A stretch of DNA of 64,000 nt from Alphaproteobacteria bacterium. Its GTDB lineage: Bacteria; Pseudomonadota; Alphaproteobacteria; Thalassobaculales; Thalassobaculaceae. The stretch spans positions 62,001 to 126,000 of the forward strand of contig JAJEAR010000082.1 in assembly GCA_022822665.1 (NCBI GenBank). Direction: 5' to 3'. Below, in pieces: positions 1 through 64,000 of the stretch. Position 1 is the first letter of the stretch. Every line of letters starts with the position of its first letter. A model generated the notes under the pieces. It did no database searches, had not been told where the DNA came from, and worked only from the letters and a program-made list of their open reading frames with translations. The translations under genes were made by a program, and so were the position numbers.

Positions 1-105
1 TGACCATCGGCGGGTGCCATCATCGTGCCCGGCGCGCCCGGTGCAAGGCTCGATCCCTCCGGGTCCGGGGTTCCTGGTACGGGATCGCATGCAGGGCGGG
101 CGGTT

Positions 106-134
106 TTGACATTGCCGGGCGTCCGGCCTATCCG
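106..134 (+). promoter_or_regulatory. Likely sigma70-type promoter of the epimerase gene
   Basis: A perfect TTGACA (106-111) is followed after 17 nt by TATCCG (129-134). Transcription would begin near 141 and leave a leader of about 20 nt before the ATG at 163. Bases 1-105 hold nothing I recognise. The -10 matches only in its first half, so the call is moderate. Confidence 0.45.
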
Positions 135-162
135 GTCACCGTGAGCCGCCGCGGAGTGATGC

Positions 163-1155
163 ATGTCCATACTGCTGACCGGTGTCGCCGGGTTCATCGG
201 CATGCATGTCGCGCGCTCCCTCCTCGACCGGGGCGAGCAGGTGATCGGTGTCGACTCGGTCAACGACTACTACGACCCGTCGCTCAAGCGTGACAGGCTC
301 GCCACCATTTCGGGCATGGCGGGGTTCGAGTTTCAAAAATGTGATGTTGCGGACCGGGCGGCGCTGTTCGAACTGGTGGACTCGAACGCGGAACTGGACC
401 GCGTCGTGCACCTCGCCGCCCAGCCCGGGGTGCGGCATTCGATCGAGCGGCCGTTCGACTACCTGCACGCGAACCTCGCCGGCCAGCTGGTGATGCTGGA
501 GGTCTGCCGCCGGCTGCAGGACCGCAACGGGGGCTGCCGCGGCCTCGTCTACGCGAGTTCCTCGTCGGTATACGGCGCCAGTCCGGTCATGCCCAGTTCG
601 CCCGGCCAGCGGACCGACCACCCGGTTTCGCTGTACGGTGCGACCAAGAAGTCGTGCGAGGTCATGGCGCAGTCCTATGCCCATCTCTACCGGATCCCGA
701 CCACCGGGCTCCGGTTCTTCACCGTCTACGGACCGTGGGGCCGTCCGGACATGTCGCCGTGGATCTTCACCTCCCGCATCCTCGCCGGAGAGCCCATCCG
801 CCTGTTCAACCACGGCCGGATGAAGCGGGACTTCACCCACATCGCCGACATCGTCCGCGGCGTGGTTTCCGCACTGGACCGGGCGCCGCGGCACGGCGAG
901 GCCGACGCGCCCCACCGGATCTACAATCTCGGCAACGACAGGCCGGTTTCGCTCACCGACTACGTGCGGGTGATCGAGGACGCCTGCGGCCGCGCCGCGA
1001 TCATCGAGGGGCACCCGCTTCAGCCCGGCGACGTGCTCGAGACCCGGGCCGACATCTCGCTGAGCACCGCGGAGCTCGGCTTCGTTCCGTCGATCCCGAT
1101 CGAGACCGGGCTTCCGGAGTTCGTGGACTGGTACCGCGGCTACCGCGGGGTCTGA
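163..1155 (+). CDS. NAD-dependent epimerase/dehydratase, UDP-glucuronate 4-epimerase-like
   Basis: This 330-residue extended short-chain dehydrogenase should interconvert UDP-glucuronate and UDP-galacturonate for surface polysaccharide. The NAD-binding glycine motif GVAGFIG is at residues 7-13. The catalytic residues are visible as the ASSSSVYG serine block (about 131-138) and YGATK (Tyr158, Lys162). The NDYYDP stretch near residue 34 and TVYGPWGRPDM near 190 are typical of the UDP-glucuronate epimerase branch. Length is normal. No polysaccharide genes are adjacent, so the physiological sugar is inferred from the family only. It converges with the TldE/PmbA gene, 10 nt apart. Confidence 0.9.
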   Translation: MSILLTGVAGFIGMHVARSLLDRGEQVIGVDSVNDYYDPSLKRDRLATISGMAGFEFQKCDVADRAALFELVDSNAELDRVVHLAAQPGVRHSIERPFDYLHANLAGQLVMLEVCRRLQDRNGGCRGLVYASSSSVYGASPVMPSSPGQRTDHPVSLYGATKKSCEVMAQSYAHLYRIPTTGLRFFTVYGPWGRPDMSPWIFTSRILAGEPIRLFNHGRMKRDFTHIADIVRGVVSALDRAPRHGEADAPHRIYNLGNDRPVSLTDYVRVIEDACGRAAIIEGHPLQPGDVLETRADISLSTAELGFVPSIPIETGLPEFVDWYRGYRGV

Positions 1156-1169
1156 GCCGCGCCGGTCAG
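1152..1169. terminator. Hairpin spanning both stop codons of a convergent gene pair
   Basis: Bases 1152-1159 (CTGAGCCG) pair with 1163-1169 (CGGTCAG), with one bulged G and a CGC loop. The TGA of the epimerase and the TGA of the opposite gene both lie inside the stem. There is no U-tract, so termination is an inference. See the similar structures at 9626 and 34031. Confidence 0.35.
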
Positions 1170-2512
1170 CCGCCGGGACCCGCCACGGTCATGCCGTCGA
1201 TCCTGAGCGTCGGGGCGTTGACGCTGGTGCGGAACTCCAGGTCGTTCGCCGGTACCAGGTGCGCGAACATCTCCAGCAGGTTGCCTGCGACCGTCACGTC
1301 GCTGACCGGCCAGGCGACACGGCCGTTCTCGATCCAGAAACCGCCGGCGCCGCGGCTGTAATCCCCTGTCACCATGTTGACACTGCTGCCCATGAGTTCG
1401 GTGACGTAGAGTCCGTCATCGATATCCGCCATCAGTTCCTCGGGACTCGTGCTGCCTGCGGCCAGGTGCAGATTGGTCGCCCCCGGGTGGGGTGTGCCCC
1501 CGGGCGACCGGCTGGCGTTCCCGGTGCTCGCCAGGCCGAGCTGCCGCGCCGAGGCGAGATCAAGGATCCAGGAGCGCAGATGGCCGTCCTCGACCAGGCT
1601 GCGCCGGCATGTCGCCAGTCCCTCGCCGTCGAACGGCCTCGAGGCCAGTCCGCGCTGGCGGTGCGCATCGTCGATGATGGCGATGCCGGGGGAAAAGATC
1701 TGCTGGCCCATCGCATCCTTGAGGAAACTGGTCCCGCGCGCGATGGCCGTGCCGTTGATCGCCGAGGCAAGGTGGCGGACCAGGCTGGAGGACACCCGGG
1801 GATCGTAGACGACCGGTACGGCGGCGCTGGCCGGCCGGCGCGGGTTGAGCCGGCGGACCGCCCGTTCGCCGGCCTTCCGGCCGACCTCGGCCGGATCGGC
1901 CAGATCGGCGAGGTGGGTGGCGGCGGAAAACTCGTAGTCGCGTTCCTTGTCCTGGCCGTCGCCGGCCAGCACCACCGCGCTCACGCCGTGACTGGACTGC
2001 GCAAACTCGCCGACGAACCCGTTGCTGGCCGCAAGCAGGTAGCGCGACAGCGACCAGTCGGCTTCCCCTCCTTCCGAATTGGTCACGCCGGCGACCGCCA
2101 TCGCCGCCTCCTCGGCCTCGGCCGCCCGCCGGACCAGGTCGTCGGGTTCAGGCTCGACCGGGTCGACGGTGTCGATCCCGGCCAGTTCACCGGCGACCTG
2201 GTCGGGATCGGCAAGTCCGGCCCAGGGGTCCTCCGGGACAGCCCGGGCCATACCGATGCAGCGTTCGACGAGTTCATCGAGCGCCGGGGCCGACAGGTCG
2301 GTCGAGGAGACCACCGCCTGCCTGCGCCCGACCATCACCCGCAGGCCGAGGTCGCCGCCCTCGGACCGTTCCACCGCTTCCGGGCGGCCGAGGCGCTGCT
2401 GCGCGGACAGCGACCGGTACTCGGCGAAGACCGCGTCGGCGGCGTCGGCGCCGGCCCTGCGGGCCCGGCCGATCAGGTCGTTCAGCAAATCGGCTTTCTG
2501 GTTCGTGTCCAT
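1166..2512 (-). CDS. TldE/PmbA-family metalloprotease subunit
   Basis: This 448-residue protein matches the PmbA/TldE half of the TldD/TldE protease, which processes antitoxins and modified peptides in E. coli. Its length equals the family norm (about 450). As usual for TldE it lacks an HExxxH zinc motif and carries a C-terminal block with NRSPGG-type and GDYSRGAGGFW-type sequences. The ATG at 2512 was chosen because the family N-terminus (MDTNQKAD, then a helical region) begins there; the frame stays open further upstream but that part is low-complexity and unlike any protease. No tldD partner is in the window. Confidence 0.88.
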   Translation of the reverse strand: MDTNQKADLLNDLIGRARRAGADAADAVFAEYRSLSAQQRLGRPEAVERSEGGDLGLRVMVGRRQAVVSSTDLSAPALDELVERCIGMARAVPEDPWAGLADPDQVAGELAGIDTVDPVEPEPDDLVRRAAEAEEAAMAVAGVTNSEGGEADWSLSRYLLAASNGFVGEFAQSSHGVSAVVLAGDGQDKERDYEFSAATHLADLADPAEVGRKAGERAVRRLNPRRPASAAVPVVYDPRVSSSLVRHLASAINGTAIARGTSFLKDAMGQQIFSPGIAIIDDAHRQRGLASRPFDGEGLATCRRSLVEDGHLRSWILDLASARQLGLASTGNASRSPGGTPHPGATNLHLAAGSTSPEELMADIDDGLYVTELMGSSVNMVTGDYSRGAGGFWIENGRVAWPVSDVTVAGNLLEMFAHLVPANDLEFRTSVNAPTLRIDGMTVAGPGG

Positions 2513-2853
2513 CGGGAGCCCCGAAACAGGATCTGACCACGTCCCGCAGGCGGCCGCCCGATGCGGGCGGGGACCGCGAGCCTGCGGAACATCCATGAAG
2601 AACCGTGCCCTGTCGACCCCGTTCTGGCCGGCGCGACAGGACCGGGGATTTACCGCGCTTGCCACCGTGCGCCTGCCGGATAGACTGCCGGGCCGGGGCG
2701 ACCGTATCCAGACCGACAGGACAATCCCGTTTACCGGGGATCCTTGCGGCGGGACGCCGCCCTGCCCGCATGCCCGGCCCGGGAGGAAACCCGGGGGCAG
2801 GGCGGGCAGCCGGATCCGCTGCGGCGGTAACAACGAGAACAGAGAGGATCGAC
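2513..2853. other. Divergent intergenic region between tldE/pmbA-like and tctC
   Basis: These 341 bases separate two divergent genes and should carry both promoters. The forward promoter candidate is listed separately. Frames crossing the region are proline- and arginine-rich and look like non-coding high-GC DNA. Confidence 0.6.
2659..2686 (+). promoter_or_regulatory. Possible promoter of the tctCBA operon
   Basis: TTGCCA (2659-2664) and TAGACT (2681-2686) are separated by 16 nt and match the -35 and -10 consensus at five and four of six positions. The leader would be about 160 nt long. No operator repeat was recognised. Confidence 0.35.
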
Positions 2854-3849
2854 ATGCAGGAACGGAAGTATGGCCGGAGAACCGGCCGACTGGTCATGGC
2901 CGGGGTCTCGGCGCTGGCCGTTGCCGCCCTGGGCATGGTGGTGAACCAGGCGTTCGCCGACGACTACCCGTCCAAGACCATCGAGGTCGTGACCCACGCC
3001 GGTGCCGGCGGCGGCACCGACGTGAACTCGCGCATGATGATGCTGCGCGCACGGCGCACGCTGAAGGCCGACATGGTGGTGGTCAACAAGCGCGGCGGCA
3101 ACGGTGCGCTCGCGATGTCGTATTTCCAGAGCCGGCCCGACGACGGCTACACGATCATGACCTTCACCAACGGTCACGCGCTCACCATGGCGCTCGGCAA
3201 GTCGGATCTGAAGGTCGAGGACATGCGCCCGATCGCACGCGGCACCAACGACCCGCAGGTCCTGATGGTCAACTGCAAGACCTCGCCCTACAAGAACTCC
3301 GACGAGTTCCTGGCCGGCGTGCGCGAGACAAAGCTCAAGTTCGGGACCACGAACATCGGTGGTCTGGACCACATCACCGCCTTTGTGTTCGCCAAGCGGG
3401 CAGGCGCGGTGCAGCCGACCATCGTTCCGTTCAAGGGTGGCGGTGAACTTGCCACCCAGCTGGTCGCCGGCTCGATCGATGTCGGCGTGCTCAACCTCTC
3501 CGAGGCATCCGCCCAGATCGAGGCGGGCGACATCTGCCCGATGGTGGTCCTGCACACCGAGCGGATGAAGCCGATCCCCGACGTCAAGACCGCCCGCGAG
3601 ATGGGTGTCGACGTCGTCTTCGCCACGGTGCGCGGATTCGTCACCCACGCCGGTGTCGACGACGCGAAGGCGGAGACACTCGAGAAGGGCATGTTGAAGG
3701 CCATGAGCCACAGCATCTATCAGGCGTATCTGACCACGTCGGGTCTGGACAACACCTCGGTACTCGGCTCCGAAGAGTGGGGTGCCCAGATCAAGCAGCT
3801 GCTGCAGGACCTGATCCCGGCCGCGAAGGAAATGGGCCTCGTGAAGTGA
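2854..3849 (+). CDS. tctC: Tripartite tricarboxylate transporter substrate-binding protein (TctC/Bug family)
   Basis: This is the periplasmic receptor of a TctABC secondary transporter for a carboxylate. The 331-residue protein has an export signal (basic residues 1-12, hydrophobic core to about 33, AFA-D cleavage-like site) and the Bug-family start YPSKTIEVV followed by a glycine-rich loop (AGAGGG) that contacts substrate carboxylates. The ATG at 2854 follows an AGAGAGGA ribosome site by six bases; the open frame upstream has no such features. It leads the operon with tctB 31 nt and tctA further downstream. The substrate cannot be told from sequence. Confidence 0.92.
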   Translation: MQERKYGRRTGRLVMAGVSALAVAALGMVVNQAFADDYPSKTIEVVTHAGAGGGTDVNSRMMMLRARRTLKADMVVVNKRGGNGALAMSYFQSRPDDGYTIMTFTNGHALTMALGKSDLKVEDMRPIARGTNDPQVLMVNCKTSPYKNSDEFLAGVRETKLKFGTTNIGGLDHITAFVFAKRAGAVQPTIVPFKGGGELATQLVAGSIDVGVLNLSEASAQIEAGDICPMVVLHTERMKPIPDVKTAREMGVDVVFATVRGFVTHAGVDDAKAETLEKGMLKAMSHSIYQAYLTTSGLDNTSVLGSEEWGAQIKQLLQDLIPAAKEMGLVK

Positions 3850-3880
3850 CCATCCGGACCGGTTTTCCGGATCCGGAGTG

Positions 3881-4387
3881 ATGCATCCCGATGACGTGAC
3901 CGGCCGGGCGCCCGCGCCCGGCCGGCGCCGCTGGTTCGACCTGGGCCTTCCCGTCACGGTCTTCGTGTTCTGTGCCGCGGTGATCCACTTCAGCTTGACC
4001 TTCGACGAGGTGCCGGAGATCATCGTCGGGGACTCGATGCAGCCGCGGGTATTCCCCATCTTCCTGATGGTGGTGATGGGGCTGCTCAACATCGCCCTGA
4101 TCCTGCAGATCACCAGGAACCCCCCGAAGCGGGTGGCGCTGGAACCGGGGGTCACCTGGTTCAGCGTCGTGCTGATGGGCGTCTTCTACATCCTTGCCGA
4201 GCATGTCGACATGATGCTGGCCCTGCCGGTCGTGATCTTCTGCATGTGCAGGCTGTGGGGCGAGACGCGCCTGTGGGTCGCGGCGCTGACCGCGGTGATC
4301 ACCACCTGCGCCATCTTCTTCAGTTTCGACCTCGTGCTGGAAGTCCGGTTCCCGCGCGGGGTCCTGACCAACATCTACTACGGATAG
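3881..4387 (+). CDS. tctB: Tripartite tricarboxylate transporter small membrane subunit TctB
   Basis: This 168-residue membrane protein matches TctB, the poorly conserved small permease subunit. A short basic cytoplasmic start (PGRRRW) is followed by four or five hydrophobic helices, for example VTVFVFCAAVIHF and VFPIFLMVVMGLL, with the TctB-like MQPRVFP between the first two. A GTG three bases upstream (3878) is an equally possible start; GGAG at 3874-3877 is unusually close to either. It lies between tctC and tctA, which supports the call. Confidence 0.85.
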   Translation: MHPDDVTGRAPAPGRRRWFDLGLPVTVFVFCAAVIHFSLTFDEVPEIIVGDSMQPRVFPIFLMVVMGLLNIALILQITRNPPKRVALEPGVTWFSVVLMGVFYILAEHVDMMLALPVVIFCMCRLWGETRLWVAALTAVITTCAIFFSFDLVLEVRFPRGVLTNIYYG

Positions 4388-4400
4388 AACGGGCGGAGCG

Positions 4401-5894
4401 ATGGTTGCCGACGCGCTGATCTCGATGCTCTCCGTCCTGAGCGACCCCTACCTGATGGGGCTGATCCTGATCACCACGGTGGGAGGGGTCGTGATCGGCG
4501 CGCTGCCGGGGCTCGGTGCGACCACGGGGGCCGCCCTGCTGCTGCCGTTCACCCTGACCATGGACCCGGTGCCGGCGATCGCGGTGCTCACCACGATCTA
4601 CGTCTCCGCGACCTTTGCCGGGGCGATCACCGCCATCCTGATCAACACGCCGGGAACCTCCGCGGCGGCGGCGACCTGCCTCGACGGCTTCCCGCTTGCC
4701 CAGCGCGGTGAGGCCGGCCGCGCGCTCGGCATCGCGGTGGTCGCCAGCACCATCGGCGGCATCTTCTCGGTGATCGTGCTTTCGATCGCCGCCCCGCTTC
4801 TGGCCAGGGTGGCCTACGAGTTCCGGCCGCCGGAGTACTTCGCGCTCACTGTCTTCGGCCTCTCGATGCTGGCCTCGATATCGGAGGGCGGGGCGGTCAA
4901 GAACCTGATGGGGGGCCTGTTCGGCGTCTGGCTTGCCACCATCGGGGCGGATGCCAGCACCGGTGTCGAGCGGTTCATGTTCGGCAATTACGAGCTCTAC
5001 GAGGGGCTGAACTTCATCCCGGTCCTGGTCGGCCTGTTCGCGATCAGCGAACTCCTGGTGCAGTCGACGACGCTGAAGCTCGCGATGGAACACATCGCGA
5101 TGAAGGCCGTGCAACTGCCGAGCATGGCCGACTACAGGAAGATCTGGCGCACGGTGCTGCGTTCCTGCGGCATCGGGACATTCATCGGCATCCTGCCGGC
5201 GGAGGGCGCCACGGTCGCCTCGATGATCGGCTACGCGGAAGCCAAGCGCTGGTCGCGCACGCCCGAGGAGTTTGGCAAGGGGGCGGTCGAGGGCATCGCC
5301 GGGGCGGAAACCGCCAACAACGCGGCGACCGGCGGCGCAATGGTGCCGACCCTGGTCCTCGGCATTCCCGGCAGCGGCACCACGGCGGTGATCCTCGTCG
5401 GGCTGATGGTGCACGGACTGCGTCCGGGTCCGCACCTGTTCACCGAGCAGCTCGACAAGGTCTACGCCATCTTCGGCACCATGTTTGTCGCCAACGCGCT
5501 GTTCTTCATCCTCGGCCTGTTCGCGGCCAAGCTGTTCGCCCGCGTCACCCTGGTGCCGCGCAACATCCTGTGGCCGGTCGTCTTCGCGTTCAGTGTTCTC
5601 GGTTCCTACGCGCTTGCCCAGTCGATGCTCGATGTCTACGTCGCGCTCATCTTCGGTGTCATTGGCTACCTGTTCCGCCGTTTCGGCTTCGCGGTCGCAC
5701 CGGTCGCGATCGGTCTCATCCTCGGTGAAATGGTCGAGACCAACCTGCAGAACTCCCTAAAGATGTTCGATGGCGCATGGTGGGAGATCGGGATGCAGCC
5801 GCTGGCGGCACTGTTCCTGGTGCTTGCGGTCCTCGGCATCATGCAGCCCTACATCGTCGGCTGGTTCCGGCGTCGGAAGGCGGCGCGCTCCTGA
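4401..5894 (+). CDS. tctA: Tripartite tricarboxylate transporter large permease TctA
   Basis: This 497-residue protein is the main permease of the TctABC system. It has the family hallmark GALPGLGATTGAALLLPF (about residues 34-51) and the following conserved loop ending in INTPGTSAAAATCLDG, plus about eleven to twelve hydrophobic helices. Length is that of typical TctA proteins. The gene begins 13 nt after tctB. A small hairpin follows the stop codon. Confidence 0.93.
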   Translation: MVADALISMLSVLSDPYLMGLILITTVGGVVIGALPGLGATTGAALLLPFTLTMDPVPAIAVLTTIYVSATFAGAITAILINTPGTSAAAATCLDGFPLAQRGEAGRALGIAVVASTIGGIFSVIVLSIAAPLLARVAYEFRPPEYFALTVFGLSMLASISEGGAVKNLMGGLFGVWLATIGADASTGVERFMFGNYELYEGLNFIPVLVGLFAISELLVQSTTLKLAMEHIAMKAVQLPSMADYRKIWRTVLRSCGIGTFIGILPAEGATVASMIGYAEAKRWSRTPEEFGKGAVEGIAGAETANNAATGGAMVPTLVLGIPGSGTTAVILVGLMVHGLRPGPHLFTEQLDKVYAIFGTMFVANALFFILGLFAAKLFARVTLVPRNILWPVVFAFSVLGSYALAQSMLDVYVALIFGVIGYLFRRFGFAVAPVAIGLILGEMVETNLQNSLKMFDGAWWEIGMQPLAALFLVLAVLGIMQPYIVGWFRRRKAARS

Positions 5895-5898
5895 GTGC

Positions 5899-5913
5899 CG
5901 CGGACTGTCCGCG
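5899..5913 (+). terminator. Small hairpin after tctA
   Basis: CGCGGA (5899-5904) and TCCGCG (5908-5913) form a six-base stem with a CTG loop, four bases after the tctA stop. There is no U-tract, so terminator function is uncertain. Confidence 0.3.
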
Positions 5914-5924
5914 CCGGGCTCCGG

Positions 5925-5953
5925 TTGACACGCGCGGGGGTGCCCGGTAATGG
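5925..5953 (+). promoter_or_regulatory. Promoter of tRNA-Phe
   Basis: A perfect TTGACA (5925-5930), a 17-nt spacer and TAATGG (5948-5953) sit 35 nt upstream of the tRNA 5' end. The position, ahead of a stable RNA gene and after the tctA hairpin, supports the call; the -10 is only a partial match. Confidence 0.55.
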
Positions 5954-5988
5954 ACACGGGCTCGCGGTGCGTACCGCCGCCGCGCGAT

Positions 5989-6064
<76 letters not shown>

Positions 6065-6168
6065 CTCCTTCCCGTCAGTTCCGATCCCCGACGCAACCGG
6101 CGGCTGTTCCCGCCCCGGCCGGGCTGGTATCCTGCCACCCTGTCACGGACCGGGCGAGGGAGGCCACC

Positions 6169-7014
6169 ATGCGTTCCAACTACAACAGGATCGAAGCGGG
6201 AGCGGTGTTTCTCGCCGTCTGGCACGAGCAGTGGGATGCCAACATCGATCACCATGCCGACCAGGGCGTCCTCATCGAGGTGCGCGGCGATGTGGACGGG
6301 CGCGAGACCAGCCTGCTGCAGTTTACCTGCATGCACGCCGAACGCAGCTATACCTACGCGCCGGAGGGCAAGGCCCGGATCTGCCAGATCGATCCGGTGA
6401 CCGACGGAAACCCGATCGGCTGGACGGCACGGCAGATCCGCGAGCGCCTGCCCGAGATGCTGACCGCTGCAGGCTTTCCGGGGATCGCTGCCTCGCTTGA
6501 CAGCACGGTGACGGCGGCGGCGGCCGACGAGGTCGAGCGGGTGGCACGGCACCTGTTCCGCACCGCGATCAGGCTGGTCAAGCACAACAGGGGTGACCAC
6601 ATGATCGAGGCCGGGAACATCCGCTTCGGGCTCGAAAAACGGGTGCTGGGCCAGGACGGCGGTCTCGCGATCCACGTGCTGTCCGACGTCTGCGGCGGAC
6701 CGGAACACGAGTACGCCGAGGAAACCGAGATCATCGCCTTCGACTGCTTCCGGCTCGAGCCGCACTATCACTACGGTCCGCGCAACAAGAACCTCCGCTA
6801 CTACTGGGACAAGACCGTGGTCCCGGATACGCTGGAGTGGACGCTCGACGTGCTGAAGGCGGGCAAGCTCGGTGCCATGATCGAGGCGGCCGGCTATCCG
6901 GACATTGCCAGGGACCTCGACCCGGATGTGGTCCGTAGCGTCCTCCCGGCACTGGAGGAGAAGGCGCGCGAGCTGCAGCCCCGCGAGAGCGCCGACCTGG
7001 CGGCGGCGGAGTAA
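6169..7014 (+). CDS. Unrecognised protein with an internal tandem duplication
   Basis: I do not recognise this 281-residue soluble protein. It has two copies of one unit, residues about 8-111 and 146-251. Both start IEAG, contain an acidic DGG/DQG turn, then an aromatic and histidine block (SYTYAPEGKAR versus HYHYGPRNKNLR), a WT helix start, and end with AAGFPGIAASLD versus AAGYPDIARDLD. No signal peptide or membrane segment is visible. The ATG at 6169 follows GAGGGAGG by five bases; the open frame further upstream runs through the tRNA and is not coding. The NTF2-like gene starts 8 nt downstream, so the two are probably co-transcribed. Confidence 0.8.
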   Translation: MRSNYNRIEAGAVFLAVWHEQWDANIDHHADQGVLIEVRGDVDGRETSLLQFTCMHAERSYTYAPEGKARICQIDPVTDGNPIGWTARQIRERLPEMLTAAGFPGIAASLDSTVTAAAADEVERVARHLFRTAIRLVKHNRGDHMIEAGNIRFGLEKRVLGQDGGLAIHVLSDVCGGPEHEYAEETEIIAFDCFRLEPHYHYGPRNKNLRYYWDKTVVPDTLEWTLDVLKAGKLGAMIEAAGYPDIARDLDPDVVRSVLPALEEKARELQPRESADLAAAE

Positions 7015-7022
7015 AGGGGGCG

Positions 7023-7505
7023 ATGTCGGGAGCCGACGCCGAGGATGTGCGATCGGTCAAGGACTGGCTCGCCCGCTGGCAACCCTGTGTGCGCGCCGCC
7101 GACTACAAGGCGGCGCGGGTGCTGTTCGACGCGGAGGTAATCTCCTTCGGAACCCACCGGGACGTCGTGAGCGGGCTCGACGCGCTGGAGCAGGGCCAGT
7201 GGCGTAATGTCTGGGGCAGGATCGACGGGTTCACCTGGGACTTCGACGCCATGCATGTCGGCTTCTCGCCCGACCGCCTGCTTGCATTCCTTGCCGCCAC
7301 CTGGACTTCGGTGGGCTACCATGAGGATGGCGCCAGCTTCCACCGGCCCGGGCGCACCACCGCCATCCTGTCGCGTCCGGACCCGGGTGCGGACTGGTCG
7401 TGCATCCACACCCACTTCTCGCTCTATCCGGGAACGCCGCCGCGCAGTTTCGGTCCCCGAATCGACGGCGGACAGGGGGCGGGCGACAGCGGTCCGGCCG
7501 CTTGA
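7023..7505 (+). CDS. SnoaL/NTF2-like (DUF4440-type) protein
   Basis: This 160-residue protein fits the cone-shaped NTF2-like superfamily: an N-terminal helix with WLARWQPCVRAADYKAAR, a central FDAEVISFGTH strand, and C-terminal paired strands ending in WSCIHTHFSLYPG. Such proteins are isomerases, hydratases or binding proteins, and the sequence alone does not decide which. It follows the duplicated protein by 8 nt. The C-terminal 25 residues are glycine-rich and likely disordered. Confidence 0.7.
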   Translation: MSGADAEDVRSVKDWLARWQPCVRAADYKAARVLFDAEVISFGTHRDVVSGLDALEQGQWRNVWGRIDGFTWDFDAMHVGFSPDRLLAFLAATWTSVGYHEDGASFHRPGRTTAILSRPDPGADWSCIHTHFSLYPGTPPRSFGPRIDGGQGAGDSGPAA

Positions 7506-7606
7506 CAGGGTCAGGTGCCGGACGGATGCTCCGGCGCAATCGCACTCACACAGCAACAGGTCCGGACCGGCGGTGCCGGCCGGACATCCGACAGGAGGGA
7601 TAGGGA

Positions 7607-8452
7607 ATGAAACTGCTGCGCCACGGACCGGCGGGCGAAGAGAAACCAGGGTTGCTCGACGGGGACGGCGTGATCCGCGATCTCTCCGGCGTGATCGACG
7701 ATATCGCTCCGCAGACCCTGGGTCCCGCGACTATCGACATGCTCAGGGCACTGGATGCGGGCGCTCTTCCGGCAGTCCCGGGGTCGACACGCCTCGGACC
7801 CTGTGTTGGCAACATCGGCAAGCTGGTCTGCATCGGGCTCAACTATTCCGACCATGCAGCCGAGACCGGCTCCAAGCCGCCGCCCGAGCCGATCATCTTC
7901 ATGAAGGCGAACTCCGCGATCAGCGGTCCGAACGACGACGTGCGCATCCCGCGCGGGTCGGTCAAGACCGACTGGGAGGTCGAGCTCGGCGTCGTCATCG
8001 GCACCGAGGCGAAGTACGTTTCCGAGGCGGATGCCCTCGACTACGTGGCCGGCTACTGCATCTGCAATGACGTTTCCGAGCGGGAATTCCAGGCCGAGCG
8101 GGCCGGGCAGTGGACCAAGGGCAAGAGCTGCGACACCTTCGGCCCCACCGGGCCGTGGCTGGTGACCGCCGACGAGATCGCGGATCCGCAGAACCTGAAG
8201 ATGACGCTCGACGTCAACGGCAAGCGGTTCCAGGACGGCAACACCAGCACCATGATCTTCGGTGTCCGCCACGTCGTGCACTACCTCTCGCAGTTCTTCA
8301 CCCTGTATCCGGGCGACGTGATCTCGACCGGAACGCCTCCGGGTGTCGGGCTCGGGATCAAGCCGGAACCAGTGTTCCTGAAACCTGGCGACGAGATGCA
8401 CCTCGCCATCGAGGGGCTCGGCGAACAGCGCCAGAAATGCGTGGCCGACTGA
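7607..8452 (+). CDS. Fumarylacetoacetate hydrolase family protein (2-hydroxyhepta-2,4-diene-1,7-dioate isomerase-like)
   Basis: The 281-residue protein has the single-domain FAH fold: an N-terminal lid (residues 1-65), the block VCIGLNYSDHAAE, then metal ligands in the DWEVELGVVIG region and the FGP(T)GPW and TGTPPGVG motifs. Enzymes of this type cleave or isomerise beta-diketo acids and ureidoglycolate-like compounds with Mg2+ or Mn2+. GGAGG lies 8 nt before the ATG. A second, different FAH-family gene begins 6 nt downstream, so the two form an operon. The exact substrate cannot be assigned. Confidence 0.88.
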   Translation: MKLLRHGPAGEEKPGLLDGDGVIRDLSGVIDDIAPQTLGPATIDMLRALDAGALPAVPGSTRLGPCVGNIGKLVCIGLNYSDHAAETGSKPPPEPIIFMKANSAISGPNDDVRIPRGSVKTDWEVELGVVIGTEAKYVSEADALDYVAGYCICNDVSEREFQAERAGQWTKGKSCDTFGPTGPWLVTADEIADPQNLKMTLDVNGKRFQDGNTSTMIFGVRHVVHYLSQFFTLYPGDVISTGTPPGVGLGIKPEPVFLKPGDEMHLAIEGLGEQRQKCVAD

Positions 8453-8458
8453 CCGGCG

Positions 8459-9637
8459 ATGTCGCTTGACCTGACCGTTGCCGATACCCTGCCCGAGGAC
8501 CGCGACCGCGCGGTCCTGGTCGGGCGGGCGTGGCTTCCCGGCACGCCGGGCGGTCCGGCGGTCGTCACTGTTCGCGGCGACCGCGTGGTCGACATCACCG
8601 GCTGCGCCCCCACCTGCTCGGAACTGCTGAACCGGGGGTCGGCCTGTGCCGCGGTCAGCAGCGCCGCGGGCCGTGACATCGGCAGCCTCGCCGACATCCT
8701 CGCGACGTCCGTCCCGCCGGCGGCGGGCGGGGCGACGGCATCCCTGCTCGCTCCCGTCGACCTGCAGGCGGTGAAGGCCTGCGGTGTCACCTTCGCCGAC
8801 AGCATGCTGGAACGCGTGATCGAGGAGCGGGCCAAGGGCGACCCGTCGGCGGCGGACGGAATCCGCTCGGAACTGCGAGAGGCGATCGGGGTCGATCTCG
8901 GGGCCGTTGTCCCGGGTTCTTCCGAGGCGGCGCGGCTCAAGGACATGCTGGTCGAACGGGGCATGTGGTCGCAGTACCTGGAGGTGGGAATCGGTCCCGA
9001 CGCCGAGGTCTTTACCAAGGCGCAGCCGATGTCGGCCGTTGGCACCGGTGCCGAGATCGGCATCCATTCCGCGTCCTCGTGGAACAACCCGGAACCGGAG
9101 ATCGTGCTGGTGGTCAACGCCAGGGGCGAGACCGTCGGAGCGACGCTCGGCAACGACGTCAACCTCCGCGATGTCGAGGGACGCAGTGCCCTGTTGCTCG
9201 GCAAGGCGAAGGACAACAATGCCTCTGCCGCGATCGGACCGTTCATCCGGCTGTTCGACGACGACTACGGTATCGACGACGTGCGCTCGGCGGAACTCGC
9301 GTTGCGGGTCAGCGGGCCGGACGGGTTCGTGCTCGACGGCGCAAGCTCGATGTCCCGGATCAGCCGCGACCCGTTGGCGCTGGTGGCCGAGACCATCGGG
9401 GCGCACCACCAGTACCCGGACGGGGTGTGCCTGATGACCGGCACCCTGTTCTCGCCGACGAAGGACCGGGATGCGCCCGGAGGCGGGTTTACTCACAAGG
9501 TGGGCGACGTGGTCCGGATCTCGACGCCCCGGCTGGGCACGCTTGCCAACCGCGTGAACCACAGCGAGGCCGTCGCGCCGTGGACCTTCGGCACCGGCGC
9601 GCTGATGCGCAACCTGGCGGAACGCGGACTGCTGTAG
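8459..9637 (+). CDS. Fumarylacetoacetate hydrolase family protein, long form
   Basis: This 392-residue member has an extra N-terminal domain of about 100 residues before the FAH core. It belongs to the subgroup related to 2-dehydro-3-deoxy-D-arabinonate (pentonate) dehydratases. Core features seen are an EVGIGPDAEVFTK strand, NNPEPEIVLVVN with metal-binding glutamates, GNDVNLRDVEGRS, and LMTGTLFSP near the end. The neighbouring short FAH protein suggests two steps of one sugar-acid or aromatic-acid pathway. The last codons overlap a hairpin shared with the opposite acyl-CoA synthetase gene. Confidence 0.82.
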   Translation: MSLDLTVADTLPEDRDRAVLVGRAWLPGTPGGPAVVTVRGDRVVDITGCAPTCSELLNRGSACAAVSSAAGRDIGSLADILATSVPPAAGGATASLLAPVDLQAVKACGVTFADSMLERVIEERAKGDPSAADGIRSELREAIGVDLGAVVPGSSEAARLKDMLVERGMWSQYLEVGIGPDAEVFTKAQPMSAVGTGAEIGIHSASSWNNPEPEIVLVVNARGETVGATLGNDVNLRDVEGRSALLLGKAKDNNASAAIGPFIRLFDDDYGIDDVRSAELALRVSGPDGFVLDGASSMSRISRDPLALVAETIGAHHQYPDGVCLMTGTLFSPTKDRDAPGGGFTHKVGDVVRISTPRLGTLANRVNHSEAVAPWTFGTGALMRNLAERGLL

Positions 9638-9651
9638 GCGCTACAGCGTCC
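9626..9651. terminator. Hairpin containing both stop codons of two convergent genes
   Basis: Bases 9626-9637 (GGACTGCTGTAG) pair with 9641-9651 (CTACAGCGTCC) through 11 pairs, one of them G-T, with one bulged C and a GCG loop. The TAG of the FAH gene (9635-9637) and the TAG of the opposing synthetase (9643-9641) face each other at the top of the stem. A bidirectional terminator is likely, although no U-run follows. Confidence 0.5.
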
Positions 9652-11284
9652 GTGCGTGGTCACGCAGGGTGAACTTCTGCACCTTGCCGGTCGACGTTTT
9701 CGGCAGCGGGCCAAACACCACCGTTCGCGGTACCTTGAACCCCGCGAGCCCCGCGCGGCAGTGGCGGATGATGTCGTCCTCACTCGCGGCCATGTCGGGC
9801 TTGAGGGTCACGAACGCGCACGGGGTCTCGCCCCACTTCGCGTCGGGCCGGGCCACCACCGCCGCCTCCAGAACCGCCGGGTGGCGGAACAGCACGTCCT
9901 CGACCTCGATGGTGCTGATGTTCTCGCCGCCGGAAATGATGATGTCCTTCGAGCGGTCCCGGACCTCGATGTAGCCGGACGGGTGCATCACCGCGAGATC
10001 GCCGGTGTGGAACCAGCCGCCGCGGAACGCCTCCTCGGTGGCCGACGGGTTCCTGAGGTATCCCTTCATCACCACGTTGCCGCGCATGAAGATCTCGCCC
10101 ATGGTCTCGCCGTCGGACGGAACCGGTTCAAGGGTTTCGGGGTCCGCCACCATCAGGCCCTCGAGCACCGGGTAGCGCACACCCTGGCGCGCCTTGAGCC
10201 TGGCCTGTTCCGCCATCGGCAGGTCGTTCCACTCGTCGTGCCATTCGCAGATCGTGACCGGCCCGTAGACCTCGGTCAGCCCGTAGACGTGGGTGATGGA
10301 CACCCCGCGCTGTTCCATTCCCTCGATCACCGCGGCCGGAGGCGCGGCTCCGGCGGTCATCATCGCCAGGTCGTGATCAAAGGCGCGTACCTCCGAAGCC
10401 GGCGCATTCAGCAGCATGGTCATCACCACCGGTGCCCCGCACATGTGGGTGACCTTGTGCTCGGCGATCGCCTCGTAGATCGCCCCGGCCTCGACCCGGC
10501 GCAGGCAGACGTGGGTACCGCCGAGCGAGGTCACGGTCCACGGGAAACACCAGCCATTGCAGTGGAACATCGGCAGGGTCCACAGGTAGACCGGGTGTTT
10601 CTTCATCCCCCAGGTCAGGATGTTGGCCAGCGCATTCAGGTAGGCCCCGCGATGGTGATAGACCACACCCTTCGGGTTCCCGGTGGTGCCCGAGGTGTAG
10701 TTCAGCGCCAGCGACTCCCACTCGTTGGCGACCGGCCGCGGCACGTAGCCGGGATCCGCCGATGCCAGGAACTCCTCGTAGTCCATGGTCCCGAGCCGGT
10801 CGCCGCCCGGGCCTTCCGGATCATCGTAGTCGACGACCAGGATCTCGCGCCCGAGCTGTGCAAGGGCGTCGCGGATGACCGGCGCGTACTCGGTGTCGGT
10901 GATCAGAACCCTGGCACCGCCGTGTTCCAGGGTGAAGGCGATGGTCGCGGCGTCGAGCCGGGTGTTGAGTGCGTTGAGGATCGCCCCGGTCATCGGCACG
11001 CCGAAGGTTGCCTCGAAGGCCGGCGGCACGTTCGGCAGCATGACCGACACGGTATCTCCGGCGCCGATGCCGTGGTTCGCGAGCGCCGACGCCAGGTTCC
11101 GGCAGCGCTGCGCGGTCTCCGCCCAGGTCCAGCGCCCGGCGCCATGGATCACCGAGGTCCGGGTCGGGAACACCGCGGCGGTCCGCTCGAGGAAGGACAG
11201 CGGGGTGAGCGGAACATGGTTGGCCGCGTTCCTGTCGAGACCGGTCTCGAAGGGGTTTTCTGTCACTCCGACATCTCCAGACAT
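9641..11284 (-). CDS. Acyl-CoA synthetase (AMP-forming, medium/short-chain type)
   Basis: This 547-residue ANL-superfamily ligase activates a carboxylic acid to its CoA thioester through an acyl-adenylate. Visible core motifs are YTSGTTGNPKGV (ATP phosphate loop), YGLTEVYGP, the YIEVRDRSKDIIISGGENIS hinge and the C-terminal catalytic lysine in KTSTGKVQ. It resembles enzymes annotated as methylmercaptopropionate- or fatty-acyl-CoA ligases; chain specificity is not visible. It converges on the FAH operon with three bases between stop codons. Confidence 0.9.
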   Translation of the reverse strand: MSGDVGVTENPFETGLDRNAANHVPLTPLSFLERTAAVFPTRTSVIHGAGRWTWAETAQRCRNLASALANHGIGAGDTVSVMLPNVPPAFEATFGVPMTGAILNALNTRLDAATIAFTLEHGGARVLITDTEYAPVIRDALAQLGREILVVDYDDPEGPGGDRLGTMDYEEFLASADPGYVPRPVANEWESLALNYTSGTTGNPKGVVYHHRGAYLNALANILTWGMKKHPVYLWTLPMFHCNGWCFPWTVTSLGGTHVCLRRVEAGAIYEAIAEHKVTHMCGAPVVMTMLLNAPASEVRAFDHDLAMMTAGAAPPAAVIEGMEQRGVSITHVYGLTEVYGPVTICEWHDEWNDLPMAEQARLKARQGVRYPVLEGLMVADPETLEPVPSDGETMGEIFMRGNVVMKGYLRNPSATEEAFRGGWFHTGDLAVMHPSGYIEVRDRSKDIIISGGENISTIEVEDVLFRHPAVLEAAVVARPDAKWGETPCAFVTLKPDMAASEDDIIRHCRAGLAGFKVPRTVVFGPLPKTSTGKVQKFTLRDHARTL

Positions 11285-11433
11285 GAAGCCGGGTTCAGCC
11301 TATCCGCACCGCAATTCGGGTGCAATCGCACCCGCCGGTTCCCACTGGTTCCCGGGCGATTGCCGCGACCTGTCCTCGTCCGCTCACCCGCGGGTTCAAG
11401 CCGGTTCCCGCCATTCGCTGCTTCCGTCGTCGC

Positions 11434-12690
11434 TCAGTGTTCGCGCGCCCGTGCGAGCAGGGTGTAGCGCGCCCGGATGCGGGCGGCGTGTACCCGCGGC
11501 CATTCACCCGCCTCGAGCAGGTCGAGGAAGTCGTCGAGCACCATCGCGAAGTGGGCTTCGTGCGGCGTGTGGAACCGGTGCGGAATGACGATCTCGCACC
11601 CGGGTTCGGACGGGCGCTGCGACAGTCCGGGCATCCCCGCCTCCCGGGAGGCGAGCCACTCGGTGAGCCGGCGCCTGAAACCCGGTCCCGGAGTCCGTGG
11701 CGAGAGATGGAGTTCGCCCCGGAAACCGGTCTCGGGCCCGCGCCGTGCGATGAGCGTCGCCTCGCTGCCCGTGATCGTCGTGCGGTGGGCGTCGCCGCCT
11801 CCGTCCGGCTCGCGCTGGCCCCATTCGGCGCGTTGGCGCACCGGCACGCCCCGCAGCCGGTAGCGGATCTCGCCATTACACGCCAGCTGCAGCACCCCGT
11901 CCTCGATCCATGGCAGGAGGTCCGGCGGGAAGGCATCGAGCCCGGTACTGGCTCGGAAGAGCTCGACCGGCACCGGGGTGGCCCAGCGGCGCGCACTCTC
12001 GATCGCGTAGTCGCGATCGAACACGAGGCCGTCGCCGTCACCGATGACCCACTGGGCCTGGTCGGCCATGTGTGACTGGATGTCGACGAGGCCGTCACCC
12101 TGGATGCGGGTGTCATAGTACCAGGCGGGCCGGCGCAGCGGCTCGCCGTTGACCAGCTTGAGCAGGTGGTGGACTGACTGGATGTCGATCGCGGGCTCGC
12201 CGGAACTCCCCTCGAGACTGCCGAACAGGTCCGGATCGGTTGCGACCTCGTATGCAAGCCGTGCCACCACCTCGTGGCGAAAGGTCATGATGTCGATCGC
12301 GAGCGGCCAGCCGGCGGTTACCTGCCCGAGGTGGCCGAGTGCGGCGCTCTCCGTGAGCCAGGGCTTGTCGGCCAGCACGTGCAGCCCTGCCGCGTGCAGC
12401 CGCGCGATGGTGCCGAGCTTGGGCCGTGTGCGCCCGGCGAGGATGACGGTAGCGCCCGGCCGCTCCTCGACCAGTTCCCGTTCCGGGTCGGCCGATTCGT
12501 GCACCTTCACGGTCCAGGCTGTGGGCTGTTCCGCGCGCCGGTTGAACGAGGCGACCAGGTCGAGGAAGGCATCGCGCTCCGCGCCCGCGCGGGCGTAGAG
12601 ATGCACGGTCGGGTCGACGCGCGGGTTCTGCGTTCGCAGGGTCAGCGCGGCATGAAAGTGGCCGGGCTCGAGAAACACGAGTGTGTGCAT
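11434..12690 (-). CDS. Putative oxidoreductase, Gfo/Idh/MocA-related, with atypical N-terminus
   Basis: The 418-residue protein resembles the Gfo/Idh/MocA dehydrogenase group: a Rossmann-like N-terminal half with LHVLADKPW (the family's EKP-like lysine-proline element) and a C-terminal half with an IDIQSVHHLLKL segment and a YYDTRIQGDGLVDIQSHMADQ block. The start MHTLVFLEPGHFHAAL replaces the usual GxGxxG with EPGHFH, so NAD(P) binding may be altered. The ATG at 12690 begins that strand; upstream open sequence is arginine-rich and unlikely to be coding. It is divergent from anmK across 176 bases. Substrate unknown. Confidence 0.72.
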   Translation of the reverse strand: MHTLVFLEPGHFHAALTLRTQNPRVDPTVHLYARAGAERDAFLDLVASFNRRAEQPTAWTVKVHESADPERELVEERPGATVILAGRTRPKLGTIARLHAAGLHVLADKPWLTESAALGHLGQVTAGWPLAIDIMTFRHEVVARLAYEVATDPDLFGSLEGSSGEPAIDIQSVHHLLKLVNGEPLRRPAWYYDTRIQGDGLVDIQSHMADQAQWVIGDGDGLVFDRDYAIESARRWATPVPVELFRASTGLDAFPPDLLPWIEDGVLQLACNGEIRYRLRGVPVRQRAEWGQREPDGGGDAHRTTITGSEATLIARRGPETGFRGELHLSPRTPGPGFRRRLTEWLASREAGMPGLSQRPSEPGCEIVIPHRFHTPHEAHFAMVLDDFLDLLEAGEWPRVHAARIRARYTLLARAREH

Positions 12691-12866
12691 GGCAACCACC
12701 GGTCGGAAGGACGACGCACGCCGCCCGCGGGCCGGTGCGTTCCGTCCTGCATGCTGCGCGCCTGAACCCGCCGGAGACAAGCGCATTGTGCCCGCCCTTC
12801 GATGCTGTGCAACCGGGGTGCGATGCCATAGGCTCGCGCCCTGTTCATCCACCCTCCGGCGGATCC

Positions 12867-13988
12867 ATGACAGCGCAGGTCACCACGGCAATCGGCCTGA
12901 TGAGCGGCACCTCGATGGATGGTGTCGACGCGGCCCTGCTCGTGACCGACGGGCGCGACGTGGTGCGGCCCGGTGCGGCGGTGTCGGTTCCCTATCCGCC
13001 GCAGTTCCGCTCCCGTCTTCGCGACCTGATCGACGGCGCCGGTGACAGGGACCGGGTAAGGCTGGACCTGACCCGCCGGCACGCCGACGCTGTCCGGCAG
13101 GTGCTGGCGGCGGGCGGACTGGCGCCGGGCGATGTCGAGGTGATCGGGTTTCACGGCCACACGATCAGCCACGCGCCCGAGAGAGGCATGACCGACCAAC
13201 TCGGTGACGGGGCGCTGCTCGCTGAACTCACGGGCATCGACGTGGTTCATGACCTGCGCGGCGCCGATGTCGCCGCCGGCGGGCAGGGGGCGCCGCTGGC
13301 CCCGGTCTACCACCGGGCCCTGCTTGCCGGAACGGCGCTGCCGGTTGCGGTGCTGAATGTCGGCGGCGTGGCCAACGTGACCTGGATCGGGCCGGGCGAG
13401 GGGGAACTGCTGGGATTCGATACCGGTCCCGGCAACGGCCTGATCGATGACTGGGTGAGGGCCCGGACCGGCGCCGATTTTGACGAGGACGGCCAAATGG
13501 CAGCGCGCGGGCGGGTCGACGAGGCGCTGGTGGGGCGGTTCATGCGGGAACCGTACCTGGCGCTCCCGCCGCCGAAGTCGCTTGACCGCAACACCTTCGC
13601 GGGTCAGGCGCGCGCTCTGATGGACGGGGTATCGCCCGAGGACGGTGCCGCCACCCTGACCGCGATCACGGCCGAGGCGGCCGCGCGTGCCCGCGACCAT
13701 CTTCCGTCGCTGCCCGGTACCTGGGTGGTGGTGGGCGGCGGCAGGCGCAACTCCATGCTGATGGAAGAACTGCGCCGGCGCCTCGGGGTCCGGGTCGTGC
13801 CCGGCGAGGCGGCGGGACTCGACGGTGACGGCCTCGAAGCACAGGCCTTCGCCTACCTGGCCGTGCGCTCGCTCCGCAGCCTGCCGATCAGCTATCCGGG
13901 TGTCACCGGAGTTCCGCAACCCATGACCGGGGGCATCCTCGCCAAGGCCGCCGCCGGGGTCCGACAGGCGGGAGGGAGCGCGCCGTGA
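12867..13988 (+). CDS. anmK: Anhydro-N-acetylmuramic acid kinase
   Basis: AnmK phosphorylates and opens 1,6-anhydro-MurNAc to MurNAc-6-phosphate in peptidoglycan recycling. The 373-residue length is standard. Clear motifs are GLMSGTSMDGVDAAL at residues 10-24 (phosphate-binding loop), GFHGHTISH near 94, a DLRGADVAAGGQGAPL block and LGFDTGPGNGLID. The ATG at 12867 places the GTSMDG loop at the usual distance from the start. The next gene overlaps by four bases (GTGA). Confidence 0.96.
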   Translation: MTAQVTTAIGLMSGTSMDGVDAALLVTDGRDVVRPGAAVSVPYPPQFRSRLRDLIDGAGDRDRVRLDLTRRHADAVRQVLAAGGLAPGDVEVIGFHGHTISHAPERGMTDQLGDGALLAELTGIDVVHDLRGADVAAGGQGAPLAPVYHRALLAGTALPVAVLNVGGVANVTWIGPGEGELLGFDTGPGNGLIDDWVRARTGADFDEDGQMAARGRVDEALVGRFMREPYLALPPPKSLDRNTFAGQARALMDGVSPEDGAATLTAITAEAAARARDHLPSLPGTWVVVGGGRRNSMLMEELRRRLGVRVVPGEAAGLDGDGLEAQAFAYLAVRSLRSLPISYPGVTGVPQPMTGGILAKAAAGVRQAGGSAP

Positions 13989-15028
13989 AAACCAGCATCT
14001 CCATCGGCGGTGCAGCGGCAACCGGCGAGAACTGGGAAGGAACGGTCTCCTACGTGCTGGAAGCGGAGCGGCTGGGCGTCGATCACGTGTGGTCGGCCGA
14101 GGCCTGGGGACAGGACGCGGCGACACCCCTGGCGGCACTGGCGCCGCTCACCTCCCGCATCATCCTGGGGACCGGCATCATGCAGGTCACGGCACGCGCA
14201 CCGGCGATGACAGCCATGACCGCGCTCAGCCTTGATCGCCTGACCGGGGGCCGGTTCATCCTCGGACTGGGCGTGAGCGGTCCGCAGGTGGTGGAGGGGC
14301 TGCACGGTGTCCGGTTTTCCCGGCCGCTCGAACGGTTGCGGGAGACGCTCGACGTGCTGGCGCTGGCTTTCTCCGGCGAGAGGATATCCTTCTCCGGCCG
14401 GCAGTTGCGGTTTCCCCTGCCGGGCGGGGAAGGCAAGGCGATCGCGCTGGCCATGCCCCCGCGGCCCGCCCTGCCGATCTACCTCGCAACCCTGGGCGAA
14501 CGCAGCCTCGAACTCACGGGCGAGCGGGCGCAGGGCTGGCTCGGTACCTGTTTCGTTCCCGAGCGCGCCGACGTCTTCTGCGACGCGCTCCGGCGTGGCG
14601 CGGCCCGGGCCGGCCGGTCGCTCGACGCGCTGGACCTGCAGGCGGGCGGCCGGCTGTGGATCACCGACGATGTCGAGGCCGCGGTGGCGGCGCTCAGGCC
14701 CGAGCTTGCCTTCCGGCTCGGCGCCATGGGATCGGCAACCACCAACTTCTACAACGACGCGTTCCGTCGCGCCGGGTGGGAGGAGGAATGCCATCGGGTC
14801 CGCAGCCTGTGGATCGATCGCCGCCGCAAGGAGGCGATCGAGGCGGTCCCCGACAACCTGGTGCTCAGGAGCAACCTGCTCGGGCCGCCTGCCATGATCC
14901 GCGAACGGCTCGCCGTCTACCGCCGGGCCGGCGTGACGACCCTGCGGCTCGACCCTGTGCCCGGGGACCTGCCCGGCAGGCTCGACCAGCTCGGTCAGCT
15001 GCTCGACCTGCTGCGCGACACGGACTGA
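13985..15028 (+). CDS. LLM-class flavin-dependent oxidoreductase
   Basis: This 347-residue protein is a bacterial-luciferase-like TIM-barrel monooxygenase or F420-dependent enzyme. The ERLGVDHVWSAEAWG strand, TSRIILGTGIMQVTARAPAM and RFILGLGVSGP blocks are typical. It starts with GTG inside the anmK stop (four-base overlap), so it is translationally coupled to anmK. A second LLM gene follows after 28 nt. Whether FMN or F420 is the cofactor cannot be told here. Confidence 0.85.
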   Translation: MKTSISIGGAAATGENWEGTVSYVLEAERLGVDHVWSAEAWGQDAATPLAALAPLTSRIILGTGIMQVTARAPAMTAMTALSLDRLTGGRFILGLGVSGPQVVEGLHGVRFSRPLERLRETLDVLALAFSGERISFSGRQLRFPLPGGEGKAIALAMPPRPALPIYLATLGERSLELTGERAQGWLGTCFVPERADVFCDALRRGAARAGRSLDALDLQAGGRLWITDDVEAAVAALRPELAFRLGAMGSATTNFYNDAFRRAGWEEECHRVRSLWIDRRRKEAIEAVPDNLVLRSNLLGPPAMIRERLAVYRRAGVTTLRLDPVPGDLPGRLDQLGQLLDLLRDTD

Positions 15029-15056
15029 ACCGCGGACCCGCGACCGGAGAGACGCC

Positions 15057-15962
15057 ATGACCATGCCAGCCCTCAGCCTGACCGCGGTTCCGGGCCGTCG
15101 GCGCCGCACGCTCGAACTGGCGGGCGAGATCGAACGCCGCGGCTTTGCCGGTCTGTGGGTGCCGAGCCCGTTCGCCGGACTGAGCCTGTGCCATGCGCTC
15201 GCCCATGTCACCGAACGCCTGACCTTCGCCACCTCGATCGCGCCGATCTACTTCCAGCCGGTGGACGAGTTCGCCCAGTCCGCGGGCTTCCTGCACGAGG
15301 TGTCGGGCGGACGGTTCCGGTTCGGCATCGGCGTTTCGCACCAGTCCACCCACAGGCGCCTCGGGCTCAGTCCCGGACGGCCGCTCGAGGACATGCGTGG
15401 CTTCGTCGACCGGCTGCGCGCCGTTCCGCGCACCGGCGGCCTGCCTCCGGTGGTGCTTGCCGCGATGCGCCCGCGGATGATCGCCCTGGCGGGTGAGATC
15501 GCTGACGGGGTCGTGTTTGCCAACGCCTGCCGCAGCCGGATCGCGGCCTCGCTCAAAGCCCTGCCTTCCGCGGTGCGGGAAGACCCGGGATACGAGGTCG
15601 CCTGCATGACGCCGACCTGTGTCAGCGAGGATCTCGAGGCGGCCCGCGCCGTCAATCGCCGGACCCTGTCGCGCTATGCCCGGCTGCCGTACTACCGGGC
15701 GTACTGGCGCGAGGCCGGATACGCCGAGGAAATGGACGAGGTCGAGCGGGTCCTTGACCGGGACGACGCGGCGCTCGCAGCCAGGCTGTCCGACCGCTGG
15801 CTCGACGACACCACCCTGGCCGGCCCGCCCGGGCGGATCAGAAAAGGCGTGGAAGAACTCGTCGAGGCGGGTGTCAGGACCCCGATCCTGGTGCCCTCGT
15901 CGGCCGCCGGCAACCAGATGACGGCGTTCGCGGAGGTGTTCGGGATCTACGCGCCGGCGTGA
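15057..15962 (+). CDS. LLM-class flavin-dependent oxidoreductase, second paralogue
   Basis: The 301-residue protein is another luciferase-like monooxygenase, shorter and clearly divergent from its neighbour. It shows the N-terminal [16 protein letters not shown] strand, [24 protein letters not shown] and a C-terminal PILVPSS strand. A GGAGAG ribosome site precedes the ATG. Together with the preceding gene it could form a two-component oxidation step, but no flavin reductase is nearby. It ends 77 nt before tyrS. Confidence 0.82.
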
Positions 15963-16039
15963 CCGGCCGTGTTGAGAGGCCCGGAGGAGCATGCTACACC
16001 CGCGGCTTCCCAGGCCCGGGCGACCCGGAGTGCATCCCG

Positions 16040-17299
16040 ATGACCGAATTCACCTCGTCGTTCATGCGGACAATGAGCGAACGCGGGTTCATTCACCAGG
16101 CAACCGATGCCGGCGGCCTCGATGAGCTGATGAACAACAAGGTCGTGACGGCCTATATCGGCTTCGACTGCACCGCCGACAGCCTGCACGTCGGCAGCCT
16201 GCTGCAGATCATGATGTTGCGGCACCTGCAGCGCTGCGGTCACCGCCCGATCGTGCTCATGGGCGGCGGAACCACCAAGGTCGGCGACCCGTCCGGGCGC
16301 GATGACGCCCGGCAGCTGCTGAGCGACGAGGACATCGAGCGCAACAAGGCGGGTATCCGGCGCATTTTCGAGCGCTACGTCACCTTCGGCGACGGTCCGA
16401 CCGATGCCGTCATGTGCGACAATGACGAATGGCTCTCGACGCTGCGCTACATCCCGTTCCTGCGCAAGGTCGGCCGGTATTTTTCCGTCAACCGCATGCT
16501 GTCCTTCGACAGCGTGAAGCTCAGGCTGGAGCGCGAACAGCCGCTGTCGTTCCTCGAGTTCAACTACATGATCCTGCAGGCGTACGACTTTCTGGAGCTG
16601 CGGCGCCGCTACGGGTGCGAACTGCAGATGGGCGGATCGGACCAGTGGGGCAATATCGTCAACGGCGTCGAACTGGCGCGGCGCATCGACCGGCAGGCCA
16701 TCCACGGCCTGACGTCGCCGCTGATCACCACGGCGTCGGGCGCGAAGATGGGCAAGACGGCCCAGGGCGCGATCTGGCTCAACGCCGAACGACTGAGCCC
16801 CTATGACTTCTGGCAGTTCTGGCGCAACACCGAGGACGGTGACGTGGGCCGGTTCCTGCGGCTGTTTACCGATCTCCCGCTGGAGGAGACCCGGCGGCTT
16901 GCGGCACTCGAGGGCCGGGAGCTCAATGACGCCAAGAAGGTCCTGGCTGACGAGGTGACCGGGCTGTGTCACGGCTCCGGGGCGGCGCAGGCCGCGGCCG
17001 AGACCGCCCGCAGGACGTTCGAGGAAGGCGGCAGGGGCGGAGATCTGCCGAGCCTGCCGGTCGAGCGCCGGGACCTGGAAGACGGACTGTGGGTCGTGGA
17101 AGCCCTGCGGCGCAGCGGACTGGTCGCGTCCAACGGGGAGGGGCGCAGGCTGATCAGGAACGGCGGTGCGCGGATCAACGACGTGGTGGTGAGCAGCGAG
17201 GACTACCGGGTCGGTCTCGCGGATCTTGATGCCGAGGGAATCGTCAAGCTGTCGTCGGGACGCAAGCGCCACGCCCTGCTGCGTGCCGGCCTGGTATAG
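16040..17299 (+). CDS. tyrS: Tyrosine--tRNA ligase
   Basis: TyrS charges tRNA-Tyr. The 419-residue protein shows the class I signature HVGS at residues 50-53 (the HIGH equivalent), the KMGKT loop (KMSKS equivalent) shortly after the ITTASGAK sequence, and a C-terminal S4-type RNA-binding domain with [13 protein letters not shown]. The ATG at 16040 follows CCGGAG by nine bases; the frame is open farther upstream but lacks family sequence there. It is the last gene of the core block before the accessory region. Confidence 0.97.
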
Positions 17300-17306
17300 G
17301 CCTGGA

Positions 17307-17335
17307 CGGGGTTGGAGCACTTCGGCGCGACCCCG
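17307..17335. terminator. Hairpin between convergent tyrS and ATPase gene
   Basis: CGGGGTTG (17307-17314) pairs with CGACCCCG (17328-17335) over eight pairs with a 13-base loop, seven bases after the tyrS stop. It lies in the 63-base gap between two convergent genes and could end transcription of both; no U-run is present. Confidence 0.4.
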
Positions 17336-17362
17336 GATTGCCCGCTGTCCGCATTCGGCCCT

Positions 17363-18526
17363 TCATGCCGCCGCGAGAAGGGATGACAGTTCCTCCAGGC
17401 CGATCACTTCGACGTCCTCGCCCCTGGGGTAGCGTTCGACGCCCGAATACACGACGAAGGAGCGCTTCGGTTCGTGGTCCTGCCGCGCGTGGCGAAATCC
17501 CTTGTCGAGCCTCGGTGCGCGACCGCGTTTGATTTCCACCGCCCACAGGTCTCCGCCCGCCATCTCGAGCAGCAGGTCGATTTCGGCGCCGGCAGCGGTT
17601 CGGTGGAACCACGGCCTCGCGCGTTCCGGGGCCGCGCCGAGGAGGTTCTCCACGACGAACCCTTCCCAGCTCCCGCCGGCGACCGGATGGCCCAGCACCG
17701 CGTCCCGGTCATCGAGACCGAGCAGCGCGTGCACGATTCCGCTGTCGCGGACATAGACCTTCGGGGATTTCACCAGGCGCTTGCCGAGTTTGGCGTGAAA
17801 CGGCGGCAGACGCCGCACCAGCAGGAGATCGACGAGCAGATCGAGATAGCGGGCGACTGTCTTGCCATCGACAGCAAGGCTGCGTGCGAGTTGGGCCGCG
17901 TTGAGCAGGCCACCCTGCATGTGGGCCAGCATGGTCCAGAAGCGCCGCAGCGTTTCCGCCGGCACGCGCGGACCCAGTTGCGGAATGTCACGCTCAAGGT
18001 AGGTGCGGACGAAATTCTCCCGCCAGACCGCGCTGGTATCGTCGCCATCGGCGAGAAAACTGTCCGGGTATCCGCCCCGGATCCAGAGCTCGTCCCGCGC
18101 CCCGCCGCCAACTTCATGAACGGTGAGCGGCCCGAGTTCGACACAGGCGATGCGCCCGGCAAGTGACTCTCCCGACTGCTTGAGCAGGTCGATCGACGCA
18201 GGACCCAGAAGCAGGAACCGGCCAGCCCGGATGCCGCGGCGGCGCCCCTCGTCGATGAGGCCGCGAAGGGTCTGGAACAGTTCCGGCGCTCGCTGCACCT
18301 CGTCGATGATCACCAGATCGCCCGAGTGCCTGGACAGGTAGTGTACGGCATCGCTCAGCTTCTCTCGGTCCGCCGGGTCCTCGAGGTCGAGATAGATGTT
18401 GGGCCGCTCTTCGGCGATGACCCCGGCCAGGGTGGTCTTGCCCGTCTGGCGCGGGTCGAGCAGGGCCACGGCCGGGAACTGGTCAGGGCGGGTACGGACG
18501 AGTTGCGATTTCTGACGGGGTATCAT
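17363..18526 (-). CDS. DUF4143-type AAA ATPase with altered Walker A
   Basis: The 387-residue protein has the order usual for this very mobile family: an N-terminal AAA_14 ATPase (residues about 15-140), then a winged-helix and DUF4143 domain with a PD-(D/E)XK-like end (AEIDLLLEM and AVEIKRG). Walker B is VIIDEVQ. Walker A reads LLDPRQTGKTT, with Asp24 where the first glycine is expected, which may disable nucleotide binding. The ATG at 18526 starts the family-like MIPRQK. The role of the family is unclear; members are common in genomic islands. A frameshifted second copy lies at 28714. Confidence 0.85.
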   Translation of the reverse strand: MIPRQKSQLVRTRPDQFPAVALLDPRQTGKTTLAGVIAEERPNIYLDLEDPADREKLSDAVHYLSRHSGDLVIIDEVQRAPELFQTLRGLIDEGRRRGIRAGRFLLLGPASIDLLKQSGESLAGRIACVELGPLTVHEVGGGARDELWIRGGYPDSFLADGDDTSAVWRENFVRTYLERDIPQLGPRVPAETLRRFWTMLAHMQGGLLNAAQLARSLAVDGKTVARYLDLLVDLLLVRRLPPFHAKLGKRLVKSPKVYVRDSGIVHALLGLDDRDAVLGHPVAGGSWEGFVVENLLGAAPERARPWFHRTAAGAEIDLLLEMAGGDLWAVEIKRGRAPRLDKGFRHARQDHEPKRSFVVYSGVERYPRGEDVEVIGLEELSSLLAAA

Positions 18527-18980
18527 CCTTGCAAGTATGGTACGCAATGCCACATACGCGAGGATTATATGAGTTGTGGACCTGATCCATCCCGGTGAGA
18601 TCACTCTCGCATGTCATGAGTGCAAGGACAGGACGGGAGCAGGCTGTACGGGTCCGGTGCGATCGTTCCGCGGCTCGAAGCGGCCACCGGACGGATAATC
18701 GACGTCGTCGTTCCCGACGAGGCTTCCCCGGACCTGCCTGGCGCGTGTTCCGCGACGGAGCCGGACCGGGCCGCACCGGTGGAGCGCAAGGCGCGCGCCT
18801 TCCCGGATTATCCGGCCTGCCAGATGTTCGAGCAGGCGATCAGCGACGCGGTGCCCGCGCGACGGACACGGTGATCGACTGCACGATGCCCACCGGGCAG
18901 GTCACCACGGTGCGCGCCGCCGCCGGCTGTCGTGCCGGAGAAGCACGGGACGCCGACGGTGGACCGGACCATCCCCGGCC
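18527..18980. other. Intergenic DNA without a convincing gene
   Basis: This stretch lies between the ATPase start and the GST stop. Short forward frames (for example 18620-18874, with a segment reading GRIIDVVVPDEASPD) look unlike random high-GC translation and might be gene remnants, but I cannot assign them. An A/T-rich stretch near 18530-18600 probably contains the ATPase promoter. Confidence 0.4.
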
Positions 18981-19595
18981 TCAGCCACTGAACTCGGACG
19001 CCACCATCGACTCGCGCTGCCTGAACTGCTCGAACCAGGCCGTGAGGCTCGGATGTCCGGCACGCCAGTCGATCGTGTCGCTGAAGCGAAAGTCGAGGTA
19101 GGCGAGGGAGCAGGCGACAGCGATGACGCCAACGTCGATCCGGCCGGCCAATTCCTCCGCCTTCGTCTCCAAATGGTCGACGGTGCGCGTGATCTTGCGC
19201 AGCTGGGCCTCGTACCAGCCGTCCCACCGGTACTCCGGGGGCTTCGCCGTGACGTCGAACCGCAACAGTACGCCGGATTCCATGATCCCGTCGCCGAGCG
19301 ACTGCAGGTACAGGGCGTTCCAGCGCTCGTCGCCCCCGGGAAGAACCCTGCGGTGCGTATCCATCAGGCTGTCGAGGTACTCGCAGATGAACTTGGAGTC
19401 GGGAATGGTCCGGCTGTCGTCGGTGACCAGGACCGGAACCTTGCCGACCGGATACAGCTCGTTGACCGTCTCGTCCATCACGAGCGGCGAGATGGTGCGA
19501 TACAGTACGTCGATTCGATCGCGAATACCGCCTTCGTGGGCGCTCACGACGACCTTGCGAACGAAGGGTGATGAGGGAGAGCCATACAGGTGCAT
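18981..19595 (-). CDS. Glutathione S-transferase family protein
   Basis: The 204-residue protein has the GST order: a thioredoxin-like N-terminal domain starting MHLYGSPSSPFVRKV (Ser in the active-site loop), the cis-proline segment PVGKVPVLV, the ESK-like IPDSKFICEYLD, and an all-helical C-terminal domain ending near TAWFEQFRQR. The ATG at 19595 has AAGGAG upstream. It is transcribed with the three SDR genes that precede it (16-nt gap), suggesting a common catabolic or detoxifying operon. Confidence 0.85.
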   Translation of the reverse strand: MHLYGSPSSPFVRKVVVSAHEGGIRDRIDVLYRTISPLVMDETVNELYPVGKVPVLVTDDSRTIPDSKFICEYLDSLMDTHRRVLPGGDERWNALYLQSLGDGIMESGVLLRFDVTAKPPEYRWDGWYEAQLRKITRTVDHLETKAEELAGRIDVGVIAVACSLAYLDFRFSDTIDWRAGHPSLTAWFEQFRQRESMVASEFSG

Positions 19596-19611
19596 CGTTC
19601 GTTCTCCTTGC

Positions 19612-20466
19612 TCAGAGGCCGTTCTGGGCGCCGCCGTCGATGGGTATCGCGGCACCGGTGATGAACCCGGCGGCATCGCTCGCCAGGAAGGCCACGAGCG
19701 CGCCGATCTCCTCCGGCCGGCCGAGCCGCTTCAGGGAGGTCGGGGCAGCCATGCGCTCACGCACCTCCTCGACGGTGATGCCTTCGTTCCTCGACACCAT
19801 GGCCACACGCGAGTCGTTGAGTTCCGTTACCACGGTGCCGGGCAGGATCGCGTTACAGCGAATGTTGTCCGGTCCGTGCTCGACCGCGATGGCCTTGGTC
19901 AGTCCGATCATGCCCGCCTTCGCCGCGACATAGGCCCCCGCGCCGGCGAGAGGCTTGACGCCCCAGATGGAGGAGTTGTTGATGATGGATCCGCCGCCGC
20001 GTTCGCGCATCGAGGGGATCACCGCCTGGCAGAAGCGGGCCGCACCCTTGATGCAGAGGTCGAACTGGATGTCCCACGCGTACTCGCCGATATCCAGGAA
20101 CGGCCCCGCACCCGTCGGAACACCCGCGTTGTTGAACAGGATGTCGATGCCGCCGAACGTCTCGACCGCGGTATCGACGCAGCGCCGGATGTCCTCCTCC
20201 TTCGCTACATCGACGCTCACACCGATCGCCTCGACGCCGATCGCCCTCAACTCCGCCACGCGTTCGTCGAGCCGCGAGGCGCTGCCGCCAACCTGGTGGA
20301 AGGAGCCGGTGCTCAGGTCGTCCCGCCGCTCGGTTAGACCAGTGCTCACGATGCGCGCTCCCATGCGGGCCATCGCCAAGGCGGCCGCGTGCCCCATGCC
20401 CTTCGCGCGGGTCGCGCCGGTGACGATCGCCACCTTTCCGTCCAGGGGTCTCTCGGCTGAAGTCAT
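19612..20466 (-). CDS. SDR-family oxidoreductase
   Basis: This 284-residue short-chain dehydrogenase has the cofactor loop VTGATRAKGMG (about residues 16-26), NNAG and the catalytic YVAAK with an upstream NNSS serine. The TGATRAKG loop is longer than the classical TGxxxGIG. It shares with the SDR at 21260 an NDSRV segment after the NAILPG motif and a C-terminus ending in GL, so the two are close paralogues. The Ser-Tyr-Lys triad is intact. Substrate unknown. Confidence 0.87.
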   Translation of the reverse strand: MTSAERPLDGKVAIVTGATRAKGMGHAAALAMARMGARIVSTGLTERRDDLSTGSFHQVGGSASRLDERVAELRAIGVEAIGVSVDVAKEEDIRRCVDTAVETFGGIDILFNNAGVPTGAGPFLDIGEYAWDIQFDLCIKGAARFCQAVIPSMRERGGGSIINNSSIWGVKPLAGAGAYVAAKAGMIGLTKAIAVEHGPDNIRCNAILPGTVVTELNDSRVAMVSRNEGITVEEVRERMAAPTSLKRLGRPEEIGALVAFLASDAAGFITGAAIPIDGGAQNGL

Positions 20467-20499
20467 TTGCCCCTCCGGGGAGAAGTGTCTGTTCGTGGT

Positions 20500-21246
20500 C
20501 TACTCGGCCGCGTTGGCCGCCGCCTGGAGAGCCGGCGTCGGGCCGCACATGATTGCTCCATCGGCGACAATGGCCTCGCCGTTCACCCAGGAGGCGTCGT
20601 CGGACGCGAGGAAGTGGATGACGGCCGCCATTTCCTCCGGCCTGGCGACACGCCCGAGCGGGGAAGAGATCCTGGCGTAGTTGTTCACCCACCCCATGGC
20701 GGTGTCGGTCGTGCTCGGACAGATCGCATTGACCCGGATGCCCTGCGGCGCCAGTTCGATCGCCGCGCATCGGGTGAGGTTGACGATCGGCGCCTTGGAG
20801 ATCACGTACCCGCTGATGCCCGAGCCGGATCGCTGGAACGCCAGCGAGGCGGTGTTCACGATCGCCCCGCCGGTTCCCATCCGTTTCGCGGCCTGCCGGA
20901 TGCCGTAGATGACACCCATGACGTTGACTTCGAACTGTTTCCGGTAGGCGTCGGACTCTTCATCCATGATCCGGTTGCCGACGATCATCATGCCGGCGTT
21001 GTTGACCGCGATGTCCAGCCGCCCGTGCTCGTCCACCGCCCGCTGCATCAGGGCTTCCACCTCGGCTTCGACCGAGACGTCGGTCCTGACGAAGATGCCG
21101 CCGATCTCCGTCGCCTTCGCCTGCGCATCGGCCATGTCGGCCAGGACCACCCTCGCCCCGGCGGCGGCAAACCGGGTTGCCGTCGCGAAGCCGATGCCGC
21201 CCGCCGCGCCTGTGATTACCGCTACCTTGTCATCCAGAGAGAACAT
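20500..21246 (-). CDS. SDR-family oxidoreductase, classical type
   Basis: At 248 residues it has the normal classical SDR length. The NAD(P) loop is TGAAGGIG (about residues 13-20), acidic residues after the second strand (VVLADMAD) suggest NAD preference, NNAG is present, and the catalytic residues are in TASLAF and YVISK. It lies between two SDR genes that are more similar to each other than to it. Same operon direction, gaps of 33 and 13 bases. Confidence 0.87.
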   Translation of the reverse strand: MFSLDDKVAVITGAAGGIGFATATRFAAAGARVVLADMADAQAKATEIGGIFVRTDVSVEAEVEALMQRAVDEHGRLDIAVNNAGMMIVGNRIMDEESDAYRKQFEVNVMGVIYGIRQAAKRMGTGGAIVNTASLAFQRSGSGISGYVISKAPIVNLTRCAAIELAPQGIRVNAICPSTTDTAMGWVNNYARISSPLGRVARPEEMAAVIHFLASDDASWVNGEAIVADGAIMCGPTPALQAAANAAE

Positions 21247-21259
21247 CCATCGGCTCCGT

Positions 21260-22096
21260 TCAAAGACCTTCCATTTCCCCGCCGTCGACCCTGAGCGCCA
21301 CGTCGGTAACGAAGCTCGACATGTCGCTCGCGAGGAACGCGACCACCTCCGCGATCTCCTCGGGCCGTCCGACGCGTCCCAGGGCGAGGGGAGCCGCCAT
21401 CATCTCGCGCGCCTCGTCCTCGCTCACCCCGTGTGCCGCCGACATCCTTCGCACCCGCGAGTCATTGATGGTCGTCCTGATCGGTCCCGGAAGGATCGCG
21501 TTGCAGCGAATGTTATCGCGGCCGTGCTCGATGGCGATCACCCGGGTCAGACCGATGACACCGAGCTTGTTGGATGCGTAGATGCTCGACCGCTCCCGTG
21601 GCCTGACCGCCCAGTTCGACGACATGTTGACGATCGAGCCGCCGCCGCCCCGGATCATCACCGGCATCACGGCCCTGCACAGTGCCGCCGCACCCTGCAC
21701 GTGCACCCGGTACTGCAGGTCCCACGCGGACTCGGTTGTTTCGAGGAAGGACCCCGCGCCAGCGATAATGCCGGCGTTATTGTACAGGATGCCGATCCGG
21801 CCGAGCTCGCGTTCGGTCCGCGCGACGCAGTCGGCGACGTTCGAAGCATCCGTCACGTCGAGCCGGGAGACGAGCGCACGCACGTTCGGGCCGCGCAGTT
21901 CCTCGGCCCGGTGTTCGAGGTCGTTGGGCCCGACGCCCACCTCGTGAATGGCGGCCATTGAGAGATCCGGCCTGCGGCCGGTCACCACGACGTCGGCTCC
22001 GTACCGGGCCAGCGCGCGCGCCGCGGCGAATCCGATACCGTCGGCACGACCGGCTCCGGTCACGATGGCAACCCTGCCATGGAGCATCGCGTTCAT
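21260..22096 (-). CDS. SDR-family oxidoreductase, paralogue of the 19612 gene
   Basis: The 278-residue SDR shows VTGAGRADGIG, NNAG, serine in MSSNW and catalytic YASNK. It shares the NAILPG...NDSRV block and GL ending with the SDR at 19612. The ATG at 22096 begins just ahead of the Rossmann strand; a TTG at 22120 with CGGAG directly before it is a possible longer start. It follows the broken TRAP permease genes and was probably in one operon with them. Confidence 0.84.
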   Translation of the reverse strand: MNAMLHGRVAIVTGAGRADGIGFAAARALARYGADVVVTGRRPDLSMAAIHEVGVGPNDLEHRAEELRGPNVRALVSRLDVTDASNVADCVARTERELGRIGILYNNAGIIAGAGSFLETTESAWDLQYRVHVQGAAALCRAVMPVMIRGGGGSIVNMSSNWAVRPRERSSIYASNKLGVIGLTRVIAIEHGRDNIRCNAILPGPIRTTINDSRVRRMSAAHGVSEDEAREMMAAPLALGRVGRPEEIAEVVAFLASDMSSFVTDVALRVDGGEMEGL

Positions 22097-22109
22097 TGTC
22101 CGGTTCCGT

Positions 22110-22578
22110 TCACTGCCCAACTCCGTTCGTTGCGCGGTCCGGTGCCCGCCGGGAGGCGATGAACCGCGAGTGCGTTCCCTGCTGCTCCGGGTTCGGGAAC
22201 CGGTGGCTAGAAGACCAGGCGGGGAGATACAGGATGATCTCCGGTATCGCGATGCAGATCCCCAGGCCCAGGATCATCAGCAGGACGAACGGCGTGATCG
22301 AGCGATAGATGTCCGCCCGCACTTCCCCCGACGAAACGGTTCATCGTCTCGTACAGGTCCTCGGCGATGCCGAAGCGCTCGAGCATGTTGGCCATGAACA
22401 CGAAGAGCGGGACCGCGATGAACTCGAAGCTTGATGTCATTCCGAAGGACTTGAGGACCAGCATCGAGATCGCGCCCGGCCCCCAGAAGATGTAGACCAG
22501 CAAACCGCTCAGGCCGCCCAGCGCGAGGAAAAGGAACATGCATCCGAAAAACAGGACCGAGAACTCGATCGCGGTCAT
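22110..22578 (-). pseudogene. TRAP transporter large permease (DctM), internally deleted and frameshifted
   Basis: An intact DctM has about 430 residues. Here the first ~88 are present from the ATG at 22578 (start MTAIEFSVLFFGCMFLFLAL, a loop with VYIFWGPGAIS, then VPLFVFMANMLERFG and NRFVGGSAGG). Near 22322 the reading switches frame to a C-terminal end (ADIYRSITPFVLLMILGLG, then IAIPEIILYLP) that runs to a stop at 22110. About 300 residues between these parts are missing. The ATG overlaps the dctQ stop by four bases, as in working TRAP operons, so this is a decayed transporter. Confidence 0.85.
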
Positions 22579-22910
22579 TGGCCCGCGCCCCCGGGATCGG
22601 CCTCGGGCTCGAGCGCATCCGGATCGACGAGCCGGATGGCCTGACGAATGCACCGTGCGAGCCAGGACAGACTCAGCAGGAACATGCCGAGGGGAATCAT
22701 GAACTTGGCGGGATAGACGCGGCCTTCCCAGGCACCGTTCGAGGAGACCTCGCCCATCACGTAGGACTTGGAGGCCAGATCCCAGCCCTTGGTGACCATG
22801 ATCCAGGCGAACACCGCGATCAACGCGGTGCTGACGAACTGGTCGATCGCCGCCTGCACGCGGACCGGTGCCCGTTGCAGGCCGACGCACCATGCTATCG
22901 TGCACTTCAC
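22575..22910 (-). pseudogene. TRAP transporter small permease (DctQ), 5'-truncated
   Basis: The 111 codons correspond only to the second half of a DctQ protein (usually 160-190 residues): the conserved region starts at about residue 11 (LQRAPVRVQAAIDQF) and continues through a helix (STALIAVFAWIMV), the SSNGAWEG loop and PAKFMIPLGMFLL. The first two membrane helices are missing, and the frame opens with GTG in the LysR promoter region. No DctP receptor gene is nearby. Together with the deleted dctM it marks a dead transporter operon. Confidence 0.75.
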
Positions 22911-22951
22911 CTGACCGACGCTGAGGTGCGACCGGTCCCGGAGGGCACGCG

Positions 22952-23905
22952 ATGAACCTGAGGCAGCTCGAGATCTTCGGTGCCGTCATGTCGACTGGAA
23001 CCACCGTGGGCGCCGCACAACTGCTGCACATCTCGCAGCCCGCGGTCAGCAACACCATCCAGAACATGGAGGCCGGGCTCGGGTTTCCCCTGTTTCACCG
23101 TAGCCGCGGGCGTCTGCAGCCGACCGACGAGGCGAACCTCCTCTACGAACGCACCCAGAAGGTGTTCGAGGCGTTCGACTCCACGCAGTTCATCGTCGAC
23201 CAGCTGCGGGGAGGTCTGATCGGCGACCTTCGCGTGGTCTGCACGCCGAGCCTGGGAAGCACCCTGGTTCCGTTGTCCGTGGCGCGGTTTCGCGAGCAGC
23301 GACCGCAGGTCGAGGTCAGTATCGAGGTCGGGTCGCTGGAGTTCGTGTTCGAGTCCATCGAACGGGAGAGGGCCGATGTCGGTGTGTTCTTCCTCCCGCG
23401 AGAGCATCCGCTCACGATCTGCCGTCCGATCGCGAGTCTCGACATGCTCTGCGCCCTGCCGAGAGGACACCCGCTGGAGAGCAGGGACGTCATCGAGGCG
23501 TCCGATCTGGTCGGCCATCCCTTCATCTCCATGAATTCGAGCGAGCCTCTCGGGGCGCTCATCGAGAGCGCGTTCCACCTGGCGGGCGTCGAGATTCGAA
23601 GAGCCATCGAGGTCCGTTACGTTCAGACGGCGCGTGACCTCGTCGCTCTCAACCAGGGGGTCGCGCTGGTCGATCCCTTCGCCCTGCTGATCGCGGACCG
23701 GTACCCGGACCTGGTGTACCGCGCATTCCTGCCCAAGATCACCACGACGGCATCGGTCATTCACCTGAAAGCCCGTCCGCTGGGAGCCGTCCCGCGGCTC
23801 TTCATCAACGACCTGAGAGAAGTCACGAAGGGCCTCGACGACCACGAGGTGATCAAGGCCCATGGCAGGCCGATCGTGTACGATGGCGAGTTTCGCGGGG
23901 ACTGA
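22952..23905 (+). CDS. LysR-family transcriptional regulator
   Basis: The 317-residue protein starts with the LysR helix-turn-helix (MNLRQLEIFGAVMSTG, then AAQLLHISQPAVSNTIQNME) and has a type 2 periplasmic-binding-like effector domain from about residue 90. It is divergent from the TRAP remnant and SDR genes, the usual position for a LysR activator of a neighbouring catabolic operon. GGAGG precedes the ATG. It is complete although its probable transport target is broken. Confidence 0.92.
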   Translation: MNLRQLEIFGAVMSTGTTVGAAQLLHISQPAVSNTIQNMEAGLGFPLFHRSRGRLQPTDEANLLYERTQKVFEAFDSTQFIVDQLRGGLIGDLRVVCTPSLGSTLVPLSVARFREQRPQVEVSIEVGSLEFVFESIERERADVGVFFLPREHPLTICRPIASLDMLCALPRGHPLESRDVIEASDLVGHPFISMNSSEPLGALIESAFHLAGVEIRRAIEVRYVQTARDLVALNQGVALVDPFALLIADRYPDLVYRAFLPKITTTASVIHLKARPLGAVPRLFINDLREVTKGLDDHEVIKAHGRPIVYDGEFRGD

Positions 23906-24145
23906 CCACGCCGCCGTACGCCGTTCGGGGTTCTCGCCTTGGCTACACCGTGCTCGCCGCCTCGTCCCCGTGTACCGGTCCGTCCAGACCGGTGCGACAG
24001 TTCCTCCGATCGGCGGCTGCGGGTGCCGATCTGCCCGCATTGGCGGTGACTGCCGGGGATGGTGGGACCAGGCCGGTTGCGCCTCCGTAGCGTTGCCGGC
24101 GCGTCCGAGCCTCAGGACGGTGGGTGGCTCCCCAGGGCACGAAGC

Positions 24146-24170
24146 CGGGGGGTCGGTTCCCGGCCCCCCG
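24146..24170 (-). terminator. GC-rich hairpin after hyuB
   Basis: CGGGGGG (24146-24152) pairs with CCCCCCG (24164-24170) with an 11-base loop, eight bases beyond the hyuB stop codon. It lies in the gap between convergent lysR and hyuB; no U-run, so strength is uncertain. The remaining bases 23906-24145 show nothing recognisable. Confidence 0.45.
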
Positions 24171-24177
24171 CTCGTGT

Positions 24178-25962
24178 TCATTGACACCCGTCTTCTCCCC
24201 GGTCGAACGTCCAGGTCGCCGGGCCGCGCTCGTCGGCCATCTTCCTGCGCAGCGCCGCTGTGGCTGCCTCGTCGAACGACAGGCCATCGCGGCCGAGAAC
24301 TACTCCGTACTCGTCACGCGCCGCCTGAACGGAGACCTTGCGGTCGAGGACGTCCTCCAGCACCCGTTGCGGATCTCGCTCCAGGGGATCGCCCCAGCCC
24401 CCGCCACCACCGGTCTCGCGCACGAGAACGTCACCGGTGCCAAGCTCGATGACTTCCTTGGAGTGCAACACCTCGATCTCGCCGTTCACCCGCCGGATGT
24501 AGGAGCGCCACCGCGCGCCCGGCTTGCCACCGAAGATGCCCCATGGGCTCGAGGTGGCTCGGTCGTGGCGATGGCAGCTCCGCACCGGGCCGTGCAGGAT
24601 CTCGAACGAACGCCGCACCCCCAGACCACCGCGGAACTTGCCCGCGCCACCCGAATCGATGCGCAGTTCGTGCTCCAGGACGCGGACTGGGTAGCGCGAC
24701 TCCCAAGCCTCCACCGGTGGCGTCTGGACGTTGGTGAACCCGTGCTCGATATGGTCGATCCCGTCAGAATCCGACCGGGCGCCGATGCCGCCGGTGGTCA
24801 GGTCGGACGAACCGTAGAACTCGCCGCCCTGGTCCCGCCCGCCGAACGATGTCACCATGTTTCCGCCGCTCGGACAGGCCACCGCGTCATCACCGAGCGC
24901 GGGAACCAGCGCTCCGAGCACTGCGTCGTAGGCGCGCTGGCAGATCTGTCCCCGTAGCGCGATGGGGGCGGGACGGGTCGGATTGAACAGGCTCCCTTCG
25001 GGCGCGACGACCCGGATTGCCCGCACCGCACCTTCGTTGAGCGGCAGGTCGGGATCGGTCAGCCCCTTGATCGTGGCGTGTGCTCCCGACTCGGTGCCGG
25101 CGAGGTTCACGTTGATCGGGCCGTCCTGCTGCTCCGCAGTACCGGTGAAGTCGACGGTGATGCCGCTTCCGGCAACCTCCACCCTGCATGCTACGGGAAT
25201 CCGGTCTCGTTCCTTGCGGTGACTGTCTACCCAGTCGTCGAACTCGTAGACGCCGTCCGGAATCTGCATGATCTTCGCGCGCATGCGCCGTTCGGCTTGG
25301 TCGAACAGGATATCGAGGGAGCTTTCGATGACGTCGAGGCCGAGGCTCGCGATCATTTCGCAGTAGCCACGCACGCCGATCCGGCAGGCCGCGTACTGGG
25401 CCTCAAGGTCGCCGAGAACCGTCTCCGGCAGTCGGACGTTGTATCGTACCATGTCGTGGGAGGGCTTGAACGGCCTGCCCCCCTTCATCCACGGAATGGG
25501 CGGAATGATCAGGCCCTCTTGGTAGAGTTCCCGTGTGTTGGCCGACATGCTTCCCTGCTCCTGACCGCCCACATCCTCCTGGTGCGCCAGCACCGCGGCG
25601 AACGAGACGACCTCGTCGCCGTGAAAGATCGGGGCTACCATGATGATATCGGGGAGGTGGCTGCCACCGTTGTACGGATCGTTCAGGATGAACGAATCCC
25701 CCTCCGCCATGTCCTTGATCGGATATGCGGCGGTCACCGACTGCACCGCCGGTCGCATGGAGGTGAGGTGGATCGGGCAGGCGCATGCCTGGGAGATCGT
25801 GTCGCCGTCGGTCTTGAACAGGCCGCTGGAACCATCCTCGCCTTCCTTGACGATCACCGCCACCGCGCTGCGCAGCAGCGTGAACTGCATGGCGTTCGCC
25901 ACCGACTCCAGCCGGTTGCGGATGATCTCGACCGTGATTGGATCGACTTCGTTCTGGCGCAT
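24178..25962 (-). CDS. hyuB: Hydantoinase B/oxoprolinase family protein
   Basis: This 594-residue protein is the B subunit of an ATP-dependent hydantoinase/oxoprolinase/acetone-carboxylase-type enzyme. It begins with the family pattern DPITVEIIRNRLESVANAM and contains HLPDIIMVAPIF, the LRGQICQRAYDAVLGAL region and a glycine-rich GGGGGWGDP end. The ATG at 25962 lies 11 bases after the hyuA stop; a TTG at 25977 would overlap hyuA. With HyuA it hydrolyses a cyclic amide or related bond at the cost of ATP; the substrate is unknown. Confidence 0.93.
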   Translation of the reverse strand: MRQNEVDPITVEIIRNRLESVANAMQFTLLRSAVAVIVKEGEDGSSGLFKTDGDTISQACACPIHLTSMRPAVQSVTAAYPIKDMAEGDSFILNDPYNGGSHLPDIIMVAPIFHGDEVVSFAAVLAHQEDVGGQEQGSMSANTRELYQEGLIIPPIPWMKGGRPFKPSHDMVRYNVRLPETVLGDLEAQYAACRIGVRGYCEMIASLGLDVIESSLDILFDQAERRMRAKIMQIPDGVYEFDDWVDSHRKERDRIPVACRVEVAGSGITVDFTGTAEQQDGPINVNLAGTESGAHATIKGLTDPDLPLNEGAVRAIRVVAPEGSLFNPTRPAPIALRGQICQRAYDAVLGALVPALGDDAVACPSGGNMVTSFGGRDQGGEFYGSSDLTTGGIGARSDSDGIDHIEHGFTNVQTPPVEAWESRYPVRVLEHELRIDSGGAGKFRGGLGVRRSFEILHGPVRSCHRHDRATSSPWGIFGGKPGARWRSYIRRVNGEIEVLHSKEVIELGTGDVLVRETGGGGGWGDPLERDPQRVLEDVLDRKVSVQAARDEYGVVLGRDGLSFDEAATAALRRKMADERGPATWTFDRGEDGCQ

Positions 25963-25973
25963 CGTCTCGCTTC

Positions 25974-28037
25974 TCAATCCAGGCAGTGGATGAACAGGTT
26001 GCCGTCGTCGCCGATGGTGACCCGCTGCCCACGGTCGACGACGATCGTGGTGTCGGCCTGCTCGATGATTGCCGGGCCCGCGACGACGGCGCCCGCGGGC
26101 AGGTCCAGGCGGTGGTAGACCGGCGCATCGACCTCTCCGGCGACGGGAAATGCCGCGCGCCGCGCCGTCGCCGGTTGCACGTCGTCGCCGTCACCCGGCA
26201 TGTCGCCCGACAAGGCTTCGCCGGGCAGCTCCTCGGCCGCCTGGTAGCTGACCACACGAAGATTGACGATCTCGACCTGGCGCGCCGTGTTGGAGTGGCC
26301 GTATACCAGCCCGTGGACCTCGTGAAAGCCATCTACCGCCCGCTGTCTGGCTGGCTCGTCGAAAGGTTCATCGATGGGGATTTCCAGCTCGTATGCCTGG
26401 CCCTCGTAACGCATCTCCGCGGTGCGGCGGTGCCGCACGGGCACGTCCTTCAGGCCCTCGCGGTCCAGTTCTTCTTCTCCGTGCGACTCCAGGCGTCGAT
26501 ACTCCGCCTCCACCTCGTCGACATCGGCCAGCGCCGCATTGTGGATGAACAGCGTCTTCACGCCGTCGGTTTCGAAGTCCGAAACCAGCAGGCCGAAGGC
26601 GGACAGGGTTCCCGGTGAACGCGGCACCATCACCTCTGCCACGCCGAGTTCCCGCGCGACGGCGGCAGCGTAGAGTCCGCCACCGCCCCCGAACGAGATC
26701 ATGGTGAATTCGCGGGGATCGACCCCGCGCTTGACGGTGACCAGCTTGATCGCTTCCGCCATCTGCGAGACCAGGATCCGGTACATGCCCAGAGCTGCTT
26801 CCATCGGGGTGAGGCGGAGTCGGGACCCGAGCTCGGCGATCACCCCGTGAGCAAGGTCCGGTTCGAGCCGCAACGTGCCGCCCGCAAAATAGTCGGGATT
26901 CAGAAAGCCGAGCACGACGCTGGCATCGGATGACGTCGGCAGGCGGCCACCGCGGCCGTAGCAGGCTGGTCCGGGTACCGAGCCGGCGCTTTCCGGGCCC
27001 ATGTGCAAGCCGCCCCCGTCGTCGATCCACGCGATCGAGCCACCGCCCGATCCGACCGTCTCCATGTCGACCATGGGAACGCGCAGTGGATACTTGCCAA
27101 TGCGCCCCTCGCGGCTGATCTGCACCTTGGCGTCGCGAATGAGGCAGACATCGGTGCTGGTGCCGCCGACGTCTATGCCGATCACGTTGCCGCGGTCCGA
27201 AGCCCGGCCCACGTAGCGCGCGGCGATGACGCCGGCCGCCGGACCGGAGAGAAACATGGAGACCGGTTTCGCGACTGTCATTTCCGCCGAGGCTATGCCA
27301 CCGCCCGACTGCATCAGGTGCAGGCGCGCACCCCTTCCTTCCCTGGCGAGCCCCTTTTCGAGCTGGCGCACGTAGTGGACCACCTTGGGCCGGACGTAGG
27401 CGTCGAAGGCCGTGCAGCAGACCCGTTCGTACTCCCGGAACACGGGGTTGACGCGGTTCGATACCGAGACGAGGAGATCCGGGAATGCCTGTCCGAGAAT
27501 CTCCCTGCTGCGCTCCTCGTGTTCCGGATTGACGTAGGCGTTGAGGTAGCAGATGGCCAGCGCCTCGATGGCGAATACGTCGATCATTCGCTGCACCTCG
27601 GCGAGCACCTGTTTCTCGTCGAGGGGCGTTACCACCGTGCCCTGACCGTCTATTCGCTCGGAGATTCCGACCCGCAACCGGCCCGGGACCAGAAAGCCGG
27701 GGCTCTCGGGCGGCGCCCTGAAGTCGTAGAGTCGGGAGCGCTTCATGCGCCCAAGTTCCAGGGAGTCGCGGTGGCCTTGCGTGGTCAGCAGCCCGATGCG
27801 CGCTCCCTTGCGTTCCAGCAGGGCGTTGGTCGCGATCGTGGTTCCATGGATGTGAACGATCTCGATGCCGTTCTCGCCGGGGACGACGCCGGTCTCGTCG
27901 AGCATCATGCGCACCCCGTCGAGGACCCCCTGCACGATGTCCGGGGATGACGGAGCCTTCGCGTAGTACAGGGTTCCGTCGATGTAGCCCGCGATGTCCG
28001 TAAAGGTCCCGCCGATATCGATTCCGATACGATGCAT
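25974..28037 (-). CDS. hyuA: Hydantoinase/oxoprolinase family protein (A subunit)
   Basis: The 687-residue A subunit has the actin-like ATPase fold of the family: IGIDIGGTFTDIAGY at residues 3-17, HGTTIATNALLERKGARIGL near 75-95, then GIDVGGTSTDV in the middle and a C-terminal domain with YAAAVARELG. The ATG at 28037 (MHRIGID) is preferred over one at 28070 because GAG lies upstream and the family starts directly before the IGIDIGG loop. It forms an operon with hyuB. The region sits in the accessory block. Confidence 0.92.
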   Translation of the reverse strand: MHRIGIDIGGTFTDIAGYIDGTLYYAKAPSSPDIVQGVLDGVRMMLDETGVVPGENGIEIVHIHGTTIATNALLERKGARIGLLTTQGHRDSLELGRMKRSRLYDFRAPPESPGFLVPGRLRVGISERIDGQGTVVTPLDEKQVLAEVQRMIDVFAIEALAICYLNAYVNPEHEERSREILGQAFPDLLVSVSNRVNPVFREYERVCCTAFDAYVRPKVVHYVRQLEKGLAREGRGARLHLMQSGGGIASAEMTVAKPVSMFLSGPAAGVIAARYVGRASDRGNVIGIDVGGTSTDVCLIRDAKVQISREGRIGKYPLRVPMVDMETVGSGGGSIAWIDDGGGLHMGPESAGSVPGPACYGRGGRLPTSSDASVVLGFLNPDYFAGGTLRLEPDLAHGVIAELGSRLRLTPMEAALGMYRILVSQMAEAIKLVTVKRGVDPREFTMISFGGGGGLYAAAVARELGVAEVMVPRSPGTLSAFGLLVSDFETDGVKTLFIHNAALADVDEVEAEYRRLESHGEEELDREGLKDVPVRHRRTAEMRYEGQAYELEIPIDEPFDEPARQRAVDGFHEVHGLVYGHSNTARQVEIVNLRVVSYQAAEELPGEALSGDMPGDGDDVQPATARRAAFPVAGEVDAPVYHRLDLPAGAVVAGPAIIEQADTTIVVDRGQRVTIGDDGNLFIHCLD

Positions 28038-28713
28038 CTGTAATGTCTCGATTCTGGTGCCGCTGCTCATAAAGATACGGATGGCGTCCCGGGTGACGCG
28101 TTCGACGACGCTCGGCGAGGCGCTCGCTCGCCCGCGGGAGTGTGTGAGAAGACCTGGAGTGAGTCGAATATCGTTTGGGCGCGCGGCTATTTGTTCAGGT
28201 AATAGGACCGCGTGGAGCGTAGCGGGAGCGGTCCGATGCGGCCGGGCGGGCGAAGGTTACCGTGGCGGGGCGCCGGACCGGGACTGGCGTATCGGGCGTC
28301 ACTCCGAGGCGGTCGGGACGGCCGAATCGGCAGCATTGGGGTTCGGGGATTCTACGCAGGGAAACTCGCACGAGGGGAGCCGCCGGGGCGATCAGACAGG
28401 GAACGATGCGGTCGAGGCCCGCCACGATGGCGTCAATCCGGCACAACAGCGTGGTGTGTGCAGCGAGCAGCCGGTGAAGTGGAGCGTGGAGTGAGCGTCA
28501 GAGACCGGAGGCTCGAAGGATACCCACCCGAAGGGCTGAGACCGTGCGGCGCGCTCGGCAAGGCAGTCTGTTCGCGAAGCGACGCGCCAAATCCTTCCCC
28601 TGGGCCGGCGAAAGCGTCTCAGTTATCGATTTCACCGCCTGTCACACTGTCTTTATCATCATTGCCACAATTGTCATGAGCGCCGGCGGCAGTTCAGCAA
28701 AACCGTTGCTTCA

Positions 28714-28905
28714 CACGCTCCGGGGCCGCATCGAGGAAGTTCTCCACCGCGAGTACTTCCAGTTCCCGCCTGCGACCGGATGACCCAGCAGCGCATCCCG
28801 GTCATCTAGTCTGAGCAACGCATACACGATACCACTGTCGCGGACATGGACCTTCGGGGACTTCACCAGGTACTGGCCAACGTTGATGTGAAACGGCGGC
28901 AGAAC
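28714..28905 (-). pseudogene. Frameshifted fragment of a DUF4143-type ATPase
   Basis: Reading 28905 down to 28714, the translation PPFHINVGQYLVKSPKVHVRDSG and IVYALLRLDDRDALLGHPVAGGNW aligns with the middle of the intact ATPase at 17363 (PPFHAKLGKRLVKSPK, YVRDSGIVHALLGLDD). After NWK the frame shifts and VLAVENFLDAAPER continues the match to VENLLGAAPER. Only about 64 codons remain. It has the same orientation as the intact copy and roughly 20-25% nucleotide difference by eye. Confidence 0.85.
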
Positions 28906-29243
28906 CGAACCCGCCACAAGCCCAAGCCTTTGGGAAGGGGCCCTGTAAATCTGCTCAGGGTTGGCCCATGAAACCGGGCTGACGATGGAGTTGCCCTTCG
29001 GCAGGTTTCGTTCAGGCCCGGCAAGATGCTGCGCGAGGCCGCGAGAGACGGGGAGACTGCCGGGTGGGGAGAGCCGGATACGGACGGCCGTTAGAACAAC
29101 GACGGCGCCGGGACGGCGGCGCAATCGCTTCCGCTGGCCCCGTGCGGTCCGAATAGCCCCCGTCAGGCGGATGACGGCGGCCTCCCGCGGCCATGGCCGG
29201 CAGGGGTATCCCGGAGTGAAGGCGTTGTCGGGCACATATCGCC

Positions 29244-29288
29244 TTGACGCGGCACCCGATGATGCACGAATATACTATCTACTAGATA
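29244..29288 (+). promoter_or_regulatory. Promoter/operator of the toxin-antitoxin pair
   Basis: An A/T-rich island precedes the antitoxin. TATACT (29271-29276) is a good -10; TTGACG (29244-29249) is the nearest -35 but 21 bases away, longer than optimal. A perfect palindrome TATCTA-C-TAGATA (29276-29288) overlaps the -10, the expected place for an autoregulatory antitoxin operator. AGGGG is seven bases before the ATG. Confidence 0.55.
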
Positions 29289-29301
29289 TAGGGGCAGCGC
29301 G

Positions 29302-29550
29302 ATGCGCACGGTCTCCCTGATGACCGCCAATCAGGAGTTTTCGAAGCTCGTGCGCGAGGTCGAGCGCGGCGAGGGCTTCCTGATCACCCGACGCGGCAAA
29401 CCCATCGCCAAGCTCGTGCCCCACAGCGCCGACAAGGACGCCGATCCCGAATGGGCCGCGGCCCATCGACGCATGATGGCGCGGCTGGAAGAGGGGGCGT
29501 CGCTCGACGGGCTCACGATCGAACGGGCCGCGCTTTATGACCGTCGTTAA
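29302..29550 (+). CDS. Phd/YefM-family antitoxin
   Basis: The 82-residue protein has the Phd/YefM N-terminal DNA-binding fold (MRTVSLMTANQEFSKLVREVERGEGFLITRRGKPIAKLVP) and a C-terminal tail (AAAHRRMMARLEEG) that would wrap around the toxin. It is expected to neutralise the PIN toxin encoded 14 bases upstream of its own stop and to repress its promoter through the palindrome at 29276. The overlapping gene order is classical for such pairs. Confidence 0.9.
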   Translation: MRTVSLMTANQEFSKLVREVERGEGFLITRRGKPIAKLVPHSADKDADPEWAAAHRRMMARLEEGASLDGLTIERAALYDRR

Positions 29551-29998
29551 GGGGCGCTTCTCGCTGGACACCAACATTCTCGTCTATGCGGTCGACCGGG
29601 ACGGCGGCGAGCGGCACCGGTTCTGCATGGAACTGGTGGGTCGGGCGGCCCGGCGCGACTGCGTCCTGACGGTTCAGGCGTTGGCCGAGTTCTTCCATGC
29701 CACCACTCGGAAGAACCAGCTCAGGGCGTCCGAAGCCGGCCGGTTCGTGCGTGACTGGCTGGAAGTCTTCGAGGTCGCCTCGGCCGATAGCGGGGCCCTC
29801 ACCGAGGCGATGGCAGCGGTGGATGAGCACCGTTTCTCGTTCCGGGACGCGATGCTCTGGGCGACCGCAAGACAGGCGGGTTGCTCGGTCCTGGTCAGCG
29901 AGGACATGCAGCATGAACGCCGTCTCGGCGGCGTGGAGTTCGTCAACCCGTTTGCGCCGGATGCCCCCATGGTGATGCCGATAGTGTTTGATCCGTGA
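29537..29998 (+). CDS. PIN-domain toxin (VapC-like ribonuclease)
   Basis: The 153-residue protein has the PIN acidic site: Asp11 in SLDTNILVYA, Glu51 in ALAEFFH, Asp104 in FRDAMLWATA and Asp123 in SEDMQ. Such toxins cleave tRNA or rRNA when not bound by antitoxin. The start overlaps the antitoxin by 14 bases, so the two are translationally coupled. All catalytic positions are intact, so the module looks active, unlike much of the surrounding block. Confidence 0.9.
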   Translation: MTVVKGRFSLDTNILVYAVDRDGGERHRFCMELVGRAARRDCVLTVQALAEFFHATTRKNQLRASEAGRFVRDWLEVFEVASADSGALTEAMAAVDEHRFSFRDAMLWATARQAGCSVLVSEDMQHERRLGGVEFVNPFAPDAPMVMPIVFDP

Positions 29999-30342
29999 CC
30001 TCCTCCGGCTTGCCAAAGCCCTGTGTCTCCTGGTCCGGCAGACCGTCTCGCCCGAAGCGCTCCCGATGAGGCGGCACCGAGCTGCCGGACCGCTCTGGTA
30101 GGGTCGTATCCCGCCCACCCGATCCTCCTGGCGCCATGCGGATCGCCGTCATTGGGGTGGCCGGAAGTGCGCGCTGCGAGCAAGTGGTCAAGGGACAGCA
30201 CTCGGCACTTGCGTTTATCCGTCCTGGTTTCGCGCGGGAGGCTTTTCCGATCCATTTCAGCAGATCGGAGGAGCTTCCATGGGGACGACGTATCGGCCGC
30301 GACGGATGCGCTGCCCGGGGCCGCACGGAACCGGCGGCACTC
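29999..30342. other. Convergent intergenic region, nothing recognised
   Basis: These 344 bases lie between the PIN toxin and the AsmA-like gene, both ending here. No gene, RNA or clear terminator was found. It is the right-hand boundary of the accessory block. Confidence 0.5.
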
Positions 30343-33300
30343 CTACCGCTGGTCGTCTCCGGATTCGGCCTCGGCCGGTTTTTCGCCTGCCGTCCCGGCA
30401 CTCGACATCGAGACCAGCGACCGCAGGAAGCCCGGTGCAAGGGCGGTCAGCGGATTGATGACCACGCGGGGGTTGTCGACGTGGCCATCGAGGAAGTACT
30501 CGGCCGCGAGCAGTCCTTCGCCCTCTCCACCGGTCAGTATCCGTCCGAGCAGCGGGATCCGGTCGATCAGCCGGCTCAGCCCGTAGGCCGGCACGACCAT
30601 GCCTTCCAGGTCCGCGATTCCGGTATCGCGGTTGACGGTGCCGACGGCTGACACGCCCAGGGACGGGCCATAGGCGAGCGACTCCGTGATCCGGAGGATT
30701 GGACCCTCTTTCTGGACGGTTGCGGTCAGCCGCTCGAACTGGATTCCCTTGCCCAGCAGGAGATCCAGCAGCCCCGGGAGCGACGCGGCACTCAGGATGT
30801 GGCCCAGTAGGGGAGCCTCGATCACCCGGAACCTGTCGATGGTAATCTGGAGGTCCGTGCGCCGGTCGACATCCTCGCCGACGATCTTGCCGGAGGCCTC
30901 CAGGGTCCCGCCACGGACCGAGCTGGTGTTGCGCAGATACGCCAGCATTCGGCCGGCATCGTCCGAATTGACCTGGATCAGCGCTCCCCCGGGAATTTCC
31001 TCGTAGGTGGCGTTGACACCGGTGCCATCGAATTTTCCGGTGACCCGCGCATTGACGACGCGAACCCCGTCGTGCTGCATCGTGAGATGCGCGTTGTCGA
31101 TCGGCGGCAGGTCCGGCAGCATCATCTGGTCGAACCTGGCTTCGGCGGTGAAGGACGGGCCACGCGCGGAGGGGTCCGCCCTGTTGAGGATCCGGCTGGC
31201 GTCAAGGCGCCTGCCCGACACCGACGCGTGCCAGGTTCCGTCATCGCGGGCCTCGATCACACCGCGCAGGTCACTGTCCACGAGCTCTGCCCGGTGTATG
31301 TCGATACGGCGCGCGCGTCCGGTTCTCGTATCCAGCGTCACCTCGAAATCCGACGACAGGCTCGGGATCTCGACGACGCCGGAGCGGATCTCCGTCAGCT
31401 GGCCTTCGGCGAGGGCGAGGACCATCTCGAACCGACCGGGTGTCTCGGCGGGCTTGAAGATGTCGATGTCGGGAATCGAGACCCGGGCCTTGTGGGCGTC
31501 AAACAGCACGTTGACGACCGTGGTCCCCCCGGTCCGCTCGACCACCTCGGCCTGGACCTCCATCTCTCCCTCGACCCCGACCTCGTATGGCCAGCCGTGT
31601 TCGTGCAACACCGGTCCCGATACCAGGCCGGAGAGCCGGGTGTGCCGCCTGACCGGAGCCGACCGGTCGAGCCGGTCCGTGGTGTTGAACTCGATCGGCT
31701 GGTCGTGGAGCAATCCACTGCCCGAGGCCTGGAGCCCGGAGCGGTCGAGCGACAGGCGGACGGTTCCGTGGGTGAGCGGGGTACCGAGAGCCATCTCGTC
31801 GAGTGTCACATCCGTCAGCCGGGCCTCGACCGCGTAGTCGAGCTGTGCCAGCCGCAACGCCTGGAGCAGCGGGAAGCCGAGAGTGACCTGCGCCTCGCCG
31901 GCTCCCTCGATCCCGCTGGAATCGAAGCCGGCCTTCGATGCCAGCCGGAACGGATCCTTGTCGAGAAGTTCAAGCGCTCGCGCCAGGGATCCATGCAGCC
32001 GCAGTTCGATGTCGGCCATCGGCAGCGCGCCGTTCAGATCGGAGAGCACCACCCGGCTCGCGGCAACCCTTAGGGTATCGACCCGAGCCGTGCTCACGTC
32101 CACGAACACGGTGTCGAGACCGACTGTCACCTGTCCCGCAGCCTCGCGCGCAGGTTGCAGCGGACGCAGATAGTGAACAGTCACACCCGAGAAGTCCGCG
32201 GTGCCGTCAACGCGCCGGAGCCTGGCCGTGCCCGAAGGGGCAAGGTCGGCCTCGATCGTGAACCCGGCACTGGAGACCTGGCCGTCCTCGAGATTGCGAG
32301 CGATCCAGGAGCGGGCGTTGGGCGCAAGATCAGCCGGCCAGTAGCGGGCGATATCGGCGGTCGGCAGGGTGCGAACTGTTGCCGTGAGCGCCGCCGACGC
32401 GGTGGTGTCTATATCGCGCACCGTTCCCGAAACCAGGACCGACCACGGCTCGCCCTCGATTTCCAGTTCGTCCACCCTGACCACCCGTGCGGGCCTGTCG
32501 TACAGGCCCTGGAGGTGAACCCGGTCGAACGGTACTGGCTCGATGCCGAGTTCGGGGGGCGTGATCGTGCCGTTGCGGCTCTCGAGCGACCCGGATGCCC
32601 TGCGCAGCGCCAGGTCGGGCTCGAGTTCGAAGTCGATCTTGATGTCGACAGGCGTGGACAGCACCGCCCGGTAGTGCGGCGCGGACAGGACGCGCGCCAG
32701 CAGGCCGGGATCGACAGTGCGTGCCCTGACAGTGCCGGTGGTTATCCGCGACCAGATCGAGCGTGTTGCCGTCGCCGCCAGCACGATCTCCTTTTCGGCC
32801 ACCCGCGCCTGGGTCGTGAACCTGACTTCGAGGTCGCGCTCCGCACCGGTCTCGCGCACCGTTCCCACCAGGTCGCTCAGAACCACCGGGCCCAGGGCCG
32901 GATCCCGGGTTTCGAGACTGCCTCCGCGAATTTCCAGCAGCGGCAGGGTCCGACTGGACCCGGGTCCGCTGCGCATGGTGTCGAAGAGCGCGAACGCGGC
33001 CAGCGGCTCGTGTTTTTCCTCGCCGTCTCCGGACATGATCCTGATCGTCGGGCGATCAAAGGAAACCCGCACCGGACGGAGTTCGCCCCGGAGCAGTGCG
33101 GTGGGCGACAGCAGCAGCCTCACGCCGGGTGCGACGAGTTCGAAGTCGGGGCCGGTTCCGGTTACCCGGACGTCCTGCACGGTGATGTCGAAGAGGGCAT
33201 CGAGCCCGTGCCAGGTGAGAACCGGTGTCCCGGTCCGAACCGTAACGGACGCCGTATCGGGAACCAGGCTGTCACGGATGAGATCGGCGGCGAACTCCAG

Positions 33301-33438
33301 CGAGATCGGTCCGGAGAGTATCCTCCATCCCAGAAGGAAGACCGCACACAGCAGGACCGCGACGATTCCGCCGAACACCTTGAGCAGGAGATGCCTGCGA
33401 ACGGGTTCGGTTTCTGAATCAGGCCGCGTATCCGTCAT
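30343..33438 (-). CDS. AsmA-like/YhdP-type large envelope protein (DUF3971)
   Basis: This 1031-residue protein has an N-terminal basic stretch and one anchor helix (about residues 17-42, VFGGIVAVLLCAVFLLGW) followed by a long beta-rich periplasmic body with many short repeated strands, and the AsmA_2/DUF3971-type C-terminal region (GLLDLLLGKGIQFERLTATV, then a YGLSRLIDRIPLLGRILTGG amphipathic end). Related proteins bridge the envelope and move phospholipids to the outer membrane. It is divergent from the peroxiredoxin gene (110-base gap), an arrangement I recall as common in alphaproteobacteria. Confidence 0.85.
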   Translation of the reverse strand: MTDTRPDSETEPVRRHLLLKVFGGIVAVLLCAVFLLGWRILSGPISLEFAADLIRDSLVPDTASVTVRTGTPVLTWHGLDALFDITVQDVRVTGTGPDFELVAPGVRLLLSPTALLRGELRPVRVSFDRPTIRIMSGDGEEKHEPLAAFALFDTMRSGPGSSRTLPLLEIRGGSLETRDPALGPVVLSDLVGTVRETGAERDLEVRFTTQARVAEKEIVLAATATRSIWSRITTGTVRARTVDPGLLARVLSAPHYRAVLSTPVDIKIDFELEPDLALRRASGSLESRNGTITPPELGIEPVPFDRVHLQGLYDRPARVVRVDELEIEGEPWSVLVSGTVRDIDTTASAALTATVRTLPTADIARYWPADLAPNARSWIARNLEDGQVSSAGFTIEADLAPSGTARLRRVDGTADFSGVTVHYLRPLQPAREAAGQVTVGLDTVFVDVSTARVDTLRVAASRVVLSDLNGALPMADIELRLHGSLARALELLDKDPFRLASKAGFDSSGIEGAGEAQVTLGFPLLQALRLAQLDYAVEARLTDVTLDEMALGTPLTHGTVRLSLDRSGLQASGSGLLHDQPIEFNTTDRLDRSAPVRRHTRLSGLVSGPVLHEHGWPYEVGVEGEMEVQAEVVERTGGTTVVNVLFDAHKARVSIPDIDIFKPAETPGRFEMVLALAEGQLTEIRSGVVEIPSLSSDFEVTLDTRTGRARRIDIHRAELVDSDLRGVIEARDDGTWHASVSGRRLDASRILNRADPSARGPSFTAEARFDQMMLPDLPPIDNAHLTMQHDGVRVVNARVTGKFDGTGVNATYEEIPGGALIQVNSDDAGRMLAYLRNTSSVRGGTLEASGKIVGEDVDRRTDLQITIDRFRVIEAPLLGHILSAASLPGLLDLLLGKGIQFERLTATVQKEGPILRITESLAYGPSLGVSAVGTVNRDTGIADLEGMVVPAYGLSRLIDRIPLLGRILTGGEGEGLLAAEYFLDGHVDNPRVVINPLTALAPGFLRSLVSMSSAGTAGEKPAEAESGDDQR

Positions 33439-33548
33439 GCTCGAATGACCTTCATGACATCTTCGTGACGTGCGCCTTGCTGCTTCTATAGCATATTGGT
33501 GGTGGCTGATCGCGAAGGAAGCCGTTTCCGCAACGAGAGGAGAAGAGT

Positions 33549-34034
33549 GTGGGTGTCAGCGAGGGTGACAGGGCGCCGGAATTCACGGTGGCGCGCGACG
33601 GGGGAGGCGAGCTTTCACTGTCGGACCTGAAGGGCCGGAAGGTGATCCTGTACTTCTATCCGAGGGACAATACCCCCGGGTGCACGACAGAGGCGTGTGA
33701 ATTCCGGGACGCGATGCCGGATTTCTCCGGCGCTTCGGCCGAGATCGTCGGGATCTCGCGTGACTCGGTGAAGAGTCACGACGGGTTCAGACAGCGGCAT
33801 GGCCTGGACTTTGCGCTCGGGGCAGATGTCGACGGGGCGGTCTGCGAGGCATTCGGGACCTGGGTGCAGAAGAAGATGTACGGGAGGGTGAGCATGGGAA
33901 TCGAGCGCTCGACCTTCCTCATCGACGAGGAGGGCGTGATCCGGAAGGTCTGGCGCAAGGTCCGGGTCAAGGGTCATGTGGAACAGGTCCTGGCCGCGGT
34001 GCGCGAGCTCGACGCGGAGCGGCAACCGGGCTGA
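33549..34034 (+). CDS. bcp: Peroxiredoxin, Bcp/PrxQ type
   Basis: The 161-residue protein reduces hydroperoxides in the cytoplasm. It has the peroxidatic Cys45 in NTPGCTTEAC and the resolving Cys50 five residues later, the arrangement of atypical two-cysteine Bcp enzymes, plus YFYPRD and the conserved arginine in IERSTFLID. The start is GTG at 33549 after AGAGGAGAAG. It converges with the sulfatase gene; both stop codons lie in one hairpin. Confidence 0.93.
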   Translation: MGVSEGDRAPEFTVARDGGGELSLSDLKGRKVILYFYPRDNTPGCTTEACEFRDAMPDFSGASAEIVGISRDSVKSHDGFRQRHGLDFALGADVDGAVCEAFGTWVQKKMYGRVSMGIERSTFLIDEEGVIRKVWRKVRVKGHVEQVLAAVRELDAERQPG

Positions 34035-34053
34035 CGCCCGCACGGGCCGTCAG
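34031..34053. terminator. Hairpin spanning the stop codons of bcp and the sulfatase gene
   Basis: CTGACGCCC (34031-34039) pairs with GGG-C-CGTCAG (34044-34053), nine pairs with one bulged C and a GCAC loop. The TGA of bcp (34032-34034) and the TGA of the opposite gene (34052-34050) are within opposite arms. Confidence 0.45.
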
Positions 34054-35627
34054 GCAAGCGCGGTGGGCATCGGGGCGCGGTCGACGGCGGCGATCTCTGC
34101 GCGGGCCAGCCGTTCAAGCAGTTGCGCCCTGACGGTTGCGTGCTCCGGGTCATTCCACAGGTTGTCCATTTCCCCGGGGTCGCGTTCGAGGTCGTAGATT
34201 TCTCCCCAGTCCGCGCCCAGGGTGAGCGAGATGCGCCACCTGCGGTCGAGCAGGGAATGAACCCGCGGTGGACAGTCGAGGAAGGCGGCGGTGCGCTGAT
34301 GGTCGTACTGGACCAGCACGCTGTCACGGTGCTCGGTGCGCCTGCCCGCGATCACCGGCAGCAGGCTCTGGCCCTGCATGCCGTCTCCGGGCTCCAGCCC
34401 GGCCCGTTCGAGGATGGTCGCCGGGATATCGATGCTCTGGGCGATGGCGCCGGTCTGCTCCGGACCGGCGCGCCCGCCGGTATCGGACCAGATGAAGGGG
34501 ACCCGGGTCAGGGTTCGATACTGTTCGGCGCCCTTGAACAGCAGCCGGTGGTCGCCGAGATGATCGCCGTGATCCGAGGTGAACATCACCACGGTGTCTG
34601 AACGCCGCACCTGCGCCAGGACGGTACCGATGGCATCGTCGATACAGGCGATCATGCCGGCCGTGAGAGCCTGCGCCTCCTGCGCCTCCCGGGCACTGAC
34701 GGCGATCGTGCCCATTGCCGAGAGGTTCGCGGTCCCGTCCTCACGCTGGGCGATGGCGCTCGCGACGTGCGGTGGCGGAACCCAGTCGTTTCGCAGGAAC
34801 GCCTCCGGCACCGGGAACTGTTCCGGCCGGTAGAGGTCCCAGTACCGGCCGGGCGGATTGAACGGGTGATGCGGGTCCGGGAAGGAGACCATCAGGAAAA
34901 ACGGCCGCTCGTCGGCGGACTCGAGCCAGGCCGTTGCCCGGTCGGCGACGAAGGCGGTGGAGTAGAGGTGTTCGGGAATGGCGGTCCTCACGGCCTGCGG
35001 GCAGGAATAGTCGTGGGCGAGCGCGTTGGCGGGTCCGAGCAGGCGGTGTGCGTCCGCGTCCCGCGCCGCAAGCCAGCGCCGGTAGTCGCCGCCCACATCG
35101 TCACCGTGACCGGTCACCAGTTCGACGTGATCGAACCCGTAGAACGGTGTCGCGACCCGGGCGTCGGCACCCGCCCAGTGTCCCGGGGTTTCCTGGGAGT
35201 ACCGGACCCCGGCAAGGTCGCGGCGCAGCGGGTCGCGCAGTGCGGCAGGTGGCTGGCCGAACCCGTCGCGGGCCGCAGGCCGCTCGAGCGGCGGGGGAAT
35301 ATCGGTGAAGTTCTGCAGGTGGCTCTTGCCGATGAGCGCCGTGCGGTAACCGGCATCGCGCAGCAGGTCGACGAAGGTGACCGACGACAGGTCAAGCGGG
35401 ATGCCGTTGCAGCGCACGCCGTGCAGCGAGGGCATCCGGCCGGTCATGATGCTGGCCCGGTTCGGCATGCAGACCGGACTTGCCACGTGGAACTCGTCGA
35501 ATCGGGTTCCGGTCCCAGCGATACTGTCGATATTGGGGGTGCGCAGCACCGGGTGACCGCTGCAGCCGAGAAAGTCGGCGCGGTGCTGGTCGGTGATGAA
35601 CATCACGAAGTTGGGCCGTGCCGCCAT
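34050..35627 (-). CDS. Sulfatase (arylsulfatase/choline-sulfatase family)
   Basis: The 525-residue protein shows the sulfatase signature CMPNR (Cys53, Arg57) in which cysteine is converted to formylglycine, the N-terminal metal-binding TDQHR (Asp13), and FTSDHGDHLGDH with further metal ligands. No signal peptide is visible, so it is likely cytoplasmic. The ATG at 35627 starts the family strand ARPNFVMFI; upstream open sequence belongs to the hisI region. It is last in an apparent operon after hisI. The substrate (sulfate or phosphonate ester) is undetermined. Confidence 0.9.
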   Translation of the reverse strand: MAARPNFVMFITDQHRADFLGCSGHPVLRTPNIDSIAGTGTRFDEFHVASPVCMPNRASIMTGRMPSLHGVRCNGIPLDLSSVTFVDLLRDAGYRTALIGKSHLQNFTDIPPPLERPAARDGFGQPPAALRDPLRRDLAGVRYSQETPGHWAGADARVATPFYGFDHVELVTGHGDDVGGDYRRWLAARDADAHRLLGPANALAHDYSCPQAVRTAIPEHLYSTAFVADRATAWLESADERPFFLMVSFPDPHHPFNPPGRYWDLYRPEQFPVPEAFLRNDWVPPPHVASAIAQREDGTANLSAMGTIAVSAREAQEAQALTAGMIACIDDAIGTVLAQVRRSDTVVMFTSDHGDHLGDHRLLFKGAEQYRTLTRVPFIWSDTGGRAGPEQTGAIAQSIDIPATILERAGLEPGDGMQGQSLLPVIAGRRTEHRDSVLVQYDHQRTAAFLDCPPRVHSLLDRRWRISLTLGADWGEIYDLERDPGEMDNLWNDPEHATVRAQLLERLARAEIAAVDRAPMPTALA

Positions 35628-35686
35628 TGCTGTTTCCCACCGGTTTTCAGATTTCGAACCAGGTCCAGTCGATCGCCCTGATCGGG

Positions 35687-36103
35687 TCAATCGGTCCGGC
35701 GTCCGTAGACCTCGTGCGGATCGAACACCGGTGCATCTCCGACGGGGGCCAGGCCTTCCGGCGTTACCCGACGGTAGAAGCAGGACCTGTAGCCAACATG
35801 ACAGGCAGCCCCGGTCTGGCGCACGATGAGCCAGATCGTGTCCTGATCGCAGTCGATCCTGATGTCCTCGACATGCTGGACGTGGCCGCTGGTCTCGCCC
35901 TTGCGCCACAGTTCCCGGCGCGAGCGGCTCCAGTAGTGGGCGGTTCCGGTCTCCACGGTGCGGTCCAGCGCCTCGGCGTTCATCCAGGCGACCATCAGCA
36001 CGTCACCGCCCTCCGCGTCGGTCACCACGCACGGAAGGAGACCGTGTGCGTCGAACCGGGGCGTGAGCCGGTCTCCGGCTTCGAGCGAACTGTCGGCAGG
36101 CAT
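35687..36103 (-). CDS. hisI: Phosphoribosyl-AMP cyclohydrolase
   Basis: HisI opens the purine ring of PR-AMP in histidine biosynthesis. The 138-residue protein shows the metal-binding cysteines in DCDQD and [12 protein letters not shown], and the family signature [19 protein letters not shown]. It is the stand-alone form, without a fused HisE domain. The ATG at 36103 gives the normal length. Placement between an aminotransferase and a sulfatase, away from other his genes, is unusual though stand-alone hisI genes are often unlinked in alphaproteobacteria. Confidence 0.93.
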
Positions 36104-36125
36104 CGGCGGCTCCTCCAGGGGTATC

Positions 36126-37319
36126 TCACGCGGCCGGGGCGCTCCGGCGGTCCAGGCTCTCTCGCAGGCGATCGCCGACCGCGGCAATGTCTCCTTCCTC
36201 GACATTGGCATAGGCAAGCCGCAGACAGCGTTCCTGGCCGGGTCCGAAGAAGGTTCCGGGCAGGCACAGAAGGTTGTGGTCATCGGCCAGGCGCCGGGCG
36301 ACGGCGGTGCTGTCCTCGCCCTCGAACGGGTGCCGGACATAGGCGAAGTAGGCGCCACACGAGATCAGCTCGTATCCGAGGTCGTTCGAACGGAACAGCG
36401 CGGCCAGTGCGTCGCGCCGCCGGTTGATCATGGCGCATTTCTCCCGCACCCAGTCCGACAGTTCGCACAGGCCGAACAGGGCACCGTCCTGGGCGATACG
36501 CGATGCGCAGATCGAGATCGTGTCCATGACCTTGGTCGCCTGCGCGATGACCTCGTCTCCGGCGACCAGCGACCCGACCCGGTAGCCGGTCAGGCTGAAC
36601 GACTTGGAAAAACTGTAGAGCTGTACCAGGTTGCGTCCCCAGTCCGGATCCTGGAACAGGGCATGGGCCGGAAGCGTGTCCAGGAAATCCCGGTAGGTTT
36701 CGTCGAGGACCAGCGCGATCCCGCGCGACACCGCGAGGTCGTGGAACGCGGCAAGCACCTCGGGCGGGCAGGTCGCACCGGTCGGGTTGTTCGGGGTGAC
36801 CAGCACGATGGCGCGGGTGCGCTCCGTGATCAGCCGGGCCGCGTCGGCGGGATCCGGCACACCGGACCGGTCGGGGCGGAACGGGAGGCCGACCGGAACG
36901 ATCCCCTGCATCTGCGCCCACATCTGGTGGTTGAAGTAGTACGGAACCGGCAGGATCACCTCGTCTCCGGACCGTGCCAGCGTCAGCAGGGCCACGCAGA
37001 AGGCCTGGTTGCATCCGGCGGTGATCAGCACGTTCGACGGCGCGATCGCACCGCCGTACTCGACGGTCATGCGTGCGGCAAGGGCCTCCCGCAGCGGCGG
37101 GATGCCGGTGATCGGGGTGTACTGCGCGGTCTCGAACAACGCCGTCCGTTCCGCGAGGTGCTGGCGCAGGGCCCCGGCTGGCGGATAGCTCGGAACCGCC
37201 TGGGCCAGGTCGAGCAACGGCCGACCGGCCGGGAATCGCCGTCCCTCGACCCAGGTGCGGACTTCCGCGATCGGCGGGTCGATGCTTCTGACCAGGTCCG
37301 GGTTGAGCGTGACGGTCAT
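36126..37319 (-). CDS. Aminotransferase class I/II (PLP-dependent)
   Basis: The 397-residue fold type I enzyme has the PLP lysine in [14 protein letters not shown], the VTPNNPTGA loop, and a C-terminal [12 protein letters not shown] that resembles the substrate-carboxylate arginine segment of aspartate-type transaminases. It lies 10 bases downstream of a Gfo/Idh-type oxidoreductase and 22 bases upstream of hisI on the same strand. The amino acid substrate is not known; linkage to hisI does not make it a histidinol-phosphate aminotransferase. Confidence 0.9.
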
Positions 37320-37329
37320 CGCGGTCGCC

Positions 37330-38388
37330 TCACACCCCTCCCTGCAGTGGCAGGGGAACCCTCACGCCGCACGACATCGATATCTGGACTGCGTCTGTCC
37401 ATTCCATGTAGCGCACTCCGGTATCGAAATCGGTCAACCTGACCGGTTCGAGACCGCGAATCGCGTTTACGAACTCTTCCTCGACACGCCATCGGTCGAC
37501 CAGCGCCGGGTCGGGCTCGACCACCGAGGGCGCGGCATCGCCGCGGCGTGCCGCCGAGACCGTCAGGCCGTCAGCGCCCTGCCGGACCTGCAGCGTGCCC
37601 TCGGTTCCGTAGATCAGGACGTCGGCCGGTGAGGGGGGATGGCCGGCCACCGTGGTGACGCACAGGCGCATCTGGCCGCCCTGGGCCAGTGGACCGGTAA
37701 CATCGATGTAGTCGGGAATGTCGGTCGCCTTCCGGTGCCCGTCGGCATCGAGCCGGTGCCGGACCACGGTCTGCCCGACCGCGCAGACCGCCGACATCGG
37801 GCCCACCCAGCGCATCAGCGCCTCGTACCAGATGCCGAGCCCCATGATGTTGTTGCCTGACAGGTCGCGGTCGTGCCGCCAGTGCAGAGGTGCCCCGGGA
37901 TTGGCATAGCTGCTCGAGACCGCGACCCTGGCGTCGAGCGCCACGATCTCGCCGAGCTGTCCCGACGCGATCATCGAGATCACGGTGCGGTCCACCGGCA
38001 GGGTGTGCGGTGCCGGCACGATCTGGGCCACCAACTCCGGGTACCGGCGCGCCGCGGCCCGCATGGCGTGGGCCTCGGTGGCGTTCATGGCCATCCGGGC
38101 CTCGCACAGCACGTGCTTGCCATGCTCGAGCGCCGCCACGGTGAGCGGCGCGTGCATGTACGGCCAGGTTCCGATGCACACCGCGTCGACGCTCTCGTCC
38201 TCCAGTACCTCGCGCCAGTGCGCGACCGGCCGGGCGATGGCGAACTCCTCCGCGACCCGGCGTGCCGAGTCGAGCGTTCGGTTGGCAACGCAGACAAGTT
38301 CCACACCGTCGATGTTCAGGAAACCGGGGATATGCCGCGACCGGGTGTTGCCCCCGGCGCCGATCAGGCCGATGCGAACGGTGTCCAT
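37330..38388 (-). CDS. Gfo/Idh/MocA-family oxidoreductase
   Basis: The 352-residue NAD(P)-dependent dehydrogenase begins RIGLIGAGGNTRSRHIPG, with the Rossmann glycines at residues 10-13. The EKP catalytic element is changed to CEARMAM. The C-terminal domain includes the GLGIWYEALMRWVG helix. It is the first gene of a four-gene minus-strand set (oxidoreductase, aminotransferase, hisI, sulfatase). Members act on sugars, inositols or amino-sugar derivatives; the substrate is unknown. Confidence 0.88.
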   Translation of the reverse strand: MDTVRIGLIGAGGNTRSRHIPGFLNIDGVELVCVANRTLDSARRVAEEFAIARPVAHWREVLEDESVDAVCIGTWPYMHAPLTVAALEHGKHVLCEARMAMNATEAHAMRAAARRYPELVAQIVPAPHTLPVDRTVISMIASGQLGEIVALDARVAVSSSYANPGAPLHWRHDRDLSGNNIMGLGIWYEALMRWVGPMSAVCAVGQTVVRHRLDADGHRKATDIPDYIDVTGPLAQGGQMRLCVTTVAGHPPSPADVLIYGTEGTLQVRQGADGLTVSAARRGDAAPSVVEPDPALVDRWRVEEEFVNAIRGLEPVRLTDFDTGVRYMEWTDAVQISMSCGVRVPLPLQGGV

Positions 38389-38454
38389 GCTGTCTCCCTG
38401 CCGCGGTTGTTCGTGGTCAGCGCGCCCCGTGTAGCACGATTCGCGGCCGCGCGG

Positions 38455-38916
38455 TCACCGCACGGAACGCTGCCAGGTCCGCGCCGGGGTCCCGAACACC
38501 GGGAGCGAGGCTCCCGCCGGTTGCAGGCCAACATCGGCGAGGAAGGCCGCCGCCGCGGCCAGGCCGTCCGGAACGGTGATGGCCAGGGTGGTTGAACCGT
38601 CCGAACGCGCCAGCGTGACGCAGGCATCGACAAGGTGCCGGCCGGCGCCGCGCCGCCGGTGGCCGGCATCGACCCCGAGCAGGCGAATGACGGCCCGGTC
38701 GTGGCCGGCTGCCTGTTCCGGCGGCTGGTAGACGGCCAGTCCGACCAGGATCGCATCGGCGATCGCGACGACGAGTTCCCCGCCCTCGCGCAGGCTCGCG
38801 ACCCCACGGACCACCTCGCGGGCGTCGGGTGCCGCAATTACCGGTGCGAAGATGCGCCACGACAGGGCAGCCGCGGCTTCGTATTCCTCGAGCAGGGCGT
38901 GCCGGACAGCGATCAT
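38455..38916 (-). CDS. GNAT-family N-acetyltransferase
   Basis: The 153-residue protein has the GNAT acetyl-CoA loop RLLGVDAGHRRRGAGRHLVD (R/QxxGxG/A pattern) and flanking strands. The ATG at 38916 overlaps the soxG stop by four bases, so it is the last gene of the sarcosine oxidase operon and translationally coupled to it. Its substrate may be a product or inhibitor of the pathway; this is inference from location only. Confidence 0.8.
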   Translation of the reverse strand: MIAVRHALLEEYEAAAALSWRIFAPVIAAPDAREVVRGVASLREGGELVVAIADAILVGLAVYQPPEQAAGHDRAVIRLLGVDAGHRRRGAGRHLVDACVTLARSDGSTTLAITVPDGLAAAAAFLADVGLQPAGASLPVFGTPARTWQRSVR

Positions 38917-39509
38917 CCTGCCTCGACACGTACCCCGAATTCCCCGCCCGCGTCCGTGAGCCACGTCCACAGCCAGGCCGCGAAGCTGCAGGAGACCAGC
39001 AGGTCGTATCCCGGCCGATCATCGACCTGCCACAGGGTTGTCCTGACCCGACCGATCCGCGACTGCGCTGCGGACCCCACCGAGAAACTGCGGGGGTGCA
39101 GGTCGAGGGCGCAGCCCTGGGCCAGAACCTCGCGCGCCCGGGGACCCGACAGGCGGATCACGGTTGACTGGTCGCTGACGTCGGTGACCGCGACCCCTCC
39201 CGCGGCCAGGGCGTCGAGCAGCCCGTCCTCCCGTCCGGGTGGCGTGACCACGAGCCATTCGTCCGGTCCGAGCCAGATCACGGCCAGGGCGTCGTGGAAC
39301 ACGCACCGGTTCGGAGTTATCGGCGGCGCGGTGCCCACCGTGCGCTGCACGATGTCGTTGAAGTCGGTGTCGTGCGGGTCCCCGCGCAGGAGCAGCTTGC
39401 CGAGGAGGCGGCGTTCCCGGATGGTGATCCCCGCATCCCGAGGCCCACCGGGTGGTGTCGCGAGGACATCGATCGGGGTGACACAGGCCTGCGCGCCGTG
39501 ATCAGCCAT
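38913..39509 (-). CDS. soxG: Sarcosine oxidase subunit gamma
   Basis: The 198-residue subunit is related to the GcvT fold and completes the heterotetramer that oxidises sarcosine (N-methylglycine) to glycine and formaldehyde equivalents. Typical segments are ITIRERRLLGKLLLRG, WLGPDEWLVVTPPG and SDQSTVIRLSGPRAREVLAQGC (read with the breaks of the actual chain). Its ATG overlaps the soxA stop by eight bases. Confidence 0.88.
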   Translation of the reverse strand: MADHGAQACVTPIDVLATPPGGPRDAGITIRERRLLGKLLLRGDPHDTDFNDIVQRTVGTAPPITPNRCVFHDALAVIWLGPDEWLVVTPPGREDGLLDALAAGGVAVTDVSDQSTVIRLSGPRAREVLAQGCALDLHPRSFSVGSAAQSRIGRVRTTLWQVDDRPGYDLLVSCSFAAWLWTWLTDAGGEFGVRVEAG

Positions 39510-42504
39510 GCATGCGTTCTCCCTCGGGATCGAAGAACCGGGGCTCGGAAACCACGGCGCCCACCACGCGGTCTGCCAGCGGGATCGACACCGTCTCGCC
39601 CACCATCGAGCGCCCGCCCTTGACCAGTGCGAGCGCGATCGGACGCCCGCAGGTCGGGCTGTGGTAGCTCGAGGTCACATGGCCGATCATGGTCATCGGT
39701 GGCCTGGACCGCACGGTCTCGACCACCTGGGCGCCCTCGGGGATCACGTCGCGGGGATCCTCGCTCAGCAGGCCCACCAGCTGCTTGCGGTCGGGCGCGA
39801 GCAGGTCGCGGCGGGCCAGTCCCCGTTTGCCGATGAAGTCGGTCTTCGCCTTCGAGACGATCCAGTCCATCCCGAGGTCGATCGGGGTGACGGTCCCGTC
39901 GGTCTCCTGGCCGACGATGATGAAGCCCTTCTCCGCGCGCAGCACATGCATGGCCTCGGTGCCGTAGGGACACAGGCCAAGCGGTTCTCCCGCGGCCACG
40001 AGGGCCTCCCACAGCGCCAGTCCGTGCCTGCGGCGTACGTTGATCTCGAAACTGATCTCGCCGCTGAAGGAGATGCGGAAGATCCGGGCCGGGATTCCGG
40101 CGACGGTTCCCTCGCGCATCGACATGAACGGAAACGCTTCGGCCGACAGGTCGACATCGGTGCACAGTCGGCCGAGCAGCTCCCGGCTGCGTGGCCCGCA
40201 CAGGGCCGCCACGGCCCAGTGTTCGGTCACGGAGGTGAGCCGCACATCGAGATCCGGCCATTCCGTCTGCAGCCATTCCTCGAGCCAGTCGAGGACCGTT
40301 CCGGCGCCGCCGGTGGTTGTGGTCATGTGGAAGCGGTTCTCGGCCAGGCGGGTCGTCACCCCGTCGTCCATGACCATGCCGTCTTCCCCGAGCATCAGCC
40401 CGTACCGGGCCCGGCCGGGTTGCAGACGAAGCCAGGAGTTGGTGTAGACCCGGTTCAGGAACTCGGCCGCGTCCGCTCCCTGGATGTCGATCTTGCCCAG
40501 GGTTGAGGCATCGAGCAGCCCCACGGCCTCGCGTGCGGCGGTGACCTCGCGGTCGACGGCCTGGCGCATGGATTCACCGGGCCGCGGGTAGTACCAGGCC
40601 CGCATCCACTGGCCTACGTGCTCGAAGGTCGCACCGTGCGCACGGTGCCACGGGTCCATGGCGGTGGTCCGCACCGGATCGAACAGCGTACCGATGGTTC
40701 GCCCGGCGTAGGCGCCGATCGCGGCCGGCGTGTAGGGTGGACGGAAGGTGGTATGCCCGACGCCCGGAATGTCACTGCCCAGCACCTCTCCCATTATGGC
40801 GAGCGCGTTGATGTTCGAGGTCTTGCCCTGGTCGGTCCCCATGCCGGTGGTGGTGTAGCGCTTCAGATGTTCGACCGAGGTGTAGCCCTCGCGTGCGGCG
40901 AGGTGCACGTCGGCCGCGGTGACGTCGTTCTGGAAGTCGACGAAATGCTTGGCGAGCGGCCGACCCGGCCTGCCGGGCGGCACTGTCCACAGATGATCCG
41001 GCAGCGACTGTGAATGCTCGAGGACTCGGGGCAGGGGGGCCTCGATTTCCTCGTGGCCGGCCGTGCGTGCCGCGGCGCCGCCCGCCGCATGACCCTCTGC
41101 GAGACACCCCGCTACCGACATGGTGCCGGCACAGCCGCCGACCGGTGTTGCCTGTTGCAGGGTGGCGTCGGGAAGGAAGGCCCCGAGCGCCTCGTCCCAT
41201 GCGAGCGAGCCGCCGCCCTGCGAGAACAGGTGCACGGCGGGTGTCCAGCCGCCTGAGACGGCCAGGGTGTCGCAACTGATGGTCCGGCGGCGGCCGGTGA
41301 AGCCCTGGCCGTCGCCGGAGAGTTTTCGGATGGTGATCGATCGCAGCCGGTGCCATCCCGCGGTGCCGGCAACGGCGTGCCCGGCGTGGACCGCGAGGCC
41401 GGCGGCCCGTACGGCATCGACCAGGGGACCGGCGGGGTTTGCCCGCACATCGACGATTGCCGGTACCTCGACACCATGCCGCACCAGCACGAGCGCGGTG
41501 CGGTAGGCGTCGTCGTTGCTGCAGAACACGGCGACCCGGCGACCCGGCGTGACGCCGTAGCGGGTGATGTACCCGCGCACGGCCGAGGCCAGCATGATGC
41601 CCGGGCGGTCGTTGTCGGAGAACACCAGCGGCCGTTCGTGGGCGCCGGTCGCAAGGATCACCTGGCGCGCCCGGACCTTCCACAGGGTGCACCGCGGCCT
41701 GCCGCTTCCCTCGTGCGGGGCGCGGTGCTGCAGCATGGTCAGGAACCCGTGGTCGTGCAGGCCATTGACGGTTGTGCGCGTCAGCACGGTCAGTTCGGGC
41801 ATGGCCTGCAGGTCCGCGATCAGCGCGGGCAGCCAGTCGGCCGCCGGCCGGCCGTCGATCTCCACATCGTCCTCGTCCAGCAGCGATCCGCCCGGTTCCG
41901 GCTGTTCGTCCGCCAGGATCACGCGGGCGCCGCTTCGCCCGGCCGCGGCGGCGGCCGCGAGACCTGCCGGTCCGGCTCCGACAACCAGCACGTCACAGTG
42001 TGCATGAACCTGCCTGTAGTGGTCGGGGTCGGGACCGGGTGGAGCCCTGCCCAGACCGGCGACGCGCCGGATCCAGTGTTCGTACCGCAGCCACCATCCG
42101 GGCGGCCACATGAATGTCTTGTAATAGAACCCGGCAGGCAGCAGCGGCGACAGCAGGCTGTTGATGGCACCGATGTCGGCACGCAGCAGCGGCCATCGGT
42201 TCTGGCTGGCCGCGATCAGCCCGTCGGTGAGCTCGATACGGGTTGCGCGCTGGTTCGGAGTGGTTCCGTTGCCGATCCCGCACTGGACCAGCGCGTTCGG
42301 TTCTTCCGCACCCAGGGCCACGATGCCTCGGGGCCGATGGTACTTGAAACTGCGGGCAACGAGGCTGACACCGTTGGCAAGGAGGGCGGAAGCGAGCGTG
42401 TCGCCGCTCAGGCCCTCGAAGTCGCGCCCGTCGAACCGGAACCGGACCGGTCGGGTGCGGTCGATCCGTCCTCCCTTCTCCAGCCTGTTGGAGCGGCGCC
42501 TCAT
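39502..42504 (-). CDS. soxA: Sarcosine oxidase subunit alpha
   Basis: This 1000-residue subunit contains, in order: a 2Fe-2S-ferredoxin-like N-terminal domain without obvious cluster cysteines (about 18-105, with SFKYHRPRGI), a pyridine-nucleotide/FAD domain starting at CDVLVVGAGPAGLAAA (about 170-470), a SoxA linker with TGMGTDQGKTSN (about 560-580), and a GcvT-like folate-binding domain (about 610-1000). It binds NAD+ and passes one-carbon units to tetrahydrofolate. The ATG at 42504 overlaps the soxD stop by four bases. Length is normal for the family. Confidence 0.94.
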   Translation of the reverse strand: MRRRSNRLEKGGRIDRTRPVRFRFDGRDFEGLSGDTLASALLANGVSLVARSFKYHRPRGIVALGAEEPNALVQCGIGNGTTPNQRATRIELTDGLIAASQNRWPLLRADIGAINSLLSPLLPAGFYYKTFMWPPGWWLRYEHWIRRVAGLGRAPPGPDPDHYRQVHAHCDVLVVGAGPAGLAAAAAAGRSGARVILADEQPEPGGSLLDEDDVEIDGRPAADWLPALIADLQAMPELTVLTRTTVNGLHDHGFLTMLQHRAPHEGSGRPRCTLWKVRARQVILATGAHERPLVFSDNDRPGIMLASAVRGYITRYGVTPGRRVAVFCSNDDAYRTALVLVRHGVEVPAIVDVRANPAGPLVDAVRAAGLAVHAGHAVAGTAGWHRLRSITIRKLSGDGQGFTGRRRTISCDTLAVSGGWTPAVHLFSQGGGSLAWDEALGAFLPDATLQQATPVGGCAGTMSVAGCLAEGHAAGGAAARTAGHEEIEAPLPRVLEHSQSLPDHLWTVPPGRPGRPLAKHFVDFQNDVTAADVHLAAREGYTSVEHLKRYTTTGMGTDQGKTSNINALAIMGEVLGSDIPGVGHTTFRPPYTPAAIGAYAGRTIGTLFDPVRTTAMDPWHRAHGATFEHVGQWMRAWYYPRPGESMRQAVDREVTAAREAVGLLDASTLGKIDIQGADAAEFLNRVYTNSWLRLQPGRARYGLMLGEDGMVMDDGVTTRLAENRFHMTTTTGGAGTVLDWLEEWLQTEWPDLDVRLTSVTEHWAVAALCGPRSRELLGRLCTDVDLSAEAFPFMSMREGTVAGIPARIFRISFSGEISFEINVRRRHGLALWEALVAAGEPLGLCPYGTEAMHVLRAEKGFIIVGQETDGTVTPIDLGMDWIVSKAKTDFIGKRGLARRDLLAPDRKQLVGLLSEDPRDVIPEGAQVVETVRSRPPMTMIGHVTSSYHSPTCGRPIALALVKGGRSMVGETVSIPLADRVVGAVVSEPRFFDPEGERMHG

Positions 42505-42851
42505 CCGCCGCGGTTCCGCGCGTTGAGTTCGGCCGCGCTGTTGCGCCGCCAGTTGTCGCGCCACGCCGCCAGGCCGGCCCGCGAGCGCGGCAACTCGCCC
42601 ATCGGGTAGATCTCCAGGATTCGGTTGGTCGCCGTGTCGCGCACCATGTTGAACCAGCGCCGGCAGCCGTCCGAATGACACCAGCGTTCCAGGTGCAGGC
42701 CCCGGGGGTTCTGCTGCAGGAACAGGTACTCGGCGAATTCCTCGTCCGACAGCGCAGACGGGTCGGCGGGCCGGAGGGTGTGGGCCTCGCCGCCGTAGTG
42801 GAACTCGGCGTCGTCACGGGGTCCGCACCATGGACAGTCGATCAGCAGCAT
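42501..42851 (-). CDS. soxD: Sarcosine oxidase subunit delta
   Basis: The 116-residue zinc-binding subunit has the expected ligands: CPWC near the start (Cys6, Cys9), His59 and Cys63 in CHSDGCRRWF. Its stop overlaps the soxA start. The last 20 residues are arginine-rich. It lies 10 bases downstream of soxB. Confidence 0.92.
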   Translation of the reverse strand: MLLIDCPWCGPRDDAEFHYGGEAHTLRPADPSALSDEEFAEYLFLQQNPRGLHLERWCHSDGCRRWFNMVRDTATNRILEIYPMGELPRSRAGLAAWRDNWRRNSAAELNARNRGG

Positions 42852-42861
42852 GCCGGTCTCC

Positions 42862-44160
42862 TCAGTGCGCCACCCCGGCGGCGCCGTGCTCGTCGATCAG
42901 GTAGCCGCCGACGAACCGGTCCAGCGAGAACGGGGCCGCTATCGCGTTGGGCTCGTCGCGGGCAACGAGATCGGCGAACACGTGGCCCGAGCCCGGCGTG
43001 GCCTTGAAACCGCCGGTACCCCAGCCGCAGTTGAAGTAGAGGTTGCGCACCGGTGTCCTTGAGATGATCGGCGACGCATCCGGGCAGGTATCGACGATCC
43101 CGCCCCAGGACCGGAGCATCGACAGGCGCGACAGGCATGGAAACAGCTCGACCGCGGCTGCGAGCATGCCCTCGATCACGGTCATGCTGCCGCGCTGCGT
43201 GTAGGAGTTGTAGGAGTCTGCCCCGGCGCCCAGGACCATCTCCCCCTTGTCCGACTGGCTCACGTACATGTGCACCGCGTTGGACATGATGACGACGTCA
43301 AGGATGGGCTTGATCGGCTCGGAAACCAGGGCCTGCAGCGGCCGGCTGGTGACCGGGAGCCGGAACCCGGCCAGTTCGGCGAGAACGCCGGCGTGGCCCG
43401 CCACGACGCAGGCGACCTTCGATGCACGAATCGGGCCGCGCGTGGTCTCCACGCCCCTGACCGTGCCCTGGTCGATCCTGAACCCGGTCACGGCGCAGTT
43501 CTGGATGATGTCGACTCCACGCGCATCGGCGGCCCGGGCGTATCCCCAGGCGACCGCATCGTGTCGCGCGGTGCCGCCGCGGCGCTGGATGAAACCGCCC
43601 ATGACCGGGTAGCGCAGGTTCGGACTGGTATCCATGATCGGGACCAGCCGCCTGATCTCGTCGGGTGTGAGTACGTCGGAATCGATGCCGTTCAGGCGGA
43701 TCGCCTCGACCCGGCGCCGCATCTCGCGCAGTTCGTGTTCGGAATGCGCGAGGGTGAGCACCCCGCGCTGGCTGAACATCAGGTTGAAGTTGAGCTCCTG
43801 CGAGAGGCCCTCCCACAGTTTCATCGCGTGCTCGTAGATCGCGGCACTCTCGTCCCAGAGATAGTTGGAGCGGATGATCGTGGTGTTGCGCCCGGTGTTG
43901 CCGCCGCCGATCCAGCTCTTCTCGAGCACGGCAATCCGGCGGACACCGTGCAGGCTGGCGAGGTAGTAGGCGGTGGCAAGGCCGTGGCCGCCGCCACCGA
44001 CGACGATGACATCGTACTCTTCCGCCGGCTCGGGCGATCGCCATGCCGGTGTCCAGTTGCGGTGTCCCGCAACGGCGTTGCGCGCGAGGCTGAACAGCGA
44101 ATACCGGCGCGAGCCGAAGATGTCGTCGCCGCGCTTCCGGTTCGACATCGGCAGTCTCAT
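42862..44160 (-). CDS. soxB: Sarcosine oxidase subunit beta
   Basis: The 432-residue FAD subunit carries the catalytic amine-oxidising site. The dinucleotide motif [15 protein letters not shown] lies at about residues 53-67, followed by [22 protein letters not shown], the family signature. The C-terminal end contains [20 protein letters not shown]. The ATG at 44160 has AAGGGGAA upstream; one at 44148 and an extended frame to 44214 are alternatives. It is first in the soxB-D-A-G order. Confidence 0.94.
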
Positions 44161-44319
44161 CCCCGGGTTCCCCTTCCCGGCGCCCGATGCTGCATGCGTA
44201 TCCTCTCCGACCATAAGGCACTGCCGCGTGCGTTCGCACTCAACCTGACGCCGGGCGCTCCCGCTGCGTGTGCAGTGTACGACTGAATGTGACGGGTCCG
44301 GAACACTTGCGCTCCCGGC

Positions 44320-44790
44320 CTATTGCCGGACGGCCCGGACCCGCATTATCGATCCTTCCACGCCGGTGACCTCCACCACTGTGGCCTGGGGGATCGTCTC
44401 CCCGGTGTCCGACACCGCGCTCCACCAGCTGTCGTCGAGGCGGATCTGGCCGCGGCCCGCCTCGAGCGTTGTCTCCAGCTGCACGCGCCTGCCGAGATAC
44501 TGCCGTCCCCGGGCGTTCAGGCCGTCCGCCCTGGACGACTGCCGGGCCCTGACCAGAAGCGGCCGCCCGACGGCTGTTGCAACGACGGACAGGACGGCGA
44601 AGACCGCCAGTTGCAACCGGATGTCGAGGTCCGGCCAGACCACGAGCACGAGCCCGCAGACCACCGCCGCACCGGCCGGAAACAGCAGGAAGAACGACAT
44701 GCTCATGATCTCGAAGCCGAACAGAATCACGGCCAGCGTAAACCAGTGCCAGTAGGTGGGTTGCAGCAGGAACGCGAGGTCGGCATCCAT
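44320..44790 (-). CDS. NfeD-family membrane protein
   Basis: The 156-residue protein has N-terminal membrane helices (WHWFTLAVILFGFEIMSMSF, FPAGAAVVCGLVLVV and LQLAVFAVLSVVATAV) and a C-terminal OB-fold domain (about 95-156, with LGRRVQLETTLEAGRGQIRL). NfeD proteins work with SPFH proteins in membrane microdomains and quality control. Its ATG overlaps the stop of the SPFH gene by one base, so the pair is coupled. Confidence 0.9.
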   Translation of the reverse strand: MDADLAFLLQPTYWHWFTLAVILFGFEIMSMSFFLLFPAGAAVVCGLVLVVWPDLDIRLQLAVFAVLSVVATAVGRPLLVRARQSSRADGLNARGRQYLGRRVQLETTLEAGRGQIRLDDSWWSAVSDTGETIPQATVVEVTGVEGSIMRVRAVRQ

Positions 44791-45797
44791 CACGGCTCTC
44801 CGGCGGTCCCGGTCCACGGCCCGCCACCGGGTTGCGGCGGCGGCGCCGCGGGCGTGGACGGCGCGGGTTGTCCCGATGCGGATCGCGCGATCTCGACGAT
44901 GCCGGCGAGGCTGCCGATGAGGGACGACGCCTCGAGCGGCACCATGATCACCTTCTGGTTCTCGGCCGATGCGATTGCCTCGAGCGCCTGGGTGTAGCGC
45001 TGCGCGACGAAGTAGTTGATCGCGTTAAGATCACCGGACGCGATGGCCTCGGAGACCATGGTGGTGGCCCGCGCTTCGGCCTGGGCCGCCCGCTCGCGGG
45101 CCTCGGCGTCGCGGAACGCGGCGTCGCGACGTCCCTCCGCTTCCAGCACCAGCGAGGCCTTCTCTCCCTCCGCGCGCAGGATCGCGGCCTGTTTCTCTCC
45201 CTCGGCCTGCAGGATCTCGGCCCGCTTCTGGCGCTCCGCCATCATCTGCTGGTTCATCGCCCGGGTGAGGTCCGCCGGCGGGGTGAGGTCCTTGATCTCG
45301 ACCCTGGTGACCTTCACGCCCCAGGGATTGGTCGCAAGATCGATGACGCGAAGCAGTTTCTCGTTGATGTCGTCGCGCCGGGACAGCACGTCGTCCAGCG
45401 TCATGCCGCCGATCACCGAGCGGATGTTGGTCAGCGCCAGGTTGGTGATCGCCTGGCGCATGTCCTTCACCTCGTAGGCCACCTTGGCCGCGTCGATGAC
45501 CTGATAGAATGCGACGCCGTCCGCCGAGACGGTGGCATTGTCGCGGGTGATCACGTCCTGGCCCGGAATGTCGAGCACGGTTTCCTGCATGGAAATGCGC
45601 TGTCCGATCCGTTCGACCAGGGGAATGACGAGGTGCAGCCCGGGGGTCAGCGTGCGGGTGTAGCGGCCGAATCTCTCGACGGTCCATTCGGAGGCCTGCG
45701 GGACGATCCGCACACTGCGGAATACGAGAAGCAGTGCGAACCCGAGGCCCGCCAGGACAAAGATCAGAAACGGGGTCGAGGTGAGGTCGCTGTCCAT
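44790..45797 (-). CDS. SPFH/Band 7 membrane protein (QmcA/stomatin-like)
   Basis: The 335-residue protein has an N-terminal membrane helix (about 8-27), the Band 7 domain (about 28-190, with WTVERFGRYTRTLTPGLH and EVKDMRQAITNLALTN) and a long coiled-coil rich in the EGEKQAAILRAEGE type of repeat, ending in a proline-rich tail. Such proteins oligomerise into membrane rings and pair with NfeD partners as here. Confidence 0.92.
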   Translation of the reverse strand: MDSDLTSTPFLIFVLAGLGFALLLVFRSVRIVPQASEWTVERFGRYTRTLTPGLHLVIPLVERIGQRISMQETVLDIPGQDVITRDNATVSADGVAFYQVIDAAKVAYEVKDMRQAITNLALTNIRSVIGGMTLDDVLSRRDDINEKLLRVIDLATNPWGVKVTRVEIKDLTPPADLTRAMNQQMMAERQKRAEILQAEGEKQAAILRAEGEKASLVLEAEGRRDAAFRDAEARERAAQAEARATTMVSEAIASGDLNAINYFVAQRYTQALEAIASAENQKVIMVPLEASSLIGSLAGIVEIARSASGQPAPSTPAAPPPQPGGGPWTGTAGEP

Positions 45798-46331
45798 GAT
45801 CCGGTTCCTCCGCTCTGCGGGGCTGGTCGTCGTCGGCGCGTCACGTCACACCAGCAGTGTACCATCCCTCGCAGCCGGCATCGTTGCGATATGTGCACCC
45901 CCTGACCTCGATGCGGGACGGCGAGGGAGACCCGTGACGGGAGCAGAGATCCGATCCCGGGTACCGGCGCAGACCCCTGGAGCAGCCGACCGCTGCGCTG
46001 GGCCGTGTGCGAGGGCCTGCACTCCTCGCGTCGCCCGGCGTGGCGCGGTGCACAACGAGGTGGTTCGCTGCAGGGACTGATGCCGAATTGGCCCAGGCCC
46101 AAACCTCGCCGGGTCCAGCCCTTGGGGTGCCAGGATCCGCAAGCGCGCAGTGAGGGTGGCGGGCGTTGAGAAGTGAACCCGCCTCCACACATACACCTCT
46201 TGGCATCGGGGAAACGCGTGTGGGGACTCAGGCTTTTCGACAGGAAACACTATTGATGGCAGCCACTTCGCCTGTGCAGCACGTCGGTGTCGGACCGGGG
46301 CGTCGGGCGTGTCCAGAACACCCAGATACCT
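45798..46331. other. Intergenic region upstream of the SPFH gene, no gene recognised
   Basis: About 530 bases. Several overlapping frames are open on the minus strand, but their translations are proline-, serine- and arginine-rich and match nothing I know. I compared the sequence with RNase P, tmRNA and 6S features and found no support. It borders the helicase relic. Confidence 0.45.
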
Positions 46332-46852
46332 TCACCGGAGGCCCTCCACCGGGTGCCGGCAGCCACGCACGCCGCCTTCCTCGCCGACGAATTCTTCGCG
46401 CATCCAGTCATCCACAAACCGGCCGAAGGCGAACTCCGCCTGGTCGCGGTCCGTCACGGAGGCCCCGGGGTCGATGTCGGTTTCGACCGGATAGGACGTT
46501 ATCGGGCGATGACAGAAGCCGCGGATGGTCGAGCAGGTCGCCTCGGCGAGCGCCGCATCGGCCCAGGCGATGTCGCCGCTCTGCTTTTCCGACAGGTCTA
46601 CGGGGAGTGCGGAGCCAAGTGCGACCGGAACGTCATTGGCCGCAAGCACGCTCACCAAGGTCCACGCCCAATTGAGTAGTTCGCTCGCGGCGAACCCGGT
46701 GAACGTTACCGCGGCAATGGATTTGGGGCCACGCCAGCCTCCAGCAGCGTAGCGGTCCGACCCGCCAGAACCGCTGTCTTGCCCGATTCCGCGCAGGCTT
46801 CGACAAGGTAGAGAGCGGTCACGGGTCCCGGCGGCATCGCGCCGCGCGGCAT
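46332..46852 (-). pseudogene. UvrD/AddA-type helicase, N-terminal relic
   Basis: Two minus frames together resemble the start of a UvrD-like helicase. From about 46852 the translation reads VEACAESGKTAVLAGR, a damaged Walker A (canonical AGAGSGKT). At about 46712 the frame shifts and IAAVTFTGFAASEL (motif Ia-like) follows, then STIRGFCHRPITSYPVE, close to the STIHGFCQRL block of these helicases, and DRDQAEFAFGRFVDDWMRE. Everything after roughly 170 codons, including the rest of the helicase, is missing. It lies downstream of the mcrBC genes on the same strand. Confidence 0.75.
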
Positions 46853-46980
46853 TGTCGGAAAGAAACAGAGGTCATTTCGCCATCTCCCCAACAGCCTCAT
46901 CGACGAACGGCGTCCATGGAACTTTAAGCCCCCGACAAGCTGAAAGCCAAGTGCCTCTCCCGCTCCGCTCACGCTTCCCC

Positions 46981-47220
46981 TCAGTTGAAGCGCTGGATTA
47001 TTGCAATCAGTCTCCTACCGTCCGGCAGCTCCTCGAAAGACCATGTGTTTCGGTCCGTGAACTCGGCGACCTGTCCCGACAGCGCCGAACACGTCCCGCC
47101 GAGCTGCTCGGACTGCGCCGGCGATTCCTCGACCGGCAGCAGGTCGGGCGTAAGCGCAAAGGCGCCCGGCCACCTCAAGGTCGAGCTCGGTGCGCAGCGT
47201 CGTTGCAGAACTGACTCCAT
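46981..47220 (-). CDS. Small unrecognised ORF downstream of mcrC
   Basis: A 79-residue product starting MESVLQRRC, with the segments PDLLPVEESPAQSEQL and SGQVAEFTDRNTWSFEELPD and a C-terminus RLIAIIQRFN. It looks like real protein rather than a shadow frame. A second frame (47248-47015, starting MTQLRLGLDYGV) overlaps it, so the true start may lie there followed by a frameshift, or this may be the tail of a longer lost gene. It begins 32 bases after mcrC in the same direction. No function can be given. Confidence 0.4.
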   Translation of the reverse strand: MESVLQRRCAPSSTLRWPGAFALTPDLLPVEESPAQSEQLGGTCSALSGQVAEFTDRNTWSFEELPDGRRLIAIIQRFN

Positions 47221-47251
47221 AGTCCAGACCGAGGCGGAGCTGCGTCACAAC

Positions 47252-48370
47252 TCAATCGCTCCCACAAAGGAGTGGCTCATCCACGATGCGCAATAGGCCG
47301 GCCCGAAGGTCAGAGGGAGGTCCGGCTAGATTCACGGTGGCGAACCGGAGAACATGGCCCTGGATCTGCGCGGCTTCGTCGATGGGGTGCTCCGTGGTTG
47401 GATGCAGGAGCACGCCTTCGGCGAGCCCGGTGACAGGGGGACCGTCGACCTGGGAACGAAGGTAGGCGTAGATCTGATAGAGGTACCCACTACGTAAGGC
47501 GGCGTCTCGAAATTGGGCGGGTTTGAGCAGGGACGTGAACTTCGTGTCGATTACGATTTTTCGCCCAGTGTCCTTGTGAAAGAGCTCGATGTCCGTCTCC
47601 ATCCTAGGGAGGATTGCCGCAAGTCCAGGCGTGCTAGCTTGGAGCGGCCAGTGAAGGACGCGTCCATGTGAGATTGTCCAGCCTTGGGGTGGGAGGACAA
47701 CACTGTAGAAGCCGTAGACCGCGCGTTCGAAGAGCTTGCGAAGCCAATACACATCGCGATCCGCCTGCGCCAGCAATTGCTCGCCTCTGGTCTCGGTGGG
47801 CAAAGCGAGGTCGAAGGCTAAGCGGGCAACCGCGATCATGAAGCGGTCGTTGGAATCGTGGCGTCCGAAACGATCCGCGCTTACCTCACGAGTCGAGGGG
47901 ACTCGCTCGCCGACACCCATTGCGCGGAGGTGCCGAGCGAGAACCCGGCAGCGGTGCGCGAGGGGAGGTTTCGAAACTACACGCGCGATTAACTCCAGTG
48001 CCCCTCGGACGAAACGACTGCGCGGCGTATCGATGGTGAGATCCTCATAGCGGCACGCGACCTTGCCCTGTTCGATGAGTTGCCGAGACTCGGTGCGGAG
48101 GAGGTCGATGGTCCCGCGCACACGATCCAGGACGGCCTTTCGGGGTTCGTAGGCACGATGGAGGTTTCTCCTCAACCGTTTTTCCACCACGCGGGCGAGC
48201 AACTCGGCGATGACGTCCGGGAGTTCGTCAGGCATATCCTCGACGTCAAGACGATCCTTGCCCCGCATCCGGAATAGGTCCGATGCGTAAAGCATGAGCA
48301 GCCAGACGTTGCGAAGCGGAATGCCGTTCGCCCCGGTGGCACGGGAGTTATGTTGGACCTTTGGGTTCAC
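47252..48370 (-). CDS. mcrC: McrC-family nuclease subunit of a modification-dependent restriction system
   Basis: McrC stimulates McrB GTPase and supplies the PD-(D/E)xK nuclease. The 372-residue protein shows an N-terminal IPLRNVWLLMLYASDLF segment typical of McrC homologues and a nuclease core with Asp260 (METDIELF) and Asp275-Thr-Lys277 (IVIDTKF). The ATG overlaps the mcrB stop by four bases. Base composition is visibly lower in GC than the flanks. All expected catalytic residues are present, so the system may be functional. Confidence 0.88.
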   Translation of the reverse strand: MNPKVQHNSRATGANGIPLRNVWLLMLYASDLFRMRGKDRLDVEDMPDELPDVIAELLARVVEKRLRRNLHRAYEPRKAVLDRVRGTIDLLRTESRQLIEQGKVACRYEDLTIDTPRSRFVRGALELIARVVSKPPLAHRCRVLARHLRAMGVGERVPSTREVSADRFGRHDSNDRFMIAVARLAFDLALPTETRGEQLLAQADRDVYWLRKLFERAVYGFYSVVLPPQGWTISHGRVLHWPLQASTPGLAAILPRMETDIELFHKDTGRKIVIDTKFTSLLKPAQFRDAALRSGYLYQIYAYLRSQVDGPPVTGLAEGVLLHPTTEHPIDEAAQIQGHVLRFATVNLAGPPSDLRAGLLRIVDEPLLCGSD

Positions 48371-50304
48371 CAGTCGTCAAGCAGGCGGTCGCGCTCTTGT
48401 CTGGCACGATCGGGGTCCTCGAACCAGTACTCCTCAAGCAGCGGCGCAAGCTCTGTCTCGACGACGTCGCGGAACCAGCCATTGACGTTATCGGGATTAA
48501 GGTTGTCAGCAGGTGTCACGTAGCTGTGCCCAACGCAGAACTGTTCACCCAGCGACTTCGTATTCGCGATTGCCTCGTTGAGCGCCACCATGCGGCTCTG
48601 GATATCGTCTGCGACCTCCGTGTCGATTCCCAGTTTCTCTGTGACCCAACGATGCCATGCTCCGTCGATCCTGGGCTTGAGGGTGGCGAACGCGAAGCGC
48701 CGACGCAGAGCCAGGTCGACAAGCGCGAGGGAACGATCCGCGATGTTCATGGTGCCGATGACGTAGACATTCTCAGGGACATGGACTCGTGTAGTTTCGT
48801 CTCCGGTGGCGTAGGCGAGTTCCAGCGCCTCTTCTTCGAGCCGCTTGTCCGCTTCGAGCAGTGTGATGAGTTCCCCGAAGATCTGGGCGGGGTTGCCGCG
48901 ATTGATCTCTTCAATGACCACTACGAACGGGGTCTCGTCGGTGCAGGCCGACTCGATTGCGCGAAGGAAGATACCTTTCGTGAGTTCAAGCCCGCTTGCG
49001 GAAGGCCGCCAACCGAGAACGAAATCTTCGTAAGACAGTGTTGGATGGAACTGCACGCTACAAATGCGTTCGCGGTCTTTGCGGCCTATCAGCGCGTAGG
49101 CAAGACGTTTAGCCAACCAGGTTTTGCCGGTTCCCGGCGGACCTTGGAGTACGAGGTTCTTCTTGGTTTCCAGTCTGTTCAGAAGTGAGTTGAGTTCGCT
49201 GCGTTCCAGGAAGCAACCGTCCTTCAGAATCGAGTCTACAGTGTATGGCGGTTCGGTTTGTGGTTTGGGGAGGAGTGGGAGAATGCCGACGGCTCGCTTG
49301 AGGCCATCCACGAGGTTGGGGTAGCCCGACACGTCGGTGAGGGTTTTGGTCACCAGCCGCGTGTCCCGGACACGGATGCCGTCACGGAAGTTGGAGTGCC
49401 AATCGACGTCGCGCACGTTCTTGTACTCTGGACGGGCAGAGTCGAAACGGTAAGCGGAGGTTACCGTGCCGTGTCCAACCACGGCGGTGGTTCCGAGCTT
49501 CGCGAAGATGGTGTCGCCCGGCTTCATGTCGTGACAGAACTGCCAGCAGGCCAACGAGTCGTTCGAGCCAAGCTTTAGGGCCTCTCGACTCTCATACTTG
49601 GTAATGTCGCCAAGGTTGTCCCAGCCTAGGCAAGCGATTCCTTCGCGTCGGCACTCGTCCCAAAATTTGGCCCTCGGACCGAGCGCCATTAGCCAGTAAC
49701 GAGGTTCGGCATTGGGCTTGACTTCCAATTGCTGGTCCAAGTTGTCGGCTTTGGTGCGTACATCAGCCAGCAGGAAAACGGTCGAGAGGAACTGCTCTAC
49801 CTCAGCTGGGCGTTCGGGAATGGGGATGGCCACGCGTGAGTTCTCGCACGGCAAACCCCTTTGCGTAGCGAGCGCGTTGAACCTCTCCTTTCGGTTGGGG
49901 TTGCGTTGTTTGTCGTGCTTTGCCGGCCGATAGGTCCAACTCAACTTGTTGTCACGGATTTCGTGTGCCTCGAACAGGATGCGCGAACGATTGCCATTGT
50001 ATGCGATCAGTGCAAATTGCGAGGCTTGCCTGCGCGACCACTGGATGAAGAGCAGAATTAGTTCGTTTGTGTCAAAGGAAATACGGAAGTCGCCAAAGCA
50101 CTCCTTACCGTCAGCCCGCGGTGTCTCGAGTTCCTCTTCAAGGCGGAACGACTCGGAATCATCCAAGCCAATTCGAACGAGTTGGCTGATTTGTTCGGCT
50201 TTGTCGCGATCCAAAAGCTCAGTCTCCGAGGATGTAGAATGCTGGAACGCCTCTGTAGGCGTCTCTGCGTGCGGGTGGACGTCTATCCCACTTCGTGACG
50301 GCAT
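48367..50304 (-). CDS. mcrB: McrB-family AAA+ GTPase with EVE-like DNA-binding region
   Basis: The 645-residue protein has an N-terminal region of unknown fold (1-195), an EVE-like module (about 202-345, starting RYWLMALGPRAKFWDECR) likely to read modified cytosine, and a McrB motor: Walker A GPPGTGKT (388-395), Walker B VVVIEEINRG (461-470) and the GTP-specific MNIADRS (519-525), then LRRRFAF. GC is low for the window, suggesting acquisition. The ATG at 50304 lacks a ribosome site and lies only about four bases after a predicted transcription start; a TTG at 50214 with GGAG nine bases upstream is a serious alternative. Confidence 0.88.
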   Translation of the reverse strand: MPSRSGIDVHPHAETPTEAFQHSTSSETELLDRDKAEQISQLVRIGLDDSESFRLEEELETPRADGKECFGDFRISFDTNELILLFIQWSRRQASQFALIAYNGNRSRILFEAHEIRDNKLSWTYRPAKHDKQRNPNRKERFNALATQRGLPCENSRVAIPIPERPAEVEQFLSTVFLLADVRTKADNLDQQLEVKPNAEPRYWLMALGPRAKFWDECRREGIACLGWDNLGDITKYESREALKLGSNDSLACWQFCHDMKPGDTIFAKLGTTAVVGHGTVTSAYRFDSARPEYKNVRDVDWHSNFRDGIRVRDTRLVTKTLTDVSGYPNLVDGLKRAVGILPLLPKPQTEPPYTVDSILKDGCFLERSELNSLLNRLETKKNLVLQGPPGTGKTWLAKRLAYALIGRKDRERICSVQFHPTLSYEDFVLGWRPSASGLELTKGIFLRAIESACTDETPFVVVIEEINRGNPAQIFGELITLLEADKRLEEEALELAYATGDETTRVHVPENVYVIGTMNIADRSLALVDLALRRRFAFATLKPRIDGAWHRWVTEKLGIDTEVADDIQSRMVALNEAIANTKSLGEQFCVGHSYVTPADNLNPDNVNGWFRDVVETELAPLLEEYWFEDPDRARQERDRLLDDW

Positions 50305-50314
50305 GCAGCGTGCG

Positions 50315-50342
50315 ATTGTTCACACCTGCACCGTACTGTCAA
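50315..50342 (-). promoter_or_regulatory. Promoter of mcrBC
   Basis: Reading the minus strand, a perfect TTGACA (50342-50337) is followed after 16 nt by AACAAT (50320-50315), four of six matches. Transcription would start near 50308, almost at the annotated ATG, so either the mRNA is nearly leaderless or translation begins at the downstream TTG. Confidence 0.5.
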
Positions 50343-50679
50343 GGACTGGTAGTCCAGTTCTGGTCGGCGATCAAATCGAGACCGGCAGCGACTTGCGGTT
50401 CCGCTCATGGTCGCTTCATCTCAAACCCACATTCGTGTCTTCAGCCACGTAAGCGAAACGGCCATTTCTTCCGTACCTACCTCACGTTACGCCCCGGCGC
50501 TTGCCGAAACATCTGTAAGCATGACTTCTGTAAATCTATTGGTAAGAGCCCCGAGAGAGGTATCGAACTCCAAACTCTTGCCCCGCATTGGGACCGTGGT
50601 CAACCAACCCGGATGTCGGGCGCGCAAGCGCGGACAGGGGCTCCCTGTCGTCGTGGGCCTGTGCCTGACGCTCCTGCCG
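50343..50679. other. Lower-GC intergenic region between mcrB and the nitroreductase
   Basis: About 340 bases, relatively A/T-rich from 50440 to 50560. A short segment near 50545-50570 resembles a tRNA T-arm on the minus strand but no cloverleaf can be drawn. It may mark the left or right edge of the acquired mcrBC segment. Confidence 0.4.
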
Positions 50680-51351
50680 TCAGACGTAGCTGACCACCTC
50701 GTCGAACGGCTTTCGTCCGATGTCGGGAACCGTCGCGTCCTTGTCCGGATAGCCGGTCACCAGCAGGAGGAAGGGCCGTTCGGCCGATTTCGGACGTCCC
50801 AGGATCTCGTTGAGGAACGCCATGGGGCTCGGCGTGTGCGTCAGCGTTGCCAGCCCGGCGAGGTGCAGCGCGGTGATCAGCATCCCGGTCGCGAGCCCGA
50901 CCGATTCCATCGGGTAGTAGTGCTTGACCTTGCGGCCGTCAGCCAGGCGGCCGTGCTTCTGGGAGAAGACGGCGATCAGATATGGAGCCGTCTCGAGGAA
51001 GGGCTTGTGCTCGTCGGTGCCCAGCGGTGCAAGTGCGTCCAGCCATTCCTGCGGCGCCCGTTCACGGTAGAACCGGCGTTCCTCTTCTTCAGCGGCTTCC
51101 CGAATCCGCCTTTTTGTCTCCGGATCGCCGACGACGACGAAATGCCACGGCTGGAGGTTGGCGCCGCTCGGCGCCGTCGTCGCGGCGGCCAGGCATTCGT
51201 CGATGATCGCGCGTGGAACCGGCCGGCTCGAGAAGTGGCGCACCGTACGCCGCCGTTTCAGATCCGCGTGGAAGTCACGCGCACGCTGCAACATCTCGTC
51301 TTCAGGGCTCTCCCGGTACCCGGGCAGCGGAACGAAGGTGGGCTTGTCCAT
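50680..51351 (-). CDS. Nitroreductase-family FMN oxidoreductase
   Basis: The 223-residue protein has the nitroreductase pattern [14 protein letters not shown] (FMN phosphate contacts, about residues 33-46), [16 protein letters not shown] and the glycine-rich [16 protein letters not shown] helix. Family members reduce nitro groups, quinones or halogenated aromatics with NAD(P)H. A 12-bp perfect hairpin lies 22 bases upstream of its ATG. GC returns to the window average here. Confidence 0.9.
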
Positions 51352-51372
51352 CTCGTGGTCCTCTCACCTTGA

Positions 51373-51399
51373 GCGCCGATCCCGAACCGGGATCGGCGC
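51373..51399 (-). promoter_or_regulatory. Perfect 12-bp hairpin ahead of the nitroreductase gene
   Basis: GCGCCGATCCCG (51373-51384) pairs perfectly with CGGGATCGGCGC (51388-51399) around an AAC loop. It lies 22 bases before the nitroreductase start. It could be an mRNA structure controlling that gene or a dyad operator; a rho-independent terminator is possible only in the plus direction, where T-rich bases follow. Confidence 0.5.
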
Positions 51400-51739
51400 G
51401 TGTTCCATTTGACGCGGACAGTGCCAGCAGGCAATTCGCCAGTCCGGTAACAGTACACCGGTCACGAGCGGCTGGTCCGGGCAATCCGGAATCTCTCCGC
51501 AGGCGCGCTGCTGTACGAGGGTAACGGCGCCGTCACGTAACAGGGTTCGCGCCGCGAGCCAGCCAAAGGTGTGGTCGCGCTGTCGTTGCCAGGCTCCGGG
51601 ATGCCACCGAAAACCGATGTCCCCACCGAAGCAGCGCCCGGGCAGGCCCGTACCCGCGGGACCCGCGACGTCGTTCGGACCTTGTGGGCGTGCCGGTCAC
51701 AGGCGAACTCGAGAGCAGGGTGCCGGTTGCGGCGTGATG
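51400..51739. other. Intergenic, nothing recognised
   Basis: These 340 bases lie between the HD-protein stop and the hairpin upstream of the nitroreductase. Open frames on both strands are low-complexity. The nitroreductase promoter should be here but no clear -35/-10 pair was found. Confidence 0.45.
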
Positions 51740-52378
51740 TCAGGCCTGAAGGCGGTGGCGAAGGGCAGTGACATCGACGCCGGCGGCGGCGAGCTTGCGC
51801 TCGGCTTCGGCGCGTATGGCCACGGTGAGACATCGAAGCGTGGCATCGTGGGCGGAAGGCCGGGTCATCTTCGTATAGATGAGTTCGTACTCGACGGGCT
51901 CCCAGGTCTCTGTCGGCGCGAGATTGTGCTGAAACTGGACTTCAAGCTGATCCAGTGCCCGGGCGAACCGTGCCTCGGGAGTTACGCCCGCTTCGAATTC
52001 ATGCCACAGATCGGATATCAGTCGGCCTGTGCCGTCGGTGAACATGGCGGCGATCTCCGTCATCGCCCGAGCTTCGGCCTCGGGTTTCGAGGACTTGCGC
52101 TCCGAGACCTCGAAACTGGGGATATCCCCGGTGATGGTCTCGGCGATGTCGTGCACGAGGATCATCATCAGGGCATGAGGCAGGTCAACCTTGCGTTCCA
52201 GATGCGGCGCGATGACAAGGGCCATGACCGCCATCATCCAGCAATGCTCGGCAACACTCTCCTGTCGGCCATCCGACAGCCAGGAATGGCGCAGTTCGGT
52301 CTTGAGCCGTTCCGCCAGCGTGAAGAAGACGAGCATCTCGGAGATCAGGTCGGGTGTGCAGAGTTGGCGTTTCGCCAA
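51740..52378 (-). CDS. HD-domain protein (YfbR/HDDC2-type nucleotidase-like)
   Basis: The 212-residue protein matches small HD hydrolases: LAERLKTELRHSWLSDGRQESVAEHCW with the first histidines, then LVHDIAETITGDIP (HD motif) and a later aspartate in LDQLEVQFQHN. Related enzymes dephosphorylate deoxynucleoside monophosphates. I chose TTG at 52378 because GGAGG lies exactly seven bases upstream; the frame stays open to 52774 but upstream residues look non-coding. The first ATG-coded methionine is 14 codons later. Confidence 0.8.
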   Translation of the reverse strand: MAKRQLCTPDLISEMLVFFTLAERLKTELRHSWLSDGRQESVAEHCWMMAVMALVIAPHLERKVDLPHALMMILVHDIAETITGDIPSFEVSERKSSKPEAEARAMTEIAAMFTDGTGRLISDLWHEFEAGVTPEARFARALDQLEVQFQHNLAPTETWEPVEYELIYTKMTRPSAHDATLRCLTVAIRAEAERKLAAAGVDVTALRHRLQA

Positions 52379-52786
52379 GGGAATGCCTCCACGTTTCGCC
52401 GCAGGGACGGACAGTATGGTCTGTATTGTCGTCGCAGGAGAATTCCAGACGGCCTGGCTCCGGCGACCGACCCGGTGTCGACGCCTCGCGGGAAACGTAC
52501 CTGCCGTTATCGGGCTCCCGGCAGGAATGTGCACGTGACCTGTTCCGCCCTGTCTGCCCGCTGCCCGAATCCGGCCCTGGCTGCAGCGGAACGAGCGCGG
52601 CATGATCGCGCCCGCGCCGTCGAGGTCGCAATCGACGACGATGCCGCAGTCCTGGGCCGTCTCCGTCCCGTCAGGGTTCTGATCGCCAAGTGTCCCCTTG
52701 CGCTCGAATTGGCCGGGCGATCCTCGGGGTCCGGGTGACGCTGGGCCTGATTCCAGGACGGGTGGCGGGCGCACTGCCGTAGCGGG
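52379..52786. other. Intergenic, nothing recognised
   Basis: About 400 bases between two minus-strand genes. The frame of the HD protein continues open into it without family similarity. No promoter or RNA was recognised. Confidence 0.45.
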
Positions 52787-53122
52787 TCAGGCGGCCGGTT
52801 CGACCCAGCGGCGGACCCGGTCAAGCAGCTGGGCCGGGGTCTCGCACTCGATGATCGATTCGGCGAACTCGATCAGGTTTTCCTTGCGAAGCTCCGACGA
52901 CGTGCCCTCCAGCAGAAGGGCCAGGTCGTCGGCGGTCCGTTGGCCAAACTTCCTCAAAGCGCAGTAATTCAACAGCATCGTGTGGTTATCGACGCCGACA
53001 TCGAAGCCCTTCTTGTGACCGATCCTCCAGCCTTCCTTGTATCCCTCGGCCCACTTGTCCTGCTGCCACGTCTTGAACCTCTCGGCGGTCGACACGCGCC
53101 GTCTTGCATATGTGCCAGTCAT
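52787..53122 (-). CDS. Small protein resembling the C-terminal tail of Rpn/DUF4351-type transposase-like nucleases
   Basis: The 111-residue product has a charged repeat KWAEGYKEGWRIGHKKGFD (E-G and K-G spaced as in the coiled tail of Rpn proteins), a helical KFGQRTADDLALLLEG segment, and a C-terminal AESIIECETPAQLLDRVRRW that matches the tail of these proteins. No nuclease domain precedes it, so it is either a truncated relic or an independent small protein such as those made from rpn genes by internal initiation. Transcribed toward the HD gene. Confidence 0.5.
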   Translation of the reverse strand: MTGTYARRRVSTAERFKTWQQDKWAEGYKEGWRIGHKKGFDVGVDNHTMLLNYCALRKFGQRTADDLALLLEGTSSELRKENLIEFAESIIECETPAQLLDRVRRWVEPAA

Positions 53123-53658
53123 CGTCTCTCACGTTCCCCGGAACTGCCGGCCCGGTGCCTCGGGCGGACCCTGCGCTGTCGGGCGGCACGGGTGGGCCGT
53201 TCATTTCGACAGGGCCGCGACTGGCGCGAACATTTATCGAACGCGCGGGCATCGGTCAAGGAATGTCCGACCGTCTGTCCGATGACCGGTGCGGCCGCGG
53301 GTTCTCCTCTCCGCCGGCCACGGTCTGCGGGCCGGCGCGATCCCGGCGGGGAACTCCATGATGGAGCGGGGAGGGCGGCGGTCGACCGCGGGCCACCAAT
53401 GCCACCGCGCTTTCGGGTGAGGGGAGTGGCGGATCCCGCAGACCTCCCTGGTTCGGCGCCGGCGCTTATTCTTCGCCGGTCCGATCCGGCTGATTTCTCC
53501 GATCACCCGGTCGACGGCGATGCGTCCGCCGGCGCACGCGGTCCCTGTCATCCGGAATTCCGCATTGCCGGGACCGGGCCCTGCGGAAAGCGGCAACAGG
53601 CCGATGCAGTCCCGGGCCGGATGGAATAGTGTCTGGCGGGCGACGGAGGACAGGACCC
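53123..53658. other. Intergenic upstream of the seven-gene operon
   Basis: About 535 bases between divergent genes. Frames on both strands are short or low-complexity. The operon promoter should lie near its 3' end, but no convincing -35/-10 pair was seen. Confidence 0.45.
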
Positions 53659-54810
53659 ATGATCAGGATCAGTTCCGCATTCGACAGTGGCAACATCACG
53701 GTGCTGGATGCGGCCCGTGCGGACGATATCCGGCTGGCGATCAACAGGGACAGCCAGTCGCACTTCTTCCAGTGGTTCCATTTCAGGGTGACTGGCGCCC
53801 GCGGACGCGAGTGCGTGATGCGGATCATGAATGCGGGCGAGGCCGGTTTCCCCCGGGGCTGGGAGGACTACCGGGCAGTGGCCTCGAGCGACCGGCAGAC
53901 CTGGATCCGGGTTCCGACCGAGTATCGTGACGGAGTCCTGACCATCAGGCACCGCCCGGAAACCGACGCCGTCCACTACGCCTATTTCGCACCCTACAGC
54001 CTCGAGCGGCACGACGACCTGGTGGCCCGGTGCCAGGCGGGCGAAGGGGTTCGTCTTCTGGTTCCAGGCACGAGCGCGCAGGGCCGGCCCATCGACGTGT
54101 TGCGGTTCGGCGAACCGGCCGATGGCGTGGTGCCTGTCTGGGTGATCGCACGCCAGCACCCGGGCGAATCCATGGCGGAGTGGTTCATGGAAGGGCTGCT
54201 GGACCGACTGCTTGATCGCGGGGACGGGGCGGCCGCCGCGCTGCGCCGGGCGGTCGTGCTCTACGCGGTCCCGAACATGAACCCCGACGGCAGTGCGCTG
54301 GGCAACCTGCGTGTGAACTGGCGCGGCGCCAACCTCAATCGCGAGTGGGAGGACCCGAGCCCGGACCGCAGTCCCGAGGTTTACCACGTGCGCGAACTCA
54401 TGCACCGCGCCGGTGTCGACCTCTGCCTCGACGTGCATGGTGACGAGGGGCTGCCCTATGCCTTCATCGTCGGGCTTGACGGCATCGCCGAGGCGAGCCC
54501 GGCGCAGCGCGAACTCGTGAACGGCTTCCGGGACGGGCTCGCCCGTCTCAACCCGGATTTCCAGACCCGGCACGGCTATCCCGCAGCCAGGCCCGGGCAG
54601 GGGAACACCACGACCTGCACGGGGTATCTGGGCAAGCATCTCGGGGTCGCCTCGATGACGCTGGAAATGCCGTTCAAGGACACCGCCAACGCCCTGGACG
54701 CGGTCTACGGTTGGTCACCCGACCGCTCCCGCGCGCTCGGGCGCTCGACCGTCGAGGCGTTGCTCATGGTCCTGCCGGACCTTCAGGCGCTGCGGGGGAC
54801 TGGGTCATGA
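53659..54810 (+). CDS. M14-family zinc carboxypeptidase, cytosolic carboxypeptidase type
   Basis: The 383-residue protein has an N-terminal beta domain (1-115, with a FFQWFHFRVTGARG strand as in cytosolic carboxypeptidases) and an M14 peptidase domain. Zinc ligands are His167 and Glu170 in RQHPGESMAEW and His260 in LDVHGDEG; Glu336 in TLEMPFK is the catalytic base. It has no signal peptide. The ATG at 53659 follows GGAGGACAGGA. It overlaps the next gene by four bases and leads a tight seven-gene operon. Confidence 0.9.
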   Translation: MIRISSAFDSGNITVLDAARADDIRLAINRDSQSHFFQWFHFRVTGARGRECVMRIMNAGEAGFPRGWEDYRAVASSDRQTWIRVPTEYRDGVLTIRHRPETDAVHYAYFAPYSLERHDDLVARCQAGEGVRLLVPGTSAQGRPIDVLRFGEPADGVVPVWVIARQHPGESMAEWFMEGLLDRLLDRGDGAAAALRRAVVLYAVPNMNPDGSALGNLRVNWRGANLNREWEDPSPDRSPEVYHVRELMHRAGVDLCLDVHGDEGLPYAFIVGLDGIAEASPAQRELVNGFRDGLARLNPDFQTRHGYPAARPGQGNTTTCTGYLGKHLGVASMTLEMPFKDTANALDAVYGWSPDRSRALGRSTVEALLMVLPDLQALRGTGS

Positions 54811-55169
54811 TCACGCTCTACGGACTGCGGAATTGCGACCGGTGCCGGGCGGCGCGGCGCCATCTCGACCGGGAGGGCATCGCCTACGCGTACCATGACC
54901 TGAGGGACGACGGGGTGTCGGAGAACCTGATCCAGGACTGGATCGGGCGCATCGGAACCGAACGGCTGGTCAATCGGCGCAGCACGACCTGGCGCAGCCT
55001 GTCCGAAGGGGAACGGCGGGCGGTGGAAGGCAGCGATGCCGTGGCGGTCCTCGTCGCGGCCCCGACCCTGGTAAAGCGCCCGGTGATTGATCTGGGAGAG
55101 ACCTGTCTAGTAGGTTTCGACGACCGGATCAGCACCGAACTCGCACACCTGCTCAACGACGGAACCTAG
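54807..55169 (+). CDS. ArsC/Spx-like (YffB-type) thioredoxin-fold protein
   Basis: The 120-residue protein begins MITLYGLRNCDRCRAAR, with CXXC at Cys10 and Cys13, and has the family segment LVNRRSTTWR and TLVKRPVID near the end. Proteins of this group are arsenate-reductase-like, Spx or YffB; the sequence resembles YffB most, though YffB usually has only one of the cysteines. Function is unproven. It overlaps the M14 gene by ATGA and abuts the M81 gene. Confidence 0.85.
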   Translation: MITLYGLRNCDRCRAARRHLDREGIAYAYHDLRDDGVSENLIQDWIGRIGTERLVNRRSTTWRSLSEGERRAVEGSDAVAVLVAAPTLVKRPVIDLGETCLVGFDDRISTELAHLLNDGT

Positions 55170-56657
55170 ATGGCGCACCGTATTCTCATTGCCGGTTTCA
55201 AGCACGAAACCAACACCTTCAGCTCCCAGCCGGCCGACCTCGCCGCCTACGAGGCCCGTGGCCTGCACAGGGGTGACGCGCTGCGTGAGGCATATGCCGG
55301 AACCCGGACCGAGATCGCGGCCTACCTCGATGCCGCGGAACGGTACGGATGGGACATCGCGACCCCGATCTCGGGCAATGCGACGCCCTCGGGACCGGTG
55401 ACGACCGAGTGTTTCGAGACCATTGTCGGCGAGGTGATCGAGGCGGTGGCGCGCGACGGGCCGTTCGACGCGGTCCTGCTCTCCCTGCACGGCGCGATGG
55501 TGACGGAGGAGCACGAGGACGGCGAGGGCGAAATGCTGCGCCGGGTCCGGGCCGCGGTCGGCGCCGGAGTGCCGGTCGGCGTCTCGCTCGACCTGCACGC
55601 CAACGTGACCGATGCGATGGCGGAGCACGCCGACATCCTGATCTCCTACCGCACCTACCCGCACGTGGACGCCTACGAGACGGCGCAGAAGGTGGCCCTG
55701 AGAGTCGCCGGCATGCTCGACGGCACGTCGGCTCCCACCACCACGGTGGCCCGGGGCGAAATGCTCGACGGGCTGGACCACGGGCGCACCACCTCGCCCG
55801 GCCCGATGCTCGATATCCTTGCACTGTGCGACGACATCGCCGCGCGTGAGGATGGCGTCCTCGACATCACGCTCAATGCCGGGTTCCCGTGGGCTGACAT
55901 TCACGATGCGGGACCGACCGCGATGGTGGTCGGCGAGGGTCGCGATCCGCGGTACCGGCGGATCGCCGAACGGATCGTGTCGGAAATCTGGAACCGGCGG
56001 CGGGACGTGACCGTTGAACCCCTGACACCGCGCCAGGCGATGGACAGGATCGCCGCGCTGGGGCCGGGAAGCGCTCCCGTGGTGCTGGCCGACTTTGCCG
56101 ACAACCCCGGAGGCGGCGGCTACGGCGATGCCACCGGGCTGCTTGCCGCCATGCTGGAGGCGCGGCTCGAACGCGCCGCGATGACCATGATGCAGGACCC
56201 GGTGTCGGTGCGGACCTGTTTCGAAGCCGGAACCGGGGCGGAAGTGACGCTCGAGCTCGGTGGCAGGACCGATCCGGCCTACGGGGCGCCGGTTCCCGTG
56301 AATGCCAGGGTCGAGCAGCTCTGCGAGGGCAGGTTCCGGCTCGAGGGACCGATGGCGAAGGGTGTTGAGAGCACCGCCGGCCCGGCTGCCAGGATCTCGG
56401 TCGGAGGGGTGCAGGTCTGCCTGTCGACCCTGCGCGGCCAGGCGCTGGACCGGCAGCATTTCCGGCATTTCGGGATCGAGCCGGACACCATGGCTGTGCT
56501 GGCGGTCAAGTCGGCCCAGCATTTCCGCGCCGCCTTTGCGCCGATCGCCCGCGAGGTGCTGGTCGTCGACGACGGTCGCGGACTGACCTCGAGAAACTAC
56601 CGTGCGCTGACCTACAGGCGGCTGCGACGGCCGGTCTATCCCCTGGATCATGAGTAG
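55170..56657 (+). CDS. M81-family metallopeptidase (MlrC-like)
   Basis: The 495-residue protein matches the MlrC family, named for linear microcystin degradation but widespread and probably acting on small amides or peptides. Features are GFKHETNTFS at residues 7-16, LSLHGAMVTEEHED, SLDLHANVT (metal-binding Asp and His), YPHVDAYETA and DNPGGGGYGDATGLL. Its ATG follows the previous stop with no gap and its end overlaps the next gene by eight bases. Confidence 0.92.
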   Translation: MAHRILIAGFKHETNTFSSQPADLAAYEARGLHRGDALREAYAGTRTEIAAYLDAAERYGWDIATPISGNATPSGPVTTECFETIVGEVIEAVARDGPFDAVLLSLHGAMVTEEHEDGEGEMLRRVRAAVGAGVPVGVSLDLHANVTDAMAEHADILISYRTYPHVDAYETAQKVALRVAGMLDGTSAPTTTVARGEMLDGLDHGRTTSPGPMLDILALCDDIAAREDGVLDITLNAGFPWADIHDAGPTAMVVGEGRDPRYRRIAERIVSEIWNRRRDVTVEPLTPRQAMDRIAALGPGSAPVVLADFADNPGGGGYGDATGLLAAMLEARLERAAMTMMQDPVSVRTCFEAGTGAEVTLELGGRTDPAYGAPVPVNARVEQLCEGRFRLEGPMAKGVESTAGPAARISVGGVQVCLSTLRGQALDRQHFRHFGIEPDTMAVLAVKSAQHFRAAFAPIAREVLVVDDGRGLTSRNYRALTYRRLRRPVYPLDHE

Positions 56658-57819
56658 GGAACCGGTGGCCGCCGACGTCATCGTCATCGGCGGCGGCCTG
56701 GTCGGGTCGGCGCTGACCTACGGGCTGGTCGAGGCCGGGGCCAGGGTGACCATGCTCGACGAGGGGGATGTCGCGTTCCGGGCATCACGCGGGAACTTCG
56801 GTCTGGTCTGGGTGCAGTCCAAGGGCGACGGCATGCACGAGTATGCCTCGTGGACCCGGATCTCGTCCGACCTGTGGGGCGGCTTCGCGGAGGCGCTGCA
56901 GGCGGAAACCGGCGTTGACGTCGGGCATCACCGGCCGGGTGGACTCGAGCTCTGTCTCGACGAGGAGGAGTACGATGCGTACGCGGGCTCGATCCGGCGC
57001 ATGCACAACCAGCCCGATGCCGGCGCGAACGACCGCAGCATGATTGATGGTGACGAGGTGCGCCGGATGGAGCCCCACGTCGGCCCGGAGGTGATCGGCG
57101 CCTCCTTCTGTCCGCATGACGGCGTGGTCAATCCGCTCCTCGCCCTGCGTGCCCTGCATGCCATTGCCAACCGCGCCGGGGTGGTGCGTCACAGCACCGG
57201 ACCCGTGACCGGGATCCGTCCCGACGGCGACGGGTTTCGCGTCGACACCGCGGACGGTTCCAGCTGGTTCGCGGACCGGGTGGTGCTTGCGGCCGGCAAC
57301 GGCAACCGGGCGCTCGCAGGCCACATCGGGCTTGAGGTCCCGGTCTCCCCGGAACGCGGACACATCCTCGTGACCGAACCGGTCCGCCCGCTGTTCAACC
57401 ATGTCCTGGGACAGGTTCGCCAGACCGACGAGGGAACGGTGATGCTGGGCGCCACCAAGGAATCGGTAGGTTTCGATACCGGGATCGCGCCCGACATGAT
57501 CCGGACTATCTCCTCGCGCGCCGTGCGCAAGGTCCCGCTGCTGCGCCGCCTGCAGGTGATCAGGGCCTGGAGCGCGCTCAGGATCATGTCTCCCGACGGG
57601 TTCCCGATCTACGCCGAATCCGCCGAGTACCCGGGCGCCTTCGTGGTGACCTGCCACAGCGGCGTGACGCTGGCGGCGGCCCACGCGTTGCGCCTGGCGC
57701 CGCGGCTGCTGCAGCCCGGTTTCAACGAGCATTTCGCGGCATTCTCACCTGGGAGGTTCGATGTTTCACAGGCTGACCGGCCCGGCACAGACACCGATCA
57801 CGGTCCGGTTCGAGGATGA
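56650..57819 (+). CDS. FAD-dependent amine/imino-acid oxidase (DAO family), catalytic subunit of a split dehydrogenase
   Basis: The 389-residue DAO-type flavoprotein has DVIVIGGGLVGSALTYGL at residues 10-27 and a C-terminal FVVTCHSGVTLAAAHAL. It corresponds to the beta subunit of D-hydroxyproline or opine dehydrogenases and HcnC-type enzymes, which oxidise a C-N bond. Its end overlaps the following ferredoxin-like gene by 59 bases. With the next two genes it forms a three-subunit enzyme related to sarcosine oxidase. Confidence 0.88.
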   Translation: MSREPVAADVIVIGGGLVGSALTYGLVEAGARVTMLDEGDVAFRASRGNFGLVWVQSKGDGMHEYASWTRISSDLWGGFAEALQAETGVDVGHHRPGGLELCLDEEEYDAYAGSIRRMHNQPDAGANDRSMIDGDEVRRMEPHVGPEVIGASFCPHDGVVNPLLALRALHAIANRAGVVRHSTGPVTGIRPDGDGFRVDTADGSSWFADRVVLAAGNGNRALAGHIGLEVPVSPERGHILVTEPVRPLFNHVLGQVRQTDEGTVMLGATKESVGFDTGIAPDMIRTISSRAVRKVPLLRRLQVIRAWSALRIMSPDGFPIYAESAEYPGAFVVTCHSGVTLAAAHALRLAPRLLQPGFNEHFAAFSPGRFDVSQADRPGTDTDHGPVRG

Positions 57820-58063
57820 ACCGGTCCAGGCCTGCGACGGCGACACCGTCGCGGCCGCACTCTGGGCAGGGGGCGTGGAGTGGACGGGTGCGAGGCGCGT
57901 GACCGGAGCACCGCGTGCGCCGTGGTGCATGATGGGGGTGTGTTTCGAGTGCCTGGTCGAGATTGACGGCGTGACCGGGCAGCAGGCCTGCATGGTCCAG
58001 GCCCGCGACGGCATGCACATACGCCGTCAAAGGCGGTTCAGGGAACCGGGCGATGACCTCTGA
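57761..58063 (+). CDS. (2Fe-2S)-binding subunit (HcnA/hydroxyproline dehydrogenase gamma-like)
   Basis: This 100-residue protein is a short 2Fe-2S ferredoxin-type subunit. The four cluster cysteines are Cys56, Cys61, Cys64 and Cys77 (PWCMMGVCFEC and QQAC). It equals the N-terminal domain that is fused inside SoxA-like proteins, but here with intact cysteines and as a separate polypeptide. The gene lies in a different frame, 59 bases inside the end of the oxidase gene, and overlaps the next gene by 11 bases. Confidence 0.9.
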   Translation: MFHRLTGPAQTPITVRFEDEPVQACDGDTVAAALWAGGVEWTGARRVTGAPRAPWCMMGVCFECLVEIDGVTGQQACMVQARDGMHIRRQRRFREPGDDL

Positions 58064-59459
58064 GGCGGACGTCGTCGTCATCGGCGCGGGCCCGGCCGGA
58101 CTGTCGGTTGCGGCCACTGCGGCCGGCGAGGGCGCGCGGGTCGCGGTGGTGGACGACCAGCCGGGTCCGGGCGGACAGGTCTACCGCTCGATCGAGACGG
58201 TGGACCGGAAGCGACCGGCGGATCTCGACTTCCTCGGCCGCGACTATTCCGCGGGCATCGGGGTGGTGCAGGACTTTCGTGCGACCGGGTGTGACTACCT
58301 GCCGCGCACATCGGTCTGGCATGTCGGCGAGGCCGGAGCGGGGCGGCGCCGCGCGGTGTACTGCAGCCGGGACGGCGGAACGTTCCGGATCCTGGCCCGC
58401 CATGTCGTGATTGCCACCGGGGCGCTCGAGCGGCCGGTTCCCGTGCCCGGCTGGACCCTGCCCGGAGTGATGAGCGCCGGTGCCGTGCAGGGCGCGCTCA
58501 AGTCATCGGGAGTCTATCCGGCGGGCCGGCTGGTGATTGCCGGTTCCGGTCCGCTGCCGTTGCTGCTGGCAGCTCAGCTGCTTGCCGCGCGGGTTCCGGT
58601 CGCCGCCTTCGTGGATACCACTCCCCCGGGCGTGCTCACGCGGGCACTCGTGCACCTGCCACGTGCCGCCGCCGCCGGCGACTACCTGCTCCGAGGCCTG
58701 GTCCTGGCGCGCACGATCAGGAAGTCGGGCATCCCGTTCTACCGGGGCGCGGCCGGTCTGCGTGTTGCCGGGTCCGGCCGGGTGAGCACGCTGGAGTTCC
58801 GCGCCGGCGGTCAGGATCATGTCATACCCGCCGACGTGGTGGCCCTGCACGAGGGCCTGGTTCCGAACAGCCAGCTGACGCGGCTGGTCGGGATGCGGCA
58901 TTTCTGGGACCGGCGCCAGCGCTGCTGGCGCCCGGAACTCGGGCCATGGGGAGAGTCGAGCGAGCAGGGCATCCACGTGGCCGGGGACGGCGGCGGCATT
59001 TTCGGTGCCCGGGCGGCCAGGTACGATGGCCGGTCGGTGGGCCTCGATCTCGCCATGAGACTGGGACTGATTGTCGAATCCGAACGCGATCTCGCCGCGA
59101 ACGATGCGCGGATGCGCCGCATGCTCGATGTCGGCATCCGGCCGTTGCTGGAGAGCTGCTTTCCGCCTCCGGACTGGATCGGTTCCGTGGCGGACGAGGT
59201 CACGGTCTGCCGCTGCGAGGAGGTGAGTGCGGGGGCGATCCGCACCGCGGTTGCCGATGGCTGCACAGGTCCCAACCAGGTCAAGGCTTTCCTGCGGTGC
59301 GGCATGGGGCCGTGCCAGGGCCGCCTCTGCGCACCGACGGTCGCCGAGGTGATTGCGGCCGCCGGCGGCCGGTCACTCGCCGAGGTCGGGACCTACCGGA
59401 TCAGACCGCCGATCCGTCCGGTCACTCTCGCCGAACTGGCGGAACTCGGGCAGGCGTGA
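58053..59459 (+). CDS. NAD(P)/FAD-dependent oxidoreductase with BFD-like 2Fe-2S domain (alpha subunit)
   Basis: The 468-residue protein has an FAD domain from ADVVVIGAGPAGLSVAATAA (residues 5-24), an NAD/FAD second half with LVIAGSGPLPLLLAAQLL, and a C-terminal bacterioferredoxin-associated-ferredoxin-like domain (VCRCEEV, GCTGPNQVKAFLRCGMGPCQGRLC with the usual four cysteines). It resembles HcnB, opine oxidase alpha and D-hydroxyproline dehydrogenase alpha. It transfers electrons from the DAO subunit. No folate-binding GcvT domain is present, unlike SoxA. Confidence 0.9.
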   Translation: MTSEADVVVIGAGPAGLSVAATAAGEGARVAVVDDQPGPGGQVYRSIETVDRKRPADLDFLGRDYSAGIGVVQDFRATGCDYLPRTSVWHVGEAGAGRRRAVYCSRDGGTFRILARHVVIATGALERPVPVPGWTLPGVMSAGAVQGALKSSGVYPAGRLVIAGSGPLPLLLAAQLLAARVPVAAFVDTTPPGVLTRALVHLPRAAAAGDYLLRGLVLARTIRKSGIPFYRGAAGLRVAGSGRVSTLEFRAGGQDHVIPADVVALHEGLVPNSQLTRLVGMRHFWDRRQRCWRPELGPWGESSEQGIHVAGDGGGIFGARAARYDGRSVGLDLAMRLGLIVESERDLAANDARMRRMLDVGIRPLLESCFPPPDWIGSVADEVTVCRCEEVSAGAIRTAVADGCTGPNQVKAFLRCGMGPCQGRLCAPTVAEVIAAAGGRSLAEVGTYRIRPPIRPVTLAELAELGQA

Positions 59460-59475
59460 CGGAGCGCGCGCGAGG

Positions 59476-60327
59476 ATGAAGCCGTCGGTGCGACATCTGA
59501 TCCCGGTACTGCTGCTGGTGCTGGCAGCCAGCATCGGCCCGGCGCGCGGTCAGGCCCCGTCGACGGTCGAACCTGTCGATGTCGACCTGCAGCTCGTTCT
59601 CGCGGTGGACGTTTCGGGAAGTATCGACCCGATGGAAGCGAGGCTGCAGCGTGACGGCTACGTCGCGGCACTGCGGGATCCCTTCGTCCTGCAGGCGATC
59701 ACAAATGGCCGGCACGGCAGGATCGCTGTCGCCTACACCGAGTGGGCAGGTCCCCTGAGCCAGACCCTGGTGGCCGACTGGCACGTGATCGACGGCCCGG
59801 TTTCCGCCGAGGTGTTCGCGAACCGCCTGAGCGGCGCACCGGTCGGAACCGGGCAACGGACCTCGATCAGCAACGCGATCCTGCACGCGTTGCCGCTGTT
59901 TCGGAAGGGCGGGTTCCGCGCCACCCGCAAGGTGATCGACATTTCCGGTGACGGAGCCAACAACGGCGGATTTCATGTCCACCACACGCGCTACCGCGCA
60001 CTCGAGAACGGCATCACCATCAACGGACTTCCGATCATGAATGATCGCCCGTCGCCGCTCGGGTTGCCGGCGACGGAGAATATCGACCTCTACTACGAGG
60101 ACTGCGTGATCGTCGGTCCGGGCGCCTTCATCGTCGTGGCGGAGACCATCGGGAGCTTCGCCGCCGCGGTTCGACGCAAGATGATCCTGGAGATCGCCGG
60201 CATCACTCCGCCGGAGCGCCGGCGCCGCGCCGGCATCGTTCCGGCACAGTTCGTCCACGGCCTCACCGACTGCACCATCGGAGAGAAGAGCTTCGACCTG
60301 TTCAGGCGCCGCCGGCTGCAGCGCTGA
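59476..60327 (+). CDS. DUF1194-type secreted von Willebrand A protein
   Basis: The 283-residue protein has a signal peptide (hydrophobic VLLLVLAASIGPARG, cleavage near residue 26) and a vWA domain with the metal-ion site DVSGSID (about 44-50) and DISGDGANNGG. This fits DUF1194 proteins of alphaproteobacteria, which are periplasmic and of unknown role. It follows the oxidase operon by 16 bases and is probably co-transcribed. Confidence 0.85.
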   Translation: MKPSVRHLIPVLLLVLAASIGPARGQAPSTVEPVDVDLQLVLAVDVSGSIDPMEARLQRDGYVAALRDPFVLQAITNGRHGRIAVAYTEWAGPLSQTLVADWHVIDGPVSAEVFANRLSGAPVGTGQRTSISNAILHALPLFRKGGFRATRKVIDISGDGANNGGFHVHHTRYRALENGITINGLPIMNDRPSPLGLPATENIDLYYEDCVIVGPGAFIVVAETIGSFAAAVRRKMILEIAGITPPERRRRAGIVPAQFVHGLTDCTIGEKSFDLFRRRRLQR

Positions 60328-60359
60328 CCGGTGCGAGGCACGACGGGCCGTCGGTGGAT

Positions 60360-60401
60360 CACGGCACCTGCCGGACCCCGGGGTCGGCCGGTTGAGCCGT
60401 G
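60360..60401. terminator. Compound hairpin between convergent genes
   Basis: Outer arms CACGGC (60360-60365) and GCCGTG (60396-60401) enclose an inner GACC/GGTC-centred stem around the palindrome GACCCCGGGGTC (60374-60385). It lies 33 bases after the DUF1194 stop and before the convergent enolase-family stop. No U-run. The remaining bases to 60539 hold nothing recognised. Confidence 0.4.
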
Positions 60402-60539
60402 GTGCTCGCGCGGCGACGGAACCGGTGCCACGCATCCGGAACGGGAACCCGGGCGCGACCGGGTGGCCTCGCGCTGGCCAGGGTCCATGGGCTCCCCGGA
60501 CCGGGCCCCGTCTGCCGGTCCCGGATCCCGGCGCCGGTT

Positions 60540-61640
60540 TCAGTCACCGCCGCTTCTGCGGTACTGCGCCTTCTCCAGCCACGACCGGTTGATCGTCACG
60601 CCCCATCCGGGCTCCTCGGGGATCTGCACATGCCCGTCGCGGACCTCGAGCGCGGGTTCGAACAGGTCGGGATCCCAGGGATACTGTTTCGGGTCCTCGA
60701 TCGAGTACTCGACATACGGTCCCGCCGCCGGGATCGCCCCCATCATGTGCAGGCTGAACAGCGTGACCAGAGAGTGGTTGGCCGAGTGCGGGGTCAGCGG
60801 CAGCCCGCTTTCGCCGGCGAGCCGCGCCACCCTCAGCGTCCTGGTCAGGCCGCCGAGATAGCAGATGTCCGGCTGCAGCACGTCAACCGCGCGCATTGCA
60901 ACCATACGTCGCCAGGTGGCGAGATCGCAGTCCTGTTCGCCGCCGGTCACGTCAATGTCGAGGGCATGGGTGACCTGGCGGGTCCACTCGAGTTCCTGGT
61001 AGGGGCATGGTTCCTCGAAGTGGGCGTAGCCGTGGTCCTCGAGCATGCGTCCGACCGTGATGGCGTGTTCGGGCGTGTAGCAGCTGTTCGCGTCGGCGAG
61101 CAGGGTCACGCCGCTGCCGAGCCGGCGCCGGACCGAGGGAATCACGGCCTCGGTACGCCCCGGGGCGGCGTCGACATTGTGTCCGAAGGTGCTGCCGACC
61201 CGGATCTTGAAGGCGCGGAACCCGAACCGGTCCCGCAGGCGCGCCAGTCGTTCCGCCTCGTCCTGCGCAGAGATGTCGCGGCGCATGCTCGACCCGTAGA
61301 CCGGAAACGGCCGCGGTTTCCCTCCGAGCAGCGCGCAGACGCTGAGCCCCGCGCGTTTTCCGCGCAGGTCCCAGAGCGCTGTATCGACGCCGCCGACGGC
61401 GCGGCGCAGGTATGACCCCGGAAACTTGTGCTCGCCATCGGTGATGCGGTCGACCAGCGAGTCCGGATCATCGATGTCGGCGCCGAGCGCGTAGGGGGCA
61501 ACCTGACGGTGCAGGACCATGCACGAGATGTCGGCATTGTAGGTCGAGACCTGACCCCATCCCTCGCTTCCGTCCTGCGCGGTGACCCGCACGAAGCCCA
61601 CCGCCTCGGTGCAGAAGGTCTCGATGGACCTGATCTTCAT
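60540..61640 (-). CDS. Enolase-superfamily dehydratase/racemase (mandelate racemase/muconate lactonizing enzyme type)
   Basis: The 366-residue protein has the metal ligands Asp183 (ADANSCY), Glu209 (FEEPCP) and Glu235 (GGEQD), and the mandelate-racemase-type base His285 (TPHSANHS) with Asp258. The KxK base position reads Lys145-Ile-Arg147, so arginine replaces the second lysine. Such enzymes abstract the alpha proton of an acid sugar. The ATG at 61640 has GGAG ten bases upstream. It lies 25 bases downstream of the SMP-30-type gene, so an acid-sugar pathway is likely. Confidence 0.9.
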   Translation of the reverse strand: MKIRSIETFCTEAVGFVRVTAQDGSEGWGQVSTYNADISCMVLHRQVAPYALGADIDDPDSLVDRITDGEHKFPGSYLRRAVGGVDTALWDLRGKRAGLSVCALLGGKPRPFPVYGSSMRRDISAQDEAERLARLRDRFGFRAFKIRVGSTFGHNVDAAPGRTEAVIPSVRRRLGSGVTLLADANSCYTPEHAITVGRMLEDHGYAHFEEPCPYQELEWTRQVTHALDIDVTGGEQDCDLATWRRMVAMRAVDVLQPDICYLGGLTRTLRVARLAGESGLPLTPHSANHSLVTLFSLHMMGAIPAAGPYVEYSIEDPKQYPWDPDLFEPALEVRDGHVQIPEEPGWGVTINRSWLEKAQYRRSGGD

Positions 61641-61665
61641 GTCTGCCGTCTCCCGCGTGCCGGCG

Positions 61666-62637
61666 CTATCCGCCGGCAACGCCCCGGGTGTTGACGTAGA
61701 GCGCGTAGAGAGACTGGCTCGCCGCCATGAACAGGCGGTTGCGCTTCGCGCCGCCGAAGCACAGGTTCGCGCACCGCTCAGGCAGGCGGATGTGGCCGAT
61801 ACGGCTGCCGTCGGGCGCAAACACCATGACGCCATCGAGTTCTTCCGACCCCATCCCCCAGCCGCACCACAGGTTTCCGTCAACGTCGCAGCGCATGCCG
61901 TCCGGCGTTCCGCCCGGACCGGCGTCGATCAGGGTCCGTTTGCCCGACAGCGACCGTCCGTCGGTGCCGACGTCGTAGGCGAGGATGCCCCGGTGCGGAA
62001 CGCCCCGGGACTCCACGACGTAGAGGATGCTCTCGTCGGGCGAGAAACACAGTCCGTTGGGCCCGAGCACGTCATCCGCCACGACCGCGAGCTCGTCGGT
62101 CTCCGGGCAGATCCGGTAGACCGCCTGCGGTACTTCACTTTCGGCCCTGAATCCCTCGTAGTCGCCGAGGATGCCGAACACGGGGTCGGTGAACCAGACC
62201 GATCCGTCGGACCTGGTGACGACATCGTTCGGTGAATTGAGCCGATTGCCCTGCCAGCTGTCCGCCAGCACCGTGATGCTGCCGTCATACTCGGTCCGGG
62301 TGACGCGCCGGGTTCCGTGTTCGCAGGTCACGAGGCGACCATTGGGATCACGGGTATGTCCGTTCGCGAAGTTTGACGGCCGGCGCCAGGTCGAAACGGC
62401 CCCGGTTTCCTCCTCCCATTTCAGGATCCTGTTGTTGGGAATGTCGGACCAGAGCAGGTAGCGACCGTCGCCGAACCAGACCGGGCCTTCTGCCCAGCGG
62501 CAGCCGGTGTGGAGCCGTTCGATGGCAGCGCTGAACAGGCAGTAGCGGTCGAATCGACTGTCGAGGCTGCGGATATCGGGGTCGGGATAGCGGGGATACG
62601 GGCGCCAGCCGGCGCTCGCCGGTTCGGGACTGGTCAT
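61666..62637 (-). CDS. SMP-30/gluconolactonase-family lactonase
   Basis: The 323-residue beta-propeller shows the metal-binding Glu50 in CRWAEGPVWF, the SPNDVV asparagine and the GGTPDGMRCDVDGNLW aspartate. It should open sugar lactones. The ATG at 62637 has GGA ten bases upstream and starts a likely natural N-terminus; ATGs farther upstream lack a ribosome site. With the enolase-type gene it makes a two-gene set for lactone and acid-sugar catabolism. Confidence 0.9.
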   Translation of the reverse strand: MTSPEPASAGWRPYPRYPDPDIRSLDSRFDRYCLFSAAIERLHTGCRWAEGPVWFGDGRYLLWSDIPNNRILKWEEETGAVSTWRRPSNFANGHTRDPNGRLVTCEHGTRRVTRTEYDGSITVLADSWQGNRLNSPNDVVTRSDGSVWFTDPVFGILGDYEGFRAESEVPQAVYRICPETDELAVVADDVLGPNGLCFSPDESILYVVESRGVPHRGILAYDVGTDGRSLSGKRTLIDAGPGGTPDGMRCDVDGNLWCGWGMGSEELDGVMVFAPDGSRIGHIRLPERCANLCFGGAKRNRLFMAASQSLYALYVNTRGVAGG

Positions 62638-62909
62638 GACGTGATCCATTGCGGTGCGGACAGGCGGCACCCTCGGACCGGTGCCGGCGGCACTATGGCC
62701 GCCGGGTCGCACGGGTGTCGAGACCGGTGTCCGCTTGACGGGCGGCCACGTGCATCCAACATGAATCCGGTCGGCATGGAAGGGGAGTGGTTCAATGCGA
62801 CAGCTGCCGGTTCCCGCGAGTGTGCCAATGCCGGGTGCGGGCGGCGCTCAGGCCGGCAACGCCGCGGCCGGGCGCGCCTGACGCCGGGTCTCCGGGCTTT
62901 CTTTCCGCC

Positions 62910-63869
62910 ATGGACGGGACCCGATCCCTCGCACCCGAAGCCGCCCGAAGGATCGTGGACGAGGCCATCGGGCGCTACTTCCGGGACCGGCACGACCGTG
63001 TGGAGGCGTTTGTCGCGTCCTGTTACTCGATCCGGGGATCCCTGGCACTGCACCGCCATGCGCTGGGCCTCGATCTGCTCCGGGCCCCGGCCAACATCCT
63101 GCTGATGCCGGTGGCCGTTGGTGCAAGGGCGGCGGCCTTCGCAGCCCGCCGGTTCGGAGCGCATGATCTTGCTTCCCGGCTTTCCTCGCGTGAACTGCTG
63201 CTGAGAACCGGAGTGGACCGGGAAATCGCGTGGCGGCTGTGTACCGAGTTGCTGGAACTGCCGTACCGCGACGGAACCCGGGTCTGTGGGAGGAACGCGC
63301 TCCTCGACGAGATCCTGTCTGATCCGGATCTCGCGGACTTTCGCATCACGACTGAGGCGGAGGACCGGATCCGGTCACGGTTCGATACCGCGATCGATGC
63401 CTACGCGGCCGGCCGTGCCGCCACGTCGGAACTCTCGCTCGCGCTCGCATCCCTGGCGACCGGGGCCTTCACCCTACAGCGTTTCACGCCGACAGTGCTG
63501 TCCCTCGGCCCGGCTCTCGCCGGCGTCCTCGCGCTCAGGATGGCGATCGACAGCTTTCCGCTGGGCCCGGCGCTCGGCAGCGTGTGGTATGGCATCTGGC
63601 CGGTGACCCCGTCCGTCGCGCTGTCCGCGGCGGTGACCACGGGCCTGCTGGCGGTGGTCAGTGTCGCGGCCGCGTTCTCGGGCATCGTGACCGACCCGGT
63701 GCTGAGCCGCCTCGGGCTGCACCGGCGCAGGCTGCACCGCATGCTGCGCGACATGGAGCAGGGGTGCGGCAAGCCGGGTGCATCGGGCTTTCGCATGCGC
63801 GAGGAGTATGCGGTCAGGCTGCTTGACCTTGTCGAGGCCGCGAGGCTGCTCCATCGTAGCCTCGCGTGA
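62910..63869 (+). CDS. Membrane protein resembling DUF6635
   Basis: This 319-residue protein has an N-terminal soluble part with CYSIRGSLALHRHALGLDLLRAPANI (about 30-56), a conserved-looking feature I associate with DUF6635 proteins, and two hydrophobic helices in the second half (LSLGPALAGVLALRMAI, then SAAVTTGLLAVVSVAAAFSG). The ATG at 62910 was chosen because upstream codons are rich in Cys, Arg and Pro and unlike protein. Function unknown. It is 26 bases upstream of the P450 start, same strand. Confidence 0.75.
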   Translation: MDGTRSLAPEAARRIVDEAIGRYFRDRHDRVEAFVASCYSIRGSLALHRHALGLDLLRAPANILLMPVAVGARAAAFAARRFGAHDLASRLSSRELLLRTGVDREIAWRLCTELLELPYRDGTRVCGRNALLDEILSDPDLADFRITTEAEDRIRSRFDTAIDAYAAGRAATSELSLALASLATGAFTLQRFTPTVLSLGPALAGVLALRMAIDSFPLGPALGSVWYGIWPVTPSVALSAAVTTGLLAVVSVAAAFSGIVTDPVLSRLGLHRRRLHRMLRDMEQGCGKPGASGFRMREEYAVRLLDLVEAARLLHRSLA

Positions 63870-63895
63870 CCGGGTCTCGACGTTCGGGGAGGAGC

Positions 63896-64000
63896 ATGCA
63901 CGCCACCGACGCGCAGAAAGCGCGGGCATTTGATCTTGCACGGCTTGACCCCGCCTTTCTCGACGATCCCTACCCGACCTACCACCTGCTCAGGGACCAC
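63896..64000 (+). CDS. Cytochrome P450, N-terminal part (runs off the window)
   Basis: From an ATG at 63896, after GGGGAGGAG, 35 codons remain in the window. The translation ends LDPAFLDDPYPTYHLLRD, the characteristic beginning of bacterial class I cytochrome P450s (FxxDPYPxYxxLR). The heme-binding part lies beyond position 64000. Confidence 0.8.
   Translation, partial: MHATDAQKARAFDLARLDPAFLDDPYPTYHLLRDH

Follow-up and report, generated by a model that had tools for sequence, protein, structure and literature searches.

A Type IV McrBC locus whose McrB carries an undescribed N-terminal module ahead of an EVE/YTH-like domain

Type IV restriction enzymes are known to use few kinds of modification reader: SRA, EVE/YTH, DUF3578, the EcoKMcrA domain, the winged helix and the sulfur-binding domain. 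In McrBC of E. coli K-12 the reader is DUF3578, also called MrcB_N. Fusions of an EVE domain to McrB are common and known; they are the commonest defence-related EVE architecture, occur in nearly 300 genera, and often carry extra domains (Bell et al. 2020, PMC7641849). The EVE domain is likewise common to McrB and to HNH enzymes, and in the EVE-HNH endonuclease VcaM4I it flips 5-methylcytosine or 5hmC into a hydrophobic pocket (PMC7897488). The McrB of Thermococcus gammatolerans reads 6mA through a YTH-like domain (Hosford et al. 2020, as cited in PMC7641849 and PMC7897488), and winged-helix fusion endonucleases are 6mA-dependent (PMC11037411).

We analysed an mcrB-mcrC pair in a 64,000-nucleotide stretch of an alphaproteobacterial contig, called here the window. 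All coordinates are window positions unless a contig is named, and the genes and domains of the locus lie on the minus strand.

The mcrBC genes and the inserted block

Both genes are intact and occupy window positions 47252-50304. The mcrB gene (48367..50304) encodes 645 residues if read from the ATG at 50304, and mcrC (47252..48370) encodes 372 residues from a GTG start, whose four-base overlap with the mcrB stop reads GTGA. The original prediction of an intact pair coupled by such an overlap was right, coordinates included. The true start of mcrB is probably the TTG at 50214, which gives a protein of 615 residues. This codon is preceded, nine bases upstream, by GGAG at 50224-50227, no ribosome-binding site is visible ahead of the ATG at 50304, and the relatives of McrB begin at the point equivalent to the TTG (MDRNTAE, MKRQTAE, MERRLAK and MNKKTAI). 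The N-terminal part that had been called unassignable therefore spans about 165 residues and not the 195 first proposed.

The composition of the locus differs from that of its surroundings, as had been claimed. Local GC is 0.56-0.62 over the mcrBC genes (0.574 for mcrB and 0.609 for mcrC) compared with 0.65-0.70 in the flanks, and GC3 is 0.68-0.69 in the two genes compared with 0.81-0.88 in four of the five flanking genes measured, the exception being an HD gene with a GC3 of 0.73. The edges of this dip coincide with a block of ~4.5 kb (46098..50580) that is absent from a genome of the same genus, G001, in which only ~206 bp separate the flanks. There, window 44000-46097 corresponds to G001:C64:14895-16979 and window 50581-51369 to G001:C64:17186-17977, both at about 90% identity, so that the match ends at 46097 and resumes from 50581. 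The block missing from the sister genome, together with the deviant composition, supports a recent insertion and horizontal acquisition of mcrBC. No convincing direct repeats frame the block, no tRNA or RNA element was found at the insertion edge, and plasmids yielded no near-identical copy of the locus. A match to an Xist exon at the insertion edge (E 0.43) was dismissed as chance.

The part of the block that lies past mcrC carries debris duplicated from the same genome: 46364-46884 repeats part of an open frame on contig C76 at 81%, and 46887-46977 repeats a stretch of contig C86 at 79%. The open frame on contig C76 looks like a UvrD/AddA-type helicase (it contains VEAGAGSGKTAVLAGR).

The two proteins match their E. 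coli counterparts and keep the active-site motifs. The AAA+ GTPase domain of McrB, residues 346-645 (48370..49269), matches Pfam AAA_5 at 2e-26 and E. coli McrB structures at 1.5e-68. Comparison with solved E. coli McrB places the Walker A motif GPPGTGKT at residues 388-395 (49120..49143) and the NxxD GTPase signature, MNIADRS, at residues 519-525 (48730..48750). The Walker B region, residues 465-469 (48898..48912), reads EEINR in place of DEINR, with Glu replacing the E. coli Asp; the same Glu is found in 82 of the 86 sequences compared, and the change is therefore a trait of the subfamily, not a sign of decay. McrC has an N-terminal domain and a PD-(D/E)xK nuclease, and it matches NCBIfam NF007277 at 369 bits (cut-off 338), Pfam McrBC at 8.8e-22 and E. 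coli McrC at 1.2e-19. Alignment with the latter identifies the nuclease residues as Asp260 and Asp275-x-Lys277 (47540..47593), within PRMETDI...DTK compared with PRMETDI...DAK in E. coli. With a GTPase that bears Walker A, Walker B and NxxD motifs next to an mcrC gene, the sequence identifies the locus as a genuine Type IV McrBC restriction system of a known kind, EVE-McrBC, in agreement with the defence function first assigned to it.

Domain composition of McrB

The window locus resembles E. coli K-12 McrBC in its GTPase, McrC, operon layout and active-site motifs, and differs from it in the reader, since a search for MrcB_N (PF12102/DUF3578) in the window McrB found no match. The same search detected the domain in two plasmid relatives, L093 and L094, which served as a control.

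In place of DUF3578, two regions precede the GTPase. The region closer to it, residues 196-345 (49270..49719), had been called EVE-like in the original prediction. By sequence it matches only candidate models of PADLOC (PDC-S02), and no Pfam EVE match was found. An AlphaFold2 model built from six sequences reached a pLDDT of 88 and a pTM of 0.85, and in a Foldseek search of the PDB the EVE-HNH endonuclease VcaM4I ranked first (E 7.1e-5), ahead of YTH domains and of EVE proteins that stand alone. The probability was 0.97-1.00 for almost all of these matches, although the TM-scores were moderate, at about 0.4-0.55. The modelled fold thus bears out the earlier assignment and identifies residues 196-345 as an EVE/YTH-type domain of the PUA superfamily. 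With this domain N-terminal to the GTPase and a separate mcrC, the window McrB has the layout of the EVE-McrB fusions (PMC7641849); it differs from them in that its EVE domain is divergent and in that it adds a further N-terminal module of an undescribed family. The EVE model is about equally close to YTH and EVE structures. The McrB of T. gammatolerans likewise has a YTH/EVE-fold reader; we know of no report that it carries an N-terminal module of the window type. Similar EVE domains also occur in plasmid-borne McrB proteins, behind DUF3578 in Microvirga and Roseomonas and behind other N-termini elsewhere.

The second region, residues ~31-190 (49735..50214), is the N-terminal module. Its ~160 residues have no sequence match in Pfam, NCBIfam, PADLOC, PHROGs or the PDB sequences. 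Its structure model, built from four sequences, is confident (pLDDT 83, pTM 0.82), and searches of the PDB and BFVD with it gave no significant fold match. Both structure models were made with sequences from plasmid records or from genome searches left out. Weak similarities to p32-like proteins and to the ssDNA-binding SP_0782/YdbC proteins (TM 0.11-0.26 by query length) were rejected as chance. A match of the module copy P0004 to a beta-lactamase model at 18.9 bits against a cut-off of 525 was also rejected. The module is not basic overall, with 25 Lys and Arg compared with 30 Asp and Glu. It represents an undescribed family that is neither DUF3578 nor any solved fold. The structure prediction that had been proposed for the N-terminal regions of McrB thus recovered one known fold, and the claim that the rest of the N-terminus could not be assigned stood in all but its length.

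The N-terminal module in other Type IV enzymes

Three full-length McrB relatives with module, EVE domain and GTPase (L007, L008 and L009) came from a pattern-based scan that covered 84,980 species genomes and detects close relatives only. The best segment of L007 matches at 72%. Both L008 and L009 have an insert of ~185 residues between module and EVE domain that is winged-helix-like by weak Pfam matches (0.02-0.06). This insert recalls the winged-helix fusion endonucleases (PMC11037411), from which the window McrB differs in having none. A translated search of plasmids found the module alone, as a 172-residue protein on two Paenibacillus plasmids. Of 398 sampled genomes of the phylum, profile searches detected it in three, namely that of the window, G584 and G651; in the class to which G584 belongs, 369 sampled genomes gave two, G584 and G887. 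No relative besides the window itself turned up among viral contigs, in phage records or in 289 genomes of the class.

Three of the profile matches are not McrB proteins. These single genes (L099, L100 and L106) encode proteins of 283-300 residues, with the module at the N-terminus and an HNH nuclease after it. In L100 the nuclease part matches EcoKMcrA (PDB 6ghc, 5.9e-5), and the PADLOC model mREase_IV, a Type IV model, matches both L099 and L100. In direct BLAST comparisons with the database size fixed at 5e7, the window module matched each HNH fusion at E 1e-7 to 9e-9 and L007 matched them at E 6e-16 to 1e-24, so that the kinship between the McrB and HNH modules does not depend on the profile. 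This significant relation across different partner domains marks the module as a family, and in its tree the McrB-linked modules split from the HNH-linked and stand-alone modules with support of 100/99. Such sharing with McrA-like HNH nucleases lies beyond the reach of the window sequence alone. The HNH fusions resemble EcoKMcrA and other Type IV HNH enzymes (PMC7145662) in that the module is joined to a nuclease of that kind; searches with the module, by sequence and by fold, retrieved neither an EVE domain nor the N-terminal domain of EcoKMcrA. As it is found on an EVE-GTPase McrB, on McrA-like HNH nucleases and alone, the module is, by these sequence relations, a mobile module of Type IV enzymes.

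In two conserved places the window copy differs from its relatives. A candidate family motif is an FHQW-type sequence followed by (A/T)(D/E/N)(G/N/S)K. The window copy keeps the second part as ADGK, and alignment shows that between Arg63 and Ala64 (50113..50118) it lacks the FHQW-type motif of the relatives together with the residues leading up to it. All seven other copies have the motif, four of them exactly (L007, P0004, L099 and L106) and three as the variants FPRQW, FHRQY or FHTF (L008, L009 and L100). At residues 132-133 (49906..49911), in a conserved loop, the window reads KHDKQRN where relatives have KHDGRN or KRDGKN, one residue more. These changes may have altered or abolished the specificity or function of the window module, which may no longer read the target of its relatives.

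Proposed function and alternative readings

We consider it reasonably likely that the locus is a horizontally acquired Type IV McrBC system whose McrB combines the undescribed N-terminal module, an EVE/YTH-fold reader and the GTPase, and that the module contacts modified DNA. Recognition of modified DNA is assigned to the module because it is the only domain able to give specificity in the HNH fusions; the argument draws on the position of the module and on module swapping, and by this analogy the module is probably a second reader of modified DNA. More tentatively, it would be a new family and a new fold of DNA-modification reader, common to McrBC and McrA-like HNH enzymes and sensing a modification other than that of the EVE domain, with two readers in one McrB and possibly three in L008 and L009.

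By analogy with characterised homologues, the EVE domain would flip a modified base of incoming phage or plasmid DNA into its pocket. The N-terminal module would make a second contact with modified DNA, through another modification or through sequence context, and so widen or sharpen specificity. The McrB GTPase would form hexamers and recruit McrC, after which, again as in the homologues, GTP hydrolysis would drive translocation by McrB and the McrC nuclease would cut the DNA. It is possible that the system recognises a modification other than 5-methylcytosine, as the original prediction had suggested, and a two-module McrB would be compatible with this. The genome also encodes a cytosine-5 methyltransferase on contig C13 (TIGR00675, 138 bits, above cut-off). 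It has, in addition, two N6/N4 methyltransferase-like genes that match adenine methyltransferase models below the cut-offs; the domain match covers the full length in one of them and is partial in the other. If these enzymes are active the readers must spare the host marks, a weak constraint on the target modification because the assembly is a draft.

The module could instead be an accessory part of McrB that serves in oligomerisation, in non-specific DNA binding or as a regulator sensing a phage protein, with specificity coming from the EVE domain alone. This would suit a fold that matches no known reader, the overall acidic composition of the module and a Paenibacillus stand-alone copy with no directly adjacent nuclease gene. 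We think it improbable, as the HNH fusions hold only module and nuclease, and as the module occupies in them the place that the specificity domain has in EcoKMcrA and other Type IV HNH enzymes. Somewhat less unlikely, and compatible with a reader role in the relatives, is that the window copy is degenerate and that the protein works, if at all, through its EVE domain only. The loss of the FHQW-type motif and the extra residue in the KHDG-N loop both fall in well conserved parts of the family and would fit such decay; however, the reading frame is unbroken, the other invariant residues are present, structure prediction of the module still gives a confident model, and the window branch is not long (0.45 compared with a median of 0.75). 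Loss of the motif could also have retuned specificity instead of destroying it.

Two further readings concern the system as a whole, and we give neither much credence. YTH-like domains occur in Type I CoCoNuTs, a branch of McrBC that targets RNA, and the window system might do the same; this is very unlikely, because its GTPase has NxxD where NxD marks the McrB branch containing CoCoNuTs (PMC11090510), McrC keeps its PD-(D/E)xK residues, and no HEPN, cold-shock or Hsp70 partner was found in the locus. It is just as hard to credit that the small unknown ORF noted earlier after mcrC (46981..47220, 79 residues) is a third component of the system. The open frame does exist, on the same strand and 31 bp downstream of mcrC, and its codon score is similar to that of mcrB (0.079 compared with 0.047). 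Against such a role, Pfam, NCBIfam, PADLOC and further family searches gave no match, no ribosome-binding site is visible, and the frame adjoins the debris at 46364-46977. A counterpart next to other mcrBC loci, suggested as a check, was not found in the flanks of L007, L008 or L009 or at the other related loci fetched, and 60 related genomes gave noise-level matches only (best E 0.016). On this evidence the ORF is not part of the McrBC system, and it is possibly an orphan gene or a remnant. The proposal of unusual specificity was to be dropped if the N-terminus matched a described McrB DNA-binding domain and the ORF was also absent from all relatives; the ORF is absent, and the N-terminus has no such match.

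EVE-McrBC systems are already known, and what is new here is the N-terminal module, which probably gives specificity. If it is indeed a further reader family, it could be put to use as a single-domain HNH fusion (about 285 residues), easily tested against phages with unusual bases, and it may provide a new way to detect DNA modifications. A McrB with tandem readers would also bear on how such systems tell hypermodified phage DNA from host methylation.

The N-terminal module outside McrB

The N-terminal module of McrB, comprising ~160 residues of an undescribed family, also occurs in solitary genes in which it is fused to a McrA-like HNH nuclease (locus L099, 1129-1989; L100, 1465-2367; and L106, 1156-2007). 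The module-HNH fusion gene of genome G651 is flanked by a transporter gene on one side and by dnaJ-dnaK on the other. Stand-alone copies of the module are carried by Paenibacillus plasmids at L091 (5875-6393, 172 aa) and L097 (~3001-3505), and the third gene upstream of the Paenibacillus stand-alone module is an HNH gene. The match to the pART37 copy is split into two pieces and the gene has no annotation, so this copy may be frameshifted.

Domain arrangements of other McrB proteins

In the McrB proteins of two Gammaproteobacteria MAGs (L008 and L009), an additional insert of ~185 residues with weak winged-helix matches (Mrr_N, HTH_45) lies between the N-terminal module and the EVE domain. In the McrB of a Microvirga plasmid (L093, 3987-5732), DUF3578 is accompanied by a tandem pair of domains, one of them a Pfam EVE domain and the other EVE-like; this mcrB gene looks truncated, as its frame stops within the GTPase domain. 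The McrB of a Hymenobacter plasmid (L095, 4491-6419) likewise seems to have two EVE-like domains in tandem; the neighboring genes encode a DNA methyltransferase, a helicase, and a TIR-domain protein.

Related sequences in the genome of the window

Within the inserted block are two adjacent displaced fragments of sequences that stand elsewhere in the same genome. The first, at 46364-46884, copies at 81% a stretch of an open frame on contig C76 that resembles a UvrD/AddA-type helicase, and the second, at 46887-46977, copies at 79% a segment of contig C86. The SPFH/Band 7 gene contains a pair of adjoining 33-bp direct repeats, 82% alike, at 45160-45225. This genome encodes a second McrB-like GTPase at L002 (G000:C54:41130-41888), which matches at 39% across the GTPase domain; the same-genus genome has a comparable match at L004. 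On contig C13 (L109, G000:C13), the gene immediately after that for a cytosine-5 DNA methyltransferase encodes a GHKL-type ATPase (HATPase_c_3, 1.7e-32), and the two possibly constitute a separate restriction locus.
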